Shown here: positions 1 through 64,000 of the stretch, piece by piece
Numbering within the stretch: position 1 is the stretch's first letter
Layout: each line of letters opens with the position of its first letter
Origin: Thomasclavelia sp.
GTDB taxonomy: Bacteria; Bacillota_I; Bacilli_A; Erysipelotrichales; Coprobacillaceae
Assembly: GCA_028749475.1 (NCBI GenBank)
Contig: JAQVWN010000007.1
Location: 1 to 64,000, forward strand
Reading direction: 5' to 3'
DNA length: 64,000 bases
Made by a program: the position numbers and the translations under genes
The notes under the pieces: generated by a model
Database searches by the model: none
The model's input: the letters and a program-made list of their open reading frames with translations, nothing else
Told to the model about the DNA's origin: nothing

Positions 1-323
1 ATGTCATCTTATGTGAAAGAGGAGTAAGAACATTTGAATCATATACTAGAAATACATTAGACTTACAAGCAATCCCAGTAATAAAAAGATTAACGCATTT
101 ACCAATCATTATTGATCCATCTCATGCTGGTGGAAAATGGTGGTTAGTAGAACCAATGGCAAAAGCAGCAGTGGCAGCCGGAGCTGATGGATTAATGATC
201 GAAGTTCATAATAATCCTGAAAAAGCCTTATGTGATGGACCACAATCATTAAAACCAGAAAAATATGAAGAATTAATTGAAGAATTAAAAGATATCGCTA
301 AAATAGTAGGTAAAAAAATTTAA
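1..323 (+). CDS. aroF: 3-deoxy-7-phosphoheptulonate (DAHP) synthase, C-terminal part
   Basis: Partial gene that enters from the left edge in frame 3 and stops with TAA at 321-323. The enzyme condenses phosphoenolpyruvate with erythrose 4-phosphate, the first step of the shikimate pathway. Visible family signatures are RGVRTFE near the start, [13 protein letters not shown] and [16 protein letters not shown], which belong to the type I-beta DAHP synthase/KDO8P synthase barrel. The usual C-terminal end is present. It is followed directly by a promoter and riboswitch that do not belong to it. Function is confident; the symbol follows the Bacillota aroF/aroG-type naming. Confidence 0.9.
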
Positions 324-342
324 AAAAACCGATGCTATTTTA

Positions 343-371
343 TTGACAGATAATAGTATTCATTGTATATT
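343..371 (+). promoter_or_regulatory. Sigma-A promoter of the c-di-GMP riboswitch transcript
   Basis: TTGACA at 343-348, a 17-nt spacer, and TATATT at 366-371. The expected transcription start is near 378, about 20 nt before the riboswitch core, so the riboswitch has its own promoter and is not read through from aroF. Confidence 0.75.
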
Positions 372-395
372 ATAAGTGGTAAGAAAAATAAATAT

Positions 396-500
396 TGAAA
401 AGGGCAAACCTATCGAAAGATAGGGACGCAAAACTATAGGATCATCCCTCATTAGAGAATGATAGCCAGCTACCATTATTAACATAATAAGATAACGGTA
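396..500 (+). promoter_or_regulatory. Cyclic di-GMP-I (GEMM) riboswitch
   Basis: The class I hallmarks appear in order: GGGCAAACC at about 402-410, a P2 stem closed by a GAAA tetraloop (CCTATC-GAAA-GATAGG), then GGGACGCAAA, then a tetraloop-receptor-like CTATAGG, and a second hairpin beginning TAGCCAGCTACC with its closing GGTA near 497. An intrinsic terminator follows at once, so ligand binding probably controls termination. No protein-coding gene on the + strand follows before 1422, and the intervening gene runs the other way. Confidence 0.85.
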
Positions 501-530
501 AAAGGCTGCTTCCATAGCCTTTTTAATTTT
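500..530 (+). terminator. Riboswitch expression-platform terminator
   Basis: AAAGGCT (501-507) pairs with AGCCTTT (516-522) and runs into T-rich sequence. GGCT can also pair with AGCC at the base of the aptamer (about 473-476), which offers a mutually exclusive structure typical of transcriptional riboswitches. Confidence 0.7.
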
Positions 531-544
531 ATATCTACCATTAT

Positions 545-680
545 AACTGGATTGATAAATTACATGTAGAGAAGCAATTTATCATTAAATTTTCACAATT
601 CACACAACCAAAACAACCAAAACAAAAAATCCAGTTTATTCGTCCTTTGGAATCTGCCGCACCAGATTCCATTTTTTTTA
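545..680 (+). ncRNA. Structured RNA downstream of the c-di-GMP riboswitch (candidate)
   Basis: Past the riboswitch terminator there is no ORF with a ribosome-binding site, but there is clear RNA-like structure. AACTGGATT (545-553) pairs with AATCCAGTT (628-636). Nested inside, GATAAATT (554-561) pairs with AATTTATC (576-583), followed by an unpaired A/C-rich stretch. The unit ends in a strong intrinsic terminator (648-680). It looks like a small RNA or second regulatory element expressed when the riboswitch allows read-through. I do not recognise a known family. Confidence 0.45.
648..680 (+). terminator. Intrinsic terminator of the riboswitch transcript
   Basis: TGGAATCTG (648-656) and CAGATTCCA (663-671) form a 9-bp stem followed by eight T residues. 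Confidence 0.85.
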
Positions 681-682
681 TT

Positions 683-710
683 TAAATAAAAAAAGCTCCG
701 AAGAGCTTTT
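683..710 (-). terminator. Terminator of the cyclophilin gene
   Basis: AAAAGCTC (691-698) and GAGCTTTT (703-710) form a hairpin; on the minus strand it is followed by a T tract. It overlaps the stop codon of the cyclophilin gene. Confidence 0.7.
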
Positions 711-1320
711 ATCCACCAATCTTAATTTGTCTAATTTTTTCAATTACAGGTTGGTTTTCTTTTGTAACAGTTCCATTATCATCAGTAACTGGAGTGTTGT
801 TGGCGATTTTATCAACTATATCCATTCCTTCATAAACGTAACCAAATACGGCATATTGTCCATCTAGAGAAGTACTATCTTTTTGAACAATAAAGAATTG
901 TGAACTAGCACTATCATTATCACTACTTCTAGCCATTGATACAGCACCTCTAGTATGACTTAAAGAGTTCTTTACATCATTAGAAGAGAATTCTCCTTTG
1001 ATAGTATCTTTAGAGCCACCAGTTCCATCACCATTAGGGTCTCCTCCTTGAATCATAAAATCTTTAATGATTCGATGAAATGTAAGACCATCATAGAATT
1101 TTTCTTTAACTAGTTTTTGGAAGTTTGTAACAGTAATTGGAGCTGTATCCGCATCAGCTTCAAATTTAATAGTTCCATAATCTTTAATAACTATTTCAAA
1201 AGCATAGTTACCTGAAAGATATTTCTTTTTAGAACTTTTACTAGTACTAGATGAATCGCTACAAGCCACAACCATTATTCCCATAAATAATACAAGCATT
1301 ATTTTAAGTAGTTTCTTCAT
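709..1320 (-). CDS. Cyclophilin-type peptidyl-prolyl cis-trans isomerase, lipoprotein
   Basis: 203 aa. It catalyses proline cis-trans isomerisation, here outside the membrane, where it would help fold secreted proteins. An N-terminal lipoprotein signal peptide ends in the lipobox VVAC (cysteine about residue 20), followed by a Ser/Lys-rich linker and a cyclophilin domain from about residue 40. Family motifs are FHRIIKDFMIQGGDPNGDGTGG and SQFFIVQ. The start is supported by AAGAAAGGA about 8 nt upstream. It is monocistronic, convergent with the riboswitch unit and divergent from pdxK. Function is secure; the physiological client is unknown. Confidence 0.92.
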   Translation of the reverse strand: MKKLLKIMLVLFMGIMVVACSDSSSTSKSSKKKYLSGNYAFEIVIKDYGTIKFEADADTAPITVTNFQKLVKEKFYDGLTFHRIIKDFMIQGGDPNGDGTGGSKDTIKGEFSSNDVKNSLSHTRGAVSMARSSDNDSASSQFFIVQKDSTSLDGQYAVFGYVYEGMDIVDKIANNTPVTDDNGTVTKENQPVIEKIRQIKIGG

Positions 1321-1421
1321 AATATATTCCTTTCTTAATAAACTAGTATAATTTTATCATAATAAAAATCTTATTGCTTTAATAATTGTGCTAATATGCT
1401 AAAATAGTTCAAGGAGATAAT

Positions 1422-2240
1422 ATGGGACTAAAAAAAATTGCGCTTATAAATGATGTAACTGGATATTCCAAATGCTCAATAGCAGCTATGCTGCCAATAG
1501 TATCAGCTATGGGAGTGGAAGGAATAATTATACCAACAGCTATTTTATCAATTAATACTTATTGGGACAATTATTACTTTGATGATTATACTAATCGAAT
1601 GAATGAATATATCAAAACATATAAAGATTTAAATCTTCATTTTGATGGTATTGCAACAGGATTCCTTGGTTCAACTAAACAAATTAGTATCGTTATTGAT
1701 TTTATAAAACATTTCAAAAAGGAAGATAATTTTGTCTTAGTTGATCCTGTAATGGGAGATCATGGGAAATTATATCCGACATATAATAAAGATATGAGAG
1801 AAAAAATGCGTTCTTTAATTCCATATGCTAACATTATTACCCCTAATCTAACTGAACTTTGTGCTTTACTTGATACTAAGTATCCAACTACTACCATTAG
1901 TAATGATACTTTATATGATATGTGTAAACAGTTATCAAAATTAGGACCTGAAAAGATTGTTGTAACGGGACTTGATCGGGGAGACTATATCGCCAACTTT
2001 ATTTATGAAAAAGGGAAAGACTATGAAGTGATAGAAACTAAACGTATAGGTAATGATCGTAGTGGAACTGGTGATGTTGTCAGTGCTGTTATTGCTGGTA
2101 GTATGATTAACGGTAGTAGCTTTAAACAAGCTGTAAGTAAAGCCGCTAGCTTTACTTCTAAATGTATAAAATATAGTGAAGAGGTTAAACAAGATAACCA
2201 TTTAGGTTTATGCTTTGAACCTTTTCTAAAAGAATTGTAG
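1422..2240 (+). CDS. pdxK: Pyridoxal/pyridoxamine kinase
   Basis: 272 aa, the usual length. It phosphorylates vitamin B6 vitamers to make pyridoxal phosphate. It has the ribokinase-like fold with the family motifs VLVDPVMGDHGKLY (about residues 107-120), ITPNLTEL, VVTGLDRGD and the C-terminal GNDRSGTGDVVSAV anion hole with the catalytic Asp. The start has AAGGAG 6-7 nt upstream. It is first in a three-gene co-directional run with a radical SAM protein and a tyrosine phosphatase, with gaps of 9-12 nt, so an operon is likely. The protein could equally be called pdxY; the reaction is confident, the exact symbol less so. Confidence 0.9.
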   Translation: MGLKKIALINDVTGYSKCSIAAMLPIVSAMGVEGIIIPTAILSINTYWDNYYFDDYTNRMNEYIKTYKDLNLHFDGIATGFLGSTKQISIVIDFIKHFKKEDNFVLVDPVMGDHGKLYPTYNKDMREKMRSLIPYANIITPNLTELCALLDTKYPTTTISNDTLYDMCKQLSKLGPEKIVVTGLDRGDYIANFIYEKGKDYEVIETKRIGNDRSGTGDVVSAVIAGSMINGSSFKQAVSKAASFTSKCIKYSEEVKQDNHLGLCFEPFLKEL

Positions 2241-2249
2241 GTAAGAGAA

Positions 2250-2891
2250 ATGATATTATATACAGTAAATAAAGGAAAATATTATAACATTGCTGACTAC
2301 GATAGTCATAAGGGAATGAAAGTTTATGTTAATTTGACTAATAGATGTAGTTGCAATTGTACCTTTTGTCTTAGACAAACTAAACAAATGTTAGAAAATA
2401 ATACCTTATGGTTAAAGGAAGAACCATCAGTAAAACAAATAATTGATGAATTTGATAAATATGATATAAATGAATTTGAAGAAATTATATTTTGTGGATT
2501 TGGTGAACCTTTAATTAGAAATGATGATGTTATTAAGGTAGCTAAATATCTTAAAGAAAGAGATCCTAATTGTTCTATTAGAGTTAATACCAATGGATTA
2601 TCTTCTTTAAGTAATAAAAGAGATATTACAAAAGATTTTAAAGGTGTTCTCGATACTATTTCAGTATCATTAAATGCTACTACTAAAGAAGAATATTTCC
2701 AAATGACTAGAAGTTCATTTGGAATAGATTCTTTTGATGAAATGTTAGATTTTGCTAAGAAGGCTAAAAAGACTTCTAAAAAAGTTGTTTTAACAGTTGT
2801 TGATATTATTGGTGAACAAAAGATAAAACAATGTCAAAAGATTGCAGATGACTTAGGAGTACATCTTAGAGTAAGACCATTTGAAAAGTAG
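2250..2891 (+). CDS. Radical SAM protein, TatD-associated family
   Basis: 213 aa, short for a radical SAM enzyme. The [4Fe-4S]/SAM motif CxxxCxxC is at residues 34-41 inside VNLTNRCSCNCTFCLR. CGFGEPL is the glycine-rich SAM-binding strand, and VNTNG and VSLNA follow in the expected order. The sequence matches the short family (TIGR04038-like) often encoded next to tatD; here no tatD is adjacent, and its neighbours are pyridoxal kinase and a tyrosine phosphatase. The substrate of the family is not known. Ribosome-binding sequence is weak (GGTAAGAG). Confidence 0.85.
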   Translation: MILYTVNKGKYYNIADYDSHKGMKVYVNLTNRCSCNCTFCLRQTKQMLENNTLWLKEEPSVKQIIDEFDKYDINEFEEIIFCGFGEPLIRNDDVIKVAKYLKERDPNCSIRVNTNGLSSLSNKRDITKDFKGVLDTISVSLNATTKEEYFQMTRSSFGIDSFDEMLDFAKKAKKTSKKVVLTVVDIIGEQKIKQCQKIADDLGVHLRVRPFEK

Positions 2892-2903
2892 AGGAAATAA
2901 ATT

Positions 2904-3638
2904 ATGATGCAACTTTCTAGAGAAGAAAGATTATTAAAAATAGATGGAATGACAAACATTAGAGATTTAGGTGGGTATGAAACTAAAGAAGGATTCTATA
3001 CAAAATCTCATAAATTTGTTAGAAGTACTAATCCAAGTAATATAAGTGATGAATCTAAAGCTAAACTATATGACTACGGTATTAGAACAGTAGTAGATTT
3101 AAGAAGCGAATTTGAAATGGAAAACCAACCTCATGGTTTAAATAACTATGATGATATTGAGTATTATCATATAAACATCTTAGAACAAACTGATATGAAC
3201 GTTGTACCTGATAATATTAAAGAATATTCTGATTTATCCGGTTTCTATATCTTTGCCATTGAAGCTAATAAATCAAGAATCAAAGAAGTGTTCGAAATCT
3301 TTGCATCTCATCTTGAAGGATGCATTATGTTTAACTGTTCTGCTGGAAAAGATCGAACAGGAATTATTGCGGCACTACTTCTTGATTTAGCAGGATGTCA
3401 TGAATATGATATTGTTAAAGATTATTCCGAAAGTTATGAAAACAATTTACCAATTATCAGTAAACTAGAACAAATGATAGGTGAAGAACAACAAAAGTAT
3501 TTAGGATCTTCACCTGATATTATGATGAAATTCTTGGATTATATTACTGAAACTTATGGTAGTGCCAAGGCTTATTTATTAAGTATTGGTTTAGATGAAG
3601 AAAAGATAGAAGATATTAAAGACAACTTTATAATTTAA
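2904..3638 (+). CDS. Tyrosine/serine protein phosphatase family protein
   Basis: 244 aa. It has the N-terminal signature MTNIRDLGGY and the catalytic P-loop NCSAGKDRTGI (Cys-x5-Arg, about residues 147-157) of the bacterial Y_phosphatase3 family. Such proteins hydrolyse phosphotyrosine, phosphoserine or phosphoinositides; the actual substrate is unknown. The start ATG at 2904 or the adjacent ATG at 2907 are both possible; GAGG lies 7-10 nt upstream. It is the last gene of the pdxK operon and is followed by a strong terminator. Confidence 0.87.
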   Translation: MMQLSREERLLKIDGMTNIRDLGGYETKEGFYTKSHKFVRSTNPSNISDESKAKLYDYGIRTVVDLRSEFEMENQPHGLNNYDDIEYYHINILEQTDMNVVPDNIKEYSDLSGFYIFAIEANKSRIKEVFEIFASHLEGCIMFNCSAGKDRTGIIAALLLDLAGCHEYDIVKDYSESYENNLPIISKLEQMIGEEQQKYLGSSPDIMMKFLDYITETYGSAKAYLLSIGLDEEKIEDIKDNFII

Positions 3639-3645
3639 AGTAATA

Positions 3646-3685
3646 AAGCCTCCAAACTATCTATATAGTATGGAGGCTATTTTTA
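3646..3685 (+). terminator. Terminator that also contains the next gene's ribosome-binding site
   Basis: AGCCTCCA (3647-3654) pairs with TGGAGGCT (3671-3678), extended by an inner ACTAT/ATAGT stem, and is followed by a T run. The 3' arm GGAGG (3672-3676) is the Shine-Dalgarno sequence of the following gene, whose ATG is at 3685. The one hairpin would therefore both terminate transcription and mask the start site. Confidence 0.75.
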
Positions 3686-4089
3686 TGAAAGTTTATAAAG
3701 CAATTACATTTAAAGAAAAACAAACAGTCTTAAAAGATATATTCTCTAAATATAAAAAAGCAAAACTTAAATTGGAACTATTAGAAAACAAAAATTTCTA
3801 TCCTAGTTTTAGTTATAACTTTGTTGGAGAAGCTAGAGATAAGTATAAAACAACTAATATGATTTCTGTATTAGATGAGTATCTTGATGATAAGACTGAA
3901 TTAGAATATATCATAGTTACTTTTGATACGATCTTAGATAGTCTAACTGATGAAAGTCGGATGATCATTGAACATGATTTTTTACTTTCTAATAATAAAA
4001 GTTGGTACTTAGATTATTATTCTAAGAGTACTTATTATCGAATGAAAACCAAAGCAATGGAAGAAATCTTGTTTTATTTAAATGTATAA
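3685..4089 (+). CDS. MG284/MPN403-like small protein with sigma region 4-like HTH
   Basis: 134 aa from the ATG at 3685, which has GGAGG 8 nt upstream; the in-frame ATG at 3670 lies inside the terminator stem and has no site. The first part is helical and lysine-rich. The C-terminal SWYLDYYSKSTYYRMKTKAM (about 107-126) resembles the helix-turn-helix of sigma-70 region 4 or ArpU-like regulators. The overall pattern recalls the MG284/MPN403 family of Mollicutes and relatives. Role unknown; a DNA-binding regulator is a guess from the HTH. Confidence 0.6.
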   Translation: MKVYKAITFKEKQTVLKDIFSKYKKAKLKLELLENKNFYPSFSYNFVGEARDKYKTTNMISVLDEYLDDKTELEYIIVTFDTILDSLTDESRMIIEHDFLLSNNKSWYLDYYSKSTYYRMKTKAMEEILFYLNV

Positions 4090-4118
4090 TTGAAAAATAA
4101 CATATTTCTCTTTATAAT
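4090..4118 (+). promoter_or_regulatory. Sigma-A promoter of the purine permease gene
   Basis: TTGAAA at 4090-4095, 17-nt spacer, TATAAT at 4113-4118. Transcription would start near 4125, giving a leader of only about 30 nt, too short for a purine riboswitch. Confidence 0.7.
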
Positions 4119-4154
4119 GGGGGAGTATTTTAAAAAAACGAGAGGGGAAGAAAT

Positions 4155-5477
4155 ATGTTAGAAAAACTATTTCATTTAAAAGAAAAGGGTGTAACTGTAA
4201 AAGGTGAAATTATCGCCGGTGTTACTACTTTCCTTGCAATGGCCTACATTCTTGCTGTAAATCCAACTATGCTTGGATCAACAGGACTTAATGTTGATGG
4301 TGTCTTCTTTGCGACTGCATTATCTGCAGGACTTGCAACACTTATCATGGGTCTACTTGCAAACTATCCAGTAGCTTTAGCTCCAGGAATGGGAGTAAAT
4401 GCTTTATTTACTTACACTTTAGTTGGAACTATGGGTTATTCTCCTGCTGCTGCTTTAGCTGCAGTAGTAGTATCTGGACTTATTTTCTTAGTTATTTCTG
4501 TTACTGGAATTCGTACAGCAGTTATTAATGCAATTCCTCAACAACTTAAGCTAGCTATCGGAGCTGGTATCGGATTCTTTATTGCTTTTATTGGTTTAAA
4601 GAATGCGGGAATTATTGTCCTTAGTGAATCTACTTTTGTAACACTAGGAAACCTTAGTTCACCAACTGTTTTACTTGCCATTTTTGGTATCTTAGTAACA
4701 ATTGTCTTTATGGCTAAAAAGATTCCAGCCGGTGTATTTTATGGTTTATTAATTACAGCTATAGTTGGAATTATTTTAGGATTATGTGGTATTAAAGGAA
4801 TGCCTTCAACTCCATCAGGAATTGTTAGTGCTGAAATTAATACTTCAATTGTTGGTTTATTCATGAAAGGATTTGGAGAATTATTCTCACATCCTGATTG
4901 TATTATTGCTTTATTCTCATTATTATTCGTTGACTTCTTTGATACTGCTGGAACACTTATGGCTGTTGCATCAAAATCAAATTTAGTTGATGAAAATGGT
5001 GAATTAGAAAATATTGAACAAGCTTTAGTTGCTGACTCAGCTGGTACTGTAATTGGTGGTGTTCTTGGAACTTCAACAGTTACTTCATTCGTTGAATCAA
5101 CAGCTGGTGTAGAAGCTGGTGGACGTACAGGACTTACTGCTGTTACTACAGCTGTTCTATTCTTCCTTGCAATCTTCTTCTCACCACTTCTTTCAGTAGT
5201 AACTTCTGCTGTAACTACTCCAGCATTATTTGCTGTAGGTATTTCAATGGCTACTCAATTCGGTGGAATTGATTGGGATGATTTTGTATTCACTGCTTCA
5301 GGATTTGTTACAGTAATCTTTATGATTTTATCTTATTCAATCTCTAATGGTATTGCTATGGGATTCATCACATATGCATTATCTTGTGTTGCTTCAGGTA
5401 GAAGAAAAGAAGTACATCCAATTGTATGGTGCTTAGTAGTAATCTTTGTATTCTACTTTGGATTTGCTCTTCGATAG
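4155..5477 (+). CDS. NCS2-family purine permease (AzgA/PbuG type)
   Basis: 440 aa membrane protein that imports purine bases (guanine, hypoxanthine or adenine in this subfamily), probably by proton symport. It starts with the typical cytosolic stretch ending in GEIIAGVTTFLAMAYILAVNP, followed by about 12-14 hydrophobic segments. The conserved AzgA-branch signatures are APGMGVNALFTY, LFVDFFDTAGTLMAVA and STVTSFVESTAGVEAGGRTG. The start has GAGGGGAAG 6 nt upstream. Single-gene unit with its own promoter and terminator. The precise base preference cannot be read from the sequence. Confidence 0.92.
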   Translation: MLEKLFHLKEKGVTVKGEIIAGVTTFLAMAYILAVNPTMLGSTGLNVDGVFFATALSAGLATLIMGLLANYPVALAPGMGVNALFTYTLVGTMGYSPAAALAAVVVSGLIFLVISVTGIRTAVINAIPQQLKLAIGAGIGFFIAFIGLKNAGIIVLSESTFVTLGNLSSPTVLLAIFGILVTIVFMAKKIPAGVFYGLLITAIVGIILGLCGIKGMPSTPSGIVSAEINTSIVGLFMKGFGELFSHPDCIIALFSLLFVDFFDTAGTLMAVASKSNLVDENGELENIEQALVADSAGTVIGGVLGTSTVTSFVESTAGVEAGGRTGLTAVTTAVLFFLAIFFSPLLSVVTSAVTTPALFAVGISMATQFGGIDWDDFVFTASGFVTVIFMILSYSISNGIAMGFITYALSCVASGRRKEVHPIVWCLVVIFVFYFGFALR

Positions 5478-5487
5478 AGTGTTTAAA

Positions 5488-5513
5488 AGACAAACGAAAG
5501 TTTGTCTTTTTTT
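5488..5513 (+). terminator. Terminator of the purine permease gene
   Basis: AGACAAAC-GAAA-GTTTGTCT hairpin followed by a T run. Confidence 0.85.
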
Positions 5514-5570
5514 ATGCTTATATTTCGACTAAAAAGTATTTATCGTGTATGATAAATAAGAGGTAATAAT

Positions 5571-6320
5571 ATGAAACTAGTGAGTTGGAATGTAAATGGA
5601 ATTAGAGCTTGTATAAATAAAGGGTTCTTTGATGTTGTTAAAGATTTAAATGCTGATATCTTTAGTATTCAAGAATCTAAAATGCAAGAAGGACAAGCAG
5701 ATATAGATATTGAAGGATATCATTATTATATGAATAGTGCTGTAAAAAAAGGATACTCCGGAACTATTGTTTATACTAAAGATGAACCTTTAAATGTTTC
5801 TTATGGAATTAATAAAGAAAAACATGATCAAGAAGGAAGAGTAATCACTTTAGAATATGATAAATTTTATTTAGTTGATTGTTACACTCCAAATTCTCAA
5901 AATGAATTAAAAAGATTAGATTATCGTATGGAGTGGGAAGATGATTTTAAAGAATATTTATTATCACTTAATAAACCAGTCATTCTTTGCGGAGATTTGA
6001 ATGTCGCAAAAGAAGAAATTGATATTAAAAATGCTAGCAGTAATCATCATAATGCTGGTTTTTCAGATGAAGAAAGAGATAAGATGAGAACTTTACTTAG
6101 TAGTGGGTTCGTTGATTCTTTTAGATATTTATATCCTGATGTTACTGGGGTATATTCTTGGTGGTCATATCGTTTTAATGCTCGAAAGAATAATGCTGGT
6201 TGGCGGATCGACTATTTTATTGTTAGTGAATCTTTAAAGAGTAAAATTAAAGAAGCGACTATTGAAACAAATATTATGGGTAGTGATCATTGCCCAATCA
6301 CTCTAACAATTGATATATAA
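5571..6320 (+). CDS. exoA: Exodeoxyribonuclease III / AP endonuclease
   Basis: 249 aa, normal length. It cleaves DNA at abasic sites and trims 3' ends in base-excision repair. The endonuclease/exonuclease/phosphatase fold shows VSWNVNGIRA at the N-terminus, IFSIQESKMQ (metal-binding Glu), VDCYTPNSQ, CGDLNVAKEEID, GWRIDYFIVS and the C-terminal catalytic GSDHCPI. GAGGTAAT precedes the ATG. A possible promoter is TTCGAC (5524-5529) and TATGAT (5548-5553) with an 18-nt spacer. Confidence 0.95.
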   Translation: MKLVSWNVNGIRACINKGFFDVVKDLNADIFSIQESKMQEGQADIDIEGYHYYMNSAVKKGYSGTIVYTKDEPLNVSYGINKEKHDQEGRVITLEYDKFYLVDCYTPNSQNELKRLDYRMEWEDDFKEYLLSLNKPVILCGDLNVAKEEIDIKNASSNHHNAGFSDEERDKMRTLLSSGFVDSFRYLYPDVTGVYSWWSYRFNARKNNAGWRIDYFIVSESLKSKIKEATIETNIMGSDHCPITLTIDI

Positions 6321-6346
6321 AAAAATCGGATTTCTCCGATTTTTAT
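6321..6346. terminator. Bidirectional terminator between exoA and pfp
   Basis: AAATCGGA (6323-6330) pairs with TCCGATTT (6335-6342) with A and T tracts on either side, serving both convergent genes. Confidence 0.8.
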
Positions 6347-7581
6347 TTACCTAGATGTTTACAACTATAATAAGCTGGAATTCCATCTTTATAAGGAATA
6401 TTTACTTCACCTTGAATTAAAGGATATAAATATTCATATAATTCATTAGTAATATTATTATGATCTTTATTTATCCATTCAACAGGTATTTTCTTTTCTA
6501 AATTTGCGACTGTTTTTACATCAGTATCAATGTAATCAATATGATAAGGATTATTTGAAGTTCTCTTTAAACCAATAACGTGACCTGACTTATTTTCTAA
6601 AGCTACATCTAAAGCTTTTTGTCCAATCACAAAACTCTCATTTAAATCGGTTTTACTTCCGATATGCATAGCACATCTTTGTAAGACATTTAATTCAATA
6701 CTTCTAACCTTACAGCCAAATTCTTTAAATACTAAGGACTCTAGTAATTTACCGGTTCCAGAATGAAGAACATGACCAAAGGCATCCTTTTTGGCATACT
6801 TAGAATTATCATCTAAGAAGTTACCATCTTTGTCTCTAACACCTTCACTAACCGCTACTACAACACAACGCTTCTTTTCTAGTACGCCAGCAATATCCTT
6901 TAAAAACTGTTGAGGATTGAATTCAACTTCTGGTAAGTAGATAAGATCAGGAGCATCGTTATATTCATTTCTGGCAAGAGCAGCACTAGCTGTTAACCAA
7001 CCAGCATTTCTTCCCATAATTTCAACGATAGTTACTGATTGTAATTGATAGATTAAACTATCATGAACTACTTCTAAGATAGATGTAGCAACATATTTGG
7101 CAGCTGAACCAAACCCAGGAGTATGATCAGTTCCAATTAAATCATTATCAATAGTTTTGGGTATTCCAATAAAATGAATATCACTATTAATACTCTTTCC
7201 ATAATCATCTAATTTCATTACTGTATCCATAGAATCATTTCCACCGATATAAAAGAAATCAGTTATTTCTAGTCCATTTAATATTTTAAATAATTCAATA
7301 AATGGTTTTTCATCTTCCCTATAATCAGGAAGTTTATAACGACAACTACCTAGATACATTGCTGGTGTTTGTTTAAGCATATTTATCTTATCACCTGTAT
7401 CAAATTCTTTTAGAAGGTCCATATAATTACCTTCAATTAGTCCCATAATCCCGTTGATCATTCCATAAACGTATTCATATTCATTTGAACTTTTAGCTCG
7501 ATGAATGATACCAGCCAGGCTTGCATTAATTGCGATTGTGGGTCCTCCAGATTGTCCAATAATGCAGTTTCTTTTTGCCAT
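6343..7581 (-). CDS. pfp: PPi-dependent 6-phosphofructokinase
   Basis: 412 aa. It interconverts fructose 6-phosphate and fructose 1,6-bisphosphate using pyrophosphate, the committed glycolytic step but reversible in this form. IGQSGGPTIAIN binds the phosphoryl donor. GGNDSMDT carries Asp where ATP-dependent enzymes have Gly, and GIPKTIDNDL has Lys in place of the Gly of ATP enzymes; both mark the PPi type. MGRNAGWLTA and the C-terminal substrate-binding region are intact. The start is preceded by AAAGGAGAAATA. Monocistronic on the minus strand. Confidence 0.92.
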   Translation of the reverse strand: MAKRNCIIGQSGGPTIAINASLAGIIHRAKSSNEYEYVYGMINGIMGLIEGNYMDLLKEFDTGDKINMLKQTPAMYLGSCRYKLPDYREDEKPFIELFKILNGLEITDFFYIGGNDSMDTVMKLDDYGKSINSDIHFIGIPKTIDNDLIGTDHTPGFGSAAKYVATSILEVVHDSLIYQLQSVTIVEIMGRNAGWLTASAALARNEYNDAPDLIYLPEVEFNPQQFLKDIAGVLEKKRCVVVAVSEGVRDKDGNFLDDNSKYAKKDAFGHVLHSGTGKLLESLVFKEFGCKVRSIELNVLQRCAMHIGSKTDLNESFVIGQKALDVALENKSGHVIGLKRTSNNPYHIDYIDTDVKTVANLEKKIPVEWINKDHNNITNELYEYLYPLIQGEVNIPYKDGIPAYYSCKHLGK

Positions 7582-7644
7582 TAATTATTTCTCCTTTGAC
7601 TTATCTATAATACCATTATCATTTATATAATCAAACAAGATTGA

Positions 7645-7675
7645 ACTAAAAAAGGAACATTTTTAATGTTCCTTA
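7645..7675 (-). terminator. Terminator of the LppM-like lipoprotein gene
   Basis: AAGGAACATT (7652-7661) and AATGTTCCTT (7665-7674) form a 10-bp stem; on the minus strand it is followed by a T tract. Confidence 0.8.
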
Positions 7676-7682
7676 TCTAATC

Positions 7683-8363
7683 CTATTTTTTATTTTTTTT
7701 CTTTTTAAGTTTAAGAACTAACATAGTTATAAATACTAGGACAATAAGTACCCCAACACTAATAGCAATAATTAATGGAACATTATTATCAGGTGTGGCT
7801 TTTGATACTATTTTAATAGTTGAAACATTGTTATCAGTTATTAAATCTACGATATCAATAGTTACTTTATTGCCATCAACTTTACCAACAGTACTACTAC
7901 TAATATTACCAGGCATTTCAATAGTAGCTGTCATAGTTACTCCAACCTTTTTAAGATCGATAGTTTGAGTATAAGAAGAAGGATCAGTTTTAGTTAAAGA
8001 CTTAGTATCTAGTTTTAAAGTATAAATACTAGTATCATTCTTTTCTTCTTTGGTTACTTTTTTTAGCATCTCTTTAACAGCACTTTTTTTAGCCACTGAT
8101 TTATAACCAACATATTTTTCACCATCAATAGTTTTAGATATTTCAGTGGTTTTATAATTAGATGTATCAGTTCCATTTAAAATGTTCTTTAATTCTTTCA
8201 TAGTATAACCAGAAGACTCTAAAGCATCTTTTTTAACTATTAGGCTCATCTGCATTGAACCAGTGTTTTCATCTTCTATTTTTACATCAACATTATATTG
8301 AACACATCCAGTTAATATAAATGTCATTATTAATGCTAGTAATACCTTTTTAATCTTACCCAT
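7683..8363 (-). CDS. LppM-like lipoprotein with a C-terminal membrane anchor
   Basis: 226 aa. A lipoprotein signal ends at LTGC (about residues 17-20); the extracellular part contains the pattern MSLIVKKDAL and a beta-rich domain typical of the LppM/DUF3153 family. A second hydrophobic segment (VPLIIAISVGVLIVLVFITM, about 196-215) is followed by a lysine-rich tail. It is thus anchored at both ends. Function of the family is not established. The gene stands alone between pfp and a divergent flavodoxin-like gene. Confidence 0.75.
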   Translation of the reverse strand: MGKIKKVLLALIMTFILTGCVQYNVDVKIEDENTGSMQMSLIVKKDALESSGYTMKELKNILNGTDTSNYKTTEISKTIDGEKYVGYKSVAKKSAVKEMLKKVTKEEKNDTSIYTLKLDTKSLTKTDPSSYTQTIDLKKVGVTMTATIEMPGNISSSTVGKVDGNKVTIDIVDLITDNNVSTIKIVSKATPDNNVPLIIAISVGVLIVLVFITMLVLKLKKKKNKK

Positions 8364-8476
8364 AAATTCACCTCGCGTTTATTATAAACTATTAGTATAT
8401 AAAAAAATAGTTTGTTATAATATTAATGATTAATGTTTAGTTCACATAATTTAATTAATATAATAGTGGTGAGAAT

Positions 8477-8914
8477 ATGAAAGTAAGCATCTTATATACA
8501 AACAAATCTAAATATTCTAAATGTGTCTTAGAAACTGTCGCTAGATGGGTTAAGAACCATGCCGAAAGTATTGATCATTATCATAACGAAGATGTTGATT
8601 TAATGATAATTGGTTTTGATGATACTTTGATGGATGATAAAGAATTGTTAGCGTTTATTAATTCTTTATCAAGAAAACATGTGTCTAACTTAGCTTTGAT
8701 AAATTGTTTTTATTTAAATGACAAACAAGCAAGTAAAATAATTAAAGTTTGTCAAGAAAACGATCTACCACTTATGAGAGAACAATACCTATTTAAGATA
8801 AATCTTAATGAAATGGTCAAATATCGTAAGTGTGGAAGAATTCAAGCGGATGTTATTGATGGGGCTAGGACATATGTTGAAGACATGATAAATGTTATAA
8901 ATAATTATTACTAA
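8477..8914 (+). CDS. Flavodoxin-like family protein lacking a clear FMN phosphate loop
   Basis: 145 aa. The order of secondary structures matches short flavodoxins: SILYTNKSKYSKCVLETVAR replaces the usual beta1-TxSGNTxxxA-alpha1; VDLMIIGFDDTLMD corresponds to the VDLLFLG strand; ELLAFINSLS and VSNLALINCFY correspond to the following helix and strand. The Gly-Asn-Thr phosphate-binding residues are absent, so FMN binding is doubtful. GGTGAG precedes the ATG. It is followed by a terminator. Function unknown; it could be a degenerate flavodoxin or a regulatory relative. Confidence 0.6.
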   Translation: MKVSILYTNKSKYSKCVLETVARWVKNHAESIDHYHNEDVDLMIIGFDDTLMDDKELLAFINSLSRKHVSNLALINCFYLNDKQASKIIKVCQENDLPLMREQYLFKINLNEMVKYRKCGRIQADVIDGARTYVEDMINVINNYY

Positions 8915-8938
8915 AAGGACGTAAGTCCTTTTTATTTT
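8913..8938 (+). terminator. Terminator of the flavodoxin-like gene
   Basis: AAAAGGAC-GTAA-GTCCTTTT hairpin with T tract. Confidence 0.8.
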
Positions 8939-8990
8939 AACTACTAATAATAAATAATTATCAATATAATAAAATATATGCATAAATGTA

Positions 8991-9019
8991 TTGACAACAA
9001 ATTATCACAATGATAAAAT
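8991..9019 (+). promoter_or_regulatory. Sigma-A promoter of the glnK-amtB operon
   Basis: TTGACA at 8991-8996, 17-nt spacer, TAAAAT at 9014-9019. A possible operator-like palindrome TTATCA-caa-TGATAA (9002-9016) overlaps the spacer and -10 box, suggesting repressor control, perhaps by a nitrogen regulator. Confidence 0.75.
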
Positions 9020-9071
9020 CTTATCAAGATTTAAGAGAACTTAAATCAAATAATACAAAGGGGGATAAATT

Positions 9072-9410
9072 ATGAAAAAGGTAGAGGTTATTATTCGTCC
9101 TGAAAAACTAGATGAAATTAAGGATATCTTAACTGATTGTGGTATTTCAGGAATGATGGTTTCTAATGTAATGGGGTTTGGAAATCAAATGGGATATACC
9201 CAACAATACCGTGGTACTAAGTACAATGTAAATTTATTACCAAAACTTAGAATTGAAACTATTGTTAAAGATTCTCAAGTAGATCAAATGGTTAAAGAAG
9301 TTACTGAAAAACTTAGATCAGGTGAAGTAGGAGACGGAAAAATTTTCGTAATACCAGTAGAAAACGCTGTTCGTATTAGAACTGGTGAAACTGGTGAAGA
9401 AGCATTATAA
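9072..9410 (+). CDS. glnK: PII nitrogen regulatory protein
   Basis: 112 aa, standard length. PII proteins sense 2-oxoglutarate and ATP/ADP and here would gate the ammonium channel encoded next. The N-terminal MKKVEVIIRPEKLDEIKDIL, the T-loop RGTKYNVNLLPK with the conserved Tyr, and the C-terminal GDGKIFVIPVENAVRIRTGE are all intact. GGGGGA lies 8 nt upstream of the ATG. It is 25 nt ahead of amtB in one operon, the reverse of neither common order, and both are under the promoter at 8991-9019. Confidence 0.95.
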   Translation: MKKVEVIIRPEKLDEIKDILTDCGISGMMVSNVMGFGNQMGYTQQYRGTKYNVNLLPKLRIETIVKDSQVDQMVKEVTEKLRSGEVGDGKIFVIPVENAVRIRTGETGEEAL

Positions 9411-9435
9411 AAAATAACGTAAGGGAGATTTAATT

Positions 9436-10683
9436 ATGGAAACAACACAATTGTTGAATATTATATGGGTGTTTCTAGCTAGTGTTATGGTAATGCTGAT
9501 GCAAGCTGGTTTCGCTATTCTAGAATGTGGATTTACACGTCAAAAGAACGCAAACAACGTATTAATGAAAAACGTAATGGACTTTGCAATTGGTTCATTA
9601 GTATTCTTAGTTGTTGGTTTTGGTTTGATGTTTGGTACCGACCTAGGGGGATTCGTTGGGACAAGTGGATTTATTAATCCATCTGATTTAGGTCTTCACA
9701 GCAAAGATCTTTCTCCAGAAGTATTTATCTTCTTCCAAACAGTATTCTGCGCTACAGCAGCTACTATCGTTTCTGGAGCAATGGCTGAAAGAACTAAGTT
9801 CTCATCTTATCTTATTTATACATTTATTATAAGTTTAGTTATCTACCCAGTATCAGGTCATTGGATTTGGGGTGGAGGATTCCTAGCTCAAATGGGATTC
9901 ATTGATTACGCAGGAAGTACAGCTGTTCACTCTGTTGGTGGATGGGCAGCACTTATGGGGGCTATTACTCTTGGACCACGTATTGGTAAATACAATAAAG
10001 ATGGTTCATCTAATGCCATCCCAGGACACAACATTCCTCTAGGTACATTAGGTGTTATGATCTTATGGTTCTGTTGGTTTGGATTCAACCCAGGTTCTTC
10101 TTTAGAAGCAGCACCATATGTTGGACATATCGCTATGACAACTAACCTTGCAGCTTGTGCTGCAGCCGTTACAACTTTATTTGTAACATGGAAACGTTAT
10201 GGTAAACCTGATATCTCTATGACTTTAAATGGTGTACTTGCTGGTTTAGTTGCAATTACTGCTGGATGTCATATTGTATCTATGTATGGAGCTATCGCTA
10301 TTGGTATCGTTTCTGGATTCTTAGTAACATTTGGAATTGAAATCTTAGATAAAAAATTACACATCGATGATCCAGTTGGAGCTGTTGGTGTTCACTGCTT
10401 AAATGGTGTTTGGGGAACAATCGCTGTTGGATTATTCGCTTGTAAAACTCCAGCTGCAGATGGTTCAGTTCTTGGACTATTCTACGGTGGTGGTTTCTCT
10501 CAACTATTAATTCAATTAGTAGGTGTCTTATGTGTAGCTGCATGGGTATGTGGAACTTCACTACTTATGTTCCAAATTATTAAACATACAGTTGGACTTA
10601 GAGTTACTCATGATGAAGAAGTTCGTGGTCTTGATATTGGAGAACATGGATCTGAAGCATATCCTGATTTTATTACAAAATAA
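9436..10683 (+). CDS. amtB: Ammonium transporter
   Basis: 415 aa with about 11 hydrophobic helices; it conducts ammonium across the membrane as a trimer. Family residues include MQAGFAILECGFTR near the N-terminus, HWIWGGGFL, AVHSVGGWAALMG (pore His and Trp region), WFCWFGFNPGS and DPVGAVGVHCLNGVWGT (second pore His). AAGGGAG precedes the start. Partner PII protein is encoded immediately upstream, so channel closure by PII is the expected regulation. Confidence 0.96.
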   Translation: METTQLLNIIWVFLASVMVMLMQAGFAILECGFTRQKNANNVLMKNVMDFAIGSLVFLVVGFGLMFGTDLGGFVGTSGFINPSDLGLHSKDLSPEVFIFFQTVFCATAATIVSGAMAERTKFSSYLIYTFIISLVIYPVSGHWIWGGGFLAQMGFIDYAGSTAVHSVGGWAALMGAITLGPRIGKYNKDGSSNAIPGHNIPLGTLGVMILWFCWFGFNPGSSLEAAPYVGHIAMTTNLAACAAAVTTLFVTWKRYGKPDISMTLNGVLAGLVAITAGCHIVSMYGAIAIGIVSGFLVTFGIEILDKKLHIDDPVGAVGVHCLNGVWGTIAVGLFACKTPAADGSVLGLFYGGGFSQLLIQLVGVLCVAAWVCGTSLLMFQIIKHTVGLRVTHDEEVRGLDIGEHGSEAYPDFITK

Positions 10684-10686
10684 TTT

Positions 10687-10715
10687 AAAGACTAGCAATG
10701 CTAGTCTTTTTATTT
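10687..10715 (+). terminator. Terminator of glnK-amtB
   Basis: AAAGACTAGC-AAT-GCTAGTCTTT, a 10-bp stem, followed by T-rich sequence. Confidence 0.85.
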
Positions 10716-10727
10716 TAAAATACGTAT

Positions 10728-11207
10728 ATGATAAATAAAATCTTAAACAAAATGATAACTTATAATCATGGTGACCCTTTAAGAATTCAACATTCATTAA
10801 AAGTATATGAATTCTCTAATTTGATTGCTGAGGGAGAAGGACTTGATGATAGTAAGAAAGAGACACTTTTAATTGCTTCTATTCTTCATGATGTTGGTAT
10901 TAGATACTGTGAACAGAAGTTTGGCCATCAAGATGGCAAGATGCAAGAAGAGTATGGAGTAATTGTTGCTAAAGAATTACTTAAAGATATAACTGGTATT
11001 GATAAAGATAGAATTTATTATCTTATTAGTCATCATCATACTTATATAGATGTTGATGATATTGATTTACAAATCTTATTAGAAGCTGATATGTTAGTAA
11101 ATCTATTTGAGGATAAGGCATCTATTGAAACAATTACTAAAGGATATAATAAAGTATTTAAAACAAAAACTGGAAAAGAATTAATGAAAGAAGTTTATGG
11201 AATATAA
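10728..11207 (+). CDS. HD-domain metal-dependent phosphohydrolase
   Basis: 159 aa. It has the HD superfamily order of metal ligands: an N-terminal His (IQHSLKV), HDVGI at about residues 53-57, then LISHHHTY, and LLEADML with the last Asp. Such small HD proteins hydrolyse nucleotides or other phosphomonoesters; the substrate is not predictable. No Shine-Dalgarno sequence is visible before the ATG at 10728 or the alternative at 10752, so the start is uncertain. It overlaps or abuts the HAD phosphatase gene downstream, pointing to an operon. Confidence 0.8.
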   Translation: MINKILNKMITYNHGDPLRIQHSLKVYEFSNLIAEGEGLDDSKKETLLIASILHDVGIRYCEQKFGHQDGKMQEEYGVIVAKELLKDITGIDKDRIYYLISHHHTYIDVDDIDLQILLEADMLVNLFEDKASIETITKGYNKVFKTKTGKELMKEVYGI

Positions 11208-11880
11208 GATGACAGATTTAAATATTGATAAATACGAATATATATTTTGGGATTGGAATGGAACACTATTCAATGATATATCTATTGCTGTAAAAACAAT
11301 GAATAGTTTATTAAATCAGTATCATATAAACAATCAATTAGAATCTACTAAACAATATAAAGAAGTATTTACTTTTCCAGTCAGTAAATACTATGAAAAA
11401 CTAGGCTTTAAACTAGATAAAATGGATTGGGATGATATTGCAACTAGTTATGTCAAAACATACGAAAAGTATATGGTTGAATCTTCTTTATTTGATGGTG
11501 TAACAAATACTTTAGAAGCTTTCAATAATCTTAACTATAAACAATATATTATTTCAGCCTCATCAAATACAAGCTTGAATAAGCAAGTATCTCAATTTGA
11601 TATCAAAGATTATTTCATAGATATTTGTGGCTTAAAAGATAACTATGCTGTTAGTAAAACCAAACTAGCAATTAATTGTATGAATAATAACCAAATTGAT
11701 AAGAATAAACTATTATTTATTGGTGATAGTATTCATGACTATGAGGTCTTTAAAGAACTTAACTGTGATTGTCTTCTTATTGCCAATGGTCATCAATCTA
11801 AGTCTCGATTAGAAACTACCAATGCTTATATAATAAATGACTTACAAGAACTAAATAAAATAATAAGTAGGTGCCAATAA
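11197..11880 (+). CDS. HAD-family hydrolase (phosphoglycolate phosphatase-like)
   Basis: 227 aa from 11197, overlapping the HD gene by 11 nt; an alternative ATG at 11209 removes four residues. HAD motif I is FWDWNGTLFND, a variant DxNGT seen in this subfamily; motif II is ISASSN, motif III lies around SKTKLAI and motif IV is FIGDSIHDYEV. The cap domain is the helical type between motifs I and II. It probably removes phosphate from a small metabolite. The HD-HAD pairing suggests a shared nucleotide or sugar-phosphate clean-up role (inference). Confidence 0.82.
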   Translation: MEYKMTDLNIDKYEYIFWDWNGTLFNDISIAVKTMNSLLNQYHINNQLESTKQYKEVFTFPVSKYYEKLGFKLDKMDWDDIATSYVKTYEKYMVESSLFDGVTNTLEAFNNLNYKQYIISASSNTSLNKQVSQFDIKDYFIDICGLKDNYAVSKTKLAINCMNNNQIDKNKLLFIGDSIHDYEVFKELNCDCLLIANGHQSKSRLETTNAYIINDLQELNKIISRCQ

Positions 11881-11892
11881 TGGCACCTACTT
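11865..11892. terminator. Bidirectional terminator, HAD and DUF1003 genes
   Basis: AAGTAGGTGCCA-ATAA-TGGCACCTACTT, a perfect 12-bp stem that includes the stop codons of both convergent genes. Confidence 0.8.
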
Positions 11893-12387
11893 ATTTTCTA
11901 ATTTATCAATTTTTTTATTAAGTTTTGGTTGGTTTTCAAGTAGTTTATCAAGTTTAAAATGCATATCATCAATCATTATTTCAGTTTTAAGATTTACTCG
12001 GTAATCATTTTCACTTCTAACTCGATCCTTTTCCTCTTGTCTATTTTGAGACATCATAATAAGGGGAGCTTGAATTGCGGCAATACAAGATAATACTAAG
12101 TTAAGAAGAATAAAAGGATACGGATCAAAGGCATTAACTGCTAGTATGACATTGATAATCATCCATACTACTAGTCCACCAGTAAACAGGAATATAAACG
12201 ACCAACTACCTGCAAACTTAGCTATCTTATCAGCAGCCTTTTGACCTAGGGTAATTTTCTCTTTATTAATATTTGAAGTAAGTTGTCGATCTGCCAGAAT
12301 ATGAATGACTTCCTCATCACTCATATCTTCTTCGATATCATCAACTATATCTTTAACCATTTGTGACTTTGAATGCTCATTATTCAT
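11887..12387 (-). CDS. DUF1003 family membrane protein
   Basis: 166 aa. An acidic N-terminal region is followed by two hydrophobic helices (about residues 66-85 and 91-112) with the typical DUF1003 sequences WSFIFLFTGGLVVWM and LNLVLSCIAAIQAPLIMMSQNRQ, then RVRSENDYRVNLKTE and a charged C-terminus. Function of the family is unknown. AGGTATTATT precedes the start. It diverges from tRNA-Trp. Confidence 0.88.
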   Translation of the reverse strand: MNNEHSKSQMVKDIVDDIEEDMSDEEVIHILADRQLTSNINKEKITLGQKAADKIAKFAGSWSFIFLFTGGLVVWMIINVILAVNAFDPYPFILLNLVLSCIAAIQAPLIMMSQNRQEEKDRVRSENDYRVNLKTEIMIDDMHFKLDKLLENQPKLNKKIDKLENK

Positions 12388-12429
12388 AATAATACCTCCA
12401 TTTTTTTAGATTATAACACATATTAATTA

Positions 12430-12458
12430 TTGCACTAAATTATTCCTTATGATATTAT
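12430..12458 (+). promoter_or_regulatory. Promoter of tRNA-Trp
   Basis: TTGCAC at 12430-12435, 17-nt spacer, TATTAT at 12453-12458, giving a start about 10 nt before the mature tRNA. Confidence 0.6.
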
Positions 12459-12474
12459 AACAAGGCATACATTT

Positions 12475-12548
12475 AGGGGTATAGTTCAATGGTAGAATAC
12501 CGGTCTCCAAAACCGTTGATGTGGGTTCAACTCCTACTACCCCTGCCA
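12475..12548 (+). tRNA. tRNA-Trp (anticodon CCA)
   Basis: Seven-base acceptor arms AGGGGTA/TACCCCT, discriminator G and encoded CCA at 12546-12548. Anticodon loop CTCCAAA reads UGG. The T arm GTGGG-TTCAACT-CCTAC is intact. Only UGG is decoded, which agrees with TGA being used as a stop in this genome. The last 17 nt (12532-12548) recur at 17572 and 44673, marking the gene as the integration site of the T7SS island. Confidence 0.95.
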
Positions 12549-12627
12549 AAATAGCACAAAACGCGCATAAATGCGTGTTTTTTTGTCATTTTAGAACAAA
12601 AGTGCATACAAAAATGCATACTTTTTT
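12532..12627 (+). repeat. Left attachment-like repeat: tRNA-Trp 3' end plus terminators
   Basis: The tRNA end (12532-12548) and about 80 nt after it are repeated almost unchanged at 17572-17667: the hairpin GCAT-AA-ATGC with T run (12559-12584) and a second hairpin ending GCATACTTTTTT (12599-12627). The third copy at 44673 keeps the tRNA end and the first hairpin. This arrangement is what integration at a tRNA 3' end leaves behind (attL, internal att, attR). Confidence 0.75.
12559..12585 (+). terminator. Terminator of tRNA-Trp
   Basis: AAACGCGCAT-AA-ATGCGTGTTT stem (one G-T wobble) followed by a long T run. Confidence 0.8.
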
Positions 12628-12795
12628 CTCAATTTTGATTTGAAATCGTATAAAATTAACTATTTTATGGATGAATAATTGTACTTCTTTAAAAAATTAA
12701 TAATTTACATAATCTCTATTAATATCATTGAATATCTGAATAAATTGTTTCTATATATTTTTCTTTTTAATAAGAAATTAAAGTATAATTACTAC
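12628..12795. other. AT-rich non-coding stretch before esxA
   Basis: No ORF or strong structure is visible. It is a diverged version of 23135-23260, the stretch before the second esxA, so both belong to the ancestral left end of a module. Confidence 0.5.
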
Positions 12796-12824
12796 TTGTA
12801 ATAGGTCTATTTTGTAAGTAGAAT
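12796..12824 (+). promoter_or_regulatory. Promoter of esxA copy 1
   Basis: TTGTAA at 12796-12801, 17-nt spacer, TAGAAT at 12819-12824. The sequence conserved between the two esxA copies begins right after this, at the expected transcription start near 12830. Confidence 0.6.
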
Positions 12825-12829
12825 AAAAG

Positions 12830-13009
12830 TGGCTGGTGAGTGAATTATGGAAGATTTAATGATTTTTGTGTCCTATTTTTTAATTAATAATATGGATTAG
12901 GGAAAATCAATAATTTTTTCGTATCCATTTTTTCTTTACTTAAATAAGTAAAGGGTAAGTCGTTAAGGTGTTTTATGGCACCAAAAAATTAAGAAGAGAG
13001 GAATTTATT
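12830..13009 (+). promoter_or_regulatory. Conserved ~180-nt esxA leader RNA, copy 1
   Basis: The 5' untranslated region is identical to that of the second esxA (23299-23479) except for one T, whereas the promoters differ. Possible helices: ATGGAT (12892-12897)/ATCCAT (12923-12928), CTTTACTT (12934-12941)/AAGTAAAG (12946-12953), and GGTG (12967-12970)/CACC (12979-12982). The same CACC could pair instead with GGTG at 12836-12839. A 17-codon ORF at 12847-12900 is frameshifted in the other copy. Candidate cis-regulatory RNA; family not recognised. Confidence 0.5.
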
Positions 13010-13300
13010 ATGGCAGGAACAATTAGATTAAATGCCGAAGGTTTACAAAGTGCGTCAAACAATTTAAAACAAGAAGGAAATGAATTTGAAACATTAGTAA
13101 ATCAAATGCAATCAGTAGTAAATAGTTTACCGGAAGCTTGGGAAGGTGAAGCAGCAAATGCTTATGTTGAACAATTTAGTCAACTAAAACCAAATCTTGA
13201 TAAAACAAGAGAATTAATTGCTACAATAGCTACTCAAATTGATCAAACTTTACAAGCAGCACAAGAATTAGACTCAAATATTGCTTCAAAATTAAAATAA
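13010..13300 (+). CDS. esxA: WXG100 protein EsxA, copy 1
   Basis: 96 aa, the hallmark small secreted substrate of type VII secretion, forming a helical hairpin dimer. It has the WxG-type turn as AWEGEAANAYVEQF (about residues 42-55) between two amphipathic helices. The ATG at 13010 has AGAAGAGAGG upstream. The protein is identical to the one at 23480-23770, with only silent differences in DNA. It has its own long leader and a terminator right after the stop, so it can be made in excess of the downstream genes. Confidence 0.95.
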   Translation: MAGTIRLNAEGLQSASNNLKQEGNEFETLVNQMQSVVNSLPEAWEGEAANAYVEQFSQLKPNLDKTRELIATIATQIDQTLQAAQELDSNIASKLK

Positions 13301-13308
13301 GTAATAAT

Positions 13309-13342
13309 ACGCTCCGAGTTGTTTACTATACGGAGCGTTTTG
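13309..13342 (+). terminator. Terminator after esxA copy 1
   Basis: ACGCTCCG (13309-13316) and CGGAGCGT (13331-13338) followed by TTTTG. The same hairpin follows esxA copy 2. It separates esxA from the effector operon, which begins 25 nt later. Confidence 0.7.
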
Positions 13343-13366
13343 TCTAATTTATGTAGGGGGGATCTC

Positions 13367-13789
13367 ATGGACGAACAGGAAAATATCTTATCTTCAATAC
13401 AAACAAAACAAGAAAGAATAGATAGTTTATATACAAAAATAAGAAACAAACAAAAACTCATTGATAATCTAAATGAATTGTATAATAAGCAAAAAAATCA
13501 AAATGAAGTAATTCAAAACAATTTAAATAAGCGACAAAAAAATGCTGAGAGTTTTACAAATAACTCAAATAAGATTCAGATGATAAAAGGATATATTGAA
13601 TATATTACAACAGATTTAAAAGGTCCTATAGTTACAGAAGGACTTATAAACCAAGATGAAGCGCTTGTTGAAATAAAGAAGAATATTAATAGAGTTTATG
13701 ATGAAATAGATCAAATCAAACATGAAATAAGAGAACTAGAGTCTCAAATTAGTGACTTAAAATATGATTATACTAAAAGTAATGGTTAG
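13367..13789 (+). CDS. T7SS effector-associated coiled-coil protein (DUF5082/YwqH-like)
   Basis: 140 aa from the ATG at 13367, which has AGGGGGGATC upstream; a longer in-frame start would lie inside the terminator. Residues 1-60 and 100-135 are heptad-rich (MDEQENILSSIQTKQERIDS, then IDQIKHEIRELESQISDLKY), as in the DUF5082 proteins that precede LXG effectors in Bacillus. These small proteins are thought to act as targeting partners or chaperones for the effector. It is first in a five-gene operon ending in the lipase effector. Confidence 0.65.
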   Translation: MDEQENILSSIQTKQERIDSLYTKIRNKQKLIDNLNELYNKQKNQNEVIQNNLNKRQKNAESFTNNSNKIQMIKGYIEYITTDLKGPIVTEGLINQDEALVEIKKNINRVYDEIDQIKHEIRELESQISDLKYDYTKSNG

Positions 13790-13801
13790 GAAGTGATAAA
13801 T

Positions 13802-14083
13802 ATGCCAAAAGATTTAATAATTTCGGATCAAGAATATTTAGCATCACAGCAATTAGTTAATAGTTATATGAATAAGTTGCTAGAGGCTATGAATGAGTAT
13901 GTTAAGATTATTAAAACGTTAGTAGAAGATGGAATAGAAGATGAAAAAATAAAAAAAGAAATCATAAATTTAGGTAAGCCATTTAAAAAGGTAATAAAAA
14001 CGTATAATGATATAGAATTTATGGATTCAAAAATGAAGGAATTCATTCAAGATATTGATGAATTGGATAAATTCTTGTATTAG
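13802..14083 (+). CDS. Small helical T7SS-associated protein
   Basis: 93 aa from the ATG at 13802 (AGGAAGTG 9 nt upstream; GTG at 13793 is a weaker choice). All-helical prediction with two long helices joined near residues 50-60, similar in size to WXG100-type effector partners. I do not recognise a named family. It sits 12 nt after the coiled-coil gene and 11 nt before another small helical protein, so translation is probably coupled. Confidence 0.55.
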   Translation: MPKDLIISDQEYLASQQLVNSYMNKLLEAMNEYVKIIKTLVEDGIEDEKIKKEIINLGKPFKKVIKTYNDIEFMDSKMKEFIQDIDELDKFLY

Positions 14084-14094
14084 GAGGAGTTAAA

Positions 14095-14391
14095 ATGGGA
14101 GAAATTAAAATAACCAAGAGTCAACTAGAAAAAGCAGTAAAAGATTTAGAAAAACTTTCTAATACATTAGAAGGTTTTCCAGGTTATGATATAAATTCAA
14201 CCATTACTACAAGTAAGGGCGAATCAGTATCTTCAATAACCAATATGTTTAAAACACTAAATCAATTAAAATCAGTTTTAATTAATTCATGTAATAAAAC
14301 AGGAAATGCGTTAAAAGTTATAGAGGAAGATTTTGATAATAACGATAAAAAGTTTGCTCAAATTTTTAACAGTAGCTCTAAAGGAGAATAG
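14095..14391 (+). CDS. Small WXG100-like effector partner (DUF5344/YwqI-like)
   Basis: 98 aa with AGGAGGAG upstream. It begins MGEIKITKSQLEKAVKDLEK, the same style of opening as YwqI/TIGR04197-type T7SS partners, and has a central SSITNMFKTLNQLKS helix and a polar tail. Such proteins bind the targeting helices of LXG effectors; for TslA-type lipases two small partners (TlaA and TlaB) are known. Assignment rests on size, helical pattern and position. Confidence 0.55.
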   Translation: MGEIKITKSQLEKAVKDLEKLSNTLEGFPGYDINSTITTSKGESVSSITNMFKTLNQLKSVLINSCNKTGNALKVIEEDFDNNDKKFAQIFNSSSKGE

Positions 14392-14393
14392 CT

Positions 14394-15149
14394 ATGAGTA
14401 AATTTATAAAAATAATATTAGTTGTAGTATGTGTATTTACATTAGGAGGTTGTAAGAAAAAAGTGGAAACAGTTAGAGAAAAAACTAATAGAATGATCAA
14501 AGAAACAAAGCAGTATATGGAAGATAAATATGATGAAGAGTTTACTGTCACTGATTATGAGAGGAAAGAATCTATGTTTAATAGTGACAATGCAGTGTAC
14601 TTTTGTCCAAAAGATGATGAAACAACTATGATTACTGCCATTTACGAGGAGGATTCTAATCATAAAGTTAAGATCACAGATAATTATTTAACATATAAAC
14701 TAGGTAATGACTGTTGGAAATATTTTAATGAAGAAATAAGAAAAATCTATCCTAGAACTCTAACGCAAGCAGGAATAGATGTATTAGACAATAAATCAGC
14801 CCATCGTAGTTTTCAAGAAGTGTTAGAAAAATCAAAATATGATTTAACTTTGATTATTTATATTGATGAAACTTCTGATACATTAGAAAATATAAAAACT
14901 AAATTATTTGGGTATGCAAAAGAGGTATATGATAAGTATAAAATGAAAAGTATTTATCTAGGTTTTTATCTTTTATCATCAAAAGGGATTGATGACTATA
15001 TTGCAGTCGATAATGAATATTCAAATCGATCATATTATGATAAAGACGAAAAAATTGAAAGTATGTTTGGTTCTTCAGATTATCCAGAATGTGATTCGGA
15101 ACAAAAGTATGATATTGAACTTCCAAAAAGTAATACGGATGGTAAGTAG
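14394..15149 (+). CDS. Lipoprotein encoded beside the lipase effector, candidate immunity
   Basis: 251 aa. The signal peptide ends in LGGC (cysteine about residue 20), so the protein is anchored on the outside of the membrane. The rest is a soluble alpha/beta domain rich in charged residues with no family I recognise. It lies 2 nt after the small partner gene and directly before the lipase gene, so it is in the effector operon. Lipoprotein immunity is the expected form of protection against a lipase acting on the outer leaflet (inference from the TslA/TilA precedent). Confidence 0.6.
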   Translation: MSKFIKIILVVVCVFTLGGCKKKVETVREKTNRMIKETKQYMEDKYDEEFTVTDYERKESMFNSDNAVYFCPKDDETTMITAIYEEDSNHKVKITDNYLTYKLGNDCWKYFNEEIRKIYPRTLTQAGIDVLDNKSAHRSFQEVLEKSKYDLTLIIYIDETSDTLENIKTKLFGYAKEVYDKYKMKSIYLGFYLLSSKGIDDYIAVDNEYSNRSYYDKDEKIESMFGSSDYPECDSEQKYDIELPKSNTDGK

Positions 15150-16655
15150 ATGACTGAAGCAGAAAAAATGTTAATTCTAAATAATCTTGCTTATTCAAGA
15201 ACATTCAAAACAACTAATTACGAGGAAAAGAAAAAAATCTTGAATAAATCTCTTAACCAAACAATTGATAGTTTTGATAAGCCTGATGTATTATCAGATT
15301 CTCAGTGGAAAAAGGTTCAAAATACAATAAAAAATGATGATGCTTTCAAAGATGTTAAGCTTAAATCAATTGATTATAAAAAAGATAAACAAGTTAATAT
15401 CTTATTTTCAGATAATAGTGCCAATAAAAATAAAGCTTTAGTTGTATTTAAAGGTACTGATACTAAAGAATGGCATGATAATGGACAAGGAGGACAATGG
15501 GATACAACCGATACTCCTCAACAAAAAGAAGCTAAAAAATTTGTTGAAAAGAAATGTTCAAAGGATAAATATGATGAAGTGGTTATATCTGGGCATTCAA
15601 AAGGTGGTAATAAGGCACAATATGTTGCAATCACAAACGATTATAGCAAAGTAAATATTACTAAAGCTTATTCTTTTGATGGGCAGGGAATGAATTATCC
15701 ATTTATGAAAAAGTATAAAAAACAGATTGATCAAAATGCTGATAAATTATATTTATATGCTGATTCAAATGATTATGTACATGCTTTATTTAATCAAATT
15801 CCAACAAAACATGTCTATTATACTAAGTCAGATGCAACGATAGCATCACTATTGAATTCACTAGATTTTAAAAAAATTATGAATGCTCATTCCCCATCTA
15901 CAATGTTAGATTTTTCTGGTGATAGTGTGAAAATGAAAACTACGGATGATGTCAAGGAAGATAAATTGTGCAAAATCATCAATGGGTTAACTGATTATTT
16001 GAGTATGAATTTAAGTAATAAAGATTATAATTATTTTATTCATTTAATAATGCATATTTTCGATAAGGACGAAGGTTGTGACTATTTTAAAAACCATAAA
16101 AAACCTAAAAATTTTGAAAAAAATATTGTAGCATGCATCTATAATTATTGTACTGATGTTTTAAAACTTGATGCTAAAGATACAACAATAATGGTTGCAA
16201 TTTTATCTGCTGCTTTTTTATATGATAATAACTTCAAAACACTTGATTTTACAGATATTGCCCTTAACGAAATCATCTCCAAAGTTAGTGCAGAATCACT
16301 AACTGATTATAAGGTGAGAGATTTTAGTGATACAATGTTGAATAGTTTTTTAAAACTCGTGAAACAATCACAAGATGATGAACCAATATATGAGTTTTGG
16401 AATTGGGATGTTTGGCCCCAAGTTAAAGATTATTTTGTTGGATACTCTTTAGAAGATGCTAATAATAGTTATAAAAAATATTATTCACATATGATTGATA
16501 TGGAAGATATGACAGAAAAACAGGCAAAAGATATATTTAAAAAGGTTAGACAGAAAGATACAGAATTCTCTAAAGAGATAAATAATAAAATTGATGAGTT
16601 AAATAAATGTATTAGTGATATCCAAGATAATTTAATAGCAAAAATTAAACTATAA
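15150..16655 (+). CDS. T7SS lipase effector, TslA-like reverse architecture
   Basis: 501 aa. The N-terminal ~270 residues form an alpha/beta hydrolase of the DUF2974/Mbeg1 lipase type: VVFKGTDTKEWHDNGQGG, nucleophile motif VISGHSKGGNKAQY (Ser about 148), YADSNDYVHAL with the probable Asp, and NAHSPSTML with the probable His (about 249). The remaining ~230 residues are helical and end in a coiled coil (residues 440-501). Enzyme first and helical targeting domain last is the reverse of LXG toxins and matches S. aureus TslA, a secreted phospholipase. Small partner genes and lipoproteins flank it. It starts directly after the lipoprotein stop codon. Confidence 0.72.
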   Translation: MTEAEKMLILNNLAYSRTFKTTNYEEKKKILNKSLNQTIDSFDKPDVLSDSQWKKVQNTIKNDDAFKDVKLKSIDYKKDKQVNILFSDNSANKNKALVVFKGTDTKEWHDNGQGGQWDTTDTPQQKEAKKFVEKKCSKDKYDEVVISGHSKGGNKAQYVAITNDYSKVNITKAYSFDGQGMNYPFMKKYKKQIDQNADKLYLYADSNDYVHALFNQIPTKHVYYTKSDATIASLLNSLDFKKIMNAHSPSTMLDFSGDSVKMKTTDDVKEDKLCKIINGLTDYLSMNLSNKDYNYFIHLIMHIFDKDEGCDYFKNHKKPKNFEKNIVACIYNYCTDVLKLDAKDTTIMVAILSAAFLYDNNFKTLDFTDIALNEIISKVSAESLTDYKVRDFSDTMLNSFLKLVKQSQDDEPIYEFWNWDVWPQVKDYFVGYSLEDANNSYKKYYSHMIDMEDMTEKQAKDIFKKVRQKDTEFSKEINNKIDELNKCISDIQDNLIAKIKL

Positions 16656-16829
16656 AATATATTCATTTTATAAATAGTAAGTTATTAAGTATTTATAAAC
16701 GGCTAACAAGGAAAATTATTAGAGTAATGCACTTTTGTAGAATAGTAAATTTAGATTAGATAACTATATAGTGCCTATCAATTTAATTAAAACATTATAT
16801 ATAATTGACTAATAAATATGGAGTAACAA

Positions 16830-17312
16830 ATGAAAACGATTAAAAAAATAATTTGCATGGTTTTAATATTCACACTATTTATTGTGACAGGTTGTTCAAA
16901 AAACTGGAGTGAAGAAAAAAGTATATATGATAAAGTTACAGATTATGGATTTAAATGGTCCAATACTGACTATATTTTATTTGCAGCAGGAAGTCCATTC
17001 GAATTCGAATTTCATGCTTATCATGGAGCTGCAGAAGAAATATTACAATGTTATGTAGATAAAAATGGGGAAACAACATTAATCCTTTATTACAATAATA
17101 AAGATTATGGTAATTATTATAGTCATTATGCTCCATATGATCCCAATAATGAATATGGTGATGTAAAAGCTAAGATGGTAAAAGCTAAACAAGATTATAA
17201 GAAATTTTTAAAGATAGCTAAAATCAAAGAATCTGAGTTTCATAAATTTATGGATTACGTTTGGTACCTTCATGATGAAAAAGGAAAGTTTCCATCTAAG
17301 ACGAGAGAATAA
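16830..17312 (+). CDS. SKNWSEEK-family lipoprotein, copy 1 (candidate immunity)
   Basis: 160 aa. Signal peptide ends in VTGC; mature protein begins SKNWSEEKSIYDK. It shares this opening and the blocks YDPNNEYGD, KMVKAKQDY and ESEFHKFMDYVWYLH with the lipoproteins at 20375, 20972 and the broken one at 22496. It lies 174 nt after the lipase gene with GGAG before its ATG. The three other copies follow LXG effector tips, so the family is probably immunity lipoproteins, this copy guarding against either the lipase or a lost effector. No named family recognised. Confidence 0.6.
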   Translation: MKTIKKIICMVLIFTLFIVTGCSKNWSEEKSIYDKVTDYGFKWSNTDYILFAAGSPFEFEFHAYHGAAEEILQCYVDKNGETTLILYYNNKDYGNYYSHYAPYDPNNEYGDVKAKMVKAKQDYKKFLKIAKIKESEFHKFMDYVWYLHDEKGKFPSKTRE

Positions 17313-17571
17313 TAGAATTAACACAATACACTAACTTATATTTGTGCATTTAAACTTATAATTATAGTTATGATAGTTGTTAAAAACATAACTTTAAAGA
17401 GTAAGTATAAATATGATGCTCAATAGGACTAAAACATAGCCAAAGTATGCATACAAAAATGCATACTTTTTTCTAAATATTATGTTTATAATCAACAATA
17501 TCTATACATTTTAGGATCGTTAAACCACGTATTTACGCCGTTTATCATAAGGTGTTCATACTGAGATGTTT
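17313..17571. other. Right end of module A (non-coding)
   Basis: No gene. From about 17420 it matches 44503-44672 closely: the phrase before the terminator, the terminator at 17442, then about 100 nt leading into the tRNA-Trp fragment. This is the shared right arm of two related elements. Confidence 0.6.
17442..17473 (+). terminator. Module-end terminator A
   Basis: AAAGTATGCAT-ACAAAA-ATGCATACTTT with T run; the same hairpin closes modules B (23103) and C (44543). Confidence 0.8.
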
Positions 17572-17667
17572 TCCTACTACCCCTGCCAAAATAGCACAAA
17601 ACGCGCATAAATGCGTGTTTTTTTGTCTTTTTAGAACAAAAGTGCATACAAAAATGCATACTTTTTT
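17572..17667 (+). repeat. Internal attachment-like repeat with tRNA-Trp 3' end
   Basis: 17572-17588 equals the last 17 nt of tRNA-Trp, and identity with 12532 onwards continues through both terminator hairpins with only a few changes. The upstream arm differs from the tRNA but equals the arm before the third copy at 44673. It is the junction between two tandemly inserted elements. Confidence 0.75.
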
Positions 17668-17771
17668 CTAATTTTTGATTTGAAAATTGTTAAAATGTTA
17701 TATTTTTTTGGTTAAATCTAAGGAAAGAAAGAATCTATGTAATTATTTTAATTCTAATTTCTTTACTAGAC

Positions 17772-17800
17772 TAGACAATAACTAATAGGCATGTTAGAAT
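17772..17800 (+). promoter_or_regulatory. Promoter of the LXG effector operon
   Basis: TAGACA at 17772-17777, 17-nt spacer, TAGAAT at 17795-17800. The predicted transcript meets an intrinsic terminator before the first gene. Confidence 0.55.
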
Positions 17801-17816
17801 AAACGCAACTTATGGG

Positions 17817-17848
17817 GAAGTCGTGTTTTTTTGCGACTTCTTTTTTAT
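17817..17848 (+). terminator. Attenuator-like terminator in the LXG operon leader
   Basis: GAAGTCG (17817-17823) pairs with CGACTTC (17834-17840), followed by six T residues. It lies between the predicted start (near 17807) and the first ATG at 17861, so the operon is expressed only by read-through. Confidence 0.65.
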
Positions 17849-17860
17849 TTTGGAGGGTAT

Positions 17861-18145
17861 ATGGATAATATTAATGTTACAAAAGATTTTAAAGATCAAG
17901 TCAAAGAATTAACATTATCATCAAACGGATATAATGATAGTGAAACAAAACTTTCACAACCAATTGAAGCAAATATAACTGCAGTTTCAACCTTAGTAGA
18001 AGGTTCTAATAAAGTGAGTTCTATTTCAAAAGATTTGAATGAGAACTTAAAAAAGGTGACAACAAATCTTAATACTTATGTTGATGAAAATGAAGTACAA
18101 GATAATAAAACTGCCTCTAATTTCAAATCTGGTGGTAATGCTTAA
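17861..18145 (+). CDS. Small LXG-associated partner protein
   Basis: 94 aa from the ATG at 17861 (GGAGGG 5 nt upstream; an in-frame TTG 30 nt earlier is within the attenuator). Helical with a polar, asparagine-rich tail (ENEVQDNKTASNFKSGG) and the opening MDNINVTKDFKDQVKELTLS, resembling the YwqI/TIGR04197 type of partner. It overlaps the next gene by one base (TAATG), so the two small partners are translationally coupled. Confidence 0.55.
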   Translation: MDNINVTKDFKDQVKELTLSSNGYNDSETKLSQPIEANITAVSTLVEGSNKVSSISKDLNENLKKVTTNLNTYVDENEVQDNKTASNFKSGGNA

Positions 18146-18486
18146 TGGATATGAATAATTCTAGAGGAGAAAAAGAATTGCAACATGATATTTCTAACCA
18201 AGAGGATTTAGTTAATAAAATAAAGAAGAATCAAAGTAAATTTGAAGAGATTGCATTTGAATCCAATAAATTGTTTCAAATGCTTAAACAAGCGCTTGAA
18301 TATTCACCTATAGCAAGTACATCAAATGTAAATAATATCTATTTGATTAATGAAATTGATGAAACAATACATGAAATGAATATTGCTATTAATCAAACAG
18401 AAAACAGTTTTAATGAAAGACTAGAAAAGGAAACAAAGAAATACAATCAATTAGTTGATAAAGAAGATTTAAATAAGAGGAGTTAA
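18145..18486 (+). CDS. Coiled-coil LXG-associated partner (DUF5082-like)
   Basis: 113 aa, two helices separated by a short loop around residues 55-65 (SPIASTSNVNN). High Lys/Glu content with heptad spacing, as in DUF5082/YwqH proteins upstream of LXG toxins. Sits between the first partner and the effector; AGGAG of the effector lies within 10 nt after its stop. Probably forms a complex with the effector N-terminus for delivery to EssC. Confidence 0.55.
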   Translation: MDMNNSRGEKELQHDISNQEDLVNKIKKNQSKFEEIAFESNKLFQMLKQALEYSPIASTSNVNNIYLINEIDETIHEMNIAINQTENSFNERLEKETKKYNQLVDKEDLNKRS

Positions 18487-18490
18487 TAAG

Positions 18491-20374
18491 ATGGGTTATT
18501 GTTATGACAGTATAAAGGTAAATGGTTTAAAAAAACAAATATCAAAAGATATTGAAGAAAAGAGAAAATATTTTGATGATATAAAAATGAAAACTTCAAA
18601 GATAGTTGAATCCGATTCAACAAGTCAAACGATAGACAGTACCAAATTAGTATTATCAGATATTAATACAATAATAGCAGCAGTTTATGTATACTATGAT
18701 TCGTTAGAAAATAGTTATACCAAATTAAATAATTCATTTAAAAGTCAAATTGGAAATGTTTATAATATAACATCGGTAAATGAAGATGAAATTCAAAATC
18801 AAAATGAATTTTTATTAAAGATATCGAATGGTCTTAAAGATACAATAGATAATTACGAAACATTAGATAGTGATACTACTAGATTAGTAAGTTCTTCTGA
18901 AATAGCATTAAATGTTACTAATAAAGCAATTAAGAATAACAATAATATTTTAGAAGATTTTCATGGTTTTTGTTCTAATGCTGACAGTTGTGTATCTGAA
19001 ATAAACAGTCTAATCACAAGTATTGAAAATGCAATTAATTCTTTAACAAAGGTTGTTGGTAGTTATAAAGGAACAGAATATGATCGAACATCTTTAGACC
19101 TTAAAGGATTAGCTCTATCTACATTAAAGACTAAAGGTTATATTGATTCTAACGGAAATATTACATCTGCAGGTTATAAATATTTAGAAAAATGTTTTAA
19201 AAAGGAACCAAAAGATTTGAATTACGAAAATATTTTTTTAGCAACTGAGTTAATTACTTATGTTGACACTGCTAAAGAACTTAAAAAAGTCCTAGATGCA
19301 GGGTATTGCAATAAGATAAAAGTTAATGGGAAAATATACTATCAGTGTTCACCATCCTTTAAAGTTATTATAGTGGCTGGCAGTGCTAAACTTCAACATG
19401 ATGCTCTGATAAATGGAAATTCTAACTGGGACTCATATAAGAAGAAAATATTATGTAATGATGCCATGATCTGTCAAATTAATCAATGCGGATATGTTGA
19501 TGAAAAAAACAAGTTTTCAAAGATGATGGACATGTCAGGATCATCTAAAGCCGAAATCAAGAAGCTTCAAAAACATGATAATGTCTCTTATTTTTATTTT
19601 TCTGATGATGAAATAAGCATCCAAACAAGTTATGAAGCAAAAACTTATGGAACTTCTTTAGATAAATGTTATTGTAAGCGGATAGATATCAAGCCTTATG
19701 ATACTGAAGCTGATTTAAATTCAGCTATTAATGAAAAAGAGAAGGAAAGGGCTTCTGAAGATGCAAAAATGGCTTTATTTGAAGAAGTCAACACAATAGT
19801 GATGGATATAGGTACTGGAGGAACGTATAGTAAAGTAACTGGAAATATTAATAAGGCTGAGAAATATAATAATCTATTAACTAATTTCTTAAGAGATTAT
19901 TGTGGTGTAGATATCACAAAAGATGGTACTTCGAAAACAACTAATATTGAAGGAACTGAAGCTGATTTTAGTTATAATTTAACATTGATAGAAGATACGA
20001 TGAGCACTTTTTCTTTAAAAGCAACTTATGATAACACCAATGGGTATATAAATCTTTCGGTTGGTGAAAAAACAAAAGAAAAAATTGCTCATTATAATCA
20101 AGTGATTGATGAGATCAATGAACGTAATTCTAGTAACGATATTAAACATATCTATAAATATAATTCAAAATCTAATCTTGATCCAAATAGTATTAAATCA
20201 TTTTATAATAAGTATAAAAAAAGTCCATATATAAAAGAGTTTTTTCCAAACGGAAGTCCCTATGAAAAGAATTCTACCTTAGTAATACCTAAAATCACTT
20301 ATAATACTATAGTTAATAATTATCAAAAAGCAGAAATGATTGCACAATTTATAATAGAACTGGAGGGAAACTAG
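18491..20374 (+). CDS. LXG-type T7SS effector with unrecognised C-terminal domain
   Basis: 627 aa. The first ~215 residues are long helices opening MGYCYDSIKVNGLKKQISKD, like LXG targeting domains. Residues ~225-627 form the candidate toxin domain: KGYIDSNGNITSAGYKYLEK, a cysteine-containing middle (CYCKRIDIKPYD), ERASEDAKMALFEEVNTIVMD and a variable end followed by ITYNTIVNNYQKAEM. No catalytic motif is obvious. The DNA from 19393 to about 19975 is repeated almost exactly at 21511. It is followed at the next base by a lipoprotein gene, implying a target at or outside the membrane (inference). SD is GAGGAG. Confidence 0.65.
   Translation: MGYCYDSIKVNGLKKQISKDIEEKRKYFDDIKMKTSKIVESDSTSQTIDSTKLVLSDINTIIAAVYVYYDSLENSYTKLNNSFKSQIGNVYNITSVNEDEIQNQNEFLLKISNGLKDTIDNYETLDSDTTRLVSSSEIALNVTNKAIKNNNNILEDFHGFCSNADSCVSEINSLITSIENAINSLTKVVGSYKGTEYDRTSLDLKGLALSTLKTKGYIDSNGNITSAGYKYLEKCFKKEPKDLNYENIFLATELITYVDTAKELKKVLDAGYCNKIKVNGKIYYQCSPSFKVIIVAGSAKLQHDALINGNSNWDSYKKKILCNDAMICQINQCGYVDEKNKFSKMMDMSGSSKAEIKKLQKHDNVSYFYFSDDEISIQTSYEAKTYGTSLDKCYCKRIDIKPYDTEADLNSAINEKEKERASEDAKMALFEEVNTIVMDIGTGGTYSKVTGNINKAEKYNNLLTNFLRDYCGVDITKDGTSKTTNIEGTEADFSYNLTLIEDTMSTFSLKATYDNTNGYINLSVGEKTKEKIAHYNQVIDEINERNSSNDIKHIYKYNSKSNLDPNSIKSFYNKYKKSPYIKEFFPNGSPYEKNSTLVIPKITYNTIVNNYQKAEMIAQFIIELEGN
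19393..19975 (+). repeat. Direct repeat in the LXG effector gene, copy 1
   Basis: Starts at ACTTCAACATGATGC inside the effector gene and corresponds to 21511-22095, nearly identical until codons for ADFSY. Lies upstream of the most variable part of the effector tip. Confidence 0.75.
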
Positions 20375-20848
20375 ATGAAAAACACTAAAAAAATACTAAT
20401 GCCAATCCTGTTGCTCAGTTTATTATTAGTGACAGGTTGCTCAAAAAACTGGAGTGAAGAAAAAAGAATATATGATAAAATTGTAAATTATGGATTCAAA
20501 TGGACGCAAACTCTCCATTTTTCAATAGATGGAACTCGTGAGTTTGATTTTAGTGCTAAACATGGAACCAATGAGGAAAACTTTCAATGTTACGTAGATG
20601 AGGATGGTAAGGCTACTTTAATTCTTTATAACACTAATAAAGATTATGGAAAATATGATTTTTTTTGTGCACCCTACGACCCTAGTAATGAATATGGTGA
20701 TAACAAAGACAAGATGGTAAAAGCTCAAAAAGACTTTAACAAGTTTTTAAAGAAAGCAAAAATCAAAAAGTCTGAGTTTCATAAATTTATGGATTATGTT
20801 TGGTATCTTCATGAGGAAAAAGGTAAATTTCCCGATAAAAAAAGATAA
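20375..20848 (+). CDS. SKNWSEEK-family lipoprotein, copy 2 (cognate immunity candidate)
   Basis: 157 aa, signal peptide ending VTGC then SKNWSEEKRIYDK. Starts one base after the LXG effector stop with GGAGGG upstream, the classic toxin-immunity spacing. The variable part lies at residues ~38-60 and 80-100, while YDPSNEYGD and EFHKFMDYVWYLHEEKGKFP are conserved across the family, suggesting that the variable patch contacts the toxin tip. Confidence 0.68.
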   Translation: MKNTKKILMPILLLSLLLVTGCSKNWSEEKRIYDKIVNYGFKWTQTLHFSIDGTREFDFSAKHGTNEENFQCYVDEDGKATLILYNTNKDYGKYDFFCAPYDPSNEYGDNKDKMVKAQKDFNKFLKKAKIKKSEFHKFMDYVWYLHEEKGKFPDKKR

Positions 20849-20971
20849 TTGTAGATTCACATATTTATTTACTTGATAACAAGTGATTTCAAATAGAAGG
20901 TTTAATGTATAGTTGTCAGTTGAATTACAGTTATTGTATATGTTAAATAACAAATTAATATGGAGTAACAA

Positions 20972-21448
20972 ATGAAAATGATTAAAAAAATAATAACTTC
21001 AATTATTGTACTCACTCTATTCTTTGTGACAGGTTGTTCAAAAAACTGGAGTGAAGAAAAAAGTATATATGAGAAAATTGCAGATTATGGATTTAAATGG
21101 ACCGAAACCTTGCATTATAATGAGGGTGAAGATTATGAATTTGATTTTAGTTCCCAACATGGTGATCAAGAAGAACATTTACAATGTTCTGTAGATGAAA
21201 ATGGGGAAACTACTTTAATTAATTATAATATTAATAAAGATTATGGAGATTATTATAATCATTATGCTCCCTATGATCCTAATAATGAGTATGGGGATGT
21301 TGCAGCTAAGATGGTAAAAGCTAAACAAGATTTTACAAAATTTTTAAAGAAAGCAAAAATTAAAGAATCTGAGTTTCATAAATTTATGGATTATGTTTGG
21401 TATCTTCATGAGGAAAAAGGGAAGTTTCCAGTTGAAAAGATAGATTAA
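20972..21448 (+). CDS. SKNWSEEK-family lipoprotein, copy 3
   Basis: 158 aa, signal peptide ending VTGC. Same family as copies 1 and 2, with its own GGAG and a 123-nt gap to the preceding gene. It is followed not by an intact effector but by the truncated effector tip at 21511. A spare immunity gene left from an earlier effector, or protection against a sibling's variant, are both plausible. Confidence 0.65.
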   Translation: MKMIKKIITSIIVLTLFFVTGCSKNWSEEKSIYEKIADYGFKWTETLHYNEGEDYEFDFSSQHGDQEEHLQCSVDENGETTLINYNINKDYGDYYNHYAPYDPNNEYGDVAAKMVKAKQDFTKFLKKAKIKESEFHKFMDYVWYLHEEKGKFPVEKID

Positions 21449-21510
21449 TAGAATGATATAACAAAAGAAACTAACCCCAATTTACTAATTTTAATACAAA
21501 TAAAAGGTTT

Positions 21511-22095
21511 AACTTCAACATGATGCCAAATAAATGGAAATTCTAACTGGGACTCATATAAGAAGAAAATATTATGTAATGATGCCATAATCTGTCAAAT
21601 TAATAAATGTGGATATGTTGATGAAAAAAACAAGTTTTCAAAGATGATTGACATGTCAGGATTATCTCAAGCCGAAATTAAAAAGCTTCAAAAACATGAT
21701 AATGTCTCTTATTTTTATTTTTCTGATGATGAAATAAGCATCCAAACAAGTTATGAAGCGAAAACTTATGGAACTTCTTTAGATAAATGTTATTGTAAGC
21801 GGATAGATATCAAGCCTTATGATACTGAAGCTGATTTAAATTCAGCTATTAATGAAAAAGAGAAGGAAAGGGCTTCTGAAGATGCAAAAATGGCTTTATT
21901 TGAAGAAGTCAACACAATAGTGATGGATATAGGTACTGGAGGAACGTATAGTAAAGTAACTGGAAATATTAATAAGGCTGAGAAATATAATAATCTATTA
22001 ACTAATTTCTTAAGAGATTATTGTGGTGTAGATATCACAAAAGATGGTACTTCGAAAACAACTAATATTGAAGGAACTGAAGCTGATTTTAGTTA
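21511..22095 (+). repeat. Direct repeat in the LXG effector gene, copy 2
   Basis: Second copy within the headless tip; differences are few and include a small indel near 21525. Confidence 0.75.
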
Positions 22096-22495
22096 TGAAC
22101 TATCACGTATAAGTAGTACGATGAGGACTTTTTCATTACAATCAAGTTATGATAAAACGAATGGATATATAAATCTGTCAGTAACTGAAGAAACAAAAGA
22201 TAAAATAACTCATTATAATAAAGTGATTGATGAGATTAATGAACGTAACTCGGGTGTTGATATAGACAATATATTGAAATATAATTCAAAATCAAGTTTT
22301 AGTTCAGAGTCTATTATAGGCTTTTATAACGATTATAAAGACAGTCCATATATAAAAGAATTTTTTCCAAACGGAAGTCCCTATAAAAAGAATTCTACCT
22401 TAGCAATACCTAAAATTACTTATAATACTGTGGTTAATAATTACCAAAAAGCAGAAATGATTTCAGAATTATTAATTAGAATGGGGGGAATATAG
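21511..22495 (+). pseudogene. Headless copy of the LXG effector C-terminal domain
   Basis: The DNA matches the effector gene from 19393; a small indel near 21525 breaks the frame, and the open part runs from the ATG at 21644 (283 aa). Nearly all bases agree until about 22095, after which the protein diverges (DFSYNLTLIEDTM versus DFSYELSRISSTM) before ending in the same ITYNT.VNNYQKAEM. There is no targeting domain, no ribosome-binding site and no partner genes. It resembles the orphan tips stored beside polymorphic toxin loci. Confidence 0.7.
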
Positions 22496-22971
22496 ATGAA
22501 AAATATTAAAAGAATTATTATCACAATATTAGTGTTCACTCTATTCTTTGTGACAGGATGTTCGAAAAATTGGAGTGAAGAAAAAAAATATATGAGAAGA
22601 TTTCAGATTATGGATTCAAATGGACAGAGACGACATTTGACCTATCAACCAAGAATTTTGAATTTGATTTTAGCGCGTATCATGAAAATCATGAAGAAAT
22701 TTTACAATGTTATGTACATGAAAATGGTGAAATTACTTTAATTATTTATACTTTTGATAAAGATTATGGAAATTATTATAATCATTGTGCCCCATATGAT
22801 CCCGGTAATTACTATAGTGATAGCAAAGCTAAGATGGTAAAAGCCAAACAAGATTTTAAGAAATTTTTAAAGAAAGCTAAAATCAAAGAGTCTGAGTTTT
22901 ATAAATTTATGGATTATGTTTGGTATCTTCATGATGAAAAGGGAAAGTTCCCGGATAAAAAGGGAGAATAG
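22496..22971 (+). pseudogene. Frameshifted SKNWSEEK-family lipoprotein, copy 4
   Basis: Begins with an intact signal peptide and SKNWSEEK, then loses one base in the A tract near 22586 relative to its paralogues. After that the reading frame shifts, but the remaining codons in the other frame still encode the family's blocks (YDPGNYYSD, KMVKAKQDF, MDYVWYLHDEKGKFP) up to TAG at 22969-22971. Recently inactivated immunity gene of the headless effector copy. Confidence 0.75.
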
Positions 22972-23265
22972 AAAATAAGTATAATGCACTAACCTATTTA
23001 TTTGTGTATTTATATTTATAATTATAGTTATGCTGATTGCTCAAAATGTAGCTTTAAAGAATAAGGATAAATATGATGTTTAATAGGTCTAAAAACATAG
23101 CCAAAGTATGCATATAAAAATGCATACTTTTTTCTAAACTTTGATCTGAATTCTTATCAAATTAATCATTAACATAATCTCTATAAGAATTATTAAATAA
23201 TTAAATAACTTGCTTGTACATATTTAAATATATTTTAACTAAGGAGTTCGAATATAAATTAATAC
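22972..23265. other. Module B right end and module C left end (non-coding)
   Basis: No gene. It contains the module-end terminator at 23103-23134 followed by a diverged version of the stretch after tRNA-Trp (12628 onwards). No tRNA fragment is found here, unlike at 17572 and 44673. Confidence 0.5.
23103..23134 (+). terminator. Module-end terminator B
   Basis: AAAGTATGCAT-ATAAAA-ATGCATACTTT with T run, as at 17442 and 44543. Confidence 0.8.
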
Positions 23266-23293
23266 TTGAAATATACTCATACCATAGTACAAT
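23266..23293 (+). promoter_or_regulatory. Promoter of esxA copy 2
   Basis: TTGAAA at 23266-23271, 16-nt spacer, TACAAT at 23288-23293. The boxes differ in sequence from those of copy 1 although the transcribed leader is the same. Confidence 0.55.
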
Positions 23294-23298
23294 AAAAG

Positions 23299-23479
23299 TG
23301 GCTGGTGAGTGAATTATGGAAGATTTAATGATTTTTTGTGTCCTATTTTTTAATTAATAATATGGATTAGGGAAAATCAATAATTTTTTCGTATCCATTT
23401 TTTCTTTACTTAAATAAGTAAAGGGTAAGTCGTTAAGGTGTTTTATGGCACCAAAAAATTAAGAAGAGAGGAATTTATT
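23299..23479 (+). promoter_or_regulatory. Conserved esxA leader RNA, copy 2
   Basis: Same sequence and the same candidate helices as 12830-13009, with one extra T in the T run near 23331. That T shifts the frame of the short leader ORF, so the conserved entity is more likely RNA than peptide. Confidence 0.5.
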
Positions 23480-23770
23480 ATGGCAGGAACAATTAGATTA
23501 AATGCCGAAGGTTTACAAAGTGCGTCAAACAATTTAAAACAAGAAGGAAATGAATTTGAAACATTAGTAAATCAAATGCAATCAGTAGTAAACAGTTTAC
23601 CGGAAGCTTGGGAAGGTGAAGCAGCAAATGCTTATGTTGAACAATTTAGTCAACTTAAACCTAATCTTGATAAAACAAGAGAATTAATTGCTACAATAGC
23701 TACTCAAATTGATCAAACTTTACAAGCAGCACAAGAATTAGACTCAAATATTGCTTCAAAATTAAAATAA
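23480..23770 (+). CDS. esxA: WXG100 protein EsxA, copy 2
   Basis: 96 aa, identical in protein sequence to the product at 13010. Only a few silent substitutions separate the genes. ATG at 23480 with AGAAGAGAGG upstream. It heads the machinery locus (essA, esaB, essB, essC, esaA follow), the usual place for esxA, so this copy is probably the ancestral one. A terminator follows. Confidence 0.95.
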   Translation: MAGTIRLNAEGLQSASNNLKQEGNEFETLVNQMQSVVNSLPEAWEGEAANAYVEQFSQLKPNLDKTRELIATIATQIDQTLQAAQELDSNIASKLK

Positions 23771-23778
23771 GTAATAAT

Positions 23779-23815
23779 ACGCTCCGGGTTGTTTACTATA
23801 CGGAGCGTTTTGTCT
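23779..23815 (+). terminator. Terminator after esxA copy 2
   Basis: ACGCTCCG (23779-23786) and CGGAGCGT (23801-23808) with a T-rich tail; partial termination here would lower expression of the machinery relative to EsxA. Confidence 0.7.
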
Positions 23816-23838
23816 TATTTATAGAAAGGAAAATCATA

Positions 23839-24315
23839 ATGAAAAAATTAAAAATTATTACTATAACATTAATAATGATGTTATTGGGTGGATTGCAGTT
23901 TTCACCTATATTTGCTGTTGGTGAATTAGACTTAAATCCTGACTCTTTAAATGAAAAAGATAATAATTATGAGTCATTAACAGATCGTAATAAAATTGAT
24001 TTATTTACTGATGATTTTCAAAAAGAATATAAAACAAAAGAAGAAGAGAAAACAAAAATCGAAAAACAAACTAATAAACAATTGTTTAGTAACACCAAAG
24101 ATAAAAAGACAAGTAAAGAAACTAAAAAGTTATTTCAAACACAAAATAAGATGACTGTTACAGGATCTACATATAGTGAAAGCTTTGATTGGACTAAAAC
24201 TATACCATTTCTGGTTGTAGGACTCTCTGTAGTAACATTTGTGCTTACTAAACTTTATTATAAATTTAAAAAGAGAGGGAAAGTAGATGAAGATGACCTT
24301 AAGTATAATGGTTAA
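23839..24315 (+). CDS. essA: T7SS membrane protein EssA
   Basis: 158 aa. N-terminal signal-like segment (LKIITITLIMMLLGGLQFSP), a long polar extracellular part rich in Lys/Glu/Thr, and one C-terminal membrane helix (TIPFLVVGLSVVTFVLTKLY, about 125-145) followed by a charged tail. This topology and its position between esxA and esaB identify EssA of type VIIb systems. GAAAGGA precedes the ATG. The last 29 nt overlap esaB. Confidence 0.82.
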   Translation: MKKLKIITITLIMMLLGGLQFSPIFAVGELDLNPDSLNEKDNNYESLTDRNKIDLFTDDFQKEYKTKEEEKTKIEKQTNKQLFSNTKDKKTSKETKKLFQTQNKMTVTGSTYSESFDWTKTIPFLVVGLSVVTFVLTKLYYKFKKRGKVDEDDLKYNG

Positions 24316-24517
24316 TCAAATGACTGAAGATTTCATTGTAGATAGTAAAACTAACATTTTAGAATCTTTAATGATTATCGGTCAAAATACTAATTTAAGT
24401 ATTGATTCCAATATCCAATATATTTATTCAAAGAGAAATGATCAAATGACATCAGTAAATCAAACATTTGAACAGGCTTTAATATTTGCGGGAGATTCTT
24501 TAATAATAGGGGCGTAG
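24287..24517 (+). CDS. esaB: Ubiquitin-like T7SS protein EsaB (YukD)
   Basis: 76 aa, the size of the YukD/EsaB ubiquitin-like fold: a beta hairpin MKMTLSIMVNQMTEDFIVDS, a central helix ILESLMIIGQNT and the closing strand ALIFAGDSLIIGA. Cytosolic, influences T7SS output in S. aureus and is required in B. subtilis. Overlaps essA by 29 nt with GAGAGGG just upstream; essB starts 2 nt after its stop. Confidence 0.85.
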   Translation: MKMTLSIMVNQMTEDFIVDSKTNILESLMIIGQNTNLSIDSNIQYIYSKRNDQMTSVNQTFEQALIFAGDSLIIGA

Positions 24518-24519
24518 TT

Positions 24520-25632
24520 ATGAATAAAGAAAATGAAATTATTAAACAATATAAAAAATCGCAGTTAAGTGCAAAGGATGATTACGATTTTTCAGTGATT
24601 GAAAAAAAGGAACCTTTTATGCTAGATTGTTCAATCAAAAGAGATGGTGATGACATCACCATTACTTATGACTGTGGTATAAGAAAACCATTTACTAGTA
24701 TTCATGAACAATCAATGACTGAAAAATACCAATCATTAGTAAATATTCAAAAATTAGTAGAGGATAATAAATCACTCAAATTCTCTCTTAATCCTGAAAA
24801 TATCTATTATGATTTTAATATGATACCTGCAGTTTTATTTCGAGATATTTATGAAAATGAAGAATTTAATGAAAATGATTTCGTTCAACAATATAAATCA
24901 TTAATTGGTTTCACCCTTCAAAACACTTACTCATTTGAAGATTACTATCAAGGAGGTAATTCATTACTCCTTAATAATAAAGAAACTGCACCATTCTCAA
25001 ATATTAATGATTTAGATGAACTTGTAGAATTATTAAATAATAAATATTTAAACATTCGAAAAAGCGATCGAGAAGATTATATAAAAGTAAAAAGAAATAA
25101 AAATCGATTGATTAAATATGGAATACGAGTAGGAATAGTAATTATAGTAGTTCTATCTTTTCTACTTGGATATTTTGGAATATATCGTTTAAATGAAGAA
25201 AAGACTTTTAATAGTGCTAGTGAAAGTTATGTCGAGAAAGACTATAACGATGTAATAGATACTTTAGATGATGTTAAAGTAAGTCATATGAGTGTTTATA
25301 TTAAATACATTTTAGCAGTCTCTAATGTAAAAGCTCAATCGCTTTCAGATAAACAAAAATCAAATATCTTATCAAGTGTAACTTTAAATTCAAATGAAAA
25401 AATATTAGATTTTTGGATTTACTTAGGTAAAGATAATACGGATGAAGCCATTGATATTGCCCAACAACTAGGTAATGATGAATATCTAGCTTATGCTTAT
25501 ATGAAAGAAAAAGATAACATTGAAAATGATTCTTCATTAAGCGGTGAGGAAAAAACTACCGAGTTAGAAGAAGTTCAAAAAAAGATTGATGAACTAGATT
25601 TAACTGATGACTCTAAAAGTGTGAATAAATAA
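24520..25632 (+). CDS. essB: T7SS pseudokinase-like membrane protein EssB (YukC)
   Basis: 370 aa. The N-terminal cytosolic ~195 residues form the kinase-like YukC domain (KSLKFSLNPENIYYDFNMIP is a family-type stretch). One membrane helix follows (RVGIVIIVVLSFLLGYFGIY, about 202-221), then an extracellular helical domain of ~145 residues with TPR-like repeats. It lacks the catalytic residues of real kinases, as do all EssB proteins. Contacts EssC and EsaA in the secretion complex. Start has GGGGCG upstream. Confidence 0.88.
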   Translation: MNKENEIIKQYKKSQLSAKDDYDFSVIEKKEPFMLDCSIKRDGDDITITYDCGIRKPFTSIHEQSMTEKYQSLVNIQKLVEDNKSLKFSLNPENIYYDFNMIPAVLFRDIYENEEFNENDFVQQYKSLIGFTLQNTYSFEDYYQGGNSLLLNNKETAPFSNINDLDELVELLNNKYLNIRKSDREDYIKVKRNKNRLIKYGIRVGIVIIVVLSFLLGYFGIYRLNEEKTFNSASESYVEKDYNDVIDTLDDVKVSHMSVYIKYILAVSNVKAQSLSDKQKSNILSSVTLNSNEKILDFWIYLGKDNTDEAIDIAQQLGNDEYLAYAYMKEKDNIENDSSLSGEEKTTELEEVQKKIDELDLTDDSKSVNK

Positions 25633-25633
25633 A

Positions 25634-28600
25634 ATGAAAAAAGTATTAATATTTAATGAAAATAGATACTTTGAGTATGCTTTAGAAGACACTCTTATCA
25701 TTAATGATTTAAATCTTACAAATGATGGGCAAAATTGTAGGATTAATGAAGATGTCATTAAAGAAAATGAAATAGTCACTATAAATAATACTTCTATCTT
25801 AATAATTGATAACTATAAACAAAAATATAAAGTTACTCATTGGCCAGTAATTATTGGACCAGACGAAGATCTTACTTTAAAGAACTCAAAACTGGTTTTA
25901 AATAACAATCAAATATTAAATGATAATCATGAAACTATATATATTAATGGAATTCAAAGTAATGATTCATTAATTGATATTAAACATGGCGATAATGTAT
26001 TAATAGATAACTATTTAATAATTATTCATTTAGATAGTATAGACATATACGGAAACCAAAACTATCAAACTAATCTTGCAAAGGTTAAAGATAAATCGGA
26101 AAAAACGGAATATTTTCCTGATTATAAAAGTCACCTCGTCTAATCAAGAAAGTTTCCAATGATAAGATAGCAATCCAAAAACCACCTACTAACACCCCAA
26201 TGAGAAAAGGCTCATTGATTAAAGTGATTATTCCTCCTCTTTCAATGGCGGCAGTAACCATCCTAATGGGAATCATGATGGGAAGAGGACTATTTATGAT
26301 GATTAGTGCTTTAGGTACGGTAGTCATGATGGTGTTTTCTGTAACTTCTTATTTTACAGAAAAGAAAGAAAATAAAGAAAAGAATATTAAAAGAAAAGAA
26401 GTTTATAGTCAGTATTTATTGAATAAAAGAAAAGAACTAAATGAATACAAACAAAATGAAATTGAAGCTTTAAACTATAATAACCCGCCATTATCTAATA
26501 TATGTGAGATGACAAAAAACTTTAGTCCTCGAATATACGAAAGAGATATTAATGATGATGATTTCCTAAGTATCAAAATAGGGTATTGTGATGATAAGCC
26601 TGAATTTAATCTTTCATTTGATTATGATTTTTTAGCAATAGAAAAAGATAAATTACAAGATGCTGCTCATGATATTTATCAAGAGTATGCAACCATCCAA
26701 AATAAACCAATTATGATTGATTTAAAGAAATCACATTTAGGAGTTGTTGGAGAAAAGAAAGATATTCATCAACAATTAAAGAACTATTTAGCACAATTAT
26801 CTTTCTTTCAATCATATCAAGATGTTGAAATAATTATGCTCTACAACAAAGAATATATTAATGATTTTGATTATATTAAATGGTTACCACATAATAGAAT
26901 TCATTCAGTAAATCTAAGTGGAAATATTAATAATGAACAAGTTAAAGAACAAGTACTTGGTAGTTTGTATCAAATCATTAAATCTCGAAAACTAAATAAT
27001 AATGAAGGTCATAACGAAACTATTTATATTCCTCATTATATTATTATAGTTGATGATTATCATTTATTAATGAATCATGCAATCATGGAATATCTTCAAG
27101 AAGATACTACTTCTTTAGGATTTAGTTTAATCTATACCGCTCAAAAGAAAGCTAATTTACCTGAAAACATTCATACTGTATTAGAAATTAATGATCATGA
27201 AAATGCCACTTTATTAATTGAAGAAGGTTTAGAAGTTAATAAAGACATAAAACTTGAACAAATAAACAGTGATGTTAAAGATATGGCTCGTAATTTAAGT
27301 GTCTTAAATCATTTAAAAGGAATTACTTCTCATATTCCAGAAAGTATTACTTTCTTAGACATGTACAAAGTAAAAACATGTCAAGAATTAGATATCTTAA
27401 ATCGTTGGGAAACTCACAATGCCTCAAAATCTTTAGCAGTACCTTTAGGACTTAGGGGAAAAGACGATATCGTAGAATTGAATCTACATGAAAAAGCACA
27501 TGGACCTCATGGACTAGTTGCTGGAACTACCGGTTCAGGAAAATCAGAAACTATTCAGTCATATATTTTATCTTTAGCTGTTAACTTCTCACCAAATGAA
27601 GTTGGTTTCTTATTAATTGACTATAAAGGTGGAGGAATGGCTAATCTATTTAAAGAATTACCTCATCTACTTGGTACTATTACCAACTTAGATGGAGCTG
27701 AAAGTATGAGAGCGTTAGAATCAATTAAAGCTGAATTAAAAAGAAGACAAAATGTATTTAATGAGGTTGGTGTTAATAATATCAATAACTATACTAAACT
27801 CTATAAAAGAAAAGAAGTAAAAGAACCATTACCTCATTTATTCATTATCTCTGATGAATTTGCTGAATTAAAAAAGGAACAACCAGAATTTATGAGTGAG
27901 TTAGTTTCAGTAGCTCGTATTGGAAGAACCCTAGGTGTTCATTTGATTCTAGCAACTCAAAAACCAACAGGAGTTGTTGATGATCAAATATGGTCCAACT
28001 CCAAGTTTAAATTAGCCTTAAAAGTTCAAGATGAAGCAGACAGTAAAGAAATACTAAAAACTCCTGATGCTGCTCATATCACTCAAACTGGTCGAGCATA
28101 TCTACAAGTTGGAAATAATGAAATATATGAATTATTCCAATCAGCTTGGTCAGGAGCTAAGTATGATGAAAATGAAAAAGCTTTGAAAAAGGACAATCGA
28201 ATTTATAAAGTAAATCCTTTAGGCCAAGGAGAACTTATTAATCAGGACTTAAGTGATGAAGAAGAAGACTCTAATATGGTTACACAATTGGATGCCATCG
28301 TCTTACATATTAAAGATTTATATGAACATACAGACCATCAAACAGTCACAAAGCCTTGGTTACCACCTTTACCTGATATGTTAGAAATGACGGAAAATAA
28401 ATTACTAGATTTAAATAAGGTTAATGATATCGATTTAGATATTCAAATCGGTTTAATAGACATCCCAGAAAGACAAACGCAAGAAGACTATCGAGTGGAC
28501 TTTGTCGAAGATGGAAACTTAGCAGTTTTCTCATCATCAGGGTTTGGTAAAACATTTACTATTGGTGAAATCATTTATGCTTTATGTTTAAAGAATAATC

Positions 28601-29961
28601 CAGAGTTAGTAAATATGTATATTCTTGATTTTGGGAACTCATCTTTGATGCCTTATAGTAATTTACCTCAAGTTGCTGATTATATAACGGTTGATAATGA
28701 AGAAAAACTTAGTAAGTTTACAAGAATTATTAATCAATTATTTACAACTAGAAAGAAACTATTTGGAAAAGAAATGGTTCAAAGTTTCAGTATGTATAAT
28801 TCAATGAACCCTACCAATAAATTACCAGCTATCTTTATCTTTATAGATAATTTTGATGTGGTAAAAGAAATATCATTAGAATTTGAAGAATTTATGACCA
28901 AACTTACTAGAGATGGATTAAGTTTAGGAATATATACTGTAATTTCAGCTACCAGAGCAAATGCTGTAAGATTTGCGACAATGAATAACTTCAAAAATAA
29001 AATAGTAGAATATATGTTTGATGAAGGTGATGTTGTTTCACTTATTGGTAGAAGCCAATATAAACCATCAACCATTAAAGGAAGAGCCTTAGTTAAAACT
29101 AAAAATATTAATATGATGCAAATATATACTCCATTTGAATTTAAGGATGATCTTGAATTCATTGAAAATATTAAAACCCATATTAATGAAATAAAAGAAA
29201 GTTACCATGGTAAAACACCTTTAGGAATTCCAGTTTTACCTGAAACATTATCAAGTAATGATTTTGGTAATTACCAAAATGAAGATGATTCTTTAGGTAT
29301 GATAATTGGTTTAAGTACTAATAATGTCGAAAATGTAAAAGTTAAATTTAAAGATGATGTATTCTTGATTGGTGGTACTAAAGGTAGTGGAAAAACTAAT
29401 CTATTGAAGTTATTAATAAGTCAAAGAAATAAAAAAGGGAAATCATATGTCTTTGATTCCAATAGTATGGAATTGTATCGTTATCAGGGGGAAGAGGCTC
29501 TAAGTTATGTTGGTAAAGAACCTGATGATAACAATCAATTTCTAGAAGAACTATTTGCAATCATCAGTGATAGACAAGAAGCATTTAAAGAAGCAGTTGA
29601 TAATGATCGTAGTTTAATTGCTAAAGAATATTTTTCAACTTTAGATGCAATTACTATCTTTATTGATGAAGCAAGTTTGTTTATAGCAAGATTTAATGGT
29701 ACTCCTAATATTGTTAAATACCTCAATGAAGCTTTAGATGTTGGAGTTAAAATTGTCGCTACAACAAATGTTAATAGCTTAAAAGGATTTGATGATATAA
29801 CTAAATTATTTAAAAATACAAATAATGGAATTTTACTATCTGAACAGAGTGGATTAAATGTTTTTAATCAAAGCATTAGAGAAGTGCCTGAATTTGGTTT
29901 TGGGGTTCTTTATGAAGATGGTGAAAAACGAAAAATAAGAATTGCGAAATATGAAGAATAA
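25634..29961 (+). pseudogene. essC: T7SS motor ATPase EssC, split by a 1-nt frameshift
   Basis: Two ORFs together give a full-length EssC (~1,440 aa). ORF 1 (25634-26143) encodes the two forkhead-associated domains and ends EYFPDYKSHLV. If the run AAAA at 26126-26129 had five A residues, the protein would read DYKKSPRLIKKVSNDK and continue into ORF 2, matching the DYKRSPR motif of the family. ORF 2 (in frame to 29961; first ATG 26200 without a ribosome-binding site) has two membrane helices, then three FtsK/SpoIIIE ATPase domains with P-loops GTTGSGKSET, SSSGFGKTFT and GGTKGSGKTN. The break may be a true mutation, a sequencing error or an expression switch. Confidence 0.85.
26126..26129 (+). 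other. Frameshift site in essC
   Basis: Run of four A residues at the only place where the two EssC reading frames can be joined without losing conserved sequence; adding one base restores the frame. TAA at 26141-26143 ends the first ORF just beyond. Confidence 0.75.
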
Positions 29962-29973
29962 GGACGAAAGAAA

Positions 29974-31866
29974 ATGAAAAAGAAAAAAGTGCTAAAGTAT
30001 TTATTTATTACCCTAGGTTGTATAGCTTTTATAGCTCTTGGAGCAATCCTAGGAACTGTATTAGAAAAAAAGAATAATGATAATATCAATTCTCAATATT
30101 CAAAAGTAGAAGAAATCGCCGTAGTTAATATGGATGAAGGTATTAAGGTTGATGACAAGAGAAATAATTATGCTGCTGAAATAGTAAAAGAACTAGATGA
30201 TGATACATATACTGTTACATCATTATCAGAAGCTAAAGAAGGTTTAAAAGATGAAAAATATGCTGCTTATGTTATTATCCCAGCTAATTTTTCTAGAAGT
30301 GTAAATAGTATCAACAACACTCCAACTAAAAGTACATTAGAATATAAAATTGGAGGAGATCTAACTAAAGATGCTAATAGCATTGCTTATGCTAATGTTA
30401 TGAAATTAAGAGAAAAGTTTAATAATAATGTTGGATATATGTATTTAAATTCAATTATTGATAAATATCATGAAGGGCAAGATAGTGCTTCTAAAGTATT
30501 AGCTAATGAAAAAGATAACCAAGATGTTATTGCTGCAATAAATGATATCGATTTAGTCTCAACAGTAAATATAAGTGATTTAACAAGACTTCAAAATAAT
30601 GTTCAAGAATTAGATATTTCACCTGATATTGAAACAAATCGTCAAATTATTAATAAAATTGATACTGCATATAAAACATACTTAGCAAGAACTAAAGCTG
30701 ATTATCAAAAAATTGTTCAACAAAATACTCAATCTGATAATGAATTAACTCAAGTTGTAAACAACAATAACACATTAGCTTCAGTAAATGATCCAAGTGG
30801 TAATATTGTTAACGCTAATGATTATATAACTCAAAAAACAAGTGAAAATAGTACATTACTTACTTCAATAACAGAAGCATTAAATACTACTGATGTTACA
30901 GTTGATTCATCAACTACATCTTTAAGTAATGCTTATAAATCAAATGTTAAAACTCATTTAACTACAATGGATAATCAACAAACTTTAAGTGTTGCAGTTT
31001 TAAATAACTTAACAAATGATCAATTAAATGCATTAAATGCTAATCCTAATGTTCAAGCAGCATTACAACAGATTAATGCTAGTTATACAACTATTCAACA
31101 ATATTTAAATGATGTTAACAATGGAACTATTACAGTTATAACTAAAGCAACAATTGATACTGATATTCAAGGAATGTTAAATAGTTCAATTGATAATACT
31201 AATACTAGTCTCCAAACTGTAAAAACAAACAATGATGGAATTAGTATCGTAAATACAAATTTAAAAACTAAGATTGCTGATTTAAAAGTAGCTTTAGATG
31301 CTTATGCCACTAACAAAGTTCAACTTACAACAGTCATCAATAGTTATGACCCAGAAAGTTATATTGATAAAAATGAAATAGCTGGTTATGTAAGAGACTA
31401 CAATACTAATAATGAAGCATTAAGTGTTAAGATTAAAAATAAAGAAAGTGAATATATCACATTTACAAACGAAGTATATAATGATGCAGATCATCAATTA
31501 ACTACAATTAGAAATGATGTAGTTGCATGGCAAGAAGATACTAATAAAAAGATTCAAGATGCTTTAGGAAATGCTAAAAATGTTTCTGCAGCAAATCTAA
31601 ATACTAATACTCAATTAATGAATGACTATATTACTTCCCTATCAAATACAAGAAATGGAACAAAAACAGATACTGATGTTACTAAACTTATTTTAGAATC
31701 TGCAAGAATGACAGGTGGTCATGAAAAAGAAAGTAATATACTTGGATGGAACTTATTACTATTATTTGCAATCATCACATTATTATCAGGAGCATTATCA
31801 GGTACTACTAAGTGGTTATCAAAAAAAGAAGAAAATGAACCAACTAATGAAGAAAACAAGTTTTAA
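29974..31866 (+). CDS. esaA: T7SS membrane protein EsaA (short form)
   Basis: 630 aa. One N-terminal membrane helix (VLKYLFITLGCIAFIALGAI, about 6-25), a YhgE/Pip-type domain (IAVVNMDEGI, AAYVIIPANFS), a long helical extracellular stalk of about 450 residues, and one C-terminal helix (ILGWNLLLLFAIITLLSGAL). S. aureus EsaA and B. subtilis YueB are longer and end in about five membrane helices, so this is a reduced form. GGACGAAAG upstream; 12 nt after essC. Forms the extracellular arrow-like part of the machine. Confidence 0.8.
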   Translation: MKKKKVLKYLFITLGCIAFIALGAILGTVLEKKNNDNINSQYSKVEEIAVVNMDEGIKVDDKRNNYAAEIVKELDDDTYTVTSLSEAKEGLKDEKYAAYVIIPANFSRSVNSINNTPTKSTLEYKIGGDLTKDANSIAYANVMKLREKFNNNVGYMYLNSIIDKYHEGQDSASKVLANEKDNQDVIAAINDIDLVSTVNISDLTRLQNNVQELDISPDIETNRQIINKIDTAYKTYLARTKADYQKIVQQNTQSDNELTQVVNNNNTLASVNDPSGNIVNANDYITQKTSENSTLLTSITEALNTTDVTVDSSTTSLSNAYKSNVKTHLTTMDNQQTLSVAVLNNLTNDQLNALNANPNVQAALQQINASYTTIQQYLNDVNNGTITVITKATIDTDIQGMLNSSIDNTNTSLQTVKTNNDGISIVNTNLKTKIADLKVALDAYATNKVQLTTVINSYDPESYIDKNEIAGYVRDYNTNNEALSVKIKNKESEYITFTNEVYNDADHQLTTIRNDVVAWQEDTNKKIQDALGNAKNVSAANLNTNTQLMNDYITSLSNTRNGTKTDTDVTKLILESARMTGGHEKESNILGWNLLLLFAIITLLSGALSGTTKWLSKKEENEPTNEENKF

Positions 31867-31887
31867 GGTAATCAATGGAGGTAAACT

Positions 31888-32007
31888 ATGATATATCGTT
31901 TTATATTTGATTTTATCCTATTAGGGAAAAATAGACGTAGAGAAAATAAAAACAAAAGAGAAACTGAAATTAATTTACTAGATGAAAGTCCAGAATTACT
32001 TAAATAG
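31888..32007 (+). CDS. Small 39-aa protein in the T7SS locus
   Basis: ATG at 31888 has a textbook site (GGAGGTAAACT) and the ORF ends TAG at 32005-32007, 8 nt before the next gene. The product has a short hydrophobic start (MIYRFIFDFILLG) and a strongly basic then acidic remainder (KNRRRENKNKRETEIN...). Possibly a small peripheral membrane subunit. No known family; conservation in other loci would decide. Confidence 0.55.
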   Translation: MIYRFIFDFILLGKNRRRENKNKRETEINLLDESPELLK

Positions 32008-32015
32008 GAGGACTT

Positions 32016-32930
32016 ATGATATTTAAAGGTGCATATAAAGAACCATATTATAGTATTAATGAAGAAGGTACACCATTAGCAAATCTCCAATTTATGCAAA
32101 AAGAAGTTAAAATCTGTACAATTATTACAATATGTTTTTTAGTTCCTACAATCATAACTTGTTGGATCATGTCTACTTTAGATCCAGACTCAAATCAGTG
32201 GCTAATAGTATTTTTCCTAGTTGCCCTTTTTGCTTCCATTACATTGTTATATGGATATGTTGGCTTTTTACATAAAAGACAATTAAATAGAGAAAAAAAT
32301 AAGTATCAAAGATATGTAATATCTCCAGATACTATTGTAATAAATAAAGATTTAAGTATTGATATTTTTCAAGGTGATAAACATATTGAAAGAATCACTA
32401 ATGTACAAAAATTTATTCCAAAGTATTATCGTAATCACTATGTTCCTTCTTGTGAACTAGAAATTACAGGAAGAGTAGAGATAAACGGAAGAGTTAGTGG
32501 CGGTACTTATTATATTTCAAAGTACACAATAGGTTTAGATAAGTTAACAGATATACTTAGTTTAAGTAAGAGAGTAAAAGAGTTTAGATCGTTTAGTAAT
32601 ACAGCTTTTCCATCACTAACAAGTAATGACTTAAATTTTTTAAAACAATGTTATTTCTTTGTTGGTGGTTGTTTAGTAGAAGATAATGAAAGCTCTAAAT
32701 ATACTTTGTCAACTAAACATGGAGTAAAGGTTAAATTTGATTTAAATAAGGATTATGTCAATGTCTATAGTGATTATAAACAATTTGATAAGAACCCAGA
32801 TTATCCAATACCTTATGTTTTACCAATTGGTAAGATTATTGAAATGTATCAAAAAGAAAACCAAAAAGGAAATATTAGGATTGTAATTAATCCAAATTCT
32901 AACAACAAAGAAATAGTAATTTCTTTGTAA
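32016..32930 (+). CDS. T7SS-locus membrane protein of unknown function
   Basis: 304 aa with AGGAGG upstream. Two membrane helices (CTIITICFLVPTIITCWIM, about 34-52, and WLIVFFLVALFASITLLYGY, about 62-81) are followed by a ~220-residue cytosolic part containing a beta-rich domain (VISPDTIVINKDLSIDIFQG) and ending in strands NIRIVINPNS..EIVISL. The layout resembles PH-like membrane proteins but I do not recognise the family. Its place between esaA and the effector-partner genes suggests a role in secretion or its control. Confidence 0.6.
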   Translation: MIFKGAYKEPYYSINEEGTPLANLQFMQKEVKICTIITICFLVPTIITCWIMSTLDPDSNQWLIVFFLVALFASITLLYGYVGFLHKRQLNREKNKYQRYVISPDTIVINKDLSIDIFQGDKHIERITNVQKFIPKYYRNHYVPSCELEITGRVEINGRVSGGTYYISKYTIGLDKLTDILSLSKRVKEFRSFSNTAFPSLTSNDLNFLKQCYFFVGGCLVEDNESSKYTLSTKHGVKVKFDLNKDYVNVYSDYKQFDKNPDYPIPYVLPIGKIIEMYQKENQKGNIRIVINPNSNNKEIVISL

Positions 32931-32947
32931 GATAGGAGGTAGTAAAT

Positions 32948-33310
32948 ATGTTTTATGACACATGGGATTATCCATTAGATGATCCTAAAACAGCTAAAAT
33001 AAAGCAATATAAAAGACAAGCAAATTATTATGAAAAGAAAGAAAAAAGCATAGAAAACTATCTTAATCAAATTGATAGTAAATTAATAGATATTGAAACT
33101 GATTATCATTTAGGTAAATATTCTAGTTCCACATCAACAGATAATGTTCTTGATTATAAGTATTATGACAGTGAAACTTCAATGTATAATTTATCAGAAC
33201 CATTAATTCAATATATCAAAGAACAACAAAATACTGTCAAGAAAAAGAAAAGTGAAGTACATCAGTTATATCAAAAATACTATAAGTTAGTACTTGAGGA
33301 GGAAAAATAA
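32948..33310 (+). CDS. Coiled-coil T7SS-associated protein (DUF5082-like)
   Basis: 120 aa, start with AGGAGG. Two lysine- and glutamate-rich helices (residues 18-50 and 88-118) separated by a Ser/Tyr-rich loop (KYSSSTSTDNVLDYKYYDSE). Overlaps the next gene by one base (TAATG). Likely a partner or adaptor for the pre-toxin TG effector encoded four genes later. Confidence 0.55.
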   Translation: MFYDTWDYPLDDPKTAKIKQYKRQANYYEKKEKSIENYLNQIDSKLIDIETDYHLGKYSSSTSTDNVLDYKYYDSETSMYNLSEPLIQYIKEQQNTVKKKKSEVHQLYQKYYKLVLEEEK

Positions 33311-33636
33311 TGGCGATAGAAGCAAGTGAGCAAAGTACAGCAGATATTCAAATATATGAAGATTTATTTGATAAAGCTGATGAAGTTAAATTGGCTTTTG
33401 AAACATATTTTCAACCTCATCAAGCAACACTCAATAAGGCCTACAAAGAAATGCTTGGTAATAAAGCCTTTCAAGGAAAGGCCTGTGAAGGATTCTTAGA
33501 AATGTTTTATATATTACTTGAATATCATAAACAGTTAAATGAAAAGATTCCAGAGATGTATAGTACGATTAAAGATTTTGAAAAGTCATTAGATGAAATA
33601 AAGTCATCTGAAATATATAAAAGTTTAGGAGAATAA
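33310..33636 (+). CDS. WXG100-like small helical protein
   Basis: 108 aa. Two long helices around a turn at KAYKEMLGNKAFQGKACEGF (about residues 43-62), with GNKAFQG in the position of the WxG turn. Probably a targeting partner of the effector. Coupled to its neighbours by TAATG overlap upstream and a 1-nt gap downstream. Confidence 0.55.
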   Translation: MAIEASEQSTADIQIYEDLFDKADEVKLAFETYFQPHQATLNKAYKEMLGNKAFQGKACEGFLEMFYILLEYHKQLNEKIPEMYSTIKDFEKSLDEIKSSEIYKSLGE

Positions 33637-33637
33637 G

Positions 33638-34267
33638 ATGGATATAAGTATATTAGAAATGAATTTTTTATGTCAGATTTTAGATAAAACATCTTTATAT
33701 GGATTTGAATCATTTTCGATGCTTACATCTAATCAAGCTCAAGAAGTAAAAAATTCTTTATATAAAAAAGATATATTAGATGAGAACTATTCTCTTACTA
33801 ATAAAGGATTAAAGATTCTAGAGGTCTTAGAATTATATGTTAATGCTCAGGAATTTTTAAAATTTGGGAAAAATTCTATTTTTGCCAAATATCAAGAATC
33901 AGAGTATGTATTAATAACTAAACTTGAAAATACCTTTTCTATTAATTTAGTTAATCAAGATCAAATAGTAGTCATTATTTTAAGTAAGTTTGATAACTGG
34001 GATACATTAACAAATACAGATCATAAAAAAAGATTATTACTTGGTAATAAATTTGTCGAATTTATGAATAATAACGCAGATTTAAAAGCAATCTTTTTAT
34101 TAAGAGTCAACATAGAAAATAATCTAGAATCAAATATAGTAATGTATATTAATGATGGCTATTTTAATTGTTTTGACGCAAAGTCAAAACAATTAGATAT
34201 GTATTCTAGAAATGATGTTCAACAAGCCATAACAGATGTTATATCTTCTGATTGGGGGATAAACTAA
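33638..34267 (+). CDS. Unknown T7SS-locus protein, possible effector chaperone
   Basis: 209 aa. The N-terminal ~70 residues look like a winged-helix or helical pair (ALTSNQAQEVKNSLYKKDIL-type pattern, LTNKGLKILEVLEL). The remainder is an alpha/beta domain (YVLITKLENTFSINLVNQDQ, IVVIILSKFDNWDT). The size, fold order and location between small partners resemble DUF5081/EspG-like proteins of other type VII loci, but I cannot confirm this. Overlaps the next gene (TAATG). Confidence 0.5.
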   Translation: MDISILEMNFLCQILDKTSLYGFESFSMLTSNQAQEVKNSLYKKDILDENYSLTNKGLKILEVLELYVNAQEFLKFGKNSIFAKYQESEYVLITKLENTFSINLVNQDQIVVIILSKFDNWDTLTNTDHKKRLLLGNKFVEFMNNNADLKAIFLLRVNIENNLESNIVMYINDGYFNCFDAKSKQLDMYSRNDVQQAITDVISSDWGIN

Positions 34268-34629
34268 TGCCAGACAAGACAAAAGCTACCCAAATAAGTA
34301 TAGATGAACAAATGGTCCAATATGCTGAAAAGATATTACCAATTGTCTATCAAATAACATATTATCAAAATAAACAGGTAGAACTCTTCGAAATGTTTAA
34401 TAACTATAAAGGTGGAGCCCAAAAAGAAGTTCTAGATCACCAAGAAGGAGTTTTAAAACAAATAAATACCATAGCTGAAGGTTATAATATGTTAGCAACC
34501 AATCTACAAGAACTAATCGAAGCCTTTTTAAAACAAGATACTGCTAGAGCCCAACAATTCTACAATAATATCGTAAGTAATACTGGTAAATCACTCTTAA
34601 TAGAAATGGGAGTTATTGAAAAAAAATAA
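34267..34629 (+). CDS. WXG100-like effector partner
   Basis: 120 aa from the ATG at 34267, which overlaps the previous stop codon; an in-frame TTG at 34252 is less likely. All-helical with central YQNKQVELFEMFNNYKGGAQ and a GlnAla-rich second helix. The last base of its stop is the first of the toxin ATG (TAATG), the tightest coupling in the cluster, so it is the best candidate for the direct partner of the toxin. Confidence 0.55.
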   Translation: MPDKTKATQISIDEQMVQYAEKILPIVYQITYYQNKQVELFEMFNNYKGGAQKEVLDHQEGVLKQINTIAEGYNMLATNLQELIEAFLKQDTARAQQFYNNIVSNTGKSLLIEMGVIEKK

Positions 34630-36365
34630 TGGGAAAATATTATATCAGCATTAAAGCAAATTGGAATCAAGAGAAAAAAGAACATGATTTGGTAGATCAA
34701 GGACTTGATATTTTAAAAAAGGTAGATTATTTATTAGATAGTGTCTTTGATGATGATCTGTCACATGATACATATGGGCAAATGAGAACAGTTCATTATG
34801 AAAGAAAAGATAAAGCACTTCAAAAAGTAAAAGAAAAGAATGAAAATCTAACAAACTATGCTAGTGGTATTCATAGTTTGTTAGAAGATAAAGAAGATGA
34901 TTTTCATAAAGAGTTTAGTAGTGTATTAGAAGACTTATCAACAATGAATATCAATGATATAAAAATAGATAATTCATTGAATATTGAAGGTACAACAGCC
35001 TATACAGATTATAGTGACTCTGGAGGCTATCAAGGAGCTTCCAATGGAAAAATAATACTAGTAAAGAATATTAAAAATAAAATAACATATGCCGATATCA
35101 TGGCTAAAACCGACATGCTTGGTTTAAAAGATGAATTTAAGAAATATAAAGACAAACAAGAAAAGAAACTCGGTAAAAAGTATACTAGTGCTGAGATATT
35201 AAAACTAAAACAAGAATGGTATAAAGCCGTAACAGATACTTCATTTGATCATACAGTATATACAGATGAATGGAGAGCTAATCTATCTAAAGTGCTAGAT
35301 TTTATACCTGTAATTGGCGGAATTAAGAATATAGGAGAAGCAATTGCAGGTAAAAGTATTACAGGCGAACATCTAAGTAGTGGTGAAAGAGTAATGAATG
35401 CTGTCCTTGGAAGCGCATCTATAGCAGTAGATGCAATTACCCTAGGGCATGGCTCAGGTATTGTTGGAATAGCTAAGGTAGCTGCCAAAGAGACAATAGT
35501 TCGAGGAGCAACTATGTTAGGAACTGAGGCAGTAAGTACGGGATTACAAAAACTAGGACTACCACCAGAAATAGCATTTGTGATATCATTAGGTATAACT
35601 ATAGGAGCGGCGTATGTAGGAGGAAAGTTATACAGTAAATATGTAGGAGGTAATTATTCCTCACTTGGAAAGACATCAGTTGAAGATGGTGTCGAAAATA
35701 GTAAATATATAGGAAGTGAGTATTCAGCCTTTGGAGACATGTCACCCGAAGATGGTGCAAGATATAGTAAATATTGGGATGAAGTAGCTAGTGGAACTCA
35801 TAATTTACCAGGCATGGATGCAGATGATTATGCTCGGTATGTAAAAGGAATTAATAAACTTGATGAAATAAAGATTAACAAGGCAGAAGGTTATTTTACA
35901 CATCAAGAATTAGAAAAACAGAATATTCTAGAAGAATATTTGAACACAAGTAAAGCAAATACCTCATTGTTAAATGAGGGTGGTAGTAAGACATATTATC
36001 CAGGAAGTGAAAATCAACCATTGACTGAAAATGTAGCTAATACATTTACTGGAGGAACATATTCAGAAACAGTACTGCCAGAAGATACAACATTTTATAG
36101 GGTTTATTCATCAGATAGTAATATGATTGAAAGATATATGTCTAGAACACCTCAAAATGGTGGAATGCAATCACAGCTCGATTTAGCACTGAATCCCGAT
36201 TGGGGGAATAATGCTACGTATGTTGAAAAGGTAATGGTTCCTAAAGGAACAACTATTTATGAAGGAACAGCTGCTCCACAAATAATTAACGGAGGCGCTG
36301 GGGTGCTACCAGGTGGAGGAAATCAAGTGTATATAAAAGATGTGAATGGAGAGTGGTTTAAATGA
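34629..36365 (+). CDS. Polymorphic T7SS toxin: helical head, pre-toxin TG domain, ART-like tip
   Basis: 578 aa. Residues 1-115 are helical (targeting head). Residues ~205-330 form the pre-toxin TG domain (VLDFIPVIGGIKNIGEAIAG, LSSGERVMNAVLG). Two repeats follow (YSSLGKTSVEDG, YSAFGDMSPEDG). After LLNEGG the tip begins: FYRVYSSDSN, SRTPQNGGMQSQLDLAL, VMVPKGTTIYEG and LPGGGNQVYI, resembling ADP-ribosyltransferase-like toxin domains; the catalytic set is not proven. DNA 34737-35985 recurs at 41533-42781 with only about six changes. Stop overlaps the next gene (ATGA), the likely immunity gene. Confidence 0.72.
   Translation: MGKYYISIKANWNQEKKEHDLVDQGLDILKKVDYLLDSVFDDDLSHDTYGQMRTVHYERKDKALQKVKEKNENLTNYASGIHSLLEDKEDDFHKEFSSVLEDLSTMNINDIKIDNSLNIEGTTAYTDYSDSGGYQGASNGKIILVKNIKNKITYADIMAKTDMLGLKDEFKKYKDKQEKKLGKKYTSAEILKLKQEWYKAVTDTSFDHTVYTDEWRANLSKVLDFIPVIGGIKNIGEAIAGKSITGEHLSSGERVMNAVLGSASIAVDAITLGHGSGIVGIAKVAAKETIVRGATMLGTEAVSTGLQKLGLPPEIAFVISLGITIGAAYVGGKLYSKYVGGNYSSLGKTSVEDGVENSKYIGSEYSAFGDMSPEDGARYSKYWDEVASGTHNLPGMDADDYARYVKGINKLDEIKINKAEGYFTHQELEKQNILEEYLNTSKANTSLLNEGGSKTYYPGSENQPLTENVANTFTGGTYSETVLPEDTTFYRVYSSDSNMIERYMSRTPQNGGMQSQLDLALNPDWGNNATYVEKVMVPKGTTIYEGTAAPQIINGGAGVLPGGGNQVYIKDVNGEWFK
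34737..35985 (+). repeat. 1,249-bp direct repeat, copy in the intact toxin gene
   Basis: Same length and no gaps against 41533-42781; the only differences I find are about six substitutions, all in the last ~140 bp. It ends exactly where the toxin tips begin, at the codons for NEGG. Such a repeat allows homologous exchange of tips. Confidence 0.85.
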
Positions 36366-36661
36366 GTATTTGTAATTGTAATAAAAGAAATGGAATGGAG
36401 ATTAATACTAAAAAGGAATTTGAAGATTTGAAAACGTATTTTACACAACAATTATGTGATGGAATTTTTGAAGATATTCAAATAGTAAGCCCATACTATG
36501 TTGGAATAAATGAAAAACAGCAGAAAATAGAATGGTATGCAGACAAATGGTACAAATGCAAATGCTGTGGATGTCTTTGGGAATTTATATATCCTGATTT
36601 TCCAGCAAAAGGTTTTGTTAGAAAATTCGAGGATGGAGTATATCATCAGATGGAGACGTGA
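36362..36661 (+). CDS. Candidate immunity protein, Cys-rich
   Basis: 99 aa; ATG overlaps the toxin stop (ATGA). Contains a cysteine cluster YKCKCCGCLWEF (about residues 58-69) and a second at the start (CNCNK), hinting at metal binding. Followed 4 nt later by the SseB gene. It is the first gene after the toxin and so the default cognate immunity candidate; no family recognised. Confidence 0.55.
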   Translation: MSICNCNKRNGMEINTKKEFEDLKTYFTQQLCDGIFEDIQIVSPYYVGINEKQQKIEWYADKWYKCKCCGCLWEFIYPDFPAKGFVRKFEDGVYHQMET

Positions 36662-36665
36662 GAAA

Positions 36666-37409
36666 ATGAATATTAATGAACCGATTAGTAATCCTGTATT
36701 AATTGATATAATTGAAAAATTAAAGAATAATAGTGAAACACAACAAGCATTCTTCGAAGAACTTGCAAAATCAAAATTGTTGTGCCCTGCAGATATTCAA
36801 TTGCATAATAGTTCGAGAGATGGAAACAAAATAGTTGTTGGTGAAGAGACTTTAATATCTGTCAAGCATTTAGAAGATACAAAAGGCAATAAATTTTTAA
36901 TTGCATTTACTGATTGGAAAGAATTATACAAATGGAATTCTTCAAAAGATCAGCAAACATTGATTTTTAGTTATAAAGATTATCAAAATATTATGAAAGA
37001 AGCTAAAGATGTATATTCAGGAATGGTAATTAATCCCTTTGGCGCAAATATTGTGATTACACTTTCAATGCTTGATGGCATGGAAAAAAATTATATAGTA
37101 AAAAAAGAAGAACGGGTGTTTATAGGAATTCCGGCTCAATATCCAACTGAATTGATAAATGAACTATGTGTGCTTTTTAATAAAGAAAAGAATGTTGAAA
37201 AGGCGTATTTATTATGGATGGTAAGAGGTGACGAAGGAAGCTATTTACTAATATTGGATTCAAAAGAAAACTCAAATATTTTATATCCAAAAGTCGGGAA
37301 TTGCTGTAGTAAATTTCTAAAAGATAAAAAGCTAGATATAGTTTCAGCTAGCTCTGGTTTTGGAAAGAATACAATTAAAGAATATCAACCATTTTATCAG
37401 CGTAAGTAG
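36666..37409 (+). CDS. SseB-domain protein, probable immunity or accessory
   Basis: 247 aa from the ATG at 36666 (GGAGACGTGAG upstream; longer in-frame starts run into the preceding gene). The first half shows the SseB pattern FLIAFTDWKELYKWN, QTLIFSYKDYQNIM and GMVINPFGANIVIT; the second half resembles the SseB C-terminal domain (VFIGIPAQYPTELINELCVL, AYLLWMVRGDEGSYLLILD). SseB proteins are frequent next to polymorphic toxins as immunity or helper proteins. Followed by a large structured intergenic element. Confidence 0.75.
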   Translation: MNINEPISNPVLIDIIEKLKNNSETQQAFFEELAKSKLLCPADIQLHNSSRDGNKIVVGEETLISVKHLEDTKGNKFLIAFTDWKELYKWNSSKDQQTLIFSYKDYQNIMKEAKDVYSGMVINPFGANIVITLSMLDGMEKNYIVKKEERVFIGIPAQYPTELINELCVLFNKEKNVEKAYLLWMVRGDEGSYLLILDSKENSNILYPKVGNCCSKFLKDKKLDIVSASSGFGKNTIKEYQPFYQRK

Positions 37410-37466
37410 TTTGTTATATCAATAATATTAATGAAGTAGGTGCATAAGAACGTAATTACACTATTG

Positions 37467-37735
37467 ATTAAAGGGACTGGGAATCCCAGATAGAAAATCG
37501 CAAGTGTGGCTACACTTGCTGTGCTTGCTATTAGATGTTTTTGCTGTTTTAAAGGTATCGGTATGAGATAAGATTGGATATGGATTTGGTGAGATTTCCA
37601 ACCTATATTCTTATAAAAAGTATTAAGATTTGAGAGAATTATTGGCATATTGAAAGAGCAGTTGTAGAAGGAAGTGAAAGGAGAAGAAGAAATCGCTTCT
37701 GAACTTCCTAAAGAACTGCTCTTTTGAATAAGCGA
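37467..37735 (+). repeat. Structured intergenic element, copy 1
   Basis: Homologous to 40408-40625. Contains the hairpin GCAAGTGT-ggct-ACACTTGC and, after an AT-rich gap, a long terminator-like stem AAAGAGCAGTT/AACTGCTCTTT enclosing an inner GGAAGT/ACTTCC pair. It follows the immunity genes of the TG toxin; the second copy follows the SMI1/KNR4 gene. Probably a conserved cassette-end terminator and recombination site. Confidence 0.6.
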
Positions 37736-37759
37736 ACATTCGGCGAACTTTTTAATAAA

Positions 37760-37990
37760 TGGGCAGACAAGGCAGTGACTGGGCGGTAAGATGCGGATGG
37801 AGTATAAGATACTTCCCAGTAAGCCAGCGGCACTTCTTTGGTGCCTTATGTCTGGTTAGAGGTAAATAGACTAAACCACCCTTGTCCATGCAGCACAAGC
37901 GTAAGACTGTAGAGAGACTTATTAGTTGAGGTTGTCAGTATCTCGTCTTTATGGAAGTATCAAACTCCAATGATTAAAGTGAATGAATTG
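37760..37990 (+). ncRNA. Probable IS110 bridge-RNA region
   Basis: Non-coding left end of the IS, the place where IS110-group elements encode their bridge RNA. Structure visible: ACTGGG (37778-37783) with CCCAGT (37815-37820); GGCAC-TTCTTT-GGTGCC (37829-37845); and an open stretch CTAAACCACCCTTGTCC (37871-37887). The 10 nt ACCACCCTTG (37875-37884) are complementary to CAAGGGTGGT at the right junction (39504-39513). Boundaries and loops are inferred. Confidence 0.55.
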
Positions 37991-38001
37991 GAGACGATAC
38001 G

Positions 38002-39213
38002 ATGAAAAGAGAAGACTGTATATATGTTGGTATAGACCTACATAAAGAGACACATACAGCAGTGATACTTAATTGCTTTAATAAGAAATTGGGAGAGATA
38101 ACATTTAACAATATCCCATCTGATTACTCTAAACTTCTAAAAAAGGTTAATAAGTGCTGTCCTGATGATAAAGAGGTTGTCTATGGACTGGAGAATGTTT
38201 ATGGATATGGTAGAACTCTAGCCGTATGGCTACTAGAAAGAAACTGTATAGTTAAAGATGTTAATCCATCCGTATCTAATAGACAAGCAAAGCATAGGGG
38301 AGCGATGTATAAAAAGAGTGATCGTGATGATGCACAGGCTATAGCACTAGCTACTATTAATCTATTAGATACTCTTCCTAATGCACATCCGGATGAAGGA
38401 TATTGGGCACTCAGTTTACTTGTTCATCGTAGAGATAACATCATGAGACAGAGGATACGATTGGTGAATCAACTTCATGAACAACTGTGTATGGCATATC
38501 CGGAATATAAGACCTTCTTTTGTGATATAGGTAGACCCACAGCACTGTACTTTTGGAGGAAGTATCCATCAAGAAGATACCTACAAGAAATGAGTGCAGA
38601 AGAGTTGTCAAAAGACCTAAAAGAGATAAGCCATAACAGAGTCTCTGTTAAATCATGTGAGAGAATACTTGAATCTATAAAAGCAGATAAACTACCAGAT
38701 AGTATCCATCAAGAATCAAGAGATGCTGTAACGGTAGGAATAGTAGATGATCTGATGCATTATGATAAGCAGCTAAAGAGTGTAGAAGAAGAGATGGCAA
38801 GACTGTATCATGCTATGAACTGTACATTAACCACTATTCCAGGAATTCATATCATAACCGCAGTAAAGATACTGTCTTGTATTGGAGATATTTATAGATT
38901 CTCTACTCCAAATAAACTGGCACAGTTTGCAGGGATAGCACCATTAAGACTGTCTTCAGCAGGCAAAGGTAAGGATATGGTACAGAAACAGGGGAATGGA
39001 AGACTAAGAGCTACAATGTACTTTCTAGCAATTCAGTCTATACAGACATCCGCAAAAGGTAAGGCAAGAAACCCTATATTCAGAGAATACTTCGATAAGA
39101 GAGTTAAAGAAGGTAAGAATAAGAAACAGATACTAATCTGTATCTCCAGAAGACTGATAAACATCATATATGGGATGTTAAAGAATGGAACAGAATACAG
39201 ACTGGAGAGGTAA
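38002..39213 (+). CDS. IS110-family transposase (DEDD recombinase)
   Basis: 403 aa. The N-terminal RuvC-like domain shows the DEDD residues in VGIDLHKETH, GLENVYGYG and KKSDRDDAQAIA. The C-terminal Transposase_20 domain shows TTIPGIHIITAVKILSCIG and the serine-bearing APLRLSSAGKGK. Full length and apparently intact, so the element may be active. It carries out RNA-guided recombination between donor and target DNA with the bridge RNA in known members of the family. Confidence 0.93.
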   Translation: MKREDCIYVGIDLHKETHTAVILNCFNKKLGEITFNNIPSDYSKLLKKVNKCCPDDKEVVYGLENVYGYGRTLAVWLLERNCIVKDVNPSVSNRQAKHRGAMYKKSDRDDAQAIALATINLLDTLPNAHPDEGYWALSLLVHRRDNIMRQRIRLVNQLHEQLCMAYPEYKTFFCDIGRPTALYFWRKYPSRRYLQEMSAEELSKDLKEISHNRVSVKSCERILESIKADKLPDSIHQESRDAVTVGIVDDLMHYDKQLKSVEEEMARLYHAMNCTLTTIPGIHIITAVKILSCIGDIYRFSTPNKLAQFAGIAPLRLSSAGKGKDMVQKQGNGRLRATMYFLAIQSIQTSAKGKARNPIFREYFDKRVKEGKNKKQILICISRRLINIIYGMLKNGTEYRLER

Positions 39214-39503
39214 TCAAAAAAGGTATATTTAAGTGTTGAATATAGGTCAATATGTCCTCTGTAATCCACTTGATTAGAATATACAGGGGAATATAAGGTA
39301 GAGCCGATAAACAAGCCCTAAAAGATAAAATCAAGGAATATAGAGCTAATTAGTAACACCAGTAGAGAAGAGACTCGAACTATGATAGAATCGGTATCAA
39401 AGAGAACTGACAAAGAGAGTTTTTAAAAGATATCGTACATAGGTAATTAGAGAGGCAGAAGAAAACAGACTGCTTCACAAAACATAGAAACAAGAATCGC
39501 TGT
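39214..39503 (+). other. IS110 right end, non-coding
   Basis: No ORF with a ribosome-binding site. Contains an imperfect palindrome around 39262-39290. Ends near the junction with the toxin remnant. Confidence 0.5.
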
Positions 39504-39504
39504 C

Positions 39505-39789
39505 AAGGGTGGTAGTGATAAAATACCAGATAAAGTAAAAAATATAGCAACTCAAGTAATTGATAATAATGGTTTAGCCCCAGAAGGATATAAAGGTGGT
39601 AAGATATTTAATAATATGCCAAAAGAAGAAGGAGCACAGAAACTTCCGGAAGGCGTTACATATAAGGAATACGATGTTAATCCTTATGTGAAAGGTCAAA
39701 ATAGAGGCATGGAAAGAATTGTAATAGGTGATGACGGCTCAGTTTGGTATACGAATGACCATTATTTTACATTTAAGAAATTGAAATGA
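39505..39789 (+). pseudogene. Remnant of a barnase/RNase Sa-type toxin tip
   Basis: Open frame of about 94 codons ending TGA at 39787-39789, with no start. It begins KGGSDKIPDKVKN, where GGS matches the NEGGS junction of the TG toxin, and then reads GYKGGKIFNN, YKEYDVNPYVKGQNRGMERI and VWYTNDHYFTFKKL. This is the guanyl-specific ribonuclease fold with catalytic Glu (GMERI), Arg and His (NDHYFTF). The head and TG domain are missing; the IS110 lies where they should be. Confidence 0.75.
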
Positions 39790-39804
39790 TGAGGAGAAAA
39801 AATA

Positions 39805-40350
39805 ATGTATAAAGATAGTATAGAATTACTTAAAAAAAATAATGTAACGTTCGAAAAAGGCTTGAGTGCTGATGAAATACTACAAATCGAAAAGCAATAT
39901 GATATTTCTTTCCCGACGAGTTTACGAAAATTTTTAATGACTGAATTACCTGTATCAAAAGGATTTTATAATTGGAGAAATTTCGATATAGAAAATATTA
40001 AATATATCAAGAATATGATTAAGCAGCCAATACAATATATTAATGATATGCCACAAGAAATTTATTGGTGTGAGGATTGGGGAAAAGAACCGGAAAATTT
40101 GGAGAGTTTTAAAGATGAGGTTAAAAAAAGATTAGCGAAAGCACCAAAGTTAATTCCCATTTATTCACATAGATATATGCCTATGCTTGATAATGAAAAC
40201 CCACCGATAATATCAGTACATGGTGGAGATGTAATTTATATGGGGAAAGATTTATATGATTATTTTATGGTAGAATATGGCAGTAAGAAGCAAACGGAAA
40301 TTAGTTTTAGCAGTATAAAATCAATACCTTTTTGGTCGGATATAATGTAG
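39805..40350 (+). CDS. SMI1/KNR4 (SUKH) family immunity protein
   Basis: 181 aa with GAGGAGA upstream. SUKH signature: LSADEILQIEKQYDISFPTSLRKFL (first ~20 shown as EILQIEKQYDISFPTSLRKF), then YWCEDWGKEPENL, LIPIYSHRYMP and PIISVHGGDVIYMGKDLYDYF. SUKH proteins neutralise nuclease toxins. It sits 15 nt after the RNase remnant and is surely its former immunity protein; it is still intact and may protect against siblings carrying the active toxin. Confidence 0.85.
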   Translation: MYKDSIELLKKNNVTFEKGLSADEILQIEKQYDISFPTSLRKFLMTELPVSKGFYNWRNFDIENIKYIKNMIKQPIQYINDMPQEIYWCEDWGKEPENLESFKDEVKKRLAKAPKLIPIYSHRYMPMLDNENPPIISVHGGDVIYMGKDLYDYFMVEYGSKKQTEISFSSIKSIPFWSDIM

Positions 40351-40407
40351 GAAGTTTTTGATTGATGTTTTTTAATGAAAACTGAATATAATATATATGC
40401 AAAAAAG

Positions 40408-40625
40408 TATGGGACTCATAGATAAGAACACAGCAAGTGTGACTACACTTGCTGTGTTTGTAATAGATGATATTCATGTTTTGAGATGGTAAGTTCTTTA
40501 AACAATCTCTTTCAAAAAGTATTAAGATTTGAGAGAATAATTGGTGTGTTGAAAGAGCGGTTGCAAAAGGAAGTGAAAGTAAAGAAATTGATCTTTACTT
40601 CCTGAATAACTGCTTTTTTTAAATA
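40408..40625 (+). repeat. Structured intergenic element, copy 2
   Basis: Same order of elements as 37467-37735: GCAAGTGT-gact-ACACTTGC hairpin, the phrase AAAAAGTATTAAGATTTGAG, then a long stem AAAGAGCGGTT ... AACTGCTTTTTTT with an inner AGGAAGT/ACTTCC pair. A short insertion/deletion in the middle distinguishes the copies. Confidence 0.6.
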
Positions 40626-40655
40626 TTAAAATCTATGTTGATTGTTTTGTCAGTT

Positions 40656-40763
40656 AAATATGGAAGCAATGGGAAAATGTTGGAAATAGAAGCATTAGAA
40701 GATAGTGGTATACTAACAGATATCACGGAAGATGTAATGAAAGGAAAAATTAAAATTGATTAA
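40656..40763 (+). pseudogene. Remnant of an unknown toxin tip
   Basis: About 35 codons reading YGSNGKMLEIEALEDSG and ending GKIKID with TAA at 40761-40763. No start or ribosome-binding site. It is preceded by the structured element and overlaps the start of the next gene by 8 nt, exactly the toxin-immunity arrangement. Identity of the toxin unknown. Confidence 0.4.
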
Positions 40764-41361
40764 AACAATAAAAGAATTAATAAAAGAACTACTAAAAGAT
40801 CAACACTATCGTATAATCGAAAGAGCTGATGAAATTGTGCTATATGGAGAAGATGAACCCTATCCAGAAGATTACATTAGTATTAAATCGTTTCTTGAGA
40901 AAAAAGAGTTTGTAGTATATGACGGGTGTCGCAATGTCAGATACATACTCTTTAAAACAAATGATGAAAATTTAGCAGCTATCTGTGGAGTTATTAAATA
41001 TAAAAGACTAGATGATAATCTAATCGACAGAGTAACTATGAAAAAAATAGCAGAGTGCGTAGAATCAGAAGGTGAACAACCTGCTTTATCATTCATTACA
41101 AACAATTTTAGTGATTCAGTTTATTCCGTAGGTGTAGAAGAATATGGAAAGATATCTTTAATAAAAAAAGATGACAAAATTGATATTAAATACTTGGGAA
41201 AATATATTGTTAAGGATGAAATCATAAGAATAGCATATTCTGTATTTTATAACTATTGTTTAAAATTGAAATATATTAAATCTTATTATTATTCAAATGT
41301 AGAAAAGATAAATAGTTATGTATCAATAGAGCAAGTATGCGAATGGTATATATTTTCTTAG
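40756..41361 (+). CDS. Candidate immunity protein of the unknown toxin remnant
   Basis: 201 aa from a TTG at 40756, with AAAGGAAA about 11 nt upstream and coupled to the toxin remnant. Contains SFITNNFSDSVYSVGVEEYG and a C-terminal helical part ending EQVCEWYIFS. The 3' half of the gene plus 40 nt of flank is repeated at 44132-44463 as a frameshifted copy. Family not recognised. Confidence 0.55.
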   Translation: MIKTIKELIKELLKDQHYRIIERADEIVLYGEDEPYPEDYISIKSFLEKKEFVVYDGCRNVRYILFKTNDENLAAICGVIKYKRLDDNLIDRVTMKKIAECVESEGEQPALSFITNNFSDSVYSVGVEEYGKISLIKKDDKIDIKYLGKYIVKDEIIRIAYSVFYNYCLKLKYIKSYYYSNVEKINSYVSIEQVCEWYIFS

Positions 41362-41410
41362 TAGGAAACATTTAAATAGTAACAAAGTATTTTATAATTT
41401 ATATAAATTA
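41080..41410 (+). repeat. Repeat of the unknown immunity gene, copy 1
   Basis: Second half of the intact gene and its downstream flank, matching 44132-44463. Marks an ancestral duplication of an immunity cassette. Confidence 0.6.
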
Positions 41411-41532
41411 TAAATAATTAGAGGAATAGTTAAATGAAATTCCTCCAATCTGTTAGATTTTTGTTCTAACTGTTGGAGGCACATCATAAATAACAATTCC
41501 TTTTTATTTTTTTAGATTTTTTTATAAGCTTT
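41362..41532 (+). other. Intergenic stretch with a terminator-like hairpin
   Basis: CCTCCAA (41443-41449) and GTTAGA pair with TCTAAC and TTGGAGG (about 41464-41479), forming a long stem-loop. No gene; the homology to the TG toxin starts immediately after, at 41533. Confidence 0.5.
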
Positions 41533-42781
41533 GATAGTGTCTTTGATGATGATCTGTCACATGATACATATGGGCAAATGAGAACAGTTCATTATGAAAG
41601 AAAAGATAAAGCACTTCAAAAAGTAAAAGAAAAGAATGAAAATCTAACAAACTATGCTAGTGGTATTCATAGTTTGTTAGAAGATAAAGAAGATGATTTT
41701 CATAAAGAGTTTAGTAGTGTATTAGAAGACTTATCAACAATGAATATCAATGATATAAAAATAGATAATTCATTGAATATTGAAGGTACAACAGCCTATA
41801 CAGATTATAGTGACTCTGGAGGCTATCAAGGAGCTTCCAATGGAAAAATAATACTAGTAAAGAATATTAAAAATAAAATAACATATGCCGATATCATGGC
41901 TAAAACCGACATGCTTGGTTTAAAAGATGAATTTAAGAAATATAAAGACAAACAAGAAAAGAAACTCGGTAAAAAGTATACTAGTGCTGAGATATTAAAA
42001 CTAAAACAAGAATGGTATAAAGCCGTAACAGATACTTCATTTGATCATACAGTATATACAGATGAATGGAGAGCTAATCTATCTAAAGTGCTAGATTTTA
42101 TACCTGTAATTGGCGGAATTAAGAATATAGGAGAAGCAATTGCAGGTAAAAGTATTACAGGCGAACATCTAAGTAGTGGTGAAAGAGTAATGAATGCTGT
42201 CCTTGGAAGCGCATCTATAGCAGTAGATGCAATTACCCTAGGGCATGGCTCAGGTATTGTTGGAATAGCTAAGGTAGCTGCCAAAGAGACAATAGTTCGA
42301 GGAGCAACTATGTTAGGAACTGAGGCAGTAAGTACGGGATTACAAAAACTAGGACTACCACCAGAAATAGCATTTGTGATATCATTAGGTATAACTATAG
42401 GAGCGGCGTATGTAGGAGGAAAGTTATACAGTAAATATGTAGGAGGTAATTATTCCTCACTTGGAAAGACATCAGTTGAAGATGGTGTCGAAAATAGTAA
42501 ATATATAGGAAGTGAGTATTCAGCCTTTGGAGACATGTCACCCGAAGATGGTGCAAGATATAGTAAATATTGGGATGAAGTAGCTAGTGGAACTCATAAT
42601 TTACCAGGCATGGATGCAGATGATTATGCTCGGTATGTAAAAGGAATTAATAGACTTGATGAAATAAAGATTAACAAGGCAGAAGGTTACTTTACACATC
42701 AAGAATTACAAAAACAGAATATTCTAGAAGAATACTTAAACACAAGTAAAGCACATACCTCATTGTTAAATGAGGGTGGTA
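41533..42781 (+). repeat. 1,249-bp direct repeat, headless toxin copy
   Basis: Starts with GATAGTGTCTTTG, equal to 34737 onward in the intact toxin, and runs without gaps to the tip junction. Confidence 0.85.
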
Positions 42782-43326
42782 AATACTCTTCATTAGGAGG
42801 AATGTCAGATGTTGATGGAATTAAGTATAGTAATTGGATGAAGGTAAAAGAAGGAGAATTGAACACAGATTACGTTCAACTAGGGAAAAATTTAGCTGAA
42901 AAGATTAAATCTGATGGGTATCATGTTATAAGGGTAGAAGACGCAACGATTGCAAATGCGGATTGGTACGATATGGGATTTGATAAACCACCAATAGCCG
43001 AAGGAACAACAGTCTTCACAGTACAAGCGGGGGACTATTCATATTCAAGAGTATATTTGGAAGGGTATAATAATCCAATGAGTAGTTTTATAGTAAGAAC
43101 CGATGATATAAGTGGATTAAATGCAAATGAAATAGCTCAAAAATTAGCTTTACCACAAGTTCCTAATAAGATTGTAAGTGTTGAACTTCCACCAACTACA
43201 CCAATTGAGGTTAGCATAACTGGTCCACAAGTTGATTGGGGCACAATTGGTGGTGATGTACAATTCGCAATTAAGGATGTAGACATAAATCCAAAATGGT
43301 TTACAAATATCAAGGATTTAAAATAG
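41533..43326 (+). pseudogene. Headless TG toxin with an alternative ART-like tip
   Basis: Corresponds to the toxin at 34629 from residue 37 on; the first in-frame ATG is 41578 (582 aa) but lacks a ribosome-binding site, and the helical head and partner genes are missing. TG domain and repeats are the same, and a third repeat YSSLGGMSDVDG is present. The tip differs: YHVIRVEDATIANADWY, YSRVYLEGYNN, ISGLNANEIAQKLALP, SVELPPTTPIEV and IGGDVQFAIKD. This is spaced like the tip of the intact toxin. A stored tip for recombination, or a broken toxin. Confidence 0.72.
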
Positions 43327-43339
43327 GGAGATTTATATT

Positions 43340-43657
43340 ATGGATAATAAAACACTAATAATTGATGATAAAAAAATAGAAATGGATTATACAATTCGGA
43401 AAAAGATTGAATTCACTAATCAAATAGTTATATTAATTTATGATACGACTGTTATCGCAAACAATGTAATTTCATTCGATAAACAAGGGAAAGAGTTATG
43501 GAGAATCAATGATATATTAAACATAAAAAGACCAACAGGGAATGTAGATATTAAAAAAGAAGGAGAGAACATACTACTTGTATACTCGTCATTAGGAATG
43601 ATATTTAAAATTGACATCGAAAAAAAGGAATTAATGGATAAAATATTTTCTAGATAA
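43340..43657 (+). CDS. Candidate immunity protein for the alternative tip
   Basis: 105 aa, GGGAGA upstream, 13 nt after the headless toxin. Beta-rich (IIDDKKIEMDYTIRKKIEFT, IVILIYDTTVIANNVISFD), with a WRINDIL turn. Small single-domain protein of a type often found as immunity; no family recognised. Intact. Confidence 0.55.
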   Translation: MDNKTLIIDDKKIEMDYTIRKKIEFTNQIVILIYDTTVIANNVISFDKQGKELWRINDILNIKRPTGNVDIKKEGENILLVYSSLGMIFKIDIEKKELMDKIFSR

Positions 43658-43716
43658 TATACCCAATTATGTCCTTAGTTTCAAATTTTTAGATTTTACT
43701 TTTGTATTGTAACTCT

Positions 43717-43797
43717 ATGCTCACTCATAAAAATGCTGGGGGAATAATACATTTAGGACTAGCAGAAAAATACCATATAGAAGAAAAATTAATTTAA
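43717..43797 (+). pseudogene. Remnant of a nuclease-like toxin tip
   Basis: 26 codons: MLTHKNAGGIIHLGLAEKYH then IEEKLI and TAA. The LTHKNAGGIIH pattern resembles the C-terminal end of HNH-type toxin domains. No upstream frame remains. It immediately precedes decayed DUF2185-type immunity sequence. Confidence 0.4.
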
Positions 43798-43829
43798 AGG
43801 ATGAAACAGTATGTCTTAAATTACCCAAT

Positions 43830-44110
43830 TTATAAAAAATGCTGAAGGTTACATCATTTCAAAGAATATTCTATCTGGGAAAGTGAAGTTGAAATGATGT
43901 TTTAGAGAAAAATCCGTAAATGAACTTGATAATGGTTGGAATTTTTTCCTAGTATATCGATACTGATGATTATTTGAGTAGATCAAGCAAAATGAGTGTT
44001 TGTGATTTCAATACAGTAACTAATATTGAAGCAGTTATTTTATCTATTTACAATTTTGATATAGGAACAGATATTTAAATAGTTAGAGAAAATGGTAAAA
44101 TATTAAATTG
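43830..44110 (+). pseudogene. Decayed DUF2185 (Imm33-like) immunity gene
   Basis: Several frameshifts and stops, but the pieces in order read EGYIISKNILSGK, CFREKSVNELDNGWNFF, DDYLSRSSKMSVCDFNTVTN and AVILSIYNFDIGTDI. These match the order of the DUF2185 immunity domain (SKN..., REK...DNGWRFF, D..YL..., VCDFNT, YDFPIGT). Confidence 0.6.
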
Positions 44111-44131
44111 CAAAGATTTACGAGATGAGCA

Positions 44132-44413
44132 AGATACTTTATCATACATTACAAACAATTTTAGTGATTCAATTTATTCCGTAGGACTAGAAGAGCATGA
44201 GAAAATATCTTTTATAAAAAAGATGATAAAATTGATATTAAATACCTAGGGAAATATATTGTTAAAGATGAAATTATAAGAATAGTATATTCTGTATTTT
44301 ATAACTATTGTTTAAAATTGAAATATATTAAATCTTATTATTATTCAAATGTAGAAAAGATAAATAGTTATGTATCAATAGAGCAGGTATGCGAATGGTA
44401 TATATTTTCTTAG
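44132..44413 (+). pseudogene. Truncated, frameshifted copy of the 40756 immunity gene
   Basis: Matches 41080-41361 closely, with one base missing in the A tract near 44220 and the first half of the gene absent. Identity continues about 50 nt past the stop. Confidence 0.75.
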
Positions 44414-44502
44414 TAGAAAACATTTCAATAGTAATAAAGTATTTTATAATTTATATAGAATTTAGTTAGAACTATATTGATGGATAAAAAAACGTTCTGA
44501 AG

Positions 44503-44729
44503 GAAGAAGTTAATATATGTTCAATAGGACTAAAACATAGCCAAAGTATGCATACAAAAATGCGTACTTTTTTCTGAATATTATGTTTATAATCAACAAT
44601 ATCCATACATTTTAGGATAGTAAAATCACGTGTTTACGCCGTTTATCGTAAGGTGTTCATACTGAGACGTTTTCCTACTACCCCTGCCATGAAAAGATAA
44701 AACACGCATAAATGCGTGTTTTTTTTACG
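44503..44729 (+). repeat. Right attachment-like repeat of the T7SS island
   Basis: 44503-44672 matches 17420-17571, the arm before the internal site; 44673-44689 equals the last 17 nt of tRNA-Trp; then AAACACGCAT-AA-ATGCGTGTTT plus T run (44700-44729), the best-paired form of the tRNA terminator. Host genes resume after this, so it is the right boundary of the island. Confidence 0.75.
44543..44574 (+). terminator. Module-end terminator C
   Basis: AAAGTATGCAT-ACAAAA-ATGCGTACTTT with T run; one change relative to the copy at 17442. Confidence 0.8.
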
Positions 44730-44781
44730 CTTTGGATATCAAAATGCGTACTTTCTTAAATTAGTATTTGAAATAATATAA

Positions 44782-45306
44782 TCAAACATTTTTTGAATCA
44801 ATAACTGGTTGCTTAAGAAAAATCTTATTAATATATTTATCTAAATTCAAAAAAGTAAATAAATAACTACATCCTATTCCAACTATTCCGCCAACAACAT
44901 TTAATATGATGTCATCGATATCAACTATATGATTAGGAAAAGCTAAAGATATATCAACAATGTATTGCAAAACTTCAATACCTAATGAACATAATGCACA
45001 AATTATTACACATCTGATAAAACTCAATTTTGTGAATTTTTTAAGCATAAAGCCAAGAGGCAGTAATAATAAAATATTACCAAATACTTGAATTGGATTA
45101 TTAGATATTGTTTGGATAATTGTTTTAAATGGTATGAGTTGAATATAATTAGGGGCCATTCCAATCTCTTGATAGAATTCATCAATACTACTATATGAAC
45201 CTATGGTGATAGGAAATTGTGTAATTAAAACAATCCCTAATATATAAATTATAATAAGTATAAAGCCTAATATGTTTAATTGTTTTTTTTTAAATATATC
45301 TTTCAT
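44782..45306 (-). CDS. VanZ-like membrane protein
   Basis: 174 aa. Four to five hydrophobic segments; VanZ signatures NPIQVFGNILLLLPLGFML, and DIDDIILNVVGGIVG near the C-terminus. Family members can lower glycopeptide susceptibility, but for most the function is unknown. The gene lies just outside the island. GAGAGTAT... is a poor ribosome site; AGGTGGTTAGAGATG (minus strand) provides AGGTGG. Confidence 0.85.
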   Translation of the reverse strand: MKDIFKKKQLNILGFILIIIYILGIVLITQFPITIGSYSSIDEFYQEIGMAPNYIQLIPFKTIIQTISNNPIQVFGNILLLLPLGFMLKKFTKLSFIRCVIICALCSLGIEVLQYIVDISLAFPNHIVDIDDIILNVVGGIVGIGCSYLFTFLNLDKYINKIFLKQPVIDSKNV

Positions 45307-45434
45307 CTCTAACCACCTTTTTGTCTGATTATACTTTACAGCAATAAATATACAACCTTAAATTATTAAAAAATATTACCCATATATTTAAGAATACTAT
45401 TTATTATCAAATGAATTATATATGGATAAACTAA

Positions 45435-45470
45435 AATAGACATAGAAATTTAGAGACTTCTATGTCTATT
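45435..45470. terminator. Hairpin after the phosphatase gene
   Basis: AATAGACATAGAA (45435-45447) and TTCTATGTCTATT (45458-45470), 13-bp stem. A second stem AGAAGTTATTAGA/TCTAATAACTTCT (45478-45511) overlaps the end of the phosphatase gene. Confidence 0.65.
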
Positions 45471-45484
45471 TATTTAAGAAGTTA

Positions 45485-46060
45485 TTAGAACTTATGTCTA
45501 ATAACTTCTTTTAGTTTAAATTGATGATTTTCATATTCATAGACAAATATGCAACAATTTCCAAATCCTTTTTCTAATTCTTTGGTTGGATCTTGAATTC
45601 CTCTTAAAAAGTTAAAACAAGCTCCAGAATGGGATACTGCTAAAACACTATGATGATCTTCTTTTTCCATTATGTTTGATAGGGTATCAAGCATTCTATC
45701 TCTAACAGTATTTGAAGATTCACCACCGTATTGCAGATAAAATGTTTCACAGTCTTTAGGAGTAAGATGTTTATTTAAGTATTCTCCTTCTCCTTCTAGT
45801 AATCCATAATTATTTTCTTTAATACCTTTGATTCTTTTATAAGGCATGTCTGTAACTAACTCTAAGGTATCACAACATCTTTCAGAGGTCGAAGAGTAGG
45901 CGTGGTCAAAAGTAATATTATTATCTTTGAACCATTTACCAGCTACCTTTGCTTGGTGGATTCCTTCGCTTGTAAGCGGAGAATCACACCAACCTTGAAT
46001 CTTATTTAGTTTATTGAATAAAGTTTGTCCATGACGCATTAAATATAAAGTTTTAACCAT
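45485..46060 (-). CDS. Histidine phosphatase family protein
   Basis: 191 aa. Phosphoglycerate-mutase-like fold with the catalytic YLMRHGQTLFN at residues 6-16, GWCDSPLTSEGIHQA, SSTSERCCDT and AVSHSGACFNFL (second catalytic His). It removes phosphate from small molecules; substrate unknown. Directly follows the UlaG-like gene with no gap, so the two form an operon. Confidence 0.9.
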   Translation of the reverse strand: MVKTLYLMRHGQTLFNKLNKIQGWCDSPLTSEGIHQAKVAGKWFKDNNITFDHAYSSTSERCCDTLELVTDMPYKRIKGIKENNYGLLEGEGEYLNKHLTPKDCETFYLQYGGESSNTVRDRMLDTLSNIMEKEDHHSVLAVSHSGACFNFLRGIQDPTKELEKGFGNCCIFVYEYENHQFKLKEVIRHKF

Positions 46061-46882
46061 TTATTTATCACCTACTATATACTTTTCTCCTGGATTTAAG
46101 ACTAAAACTCTTTCTGGGTTTATAACATTATCTAAGATATCTTTAGGGTTACCATTAAATGCTGAAGACTTTGGAGAGTCAACACTGCCCCAGTGAATTA
46201 AGATAAGTTTAGAATCAGGATAAGTATTTGCTAGTTTGTAAGCATCCTTTAATCCAATATGAACAGGATTATCTGCATAGTCAAATAAGATTACATCGGG
46301 TGGATCCATATGTAATTGACTATCTAATAATTTAGAATCACCAACATACCAAATCTTACAGTCTTTACATGTTAGATAAAAACCACAATATTCTCTATCT
46401 TCCCAAACCCGATAATTATATTTTTCAATACCATTTTGCCAAGCATGATCGGCTGGAGTAGTAATGATCTCAACATCATTTACTTTAATCTTGTCACCAA
46501 TGTCGTGGCCAATGGCATTATTAATGCCACATTCTTCTTTCATTAATGAAGCTACGTAGAATGAAGTATGAAACTCTTTAGTAACGTCTTTGATATCTCT
46601 TAAAGTAGGTCTAGAGTAATGATCGTTATCCACGTGAGATACCAGCACACCATCAACCTTAACGACATCTTTAATATCTAAAGGCATATCAATTAGGAGG
46701 GGCATATCAAAACCTTCAAGTAAAGGATCAATCATAATGATAGTTCCATGAGTATTAATCATGGCTCCACCACCACCTAACCAATAGATACTTGTATTAT
46801 TATGATCTTTAAAATCATCTTTGCCCATTTTTACTGTTTTTAAAGGTTGAGCTTGTCCTTTATCATTTATTTTATAATTCAT
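46061..46882 (-). CDS. Metallo-beta-lactamase-fold hydrolase, UlaG-like
   Basis: 273 aa. Motifs: GGGGAMINTHGTIIMIDPLL, metal site VSHVDNDHYSRP (HxDxDH), ITTPADHAWQ and YVGDSKL, with the final HWGSVD. Similar to L-ascorbate-6-phosphate lactonases and related cyclic-ester hydrolases. Substrate here unknown. GAGGTAAAG precedes the ATG on the minus strand. Confidence 0.87.
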   Translation of the reverse strand: MNYKINDKGQAQPLKTVKMGKDDFKDHNNTSIYWLGGGGAMINTHGTIIMIDPLLEGFDMPLLIDMPLDIKDVVKVDGVLVSHVDNDHYSRPTLRDIKDVTKEFHTSFYVASLMKEECGINNAIGHDIGDKIKVNDVEIITTPADHAWQNGIEKYNYRVWEDREYCGFYLTCKDCKIWYVGDSKLLDSQLHMDPPDVILFDYADNPVHIGLKDAYKLANTYPDSKLILIHWGSVDSPKSSAFNGNPKDILDNVINPERVLVLNPGEKYIVGDK

Positions 46883-47039
46883 GGTCTTTACCTCGTTTCA
46901 TCTATAATTTTAAATTAAATACTAGTAATAGACAATATCCTTTAAGATAATAAAAATAATAATTTTGTTTATAAGTAATGCATTATTAGTAAATTTATGT
47001 TAAAAATAATATGTTTGAATTAATAAAGGAGAAATAATC

Positions 47040-48638
47040 ATGATATCAACACAAAATGTATCTCTACAATATGGAGGAAAAGTCTTATTTGAAAATGTCT
47101 CAGTTAAATTTACTAAAGGTAACTGTTATGGAATAATTGGGGCTAATGGAGCTGGTAAATCTACCTTCCTTAAAATCTTATCTGGGGAGATAGAACCAAA
47201 TAAAGGGGAAGTAGTCTTAGACCCTAATGAAAGACTATCAGTTCTAAAACAAGACCATTATGCCTATGATGAATATAAAGTTGTTGATACCGTTATTATG
47301 GGTAATAAAAAGCTTTATAGCATTATGCAAGAAAAAGAAAAATTATACGCAAAACCTGATTTCAATGATGAAGATGGAATTAAACTAGGAGAACTAGAAG
47401 GTGAGTTTGCGGATATGGATGGTTGGAATGCTGAAGCTGATGCTGAAACTATGCTTAATGGCTTAGGGATTCCAACAGAACTTCACGACAAGTTAATGAA
47501 AGATTTAGATGGTAATCAAAAAGTAAAAGTATTGCTTGCGCAAGCTTTATTTGGTGATCCTGATATTTTACTTTTAGACGAACCTACTAACCACTTAGAT
47601 TTAAAAAGTATAAATTGGTTAGAAAATTTCTTGTTAAACTTTAAAAATACGGTCATTGTAGTCAGCCATGATCGGCATTTCCTAAATAAAGTATGTACTC
47701 ATATTGCCGATATAGATTACCAAAAGTTACAACTATATGTTGGTAACTATGATTTTTGGTATGAATACTCAAAAATGCAAGTAAACCAAGCTAAAGAAGT
47801 AAATAAAAAAGCCGAAGCTAAGAAAAAAGAATTAGAAGACTTCATTGCTCGTTTTTCAGCTAACGCTTCTAAAGCTAAACAAGCTACTAGTAGGAAGAAA
47901 TTATTAGATAACTTAGAGATGGCTGATGTTAGACCATCATCTAGAAGATATCCTTTCATTGGTTTTAAACCTGGAAGAGAAGTTGGAAACATTGTCTTAG
48001 AAGTTGAAGGTTTAACTAAAGTAATTGATGGTAAAACATTAATTAATAATGTTTCATTTTCTATTAACCCGAATGAAAAAGTTGCTTTTGTGGGTGATGA
48101 TAAAGCAACAGAGGCTTTCTTTAATATCATTATGGGGGAAGATAAAGACTTTGAAGGTTCATATAACTGGGGAGTAACTACTTCTACTTCATACTTCCCA
48201 AAAGATAATAATAAATACTTTAATGATTGTGATTTATCACTTGTTGATTGGTTAAGACAATTTACTGATGGTAATGTATATGAACAAGACTTACGAGGAT
48301 GGCTTGGAAGAGTGCTATTCTCTGGCGAAGAAGCTTTAAAAAAAGCCTCTGTTCTTTCCGGAGGTGAAAAGGTTAGATGCATGCTAGCTAAGATGATGAT
48401 GGAAGATGCTAATGTCTTAGTTTTAGATGAACCTACTAACCATTTAGATATGGAATCTATTCAAGCTTTAAACCAAGGTTTAATTAGTTTTAATGAGAAT
48501 ATTCTCTTTACTTCTCATGACCACCAATTTGTTGATACAATTGCTAGTAGAATTATTGAATTTACTGATGATGGAATTATTGATCGGACATCAACATATG
48601 ATGAATTTTTAGAATATAAAGAAGCTAATGGATTATAA
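47040..48638 (+). CDS. ABC-F family ATPase (YkpA/YbiT-like)
   Basis: 532 aa, two ABC domains in one chain and no membrane part. Such proteins act on the ribosome. Domain 1: GANGAGKSTF, LDGNQKVKVLLAQA in place of LSGGQ, LLLDEPTNHLD. Linker around residues 240-310 is rich in Lys/Glu. Domain 2: the P-loop is degenerate (FVGDDKATEAF), while VLSGGEKVRCMLAK and LVLDEPTNHLD are intact. Degenerate sites of this kind are seen in Bacillota YkpA relatives. AAAGGAGAAA precedes the ATG. Confidence 0.92.
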   Translation: MISTQNVSLQYGGKVLFENVSVKFTKGNCYGIIGANGAGKSTFLKILSGEIEPNKGEVVLDPNERLSVLKQDHYAYDEYKVVDTVIMGNKKLYSIMQEKEKLYAKPDFNDEDGIKLGELEGEFADMDGWNAEADAETMLNGLGIPTELHDKLMKDLDGNQKVKVLLAQALFGDPDILLLDEPTNHLDLKSINWLENFLLNFKNTVIVVSHDRHFLNKVCTHIADIDYQKLQLYVGNYDFWYEYSKMQVNQAKEVNKKAEAKKKELEDFIARFSANASKAKQATSRKKLLDNLEMADVRPSSRRYPFIGFKPGREVGNIVLEVEGLTKVIDGKTLINNVSFSINPNEKVAFVGDDKATEAFFNIIMGEDKDFEGSYNWGVTTSTSYFPKDNNKYFNDCDLSLVDWLRQFTDGNVYEQDLRGWLGRVLFSGEEALKKASVLSGGEKVRCMLAKMMMEDANVLVLDEPTNHLDMESIQALNQGLISFNENILFTSHDHQFVDTIASRIIEFTDDGIIDRTSTYDEFLEYKEANGL

Positions 48639-48656
48639 TAATCCTAGCTTCTTTTA
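48618..48656 (+). terminator. Terminator of the ABC-F gene
   Basis: GAAGCTA (48621-48627) pairs with TAGCTTC (48645-48651), with an inner GGATTA/TAATCC stem, followed by TTTT; the 5' arm lies in the last codons. Confidence 0.65.
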
Positions 48657-48724
48657 ATTTATATATACATTGAATTTAAACGCATAATTTGGTATTATTT
48701 TTACAATTATTAAGGAGGGTAAAT

Positions 48725-49579
48725 ATGGAACTTAAGTTCACTAAAATGGAAGGAATAGGTAATGATTATATCTACTTTGATGGTATCAACCAAAAAGTAC
48801 CTACAACTCCAACCTTTATTAAAGAAGTAAGTGATCGTCATTTTGGAATTGGATCTGATGGAATTATTATTATTCTTCCTTCTGATAAATATGATTTTAA
48901 AATGAGAATGTTTAATAATGATGGTTCTGAAGGAATGATGTGTGGTAATGGAATTAGATGTTTTAGTAAGTTTGTCTTTGAAAAAGGATTGACTGATAAA
49001 AAGGTTTTAAACATTGAAACTAAATCTGGACTTCGAGTAGTTACTTTATTATTTGAAGAAGGTAAAGTCGTTGGAGCAACAGTAGATATGGGTAAACCTG
49101 AAATTAATTGCTCTAAAATTCCGGTAACTTTTGAAAAAGATACATTGATTAATGAAACAATCAAAATAGATGAAACAAATTATAAACTAACAGCTGTTTC
49201 AGTTGGTAACCCTCATGTTATAACTTATGTTTATAATCTTGATAATTTAGATTTAGAAAAAATAGGTCCTAAATTTGAACATGATAAAATGTTCCCTCAA
49301 TCAGTAAACACTGAATTTGTTGAAGTGATTGATGATACTCATTTAAAAATGCGAGTATGGGAAAGAGGAAGTGGCGAAACAATGGCTTGTGGTACTGGTG
49401 CATGTGCAGTTATGTATGCCAGTAAACTAAATGGCCTTATTAAAGATAAAGCTACCATTCAACTATTAGGTGGAGACTTAGTGGTTGAGTATAAAGATGA
49501 ACATATCTTTATGAGTGGACCAGCCACTAATACTTTTGAAGGATATATTAATGTCGAAGGAGATAAGTATGTTAAATAG
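48725..49579 (+). CDS. dapF: Diaminopimelate epimerase
   Basis: 284 aa from the ATG at 48725 (AAGGAGGG upstream). It converts LL- to meso-diaminopimelate for cell wall and lysine. The two catalytic cysteines are in [10 protein letters not shown] and [18 protein letters not shown] and NPHVITY are also conserved. First gene of the dapF-dapH-deacetylase-aminotransferase operon; the last 11 nt overlap dapH. Confidence 0.95.
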
Positions 49580-50273
49580 TGCCAAAGAAATAATTGATTA
49601 TATTAGTAATGCTAAAAAACAAACACCAGTTAAAGTATATTTAAATGGTGAAAACTTACCTAAAACTAGTGATTTTAAAATGTTTGGAGATTCTCATTTT
49701 AAAGTATGTGTAGGTGATTATGACTTAATTAAAAAATACATGATGACAAACAAAGATATTATTACTGATTCATATCTTGAACAAGATCGTCGTAATTCAG
49801 CAATTCCAATGATGGATACTTTAAACGTTAACGCTCGAATTGAACCAGGTTCATTTATTAGAGAACATGTCGTTATTGAAGATAATGCCGTTATCATGAT
49901 GGGGGCTGTAATTAATATTGGAGCCAAAATTGGTGAAGGTAGTATGATTGACATGGGAGCTATCTTAGGTGGTAGAGCCGAAGTTGGAAAACACTGTCAT
50001 GTGGGAGCTGGCGCAGTGCTAGCTGGTGTTATTGAACCCCCTAGTGCCTCACCTGTAATCTTAGAAGATGATGTCTTAGTTGGTGCTAATGCCGTTATCA
50101 TTGAAGGTGTTCATGTTGGTAAAGGGGCGGTAATTGGGGCTGGATCTATCGTTACAAGTGATGTTCCTGCCGGAGCAGTAGTAGTAGGTAATCCTGGTCG
50201 TATTGTTAAAGATCAAAAAGATGACCAAACTAAAGATAAAACTCAATTAATGGATGATTTAAGAAAAATATAG
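49569..50273 (+). CDS. dapH: Tetrahydrodipicolinate N-acetyltransferase
   Basis: 234 aa from the ATG at 49569, which has GAAGGAGATAA upstream within dapF. N-terminal helical domain, then left-handed beta-helix hexapeptide repeats ([40 protein letters not shown]). Acetylates tetrahydrodipicolinate, committing the lysine/DAP pathway to its acetylated branch. Confidence 0.95.
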
Positions 50274-50284
50274 GAGATACTATT

Positions 50285-51415
50285 ATGACTTCAATCAATG
50301 ATTTAAAAAGATGGCGTCAAGATCTTCATCAAATTCCCGAAATAGGTTTTAAAGAAGTTGAAACAACAGCCTATTTAAAAAAAGAATTAGAAAGTCTTGG
50401 TTATAATGTAAATAAGTTATTAGATACAGGTGTCTATGTTTATATTGATAATAATAAAGATAAAACAATCGCTTTTAGAAGTGATATTGATGCTTTAAAA
50501 CTAACTGAAGAAACGGGAGTTAGTTTTAAATCTAAACACTTTGGCTATATGCATGGCTGTGGTCACGATGGCCATATGAGTGCTCTTTTAGGACTTGCTA
50601 AAAGGTTAAAAGAAAGTAATGATTATCCCTATAACTATTTACTAATTTTCCAACCTGCTGAAGAACTTGCTGGTGGATCGATTGGAGTAATTAAAACTGG
50701 TATCTTAAAAAAATATAATGTTCAAGCAATCTTTGGAATGCATTTAATGCCCGATTATCCAAAAGGAAAAATCTGTTGTAAAGAAGGTCCATTGATGGCT
50801 CAAAATGGTGAACTAGATATTACTATTAAAGGTAAATCAGCTCATGCTGGTAAAGCTCATCTAGGAGTGGATGCCGTAGTGATTGCTAGTGAAATAGTTA
50901 ATTCTATTCAATTAATTGTTTCTAGAGAACTTTCGGCCTTTCATCCAACCATTATTAATATTGGTAAAATGAATGCCGGAACTATTCGTAATATTGTGGC
51001 AGAAGATGCCTCATTAGAAGGAACAGTTAGAGTTTTTGATGAAAATGATTTCAAAAAGATTCAAACGGAAATTAATTCAATTGCTAAAGCATGTGAATTA
51101 AAATATGGATGTAAAGTGGATGTTAAATTAGAAGCTGATAATCCACCTGTAAATAATGATAGTAAATTATATCAAGAATTCTTACAGGTAGTTGATAAAG
51201 ATAATTATTTAGAAGTTAAAGAACCATTAATGCTTTCTGAAGATTATTCCCATTATCAAAAAGAAATACCAGGAATATTCTTTTTCTTAGGTACTCAAAC
51301 AAAAGATAATAAAGCTGGACTTCATACTGGTAAGTTTAACTTTAATGAAGATATTTTATTAAAAGCAGTTGATACTTATTATAGTATTGCTACAAAGATT
51401 AAGTTAGGAGACTAA
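50285..51415 (+). CDS. dapL: N-acetyldiaminopimelate deacetylase
   Basis: 376 aa, M20 peptidase family. Removes acetate from N-acetyl-LL-DAP. Motifs: RQDLHQIPEIGFKE, FRSDIDAL, MHGCGHDGHMSALLG (metal ligands), FQPAEELAGGS and HTGKFNFNEDIL. GGAGATAC before the ATG; one base before the next gene. Confidence 0.92.
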   Translation: MTSINDLKRWRQDLHQIPEIGFKEVETTAYLKKELESLGYNVNKLLDTGVYVYIDNNKDKTIAFRSDIDALKLTEETGVSFKSKHFGYMHGCGHDGHMSALLGLAKRLKESNDYPYNYLLIFQPAEELAGGSIGVIKTGILKKYNVQAIFGMHLMPDYPKGKICCKEGPLMAQNGELDITIKGKSAHAGKAHLGVDAVVIASEIVNSIQLIVSRELSAFHPTIINIGKMNAGTIRNIVAEDASLEGTVRVFDENDFKKIQTEINSIAKACELKYGCKVDVKLEADNPPVNNDSKLYQEFLQVVDKDNYLEVKEPLMLSEDYSHYQKEIPGIFFFLGTQTKDNKAGLHTGKFNFNEDILLKAVDTYYSIATKIKLGD

Positions 51416-51416
51416 A

Positions 51417-52601
51417 ATGAAATATTACGATAGAGCAGAAAATGTATTTTTAAAAGCATATGGAAGATTTGATATCACATTTGATCATGGTAAAGGTGTT
51501 CATTTATATGATGTAAATAATAAAGAGTATTTAGATTTTTATGCCGGAATAGGAGTTAATTCATTTGGGTATGATCATCCAGTATATTGTGAGGCTCTCA
51601 CTCGTCAAATCCATCGTTTAATGCATGTCTCAAATTATTTTAATACAGTTGAAGCTATTAGCGCCGCTGAAAAAGTTACTAAAGAAACTAAGATGGATAA
51701 GATTTTCTTTTGTAATTCTGGGGCAGAAGCTACTGAAGGAGCGTTAAAACTTGCTCGTAAGTATTACTTCTTAAAACATGGTAAAGCTGATAGTGAAGTA
51801 ATCAGTATGAATCATTCTTTTCATGGTCGTACGACTGGTTCAGTAAAACTTACTGGTAATCCTCATTATCAAGAAGCTTTTGGTCCCTTAATGGAGAATG
51901 TTAAATACGGAACTTTAAATGATTTAAGTAGTGTCGAATCATTAATAACTGATAAAACAGCAGCCATTATTGTTGAACCTGTTCAAGGTGAAGGCGGAGT
52001 TAATGTTTGTTCTAAAGAATTCTTACAAGGTTTAAGAATCCTTTGTGATGAAAATGATATTGCTTTAATCCTTGATGAAGTTCAATGTGGTATGGGAAGA
52101 ACCGGAACTATTATGACTTACTTCCAATATGATATTATGCCTGATATTTTATGTATGGCTAAAGGAATTGGAGCCGGTTTTCCAATGGGGGCATTTGCCG
52201 CTAGAGGAAGATTTGCTGATGCAATGGAACCAGGAGATCATGGTAGTACTTATGGTGGTAATCCAATGGCTGGTTGTGCATGTAATACCGTCTTTAAAAT
52301 CTTAGAAGAAGAAAGAATGCTTGATCATGTCCAAAGTGTATCTACTTATTTATTTGATAAGTTAGAAAAACTTCAAAACAAACATCAAAATATTAAAGAT
52401 GTTCGTGGTTTAGGTTTAATGGTCGGAATTGAATTTGATAAACCAGTTAAATCATTAATTCAAGAATGTTTAGACAACGGTTTAATTATGGTAACTGCTG
52501 GAACTAATGTGGTTAGATTACTTCCACCATTTATTATAACTAATGAAGATGTTGATAAAATGATTGAAATATTTGACAAGGCAATCACTAAAGTAATGTA
52601 A
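51417..52601 (+). CDS. Acetylornithine/N-acetyl-DAP aminotransferase family
   Basis: 394 aa class III PLP aminotransferase. LDFYAGIGVNSFGYDHP, FCNSGAEATEGALKLARKYY, SFHGRTTGS, LILDEVQCGMGRTG and AKGIGAGFPMGAF with the PLP lysine. In this operon it most likely makes N-acetyl-LL-2,6-diaminopimelate, between DapH and the deacetylase, though it is named ArgD by similarity. GGAGAC upstream; a terminator follows. Confidence 0.9.
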   Translation: MKYYDRAENVFLKAYGRFDITFDHGKGVHLYDVNNKEYLDFYAGIGVNSFGYDHPVYCEALTRQIHRLMHVSNYFNTVEAISAAEKVTKETKMDKIFFCNSGAEATEGALKLARKYYFLKHGKADSEVISMNHSFHGRTTGSVKLTGNPHYQEAFGPLMENVKYGTLNDLSSVESLITDKTAAIIVEPVQGEGGVNVCSKEFLQGLRILCDENDIALILDEVQCGMGRTGTIMTYFQYDIMPDILCMAKGIGAGFPMGAFAARGRFADAMEPGDHGSTYGGNPMAGCACNTVFKILEEERMLDHVQSVSTYLFDKLEKLQNKHQNIKDVRGLGLMVGIEFDKPVKSLIQECLDNGLIMVTAGTNVVRLLPPFIITNEDVDKMIEIFDKAITKVM

Positions 52602-52626
52602 GGCTAGATTTCTAGCCTTTTTATTT
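52600..52626 (+). terminator. Terminator of the dap operon
   Basis: AAGGCTAGA-TT-TCTAGCCTT stem with T run, overlapping the stop codon. Confidence 0.85.
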
Positions 52627-52675
52627 TAGAGTAAAAACCTATATGACTAACTATATACATATAGGAGGATTATCA

Positions 52676-54712
52676 ATGTTTAAATATCCGATTTACAAAC
52701 AAGATGATGAGGTAAGTTGTGGAGCTTATTGCATTAAAATGATAATGAAATATTACAAACAAACAAAAGATATCTCTAAAATAAAACAGTTATGTCGAAT
52801 AGATGAACAAGGAATAACTATATATGGTTTAATTAAATGTTTTAAAGCTTTTAATGTGGAAGCTAAGAGTTATTCTTGTGACCTGGATAGTTTCTTAAAA
52901 GAAACAAGTAAACCTTCAATTGTCTTAACTAAAGAAAATAATCTCAATCATTATCTAGTTTACTATACGATGATAAAAGATAGAATTGTTCTAGGAGACC
53001 CAGCTAAAGGCCTTAGAATTATGTATATTGATGAATTCGAAAAGATATTTATGGGAATTACAGTAAGTATTATTCATGTAGGTATTCCAACTAATAATGA
53101 TGAAGACTATCAAACATTTAATAACTTCTTACTTTCATATTTAAAAAAGAATTATAAAGAAGTAATGAAAGTAATAAGTTATTCGACAATAATTAGTATA
53201 TTATCCTTACTTTGTTCATTGTATTTTAGGTTAGTTAGTGATTACTTTAAAGATTATTCTTTTATAGTTATAAGTATTTATACTTTAGGGTTTATTGGAA
53301 TATATTTAATTAGAGAATTATTTAATTATAAAAAACAAGATTTCTCAATCCAAATTAAACAATACTTAGATGAAGAATATATTATTAAAGTTGTCAAAGA
53401 TAGCATCTATCTACCAGTAAATTCCTATAATGGTAAAGCAGCTACCTTTTTAACCAGAGCTAATAGTTTAATGAATTTATCAGAATTTTTTATCAGTTTT
53501 TATCAAACGTTCTTTATGGATGGAATACTACTTATAAGTGTCTTAATTATGTTAGGAATATTTAATCTAATGATTTTACTTACTTCAATAATACTGCTAG
53601 TAATAGTTTGTGGAGTAATTCTATTATTTTACTTTCATCTTAAAAGATTAAATCAAGAAATAGTTGAAAGAAATGAAATGTTATCAGAAACATTAAATGA
53701 GATGTATGATAATATTTTAAACATTAAACAATACTCAGTTTCTAAGTATATTAAGAGTAAAATCCATTATAAATACTTTATGTATTTTACTTCTTTATAT
53801 AATAAACTTAAAAAGATTAATCGTTCTAATTTTATGATTGCTAGTATTCTTCAAACTGGAATTCTAATTATTATGTTAGTATCGCTATATTTGTTTAAAC
53901 AAAAATCCTTTACTATTGGGGATGTTATTATGATCTATATGTTAGTATCGTACCTAATTGAACCAACTATGAAAATTATCGATATGATAATGCATAAAGA
54001 TGAAATGAATATCTTATATGAACGCTATAAACAACTATTACCTGGTAAAATAGAAAAGAAGAAAAAGATTAAAAAAGTTAAAAGTATCTCTTTTGAACAT
54101 ATTACTTATAGTTATGGTTTTAGACCACCAATAATAGAAGGCTTAGATTATACAATTAATAAATCTATCTTTTTAAAAGGAGAAGTAGCTTCTGGTAAAA
54201 CTAGTCTATGTAAACTTATAATGGGTTATGATAGCGTAGTCAAAGGCAAAGTAAAAATCAATAATATTGATATTCAAGATATTGATAATAAACAACTTTC
54301 TTCTAAGATGACCTATTTAGATAAAACACCTATTTTCTTTAATGAATCACTACGATTTAATCTATCTTTAGATAAATATGATGAAGATAAGATGTTAAGT
54401 TTATTAAAGTATTTTGATTTAGATAATCTTATTAATCGCTTAGATGAACAGATCGATGTTAGTGGCGGCTTTTTAAGTTCTGGTCAGCAACAAATTATCA
54501 TTCTAATTAGAGCTATTTTAAAAGATGGAGATGTTTTAATATTGGATGAATCTTTAAGTAATCTTGATGATGGTAAAGTAAATAAAGTATTGGAATATCT
54601 TGATAAGTATTTAAGTGATAAGATTATTATTCTTGTATCTCATCAAATTAATATAATGAAGGGGAATTTTGATTGTGTTATAATGGATTCAGGTTTAATT
54701 AAAGAGGAATAA
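52676..54712 (+). CDS. Peptidase-domain ABC exporter (C39 bacteriocin/peptide type)
   Basis: 678 aa from the ATG at 52676 (AGGAGGA upstream). N-terminal C39 cysteine peptidase: QDDEVSCGAYCIKMI (catalytic Cys), NHYLVYYT (His), GDPAKG (Asp). Then about six membrane helices (residues ~165-445) and an ATPase domain with P-loop LKGEVASGKTSLCK, signature LSSGQQQ and DVLILDES. These exporters cut double-glycine leaders from small peptides during export. No double-glycine precursor gene is visible next to it. Followed 1 nt later by ybeY. Confidence 0.9.
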   Translation: MFKYPIYKQDDEVSCGAYCIKMIMKYYKQTKDISKIKQLCRIDEQGITIYGLIKCFKAFNVEAKSYSCDLDSFLKETSKPSIVLTKENNLNHYLVYYTMIKDRIVLGDPAKGLRIMYIDEFEKIFMGITVSIIHVGIPTNNDEDYQTFNNFLLSYLKKNYKEVMKVISYSTIISILSLLCSLYFRLVSDYFKDYSFIVISIYTLGFIGIYLIRELFNYKKQDFSIQIKQYLDEEYIIKVVKDSIYLPVNSYNGKAATFLTRANSLMNLSEFFISFYQTFFMDGILLISVLIMLGIFNLMILLTSIILLVIVCGVILLFYFHLKRLNQEIVERNEMLSETLNEMYDNILNIKQYSVSKYIKSKIHYKYFMYFTSLYNKLKKINRSNFMIASILQTGILIIMLVSLYLFKQKSFTIGDVIMIYMLVSYLIEPTMKIIDMIMHKDEMNILYERYKQLLPGKIEKKKKIKKVKSISFEHITYSYGFRPPIIEGLDYTINKSIFLKGEVASGKTSLCKLIMGYDSVVKGKVKINNIDIQDIDNKQLSSKMTYLDKTPIFFNESLRFNLSLDKYDEDKMLSLLKYFDLDNLINRLDEQIDVSGGFLSSGQQQIIILIRAILKDGDVLILDESLSNLDDGKVNKVLEYLDKYLSDKIIILVSHQINIMKGNFDCVIMDSGLIKEE

Positions 54713-54713
54713 A

Positions 54714-55172
54714 ATGAATATTGATTTTACACTTACAAATGAAACAAAAGACTTTAAAGATGACTATAATGATGATTATTTAATGATTATTAAAGAAATT
54801 GTTAAAGTCTTAAATATTGATGATGATTTAGAAGTATCATGTATCTTAGTAGATAATGATAAGATTCATTCAATTAATAAAGAGTATCGAGGGATAGATC
54901 GTCCTACTGATGTCATTAGCTTTGCCTTAGAAGATAATGAACAGTTTTATGTTCCAGGAATGCCAAGAACACTAGGGGATATCTTTATCAGTGTTGATAA
55001 AGCTAAAGAACAAGCTCAGGAATATGGTCATTCTTTAAGAAGAGAAATGTGTTTTCTTTTTACCCATGGTATGCTTCATTTACTCGGTTATGATCATATG
55101 ACTAAAGAAGATGAAGAAGAAATGTTCTCTCTTCAAAATAAGATATTTAATAATTTAAAGATTGGAAGATAA
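54714..55172 (+). CDS. ybeY: Endoribonuclease YbeY
   Basis: 152 aa. Matures 16S rRNA 3' ends and takes part in ribosome quality control. Metal-binding HGMLHLLGYDH (H-x3-H-x5-H) near residue 122 and RPTDVISFALED are diagnostic. AGAGGAA upstream. Confidence 0.95.
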   Translation: MNIDFTLTNETKDFKDDYNDDYLMIIKEIVKVLNIDDDLEVSCILVDNDKIHSINKEYRGIDRPTDVISFALEDNEQFYVPGMPRTLGDIFISVDKAKEQAQEYGHSLRREMCFLFTHGMLHLLGYDHMTKEDEEEMFSLQNKIFNNLKIGR

Positions 55173-55176
55173 AACG

Positions 55177-55578
55177 ATGGACTATTCAACTTTAAGAGAT
55201 AAAGCTTTTGAGGCTTTAAATAATAGTTATGCCCCATACTCTAATTTTAATGTTGGAGCAGCAATACTATTAGATAATGGAAAATTTATTATTGGTACTA
55301 ATATTGAAAACTCTTCTTATGGACTAACAATGTGTGCTGAAAGAAATGCTATCTTTGCGGCTTATTCTAATGGTTACTTAAAAGAAGATATCAAGGCTAT
55401 TTGTATCGCAACTAATGCTGGTAAACTGACTCCTCCATGTGGGGCCTGCTTACAAGTTATGAGTGAGTTAATAAGTAATGATATTCCAATTATTTTAACT
55501 AACAAAGAAGAATTTAAAGTATATACTTTAAAAGACTTCTTACCAATTCAATTTACAGGAGAAAATATGAATGTTTAA
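55177..55578 (+). CDS. cdd: Cytidine deaminase
   Basis: 133 aa from the ATG at 55177; an in-frame TTG 15 nt earlier lies in the ybeY stop region. Zinc site: TMCAERNAIFAA (Cys-Ala-Glu) and PPCGACLQVM. Converts cytidine to uridine in pyrimidine salvage. Overlaps era by 8 nt. Confidence 0.95.
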   Translation: MDYSTLRDKAFEALNNSYAPYSNFNVGAAILLDNGKFIIGTNIENSSYGLTMCAERNAIFAAYSNGYLKEDIKAICIATNAGKLTPPCGACLQVMSELISNDIPIILTNKEEFKVYTLKDFLPIQFTGENMNV

Positions 55579-56464
55579 ATCAGGTTTTGTAAGTATTATT
55601 GGAAGACCTAATGTTGGTAAATCAACATTATTAAATAATATTCTAAAAACTAAATTAGCGATTATGAGTGATGTAGCTCAAACTACTCGTAATACTATTC
55701 AAGGTATTTATACTGATGATGAAGCTCAAATAATCTTTATGGATACTCCTGGTATTCATAAACCACAAGATGGACTAGGAAGATTTATGAACTCTAGTGC
55801 CCTTAGTAGTATTGAAGGAGTCGATTTGGTACTCCTTATTGAACCCTGCGATGAAGCTATTGGTGGGGGCGATAAGTTTATTATTGAAAGACTTAAAGAC
55901 TGCGATTCACCTGTTTATTTAGTATTAAATAAAGTTGATAAAATATCTAAAGAAAAACTTATTTCTAAATTGAATGAATGGCAAGAATTATATGATTTTG
56001 ATGAAATCATTCCAATTAGTGCTAAAGAAGATGAAAATGAAGATAGTTTAATTAATCTAATTAAAGATAAATTGAATGAAGGAATAATGTATTATCCTAA
56101 AGATCAAATGACTGATCATCCTGAAAGATTTGTGATGGCGGAATTTATCAGAGAAAAGATTCTTTACTTTACTAAAGAAGAAATTCCTCATAGTGTCGCA
56201 ATTGTAATTGAAAAGATGAGTGAAGAAGAGGATGGCAGTGTTGATGTAATGGCCACAATCGTTGTTAACCGAAAATCTCAAAAAGGAATGATTATTGGTA
56301 AACAAGGAAGCATGATAAAAAAGATTAGAACTAATGCTCAAAGAGATATGAAAAGGTTCTTATCAACAACAGTTCATCTAGAGTTATATGTCAGAGTAGA
56401 AGAAAACTGGCGTAATAAACAAAAATATCTAAAAGAATTTGGATATAACGAAGATGACTATTAA
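55571..56464 (+). CDS. era: GTPase Era
   Basis: 297 aa. Ribosome-assembly GTPase binding 16S rRNA. G1 GRPNVGKSTLL, G3 DTPGIHKPQ, G4 NKVDK; C-terminal KH domain KGMIIGKQGSMIKKI. ATG inside the end of cdd. Confidence 0.97.
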   Translation: MFKSGFVSIIGRPNVGKSTLLNNILKTKLAIMSDVAQTTRNTIQGIYTDDEAQIIFMDTPGIHKPQDGLGRFMNSSALSSIEGVDLVLLIEPCDEAIGGGDKFIIERLKDCDSPVYLVLNKVDKISKEKLISKLNEWQELYDFDEIIPISAKEDENEDSLINLIKDKLNEGIMYYPKDQMTDHPERFVMAEFIREKILYFTKEEIPHSVAIVIEKMSEEEDGSVDVMATIVVNRKSQKGMIIGKQGSMIKKIRTNAQRDMKRFLSTTVHLELYVRVEENWRNKQKYLKEFGYNEDDY

Positions 56465-57203
56465 AAGACAAGAAGTAATTGATGAAGGAATAGTTTTAAA
56501 GACTCAAGACTATAAAGATAATGATTCTTTGGTAACTGTTTATACTAAAGAATATGGCAAGATTACTTTAGTAGCTAGGGGAGTAAAAAAAGTAAAATCA
56601 AAAAACTCACCAGCGTGCCAATCTTTAACTCATTCAGAATTTACTTTCATTCCTCGTAAAGGTCTATCAGTTTTAATCAAAGCTTCATCTATTAATTTTT
56701 ATCGATATCTTAAAGAGGATATTATTTTGGAAGCATATGCAAGTTATTTCTTAGAATTTGTATACCAGTTTGCTGGTGAAAATGAGCCAGATGAAGTAAT
56801 GTTTGATACCCTTAATCAGGCATTAAAACTAGTTAACGAAGGGTATGATTATCGATTGGTATATCTTTTATACAACGCTTATATTCTTAAAGTTAGTGGT
56901 GCTCCACTCCAGGTAGATAGTTGTGTTAACTGTAATCATACTGATAAGATCGTCGGTATTAGTCTTTCTTCGGGAGGATTAGTATGTGCAAATTGTATTG
57001 GTGAATTTGATCAAAGGTATGATAAAGATTTTCTATTGGCGTTTCGACATTTAAATAAATTAGATTTAAATCATATTGATATGTTAGATATTAAAGAAGA
57101 GTATCTTGATGAACTGACAACAATTATGGATTACTATATTGATGAATTTACAGGTTTAAGATTTAAAACTAGGAAGTTTATAAATAAACTTAAAAAATTA
57201 TGA
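56454..57203 (+). CDS. recO: DNA repair protein RecO
   Basis: 249 aa from the ATG at 56454, inside the last codons of era; an in-frame TTG at 56439 is less likely. OB-fold start EGIVLKTQDYKDNDSLVTVY, TLVARGVKKVKSK, and a zinc site CVNCNH...CANC (about residues 153-183). Loads RecA with RecR during recombinational repair. Uses TGA as its stop, evidence for the standard code. Confidence 0.93.
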   Translation: MTIKRQEVIDEGIVLKTQDYKDNDSLVTVYTKEYGKITLVARGVKKVKSKNSPACQSLTHSEFTFIPRKGLSVLIKASSINFYRYLKEDIILEAYASYFLEFVYQFAGENEPDEVMFDTLNQALKLVNEGYDYRLVYLLYNAYILKVSGAPLQVDSCVNCNHTDKIVGISLSSGGLVCANCIGEFDQRYDKDFLLAFRHLNKLDLNHIDMLDIKEEYLDELTTIMDYYIDEFTGLRFKTRKFINKLKKL

Positions 57204-57229
57204 CAAAAGAATAACTTTTGTCTTTTTTT
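57202..57229 (+). terminator. Terminator after recO
   Basis: GACAAAAG-AATAA-CTTTTGTC stem followed by seven T residues. Confidence 0.8.
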
Positions 57230-57281
57230 GTAGACAAAAAAAAGTATAATTATATTAAACTAAAAGGGGAGGGAATGAGTT

Positions 57282-58196
57282 ATGATAAGCGAAAAGTATT
57301 CTTCAGCATCTGGAACTTATGTAAATTTTGATTTATACCTTCCTCGAATTCTTATTAGATACAAAGGAATAATTCAAATTCATCATGCTTTAAATTCTCA
57401 TTCTCGGCGTTACAAAAAGTTTGCTGAGTATTTAGCTAATGTGGGATATGTGGTAGTAGTAAGTGACTTTCCAGGACATGGAACATCACTTTTTAACTTT
57501 GAACAAGGATATTTTGGGAGAGGAGATGCTACTAAAAATTTAGTTAGTGATATGCATCGCCTTAGAAATTTAATATCTAAAAGATATCCTGATTTACCTT
57601 ATTATATTATTGCTGATGGGTTTGCAACCTTAGTCTTAAAAATTTATATGGTTGTATATGGAGATTATATTAATGGAGCTGTTCTAATTGGGACTAATGG
57701 CAAAGCTAAAAATACAAAATTACGTAAAGCGATAGTAGAGACTGATTCTAAACTTCGGGGAGGTTTAATGCATCGCTCACAAACTTTTAAAAAGAGAGCT
57801 CATAAAAAATTAAGTAAAAGGACTTCTAAAGGTGAAGACTATCGAATGTCTGATGAAGAAGAAATTAGAGAATTAAATAATGATCCATTTACTAATGTAA
57901 CTTACACTAATCAAGCCTTACTAGATATTATTAATTTAATGAATTACACTTCCCAAGATTCTTTGCTCCAAAGAACACCATCTTATTTACCAATTTATAT
58001 TGTCTCGGGTAAAATAGATGCTTTTGGAGATTTTGGTAAGGGGCCTACTTGGCTTTACAATAAATATAAAACATATGGTTTAAAAGATGTAACTTTAAAA
58101 ATATATCCTGGACTTAAAAAAGATATCTTACACGCTACTAGTAGAAGAGACATCTATTTAGACATCGTAACATGGTTAGAAGAAAGATCTATCTAA
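57282..58196 (+). CDS. Alpha/beta hydrolase-fold protein lacking the catalytic Ser and His
   Basis: 304 aa with GGGGAGGG upstream and a -10-like TATAAT at 57245-57250. It follows the monoacylglycerol-lipase pattern (IIQIHHALNSHSRRYKKFAE, DFPGHGTS, GKIDAFGDFGKGPTWLY). But the nucleophile elbow reads IIADGFATL where relatives have GHSMGS, so Ser is replaced by Gly. The C-terminal YPGLKKDILHAT has Lys where the His is expected (YPGxRHE). It is therefore probably a non-catalytic relative. Function unknown. Confidence 0.75.
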   Translation: MISEKYSSASGTYVNFDLYLPRILIRYKGIIQIHHALNSHSRRYKKFAEYLANVGYVVVVSDFPGHGTSLFNFEQGYFGRGDATKNLVSDMHRLRNLISKRYPDLPYYIIADGFATLVLKIYMVVYGDYINGAVLIGTNGKAKNTKLRKAIVETDSKLRGGLMHRSQTFKKRAHKKLSKRTSKGEDYRMSDEEEIRELNNDPFTNVTYTNQALLDIINLMNYTSQDSLLQRTPSYLPIYIVSGKIDAFGDFGKGPTWLYNKYKTYGLKDVTLKIYPGLKKDILHATSRRDIYLDIVTWLEERSI

Positions 58197-58242
58197 TACA
58201 CTTATAGTTGGTTGACAAAATACTACTATAAGTGTATTTTTT
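58195..58242 (+). terminator. Terminator/promoter overlap before glyQS
   Basis: AATACACTTATAGT (58195-58208) pairs with ACTATAAGTGTATT (58225-58238), followed by T residues. The loop contains TTGACA (58213-58218), and TATTTT follows 17 nt later (58236-58241), so a promoter may be embedded in the terminator. Confidence 0.6.
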
Positions 58243-58278
58243 ATACACATGTCTATAGACATATAAAAAGTAAAAAAA

Positions 58279-58295
58279 GCTTGGTAAATCCAAGC
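58279..58295 (+). promoter_or_regulatory. Small hairpin in the glyQS leader
   Basis: GCTTGG-TAAAT-CCAAGC, then CTTTAATT. Too short a leader for a T-box; possibly a weak attenuator. Confidence 0.4.
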
Positions 58296-58320
58296 CTTTA
58301 ATTATCTTAAGGAGAAATAA

Positions 58321-59691
58321 ATGGCAGATAAAATGGAAAAAATCGTTGCTCACGCTAAATCACAAGGTTTTGTGTTTCAAGGTAGTGAGATATACGATGG
58401 ATTAGCTAACACATGGGATTATGGCCCTTTAGGTGTAGAAATGAAAAACAACATTAAACAATTATGGTGGAAGAGATTCATTAGTGAATCTCCATACAAT
58501 GTTGGATTGGATTCAGCAATCTTTATGAATTCAGGTGTTTGGAAAGCTAGTGGACATATTGATTCATTCTCAGATCCACTAATTGATTGTAAGAGTTGTA
58601 AGACTAGACATCGGGCAGATAAATTGATTGAAGCATTTGATCCTGATGTTCATAGTGAAGGATGGACTAATGAACAAACAATGCAGTATATTAGAGATAA
58701 TAATATTGTATGTCCTAATTGTGGAAGCAGTGATTTTACTGATGTAAGACAATTTAAACTAATGTTTGAAACTCATATGGGAGTAGTAGAAGATGAAAAG
58801 AGTACTGTTTATCTTCGTCCAGAAACTGCTCAAGGGATATTTGTAAACTTTAAAAATATTCAAAGAACATCAAGAAAGAAAGTTCCTTTTGGAATTGGTC
58901 AAATTGGTAAAGCTTTTAGAAATGAGATTACTCCTGGTAACTTCATCTTTAGAATGCGTGAATTTGAACAAATGGAAATGGAATTCTTCTGTAAACCAGA
59001 TACTGATTTAGAGTGGTTTAAATATTGGAAGGAACATTGCCGAGCTTTCTTAAGTGATATTGGTATTAAAGATGAAAACTTAAGATTTAGAGATCATGAT
59101 AAAGCTGAACTTGCTTTCTATTCTAAAGCAACAGTTGATATTGAATATAAGTTCCCATTTGGATGGGGAGAATTATGGGGAGTAGCTGATCGTACTGATT
59201 ATGATTTAACTCAACATCAAACTCATTCTAAAAAATCAATGGAATATTTAGATCCTCAAACAAATGAAAAATATATTCCTTATGTAATAGAACCTTCAGT
59301 AGGGGTAGATAGATTATTCTTAAGTGCTTTTTGTGATTCATATGAGGAAGAACAACTTGAAGATGGAACTACTAGACAAGTAATGCATTTACATCCAAGT
59401 ATCGCTCCATATAAAGCGGCAATTTTACCACTTACTAAAAAACAATGCGATAAAGCTGAAGAGTTATACTCTTCATTAGCTAAAGAATTTACATGTGAAT
59501 ATGATATTGCTGGTCAAATTGGTAAGAGATATCGTCGTCAAGACGCTATCGGAACTCCATTTTGTATAACAGTTGATTTTGATTCATATGAAGATAATTG
59601 TGTTACTATTCGTGATCGTGATTCAATGAAACAAGATCGAATTAAGATGGATGAAGTAGCAAATTATATTAAAGAACGTATTAAATTTTAA
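58321..59691 (+). CDS. glyQS: Glycyl-tRNA synthetase, single-chain alpha2 type
   Basis: 456 aa, class II. It attaches glycine to tRNA-Gly. Motif 2 region [35 protein letters not shown], and motif 3 [12 protein letters not shown] are present, plus the zinc-like CKSCKTRHR and CPNCGSSDF. The archaeal/eukaryote-like form rather than the alpha2beta2 form, as in Mollicutes and their relatives. AAGGAGAAATA precedes the ATG. Confidence 0.96.
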
Positions 59692-59702
59692 AGGAGGAAA
59701 AC

Positions 59703-61466
59703 ATGGCTCGATTAAGTAATGAAAAAATCAATGAAATAAGACAAAGCGTTGATATAGTTGATGTAATTGGGTCATTCATTCCACTTACAAAAAAAGGACG
59801 TAATTATGTTGGAATCTGTCCTTTTCATGATGATACTAACCCATCAATGTCCATCTCACCTGAAAAACAAATTTATCATTGTTTTGTGTGTGGCGCTGGA
59901 GGAAACGTTTTTAAGTTTCTAGAAGATTATCAAAAGATATCTTTTATAGAAGCTGTCAAAGAAGTAGCTGATATGGGTAATATTGATGTTAGTGAATATA
60001 CATTTAATGCTCCTAAAAAAGCAATCAAAGATGATTTAGTTCCCTTATATCAAATGCATGAAAAGGCTCTTGAAGTATACAAGTATTACTTATCTACAAA
60101 AGATGGAGTAATGGCTAAAGAATATTTAACTTCTAGAAATATGAGCGATGAAATAATCGATTATTTCCAAATCGGTTATGCTCCAAGTAATAACTATTTA
60201 ACCAAAACATTTGAGAAGAATGGTTTTAAACAAATAGATATGTATAAATCAGGTTTAATTATTGAAGGTGGACATAGTTTTGATCGCTTTTCTGATCGAA
60301 TAATGTTTCCTCTTCATGATGTTGACGGAAAAGTCGTGGGGTTTAGTGGGCGTATCTATAAACAATCACAAACTGATTCTAAATACATGAATTCACCGGA
60401 ATCTCAGATATTTATCAAAGGTGAAAACCTATATAACTATTACCGAGCAAAAAAGGAAGTAAGAACTGAAGGTAAAATAATTATCTGTGAAGGGTTTATG
60501 GATGTTATAGCTTTATATAAAGCTGGGTTTAAAAATGTTGTCGCCATTATGGGAACAGCATTAACTAAAGAGCATATTAAGTTAATCAAAAGAGTAACTA
60601 AAGAAGTAGTAATGTGTTTAGATGGTGATAATCCAGGACAAGTTGCAACAATCAAATGTTTGAAACTATTAGAAGAAAATGGTATTAAATGTTATGTTGC
60701 CAAACTTCCTGAAGGAAAAGATCCAGATGAAGTTATTAATGATCAAGGAATTAATGAATTAAAAGAAATAATTAGTAAGGCATTAAACATCTTAGAATTT
60801 AAAATCGAATATTATTTTAATAATTCTAATATGGCTAACTATGATGATCGAAAGAAATATATGTCTAGAATAGCTGATGAAATTAGTAAACTTGATGATG
60901 AAGTTGACATTGATCACTACTGTGAAGAATTAGCCACTAGATCTAAGTTCGATAAATCAACAATTCTAAGTGTTGTAAATAAAGATAAGCAGTTCAATAC
61001 AAGACAAACAGTACCAATTCAAAACGTTACTTATCAAAAACAGCAAAAGATACTTAATAAGTATGAACGAGCAGAAAATGAATTATTATATTACATGATG
61101 CAAGATAAAAAATACTTTGATATCTTTAAAAATAAAGTTGGGTTTATGAGTGATGATATTAATAAATTAATTTATTACTATATCTTAGATGTTTATGAAA
61201 GAAAGAATGAATTTGTTTTAGCCGATGAACTAAACAATGTCCAAGATAAGGCAGTTATCGATAAAATTATTCTTATTTCACAAGATGATCTTCCAGATCA
61301 TCCTAGTGATCAAGCAATAGATGACTATATTAAGTTGGTTAAAGAAAATGCAATTATTAAACCAGAAATAGATAAGTTAAAAGCAATAATGGAAAATACA
61401 CAAGATGTGACAAAACAATCACAACTTGTTCAAGAAATAGTAAATATGAGTAAGAAACTAAATTAG
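59703..61466 (+). CDS. dnaG: DNA primase
   Basis: 587 aa. Makes RNA primers at the replication fork. N-terminal zinc finger [13 protein letters not shown]...[10 protein letters not shown], core domain [38 protein letters not shown] and CLDGDNPGQ; the C-terminal helicase-binding part is helical. AAGGAGGAAAA precedes the ATG. Classical dnaG-rpoD operon. Confidence 0.97.
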
Positions 61467-61476
61467 GGGAATAAAC

Positions 61477-62733
61477 ATGGCAAAGAAAAAAACAGCATTA
61501 AAACCACAAAAAGGTATTTCATTTGAAGACCTTGAAAAAATGGTCCTTGAAGAAGCTAAAGCAAACGACAATGAATTAACACAAGAACAATTAGATACTG
61601 TTTTATCTACATACGACTTATCAGATGAAATGGCTGATGAATTATTAGATTTTATATCTAAAAATGACATCGTTATGAGTGATGATAGTCTAGATGATTT
61701 AAAACTAACTGATGACGAATTATTAAGTGATGCTCCAACTGAAGATGAAATCGATAATGAAGCTGATTCTGACGATGATGAAGATATTGATTTAGACTTC
61801 GCTGGTGATTTTGATATGAACGCAAATGATACTATTAATATGTATCATGAAGAAACTAAGTCTAAAGAAGAAGAAAGTACTCAACTTGGTAGTAATGTTA
61901 AAATTAACGATCCAGTAAAAATGTATTTAAAAGAAATTGGAAGAGTAGATTTATTAACTCATGAACAAGAAATCGAACTTGCAAAAAGAATCGAAAATGG
62001 GGATGATGATGCTAGAAAAGAACTAGCTGCTGCCAACCTTAGATTAGTAGTTTCTATTGCTAAAAGATATGTTGGTCGTGGAATGTTATTTCTTGATTTA
62101 ATTCAAGAAGGAAACATGGGATTAATTAAAGCAGTTGAAAAATTTGATTATACTAAAGGATTTAAATTCTCTACTTACGCTACTTGGTGGATTAGACAAG
62201 CTATTACAAGAGCTATCGCTGACCAAGCTCGTACAATTCGTATTCCAGTTCATATGGTTGAAACTATTAATAAACTAACTCGTTTCCAACGTCAATTAGT
62301 TCAAGAATTAGGCCGTGAACCAACAGCTGAAGAAATCGCAGAAAAGATGGAAGGAATGACTCCTGAAAAAGTTAGAGAAATTCAAAAGATTTCATTAGAA
62401 CCAGTTTCTTTAGAAACTCCAATCGGAGAAGAAGATGATTCTCATTTAGGTGACTTCATCGAAGATGAAGCAGCTCTTTCTCCAGATGATTATGCAGCTA
62501 ATGAATTATTAAAAGATGAATTAAATGAAGTATTACTAGAACTTACCGATAGAGAAGAAAAGGTCTTACGTTTACGATTTGGTTTAGATGATGGAAGAAC
62601 TAGAACATTAGAGGAAGTTGGAAAAGAATTCCAAGTTACTCGTGAAAGAATCCGTCAAATTGAAGCAAAAGCTTTAAGAAAACTAAAACATCCATCTCGT
62701 TCTAAGAGATTAAAAGACTTTTTAGATAAATAA
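61477..62733 (+). CDS. rpoD: RNA polymerase sigma factor RpoD (sigma-A)
   Basis: 418 aa principal sigma factor. Acidic region 1.1 (residues ~25-135), region 1.2 [20 protein letters not shown], region 2 [17 protein letters not shown] and [19 protein letters not shown], region 3, and region 4 [20 protein letters not shown] for -35 binding. Start has GGGG upstream. Stop overlaps trmK (TAATG). Confidence 0.98.
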
Positions 62734-63425
62734 TGAAACTTTCTAAAAGATTACAAACCATCGCAAATGTAGTAGAAAAATATAAAAGTGGGGAAGTCTT
62801 TGGGGATATTGGAACTGACCATGCCTATCTACCTTGTTACCTTGTAGAAAAGGGAATTGTAGAGTTAGCGTATGCTTGTGATGTTAAACAAGGTCCTCTA
62901 GATTCTTCCAAAGAAACTATTAGTAGTTGTCATTTAGAAGGAAAAGTTATTCCTCTTTTAGGAGATGGAATAGCTCCTATCCTTGATAAAAAAGTTAATA
63001 TGATATGTCTTGCAGGAATGGGATCTTATCTCATTACTGAAATACTAGATGCTAGTAAGACTTATTTAAATAATGTTGATGTTTTGTTTTTACAACCTAA
63101 TGCTAATATTGATTATTTAAGAGAATACTTATTTAATAATAATTATGTAATTGTTGATGAAAAAATCTTAAAAGATAATAATCATATTTATGAAGTGTTA
63201 GTAACTAAAAAAAGTGAAAAGAAACATAGCTTATATGATGAATTTGATATTAAATTTGGTCCCATATTAAAAGCATTACAACCAGCCTTATTTATTGAAA
63301 AGTGGAAGAAACAATATGTTGTTTATCAAAATATCATGAAGACATTAGCTCCGCTAAGTCCTCGATATAAAGAGATTAAACATGATATGGAAATGATAGA
63401 GGATGTTTTAAATGAAAGCTTATAA
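62733..63425 (+). CDS. trmK: tRNA (adenine-22 N1)-methyltransferase TrmK
   Basis: 230 aa. Methylates A22 of certain tRNAs. SAM-binding fold: VFGDIGTDHAYLPCYLVEKG, YACDVKQGPL, LLGDGIAPI, and ICLAGMGSYLITEIL with LFLQPNAN. Standard position after rpoD; overlaps the next gene by 14 nt. Confidence 0.93.
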   Translation: MKLSKRLQTIANVVEKYKSGEVFGDIGTDHAYLPCYLVEKGIVELAYACDVKQGPLDSSKETISSCHLEGKVIPLLGDGIAPILDKKVNMICLAGMGSYLITEILDASKTYLNNVDVLFLQPNANIDYLREYLFNNNYVIVDEKILKDNNHIYEVLVTKKSEKKHSLYDEFDIKFGPILKALQPALFIEKWKKQYVVYQNIMKTLAPLSPRYKEIKHDMEMIEDVLNESL

Positions 63426-64000
63426 AATTACTGATTATTTAGAACAATACTTTCCTCTAAATCTTCAACTAGACTGGGATAAATGTGGCCTTCAAATAGG
63501 TGATAAAAATCAAGAAGTTACCAAAATATTAGTAGCTTTAAATGCTGATAATGAGTCCATTGATAATGCCATTAGTAATAACTGTAATATGTTAATTACT
63601 CATCATCCATTTTTATTAGAACCGATTGAAAACGTCGATACTAATAAAGCTACTGGTTCATTTATTAAAAAAGCCATTGATAACAATATTGTGGTTTATT
63701 CATTACATACTTGTTTAGATATTGGTCAAAATGGAATAAGTATGAATGACTGGCTTATTAACTGTTTTGATGTTAAAGATGTTCAATGTTTTGACATAGA
63801 TAACTGTGGTAAAATGGCAACTTTAAACACTCCTTTAAACGGAAATGAATTTATTGATGTTGTAAAAGAAAGTCTAAATGTTAAAAATGTTAAGTATTCC
63901 AATAATACTAATTGCAAGATTAGTAAAATTGCTGTCTTAGGTGGTAGTGGGGCCGATTATCTAGAAGAGTTAAACTCGAAGGTTGATGCCTTCATTACTG
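63412..64000 (+). CDS. Nif3-like dinuclear metal-centre protein (DUF34), partial
   Basis: Starts at ATG 63412 inside trmK and runs off the window; at least 196 codons. Opening MKAYKITDYLEQYFPLNLQL, WDKCGLQIGD, NMLITHHPFL (metal-binding His pair), VVYSLHTCLDIGQNGIS and IAVLGGSGADYLEE match the YqfO/NIF3 family. The family is common next to trmK, function uncertain. GAGGATG upstream. Confidence 0.92.
   Translation, partial: MKAYKITDYLEQYFPLNLQLDWDKCGLQIGDKNQEVTKILVALNADNESIDNAISNNCNMLITHHPFLLEPIENVDTNKATGSFIKKAIDNNIVVYSLHTCLDIGQNGISMNDWLINCFDVKDVQCFDIDNCGKMATLNTPLNGNEFIDVVKESLNVKNVKYSNNTNCKISKIAVLGGSGADYLEELNSKVDAFIT

What the first reader, a model, noticed from the sequence alone, without database searches (positions are those of the whole stretch)
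12830..13009. Identical ~180-nt leader RNA in front of both esxA genes
The leaders are the same except for one T, while the promoters just upstream have diverged. The conservation begins at the predicted transcription start. The only short ORF in it is frameshifted between copies, so RNA function is more likely than a peptide. Alternative GGTG/CACC pairings near the ribosome-binding site suggest a switch. A recent gene conversion covering leader and gene is the competing explanation.
Basis: partly seen in the sequence, partly recalled or inferred. Interest (0 to 1): 0.58.

Follow-up and report, generated by a model that had tools for sequence, protein, structure and literature searches.

The report
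Duplicated secretion gene kept identical
Two copies of a small secretion gene, together with the DNA stretch in front of them, are almost identical, most likely because the whole unit was recently homogenised by recombination; the stretch may be a regulatory RNA, but nothing here shows that it is.

Summary
In detail: the ~180 nt before the esxA genes at 13010 and 23480 differ by one T, while the DNA just upstream differs at 40 of 136 aligned sites. But the identity is not a leader feature. It is one tract (12822-13345 / 23291-23815, 525 columns, 99%) covering leader, gene (3 changes, all synonymous) and a terminator-like hairpin, inside an older duplication. Synonymous sites are as young as the leader, so recent homogenisation (gene conversion or similar recombination) explains it. 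Two other young tracts in the island (567 and 1202 columns) have edges inside genes, with no leader involved. A transcribed leader is plausible. Its fold is fairly stable (z about -2.4 to -3.3; best 4-8% of windows here), but pairing of the ribosome site is no higher than in shuffles, and the proposed GGTG/CACC switch is 8-10 kcal/mol worse than the local hairpin. No related leader was found, and no esxA relative close enough to test conservation. Weak hint of constraint: 0 of 5 substitutions fall in the leader (P 0.008; 0.03 counting the indel). Mostly ordinary.

The parts
12603..13352 (+). older duplicated block, copy 1 (partner 23109-23822); the part just before 12822 is about 70% identical
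12822..13345 (+). homogenised tract, copy 1: end of -10 box, leader, esxA, terminator-like hairpin; 99.0% identical to 23291-23815
   Evidence: maximal high-identity segment
12796..12824 (+). promoter-like TTGTAA-17-TAGAAT, copy 1; the hexamers stay alike while 10 of 13 spacer columns 12804-12816 differ
   Evidence: consensus match only, number in region not above shuffles
12830..13009 (+). putative esxA 5' leader, copy 1
12847..12900 (+). 17-codon upstream ORF, copy 1 (13 codons and another frame in copy 2, 23316-23357)
12871..13002 (+). predicted helix 12871-12885 with 12987-13002, pairing UCCU with the AGGA of the ribosome-binding site and enclosing three hairpins (12892-12928, 12932-12955, 12967-12982)
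   Evidence: prediction only; ribosome-site pairing not above shuffles
13010..13300 (+). esxA copy 1 (WXG100, 96 aa)
   Evidence: PF06013, E 4.3e-16
13309..13345 (+). terminator-like hairpin ACGCTCCG...CGGAGCGT with T-rich tail, copy 1
   Evidence: not listed by the scan
23109..23822 (+). older duplicated block, copy 2
23266..23293 (+). promoter-like TTGAAA-16-TACAAT, copy 2
23299..23479 (+). putative esxA 5' leader, copy 2
23480..23770 (+). esxA copy 2, identical protein, in front of essA (23839), a YukC/EssB gene (24520) and an FtsK-type ATPase gene (26200)
23779..23815 (+). terminator-like hairpin, copy 2

Best explanation
This is a duplicated esxA transcription unit of a type VII secretion island whose two copies were recently homogenised by recombination between direct repeats 10.5 kb apart (gene conversion, or an equivalent exchange). 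The copied tract runs from the -10 box through the leader and the gene to the end of the terminator-like hairpin. It lies inside an older duplicated block whose upstream part was too diverged to take part, or was simply not covered. The leader is identical because it was in the tract, not because it is specially conserved. Shown: one continuous young tract, synonymous sites as young as the leader, similar tracts elsewhere in the island. Inferred: recombination as the agent, and a real transcript starting near 12830. The leader probably is the 5' UTR of esxA; any regulatory role is open.
For: Tract 12822-13345 / 23291-23815 is 99.0% identical with a sharp drop to about 70% upstream and loss of homology downstream. 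All 3 gene changes are synonymous: 3 of about 59 synonymous sites, against 40 of 136 sites upstream (Fisher P 6e-5); selection on the protein would not hold synonymous sites. The island has two further long tracts: 19409-19975 / 21530-22096 (98.4% over 567 columns, then mostly 62-95% per 40 columns beyond) and 34737-35938 / 41533-42734 (99.8% over 1202), with edges inside open frames. A tract edge within 10 nt of the predicted start has roughly a 7% chance in the 316 nt of homologous DNA before the ATG. Precedent: conversion among ESX paralogues in M. tuberculosis, 36 events in 7 ESX genes, median tract 101 bp over all events (PMC13061034, passages read).
Against: The tract matches the predicted transcription unit at both ends, to about 8 nt at the 5' end and about 0 at the 3' end; the 3' end is not independent, because the older block itself ends at 13352. 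No substitution lies in the leader (0 of 5 over leader, synonymous sites and 3' flank; P 0.008), or 1 of 6 changes if the indel counts (P 0.033), a weak hint of extra constraint. No second genome was found in which to date the duplication or see one copy alone. A draft assembly (43 contigs) could blur near-identical copies.
Confidence: 0.75

Rival explanations
1. The leader is a cis-acting regulatory RNA under selection: a three-hairpin junction closed by a helix (12871-12885 / 12987-13002) that covers the ribosome-binding site and is opened by a ligand, an sRNA or a protein. (Not exclusive of the conversion tract.)
For: Fold energy z -2.4 to -3.3 against dinucleotide shuffles; the same junction predicted in both copies; 0 of 5 substitutions in the leader. 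Precedent for control of esxA translation by RNA: S. aureus RNAIII pairs with the start of esxA and raises a reporter about 12-fold (PMC9217828, passages read).
Against: 33-40% of shuffled leaders hide the ribosome site as well. 7.2% of 320 windows here have z of -2.5 or lower. No Rfam family fits. No relative in the other 308 of 309 genomes of the order, none at the esx loci fetched. No covariation available.
Confidence: 0.2
2. Upstream-ORF attenuator: ribosomes translating the short ORF (either frame) melt the helix that hides the esxA ribosome site, so esxA translation is coupled to leader translation.
For: GGTGA 7 nt before the ATG at 12847; in both copies the ORF runs across the 5' strand of the helix although the frame differs (12847-12900 over 12871-12885; 23316-23357 over 23341-23355).
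Against: Peptide not conserved; the helix covers the site no better than chance; no expression data.
Confidence: 0.1
3. One reading: 12835-12838 competes with 12967-12970 for CACC 12979-12982.
For: The motifs are there, two GGTG and one CACC.
Against: Distal pairing probability 0.000, cost 8.1-10.5 kcal/mol against the local hairpin.
Confidence: 0.02
4. No conversion: a circular or foreign cassette carrying its own esxA entered by homologous recombination at esxA, leaving two near-identical repeats with different flanks.
For: Downstream flanks differ wholly and upstream flanks by about 30%; the island carries repeats of the tRNA-Trp 3' end at 12532, 17572 and 44673.
Against: Needs a donor with the same esxA unit but another upstream region; no such genome was found.
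Confidence: 0.15
5. RNA-templated copying: a cDNA of the esxA transcript replaced the other copy, hence edges at start and terminator.
For: Tract ends match the predicted transcript.
Against: No reverse transcriptase (PF00078) in the genome, 97.9% complete; the same search rings in 3 of 14 control genomes. Identity extends a few bases upstream of the predicted start.
Confidence: 0.01

Closest known systems
Gene conversion among ESX paralogues (esxK/L, esxO/P, esxM/N) of Mycobacterium tuberculosis (PMC13061034, passages)
   Same: short WXG100-type paralogues homogenised by recombination
   Different: different phylum; here one pair, non-coding leader and terminator included, direction and timing unknown
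esxA mRNA control by RNAIII in Staphylococcus aureus (PMC9217828, passages)
   Same: post-transcriptional control at the esxA start region is possible in principle
   Different: a trans-acting sRNA pairing with the coding start; nothing of the kind was shown here
Translation attenuators with a leader ORF such as ermC (recalled, from no call)
   Same: short ORF before a possibly hidden ribosome site
   Different: no conserved peptide, no known stall signal, no tested response

Membership tests
WXG100 / EsxA in a type VII secretion island | WXG100 domain, about 100 aa | tested here: met
   PF06013 E 4.3e-16
WXG100 / EsxA in a type VII secretion island | neighbouring EssA, YukC/EssB and FtsK-type ATPase genes | tested here: met
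   PF10661, PF10140, PF01580
Gene-conversion tract | sharp identity step inside an older homologous block, synonymous sites included | tested here: met
Gene-conversion tract | phylogenetic proof: the copies cluster by genome rather than by locus in several genomes | not testable with these tools
   only this genome of the genus is held
Cis-regulatory RNA (riboswitch or thermometer) | match to a known family | tested here: not met
Cis-regulatory RNA (riboswitch or thermometer) | covarying base pairs across species | tested here: inconclusive
   0 of 55 predicted pairs covary, with only two near-identical rows; no homologues
Cis-regulatory RNA (riboswitch or thermometer) | mutually exclusive pairings of similar energy | tested here: not met
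   the one proposed alternative is 8-10 kcal/mol worse; other alternatives were not scanned for

The most novel reading that the evidence does not exclude
The leader is a lineage-specific translational regulator of esxA: a three-hairpin junction closed by a helix over the ribosome site, opened by ribosomes on a short ORF whose span, not its sequence, matters; it keeps both esxA copies under one control in spite of diverged promoters.
Probability: 0.1. Interest if true: 0.5.

Novelty: new member of a known kind. Interest (0 to 1): 0.2.

Why it matters
It shows how a near-perfectly conserved leader can arise from recombination between duplicates in a secretion island, so identity between paralogues within one genome is weak evidence for RNA function. 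If the leader did regulate, it would tie the dose of EsxA, a shared part of such systems, to a signal read by RNA.

Tried and rejected
Related leaders: DNA search in the genus (only this genome held) and family (11 of 43 genomes matched including our own; the other 10 only by pieces of 25-48 nt); RNA model of the two copies in 309 genomes of the order (1 of 309, our own) and over the window plus 11 fetched esx loci (only the two copies score well; next best E 0.27); plasmid DNA search (no match); exact leader words in viral contigs (0 hits each). EsxA relatives: family 3 of 43 including our own, order 5 of 315 including our own, class 2 of 395 including our own, phylum 2 of 392 including our own at the E-value limits of those calls; genome contigs gave one, Mogibacterium pumilum, 70%; viral contigs none; plasmids 10 records, all under 60%; phages 3 records, all under 60%. 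In the two nearest, esxA has no such leader: in M. pumilum it follows the preceding gene after about 30 nt, and in the 49% relative it follows a terminator-like run after a short gap. Both are too distant for the lack of a leader to count as a refutation.

Trans-acting partner: own genome searched with the leader at E up to 10. Of 39 matches only the two copies are significant; the rest have E 0.08 or more. Reverse transcriptase: none. Known RNA families: none above threshold on the leader; the best is a chance-level match, E 1.6. Literature searches in the held library: 'type VII secretion' + riboswitch + esxA, 8 papers, of which I opened one; 'esxA mRNA' + untranslated region + Staphylococcus aureus, 1 paper; gene conversion, esxA, paralog, WXG100, any three of the four, 39 papers, 12 listed; 'type VII secretion' + leader RNA, 1 unrelated paper; WXG100 + tRNA gene + integrative + type VII secretion, 2 papers, not opened. 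PMC11217815 was searched by words; 'untranslated', 'promoter', 'upstream of' and 'duplicat' each had 0 occurrences. None of the listings or passages that I saw describes this leader.

Limits: the structure claims rest on energy models; the 53 gene starts were measured at a fixed offset, not at each true ribosome site (17% of 53 reach 0.7 paired, against 0.68-0.73 for the two esxA copies); the 7% edge chance and the 0-of-5 test are rough and after the fact.

Full report
What is there. The window lies in an unnamed low-GC genome (29% GC in the window; 1.84 Mb, 43 contigs), the only one of its genus held. A type VII secretion island follows a tRNA-Trp gene (12475-12548). It has esxA copy 1 (13010-13300) in front of a run of small genes and an effector-like gene with an Mbeg1-like domain, and esxA copy 2 (23480-23770) in front of essA, a YukC/EssB gene and an FtsK-type ATPase gene. 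The two EsxA proteins are identical, and no third copy was found in the genome.

The leaders 12830-13009 and 23299-23479 differ by one T. Upstream, 40 of 136 aligned sites differ, with 11 gap columns. Promoter-like hexamers sit at matching places in both copies, TTGTAA-17-TAGAAT and TTGAAA-16-TACAAT. The spacer columns 12804-12816 differ at 10 of 13 while the hexamers stay alike, which speaks for a real promoter, although the number of promoter-like matches in each region is not above shuffles.

The identity is a tract, not a leader. The maximal high-identity segment is 12822-13345 against 23291-23815, 525 columns at 99.0%. It holds one indel (leader), three synonymous changes in esxA (13123, 13186, 13192) and one change in the loop of the terminator-like hairpin (13317); the next change, 13346, ends the segment. 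It lies inside an older block, 12603-13352 / 23109-23822. Synonymous sites changed at 3 of about 59, against 40 of 136 upstream (P 6e-5). If both copies dated from the older duplication and selection had held the protein and an RNA, synonymous sites should have drifted like the upstream DNA. They have not, so the gene part was homogenised recently, and the leader is continuous with it.

Internal control. The same island has other young tracts within older or otherwise unlike sequence: 19409-19975 / 21530-22096, 567 columns at 98.4%, then mostly 62-95% per 40 columns beyond; 34737-35938 / 41533-42734, 1202 columns at 99.8%; and a shorter one, 41235-41364 / 44287-44416, 130 columns at 99.2%. The first two begin inside open frames (18491-20374 and 34629-36365). 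Sharp edges thus arise here without any leader. An edge within 10 nt of the predicted start has about a 7% chance in the homologous DNA before the ATG, not strong evidence for a functional edge. The 3' edge is bound by the end of the older block.

Is there RNA function? Fold energy is low: z -2.55 and -3.05, -2.4 and -3.3, with 0.25-1.5% of 400 shuffles as stable. Yet among 320 windows of the same length on both strands, 7.2% have z of -2.5 or lower and 4.1% have -3.0 or lower. The predicted fold has a helix 12871-12885 / 12987-13002 that pairs with the ribosome-binding site and encloses three hairpins. But 33-40% of shuffled leaders cover the site as well, and the centroid of copy 1 in the shorter fold lacks the helix. 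No intrinsic terminator was listed in either leader, so control, if any, would more likely act on translation. The short ORF keeps its span over the helix in both copies though its frame differs; that leaves a translation-coupling model open, at low probability.

A weak result for constraint: over leader, synonymous sites and 3' flank (13301-13352, so 13346 is counted), none of five substitutions is in the leader, P 0.008; with the indel, one of six, P 0.033. The numbers are small, the choice of sites was made after seeing the data, and a further partial conversion would look the same.

Conservation elsewhere could not be tested. No leader relative was found in the order (1 of 309 genomes, our own), at the esx loci fetched, in plasmids or, by exact words, in viral contigs. 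But no close esxA relative was found either: the nearest are 70% (Mogibacterium pumilum) and 49%, with no comparable leader.

Known precedents. Conversion among ESX paralogues is documented in M. tuberculosis (PMC13061034, a preprint; passages read). RNA control of esxA translation is documented in S. aureus through RNAIII (PMC9217828; passages read). Neither shows what happens here, but both make each half ordinary in kind.

Verdict. A recently homogenised, duplicated esxA transcription unit; the leader is probably its 5' UTR, with regulation unproven.

Noticed in passing
12532-12656, 17572-17696, 44673-44807: Repeats of the tRNA-Trp 3' end with its downstream hairpin and TGCATAC repeats (95% and 71% alike) bound the stretches 12.5-17.6 and 17.6-44.7 kb; they look like attachment sites of integrative modules added in tandem at tRNA-Trp. 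No integrase turned up among the 30 window proteins scanned with Pfam.
   Followed up: partly
17448-17476, 17643-17671, 23109-23150: A 29-nt direct repeat flanks the middle tRNA-end site, and a like sequence stands alone before esxA copy 2, as if a site had been lost by recombination between such repeats.
   Followed up: no
34737-35938 and 41533-42734: 1.2 kb at 99.8% shared by two effector-like genes with a pre-toxin TG domain and different C-terminal ends: exchange of C-terminal ends on a common front part.
   Followed up: partly
16830, 20375, 20972, 22496: Four related lipoprotein-like genes (77-81% identical DNA in pairs), each beside effector-like genes; the one at 22496 is broken by a frameshift.
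   Followed up: no
37478-38001 and 40410-40622: An IS110-type transposase gene (38002-39213) has a long non-coding stretch before it, a possible guide (bridge) RNA (recalled idea). Parts of that region are repeated at 40410-40622, and window 40401 has the strongest fold signal of the 320 scanned (z -7.6). No Rfam match up to E 0.5.
   Followed up: partly
394-478: c-di-GMP-I-GGC riboswitch (64.1 bits, gathering 59) near the start of the window.
   Followed up: no
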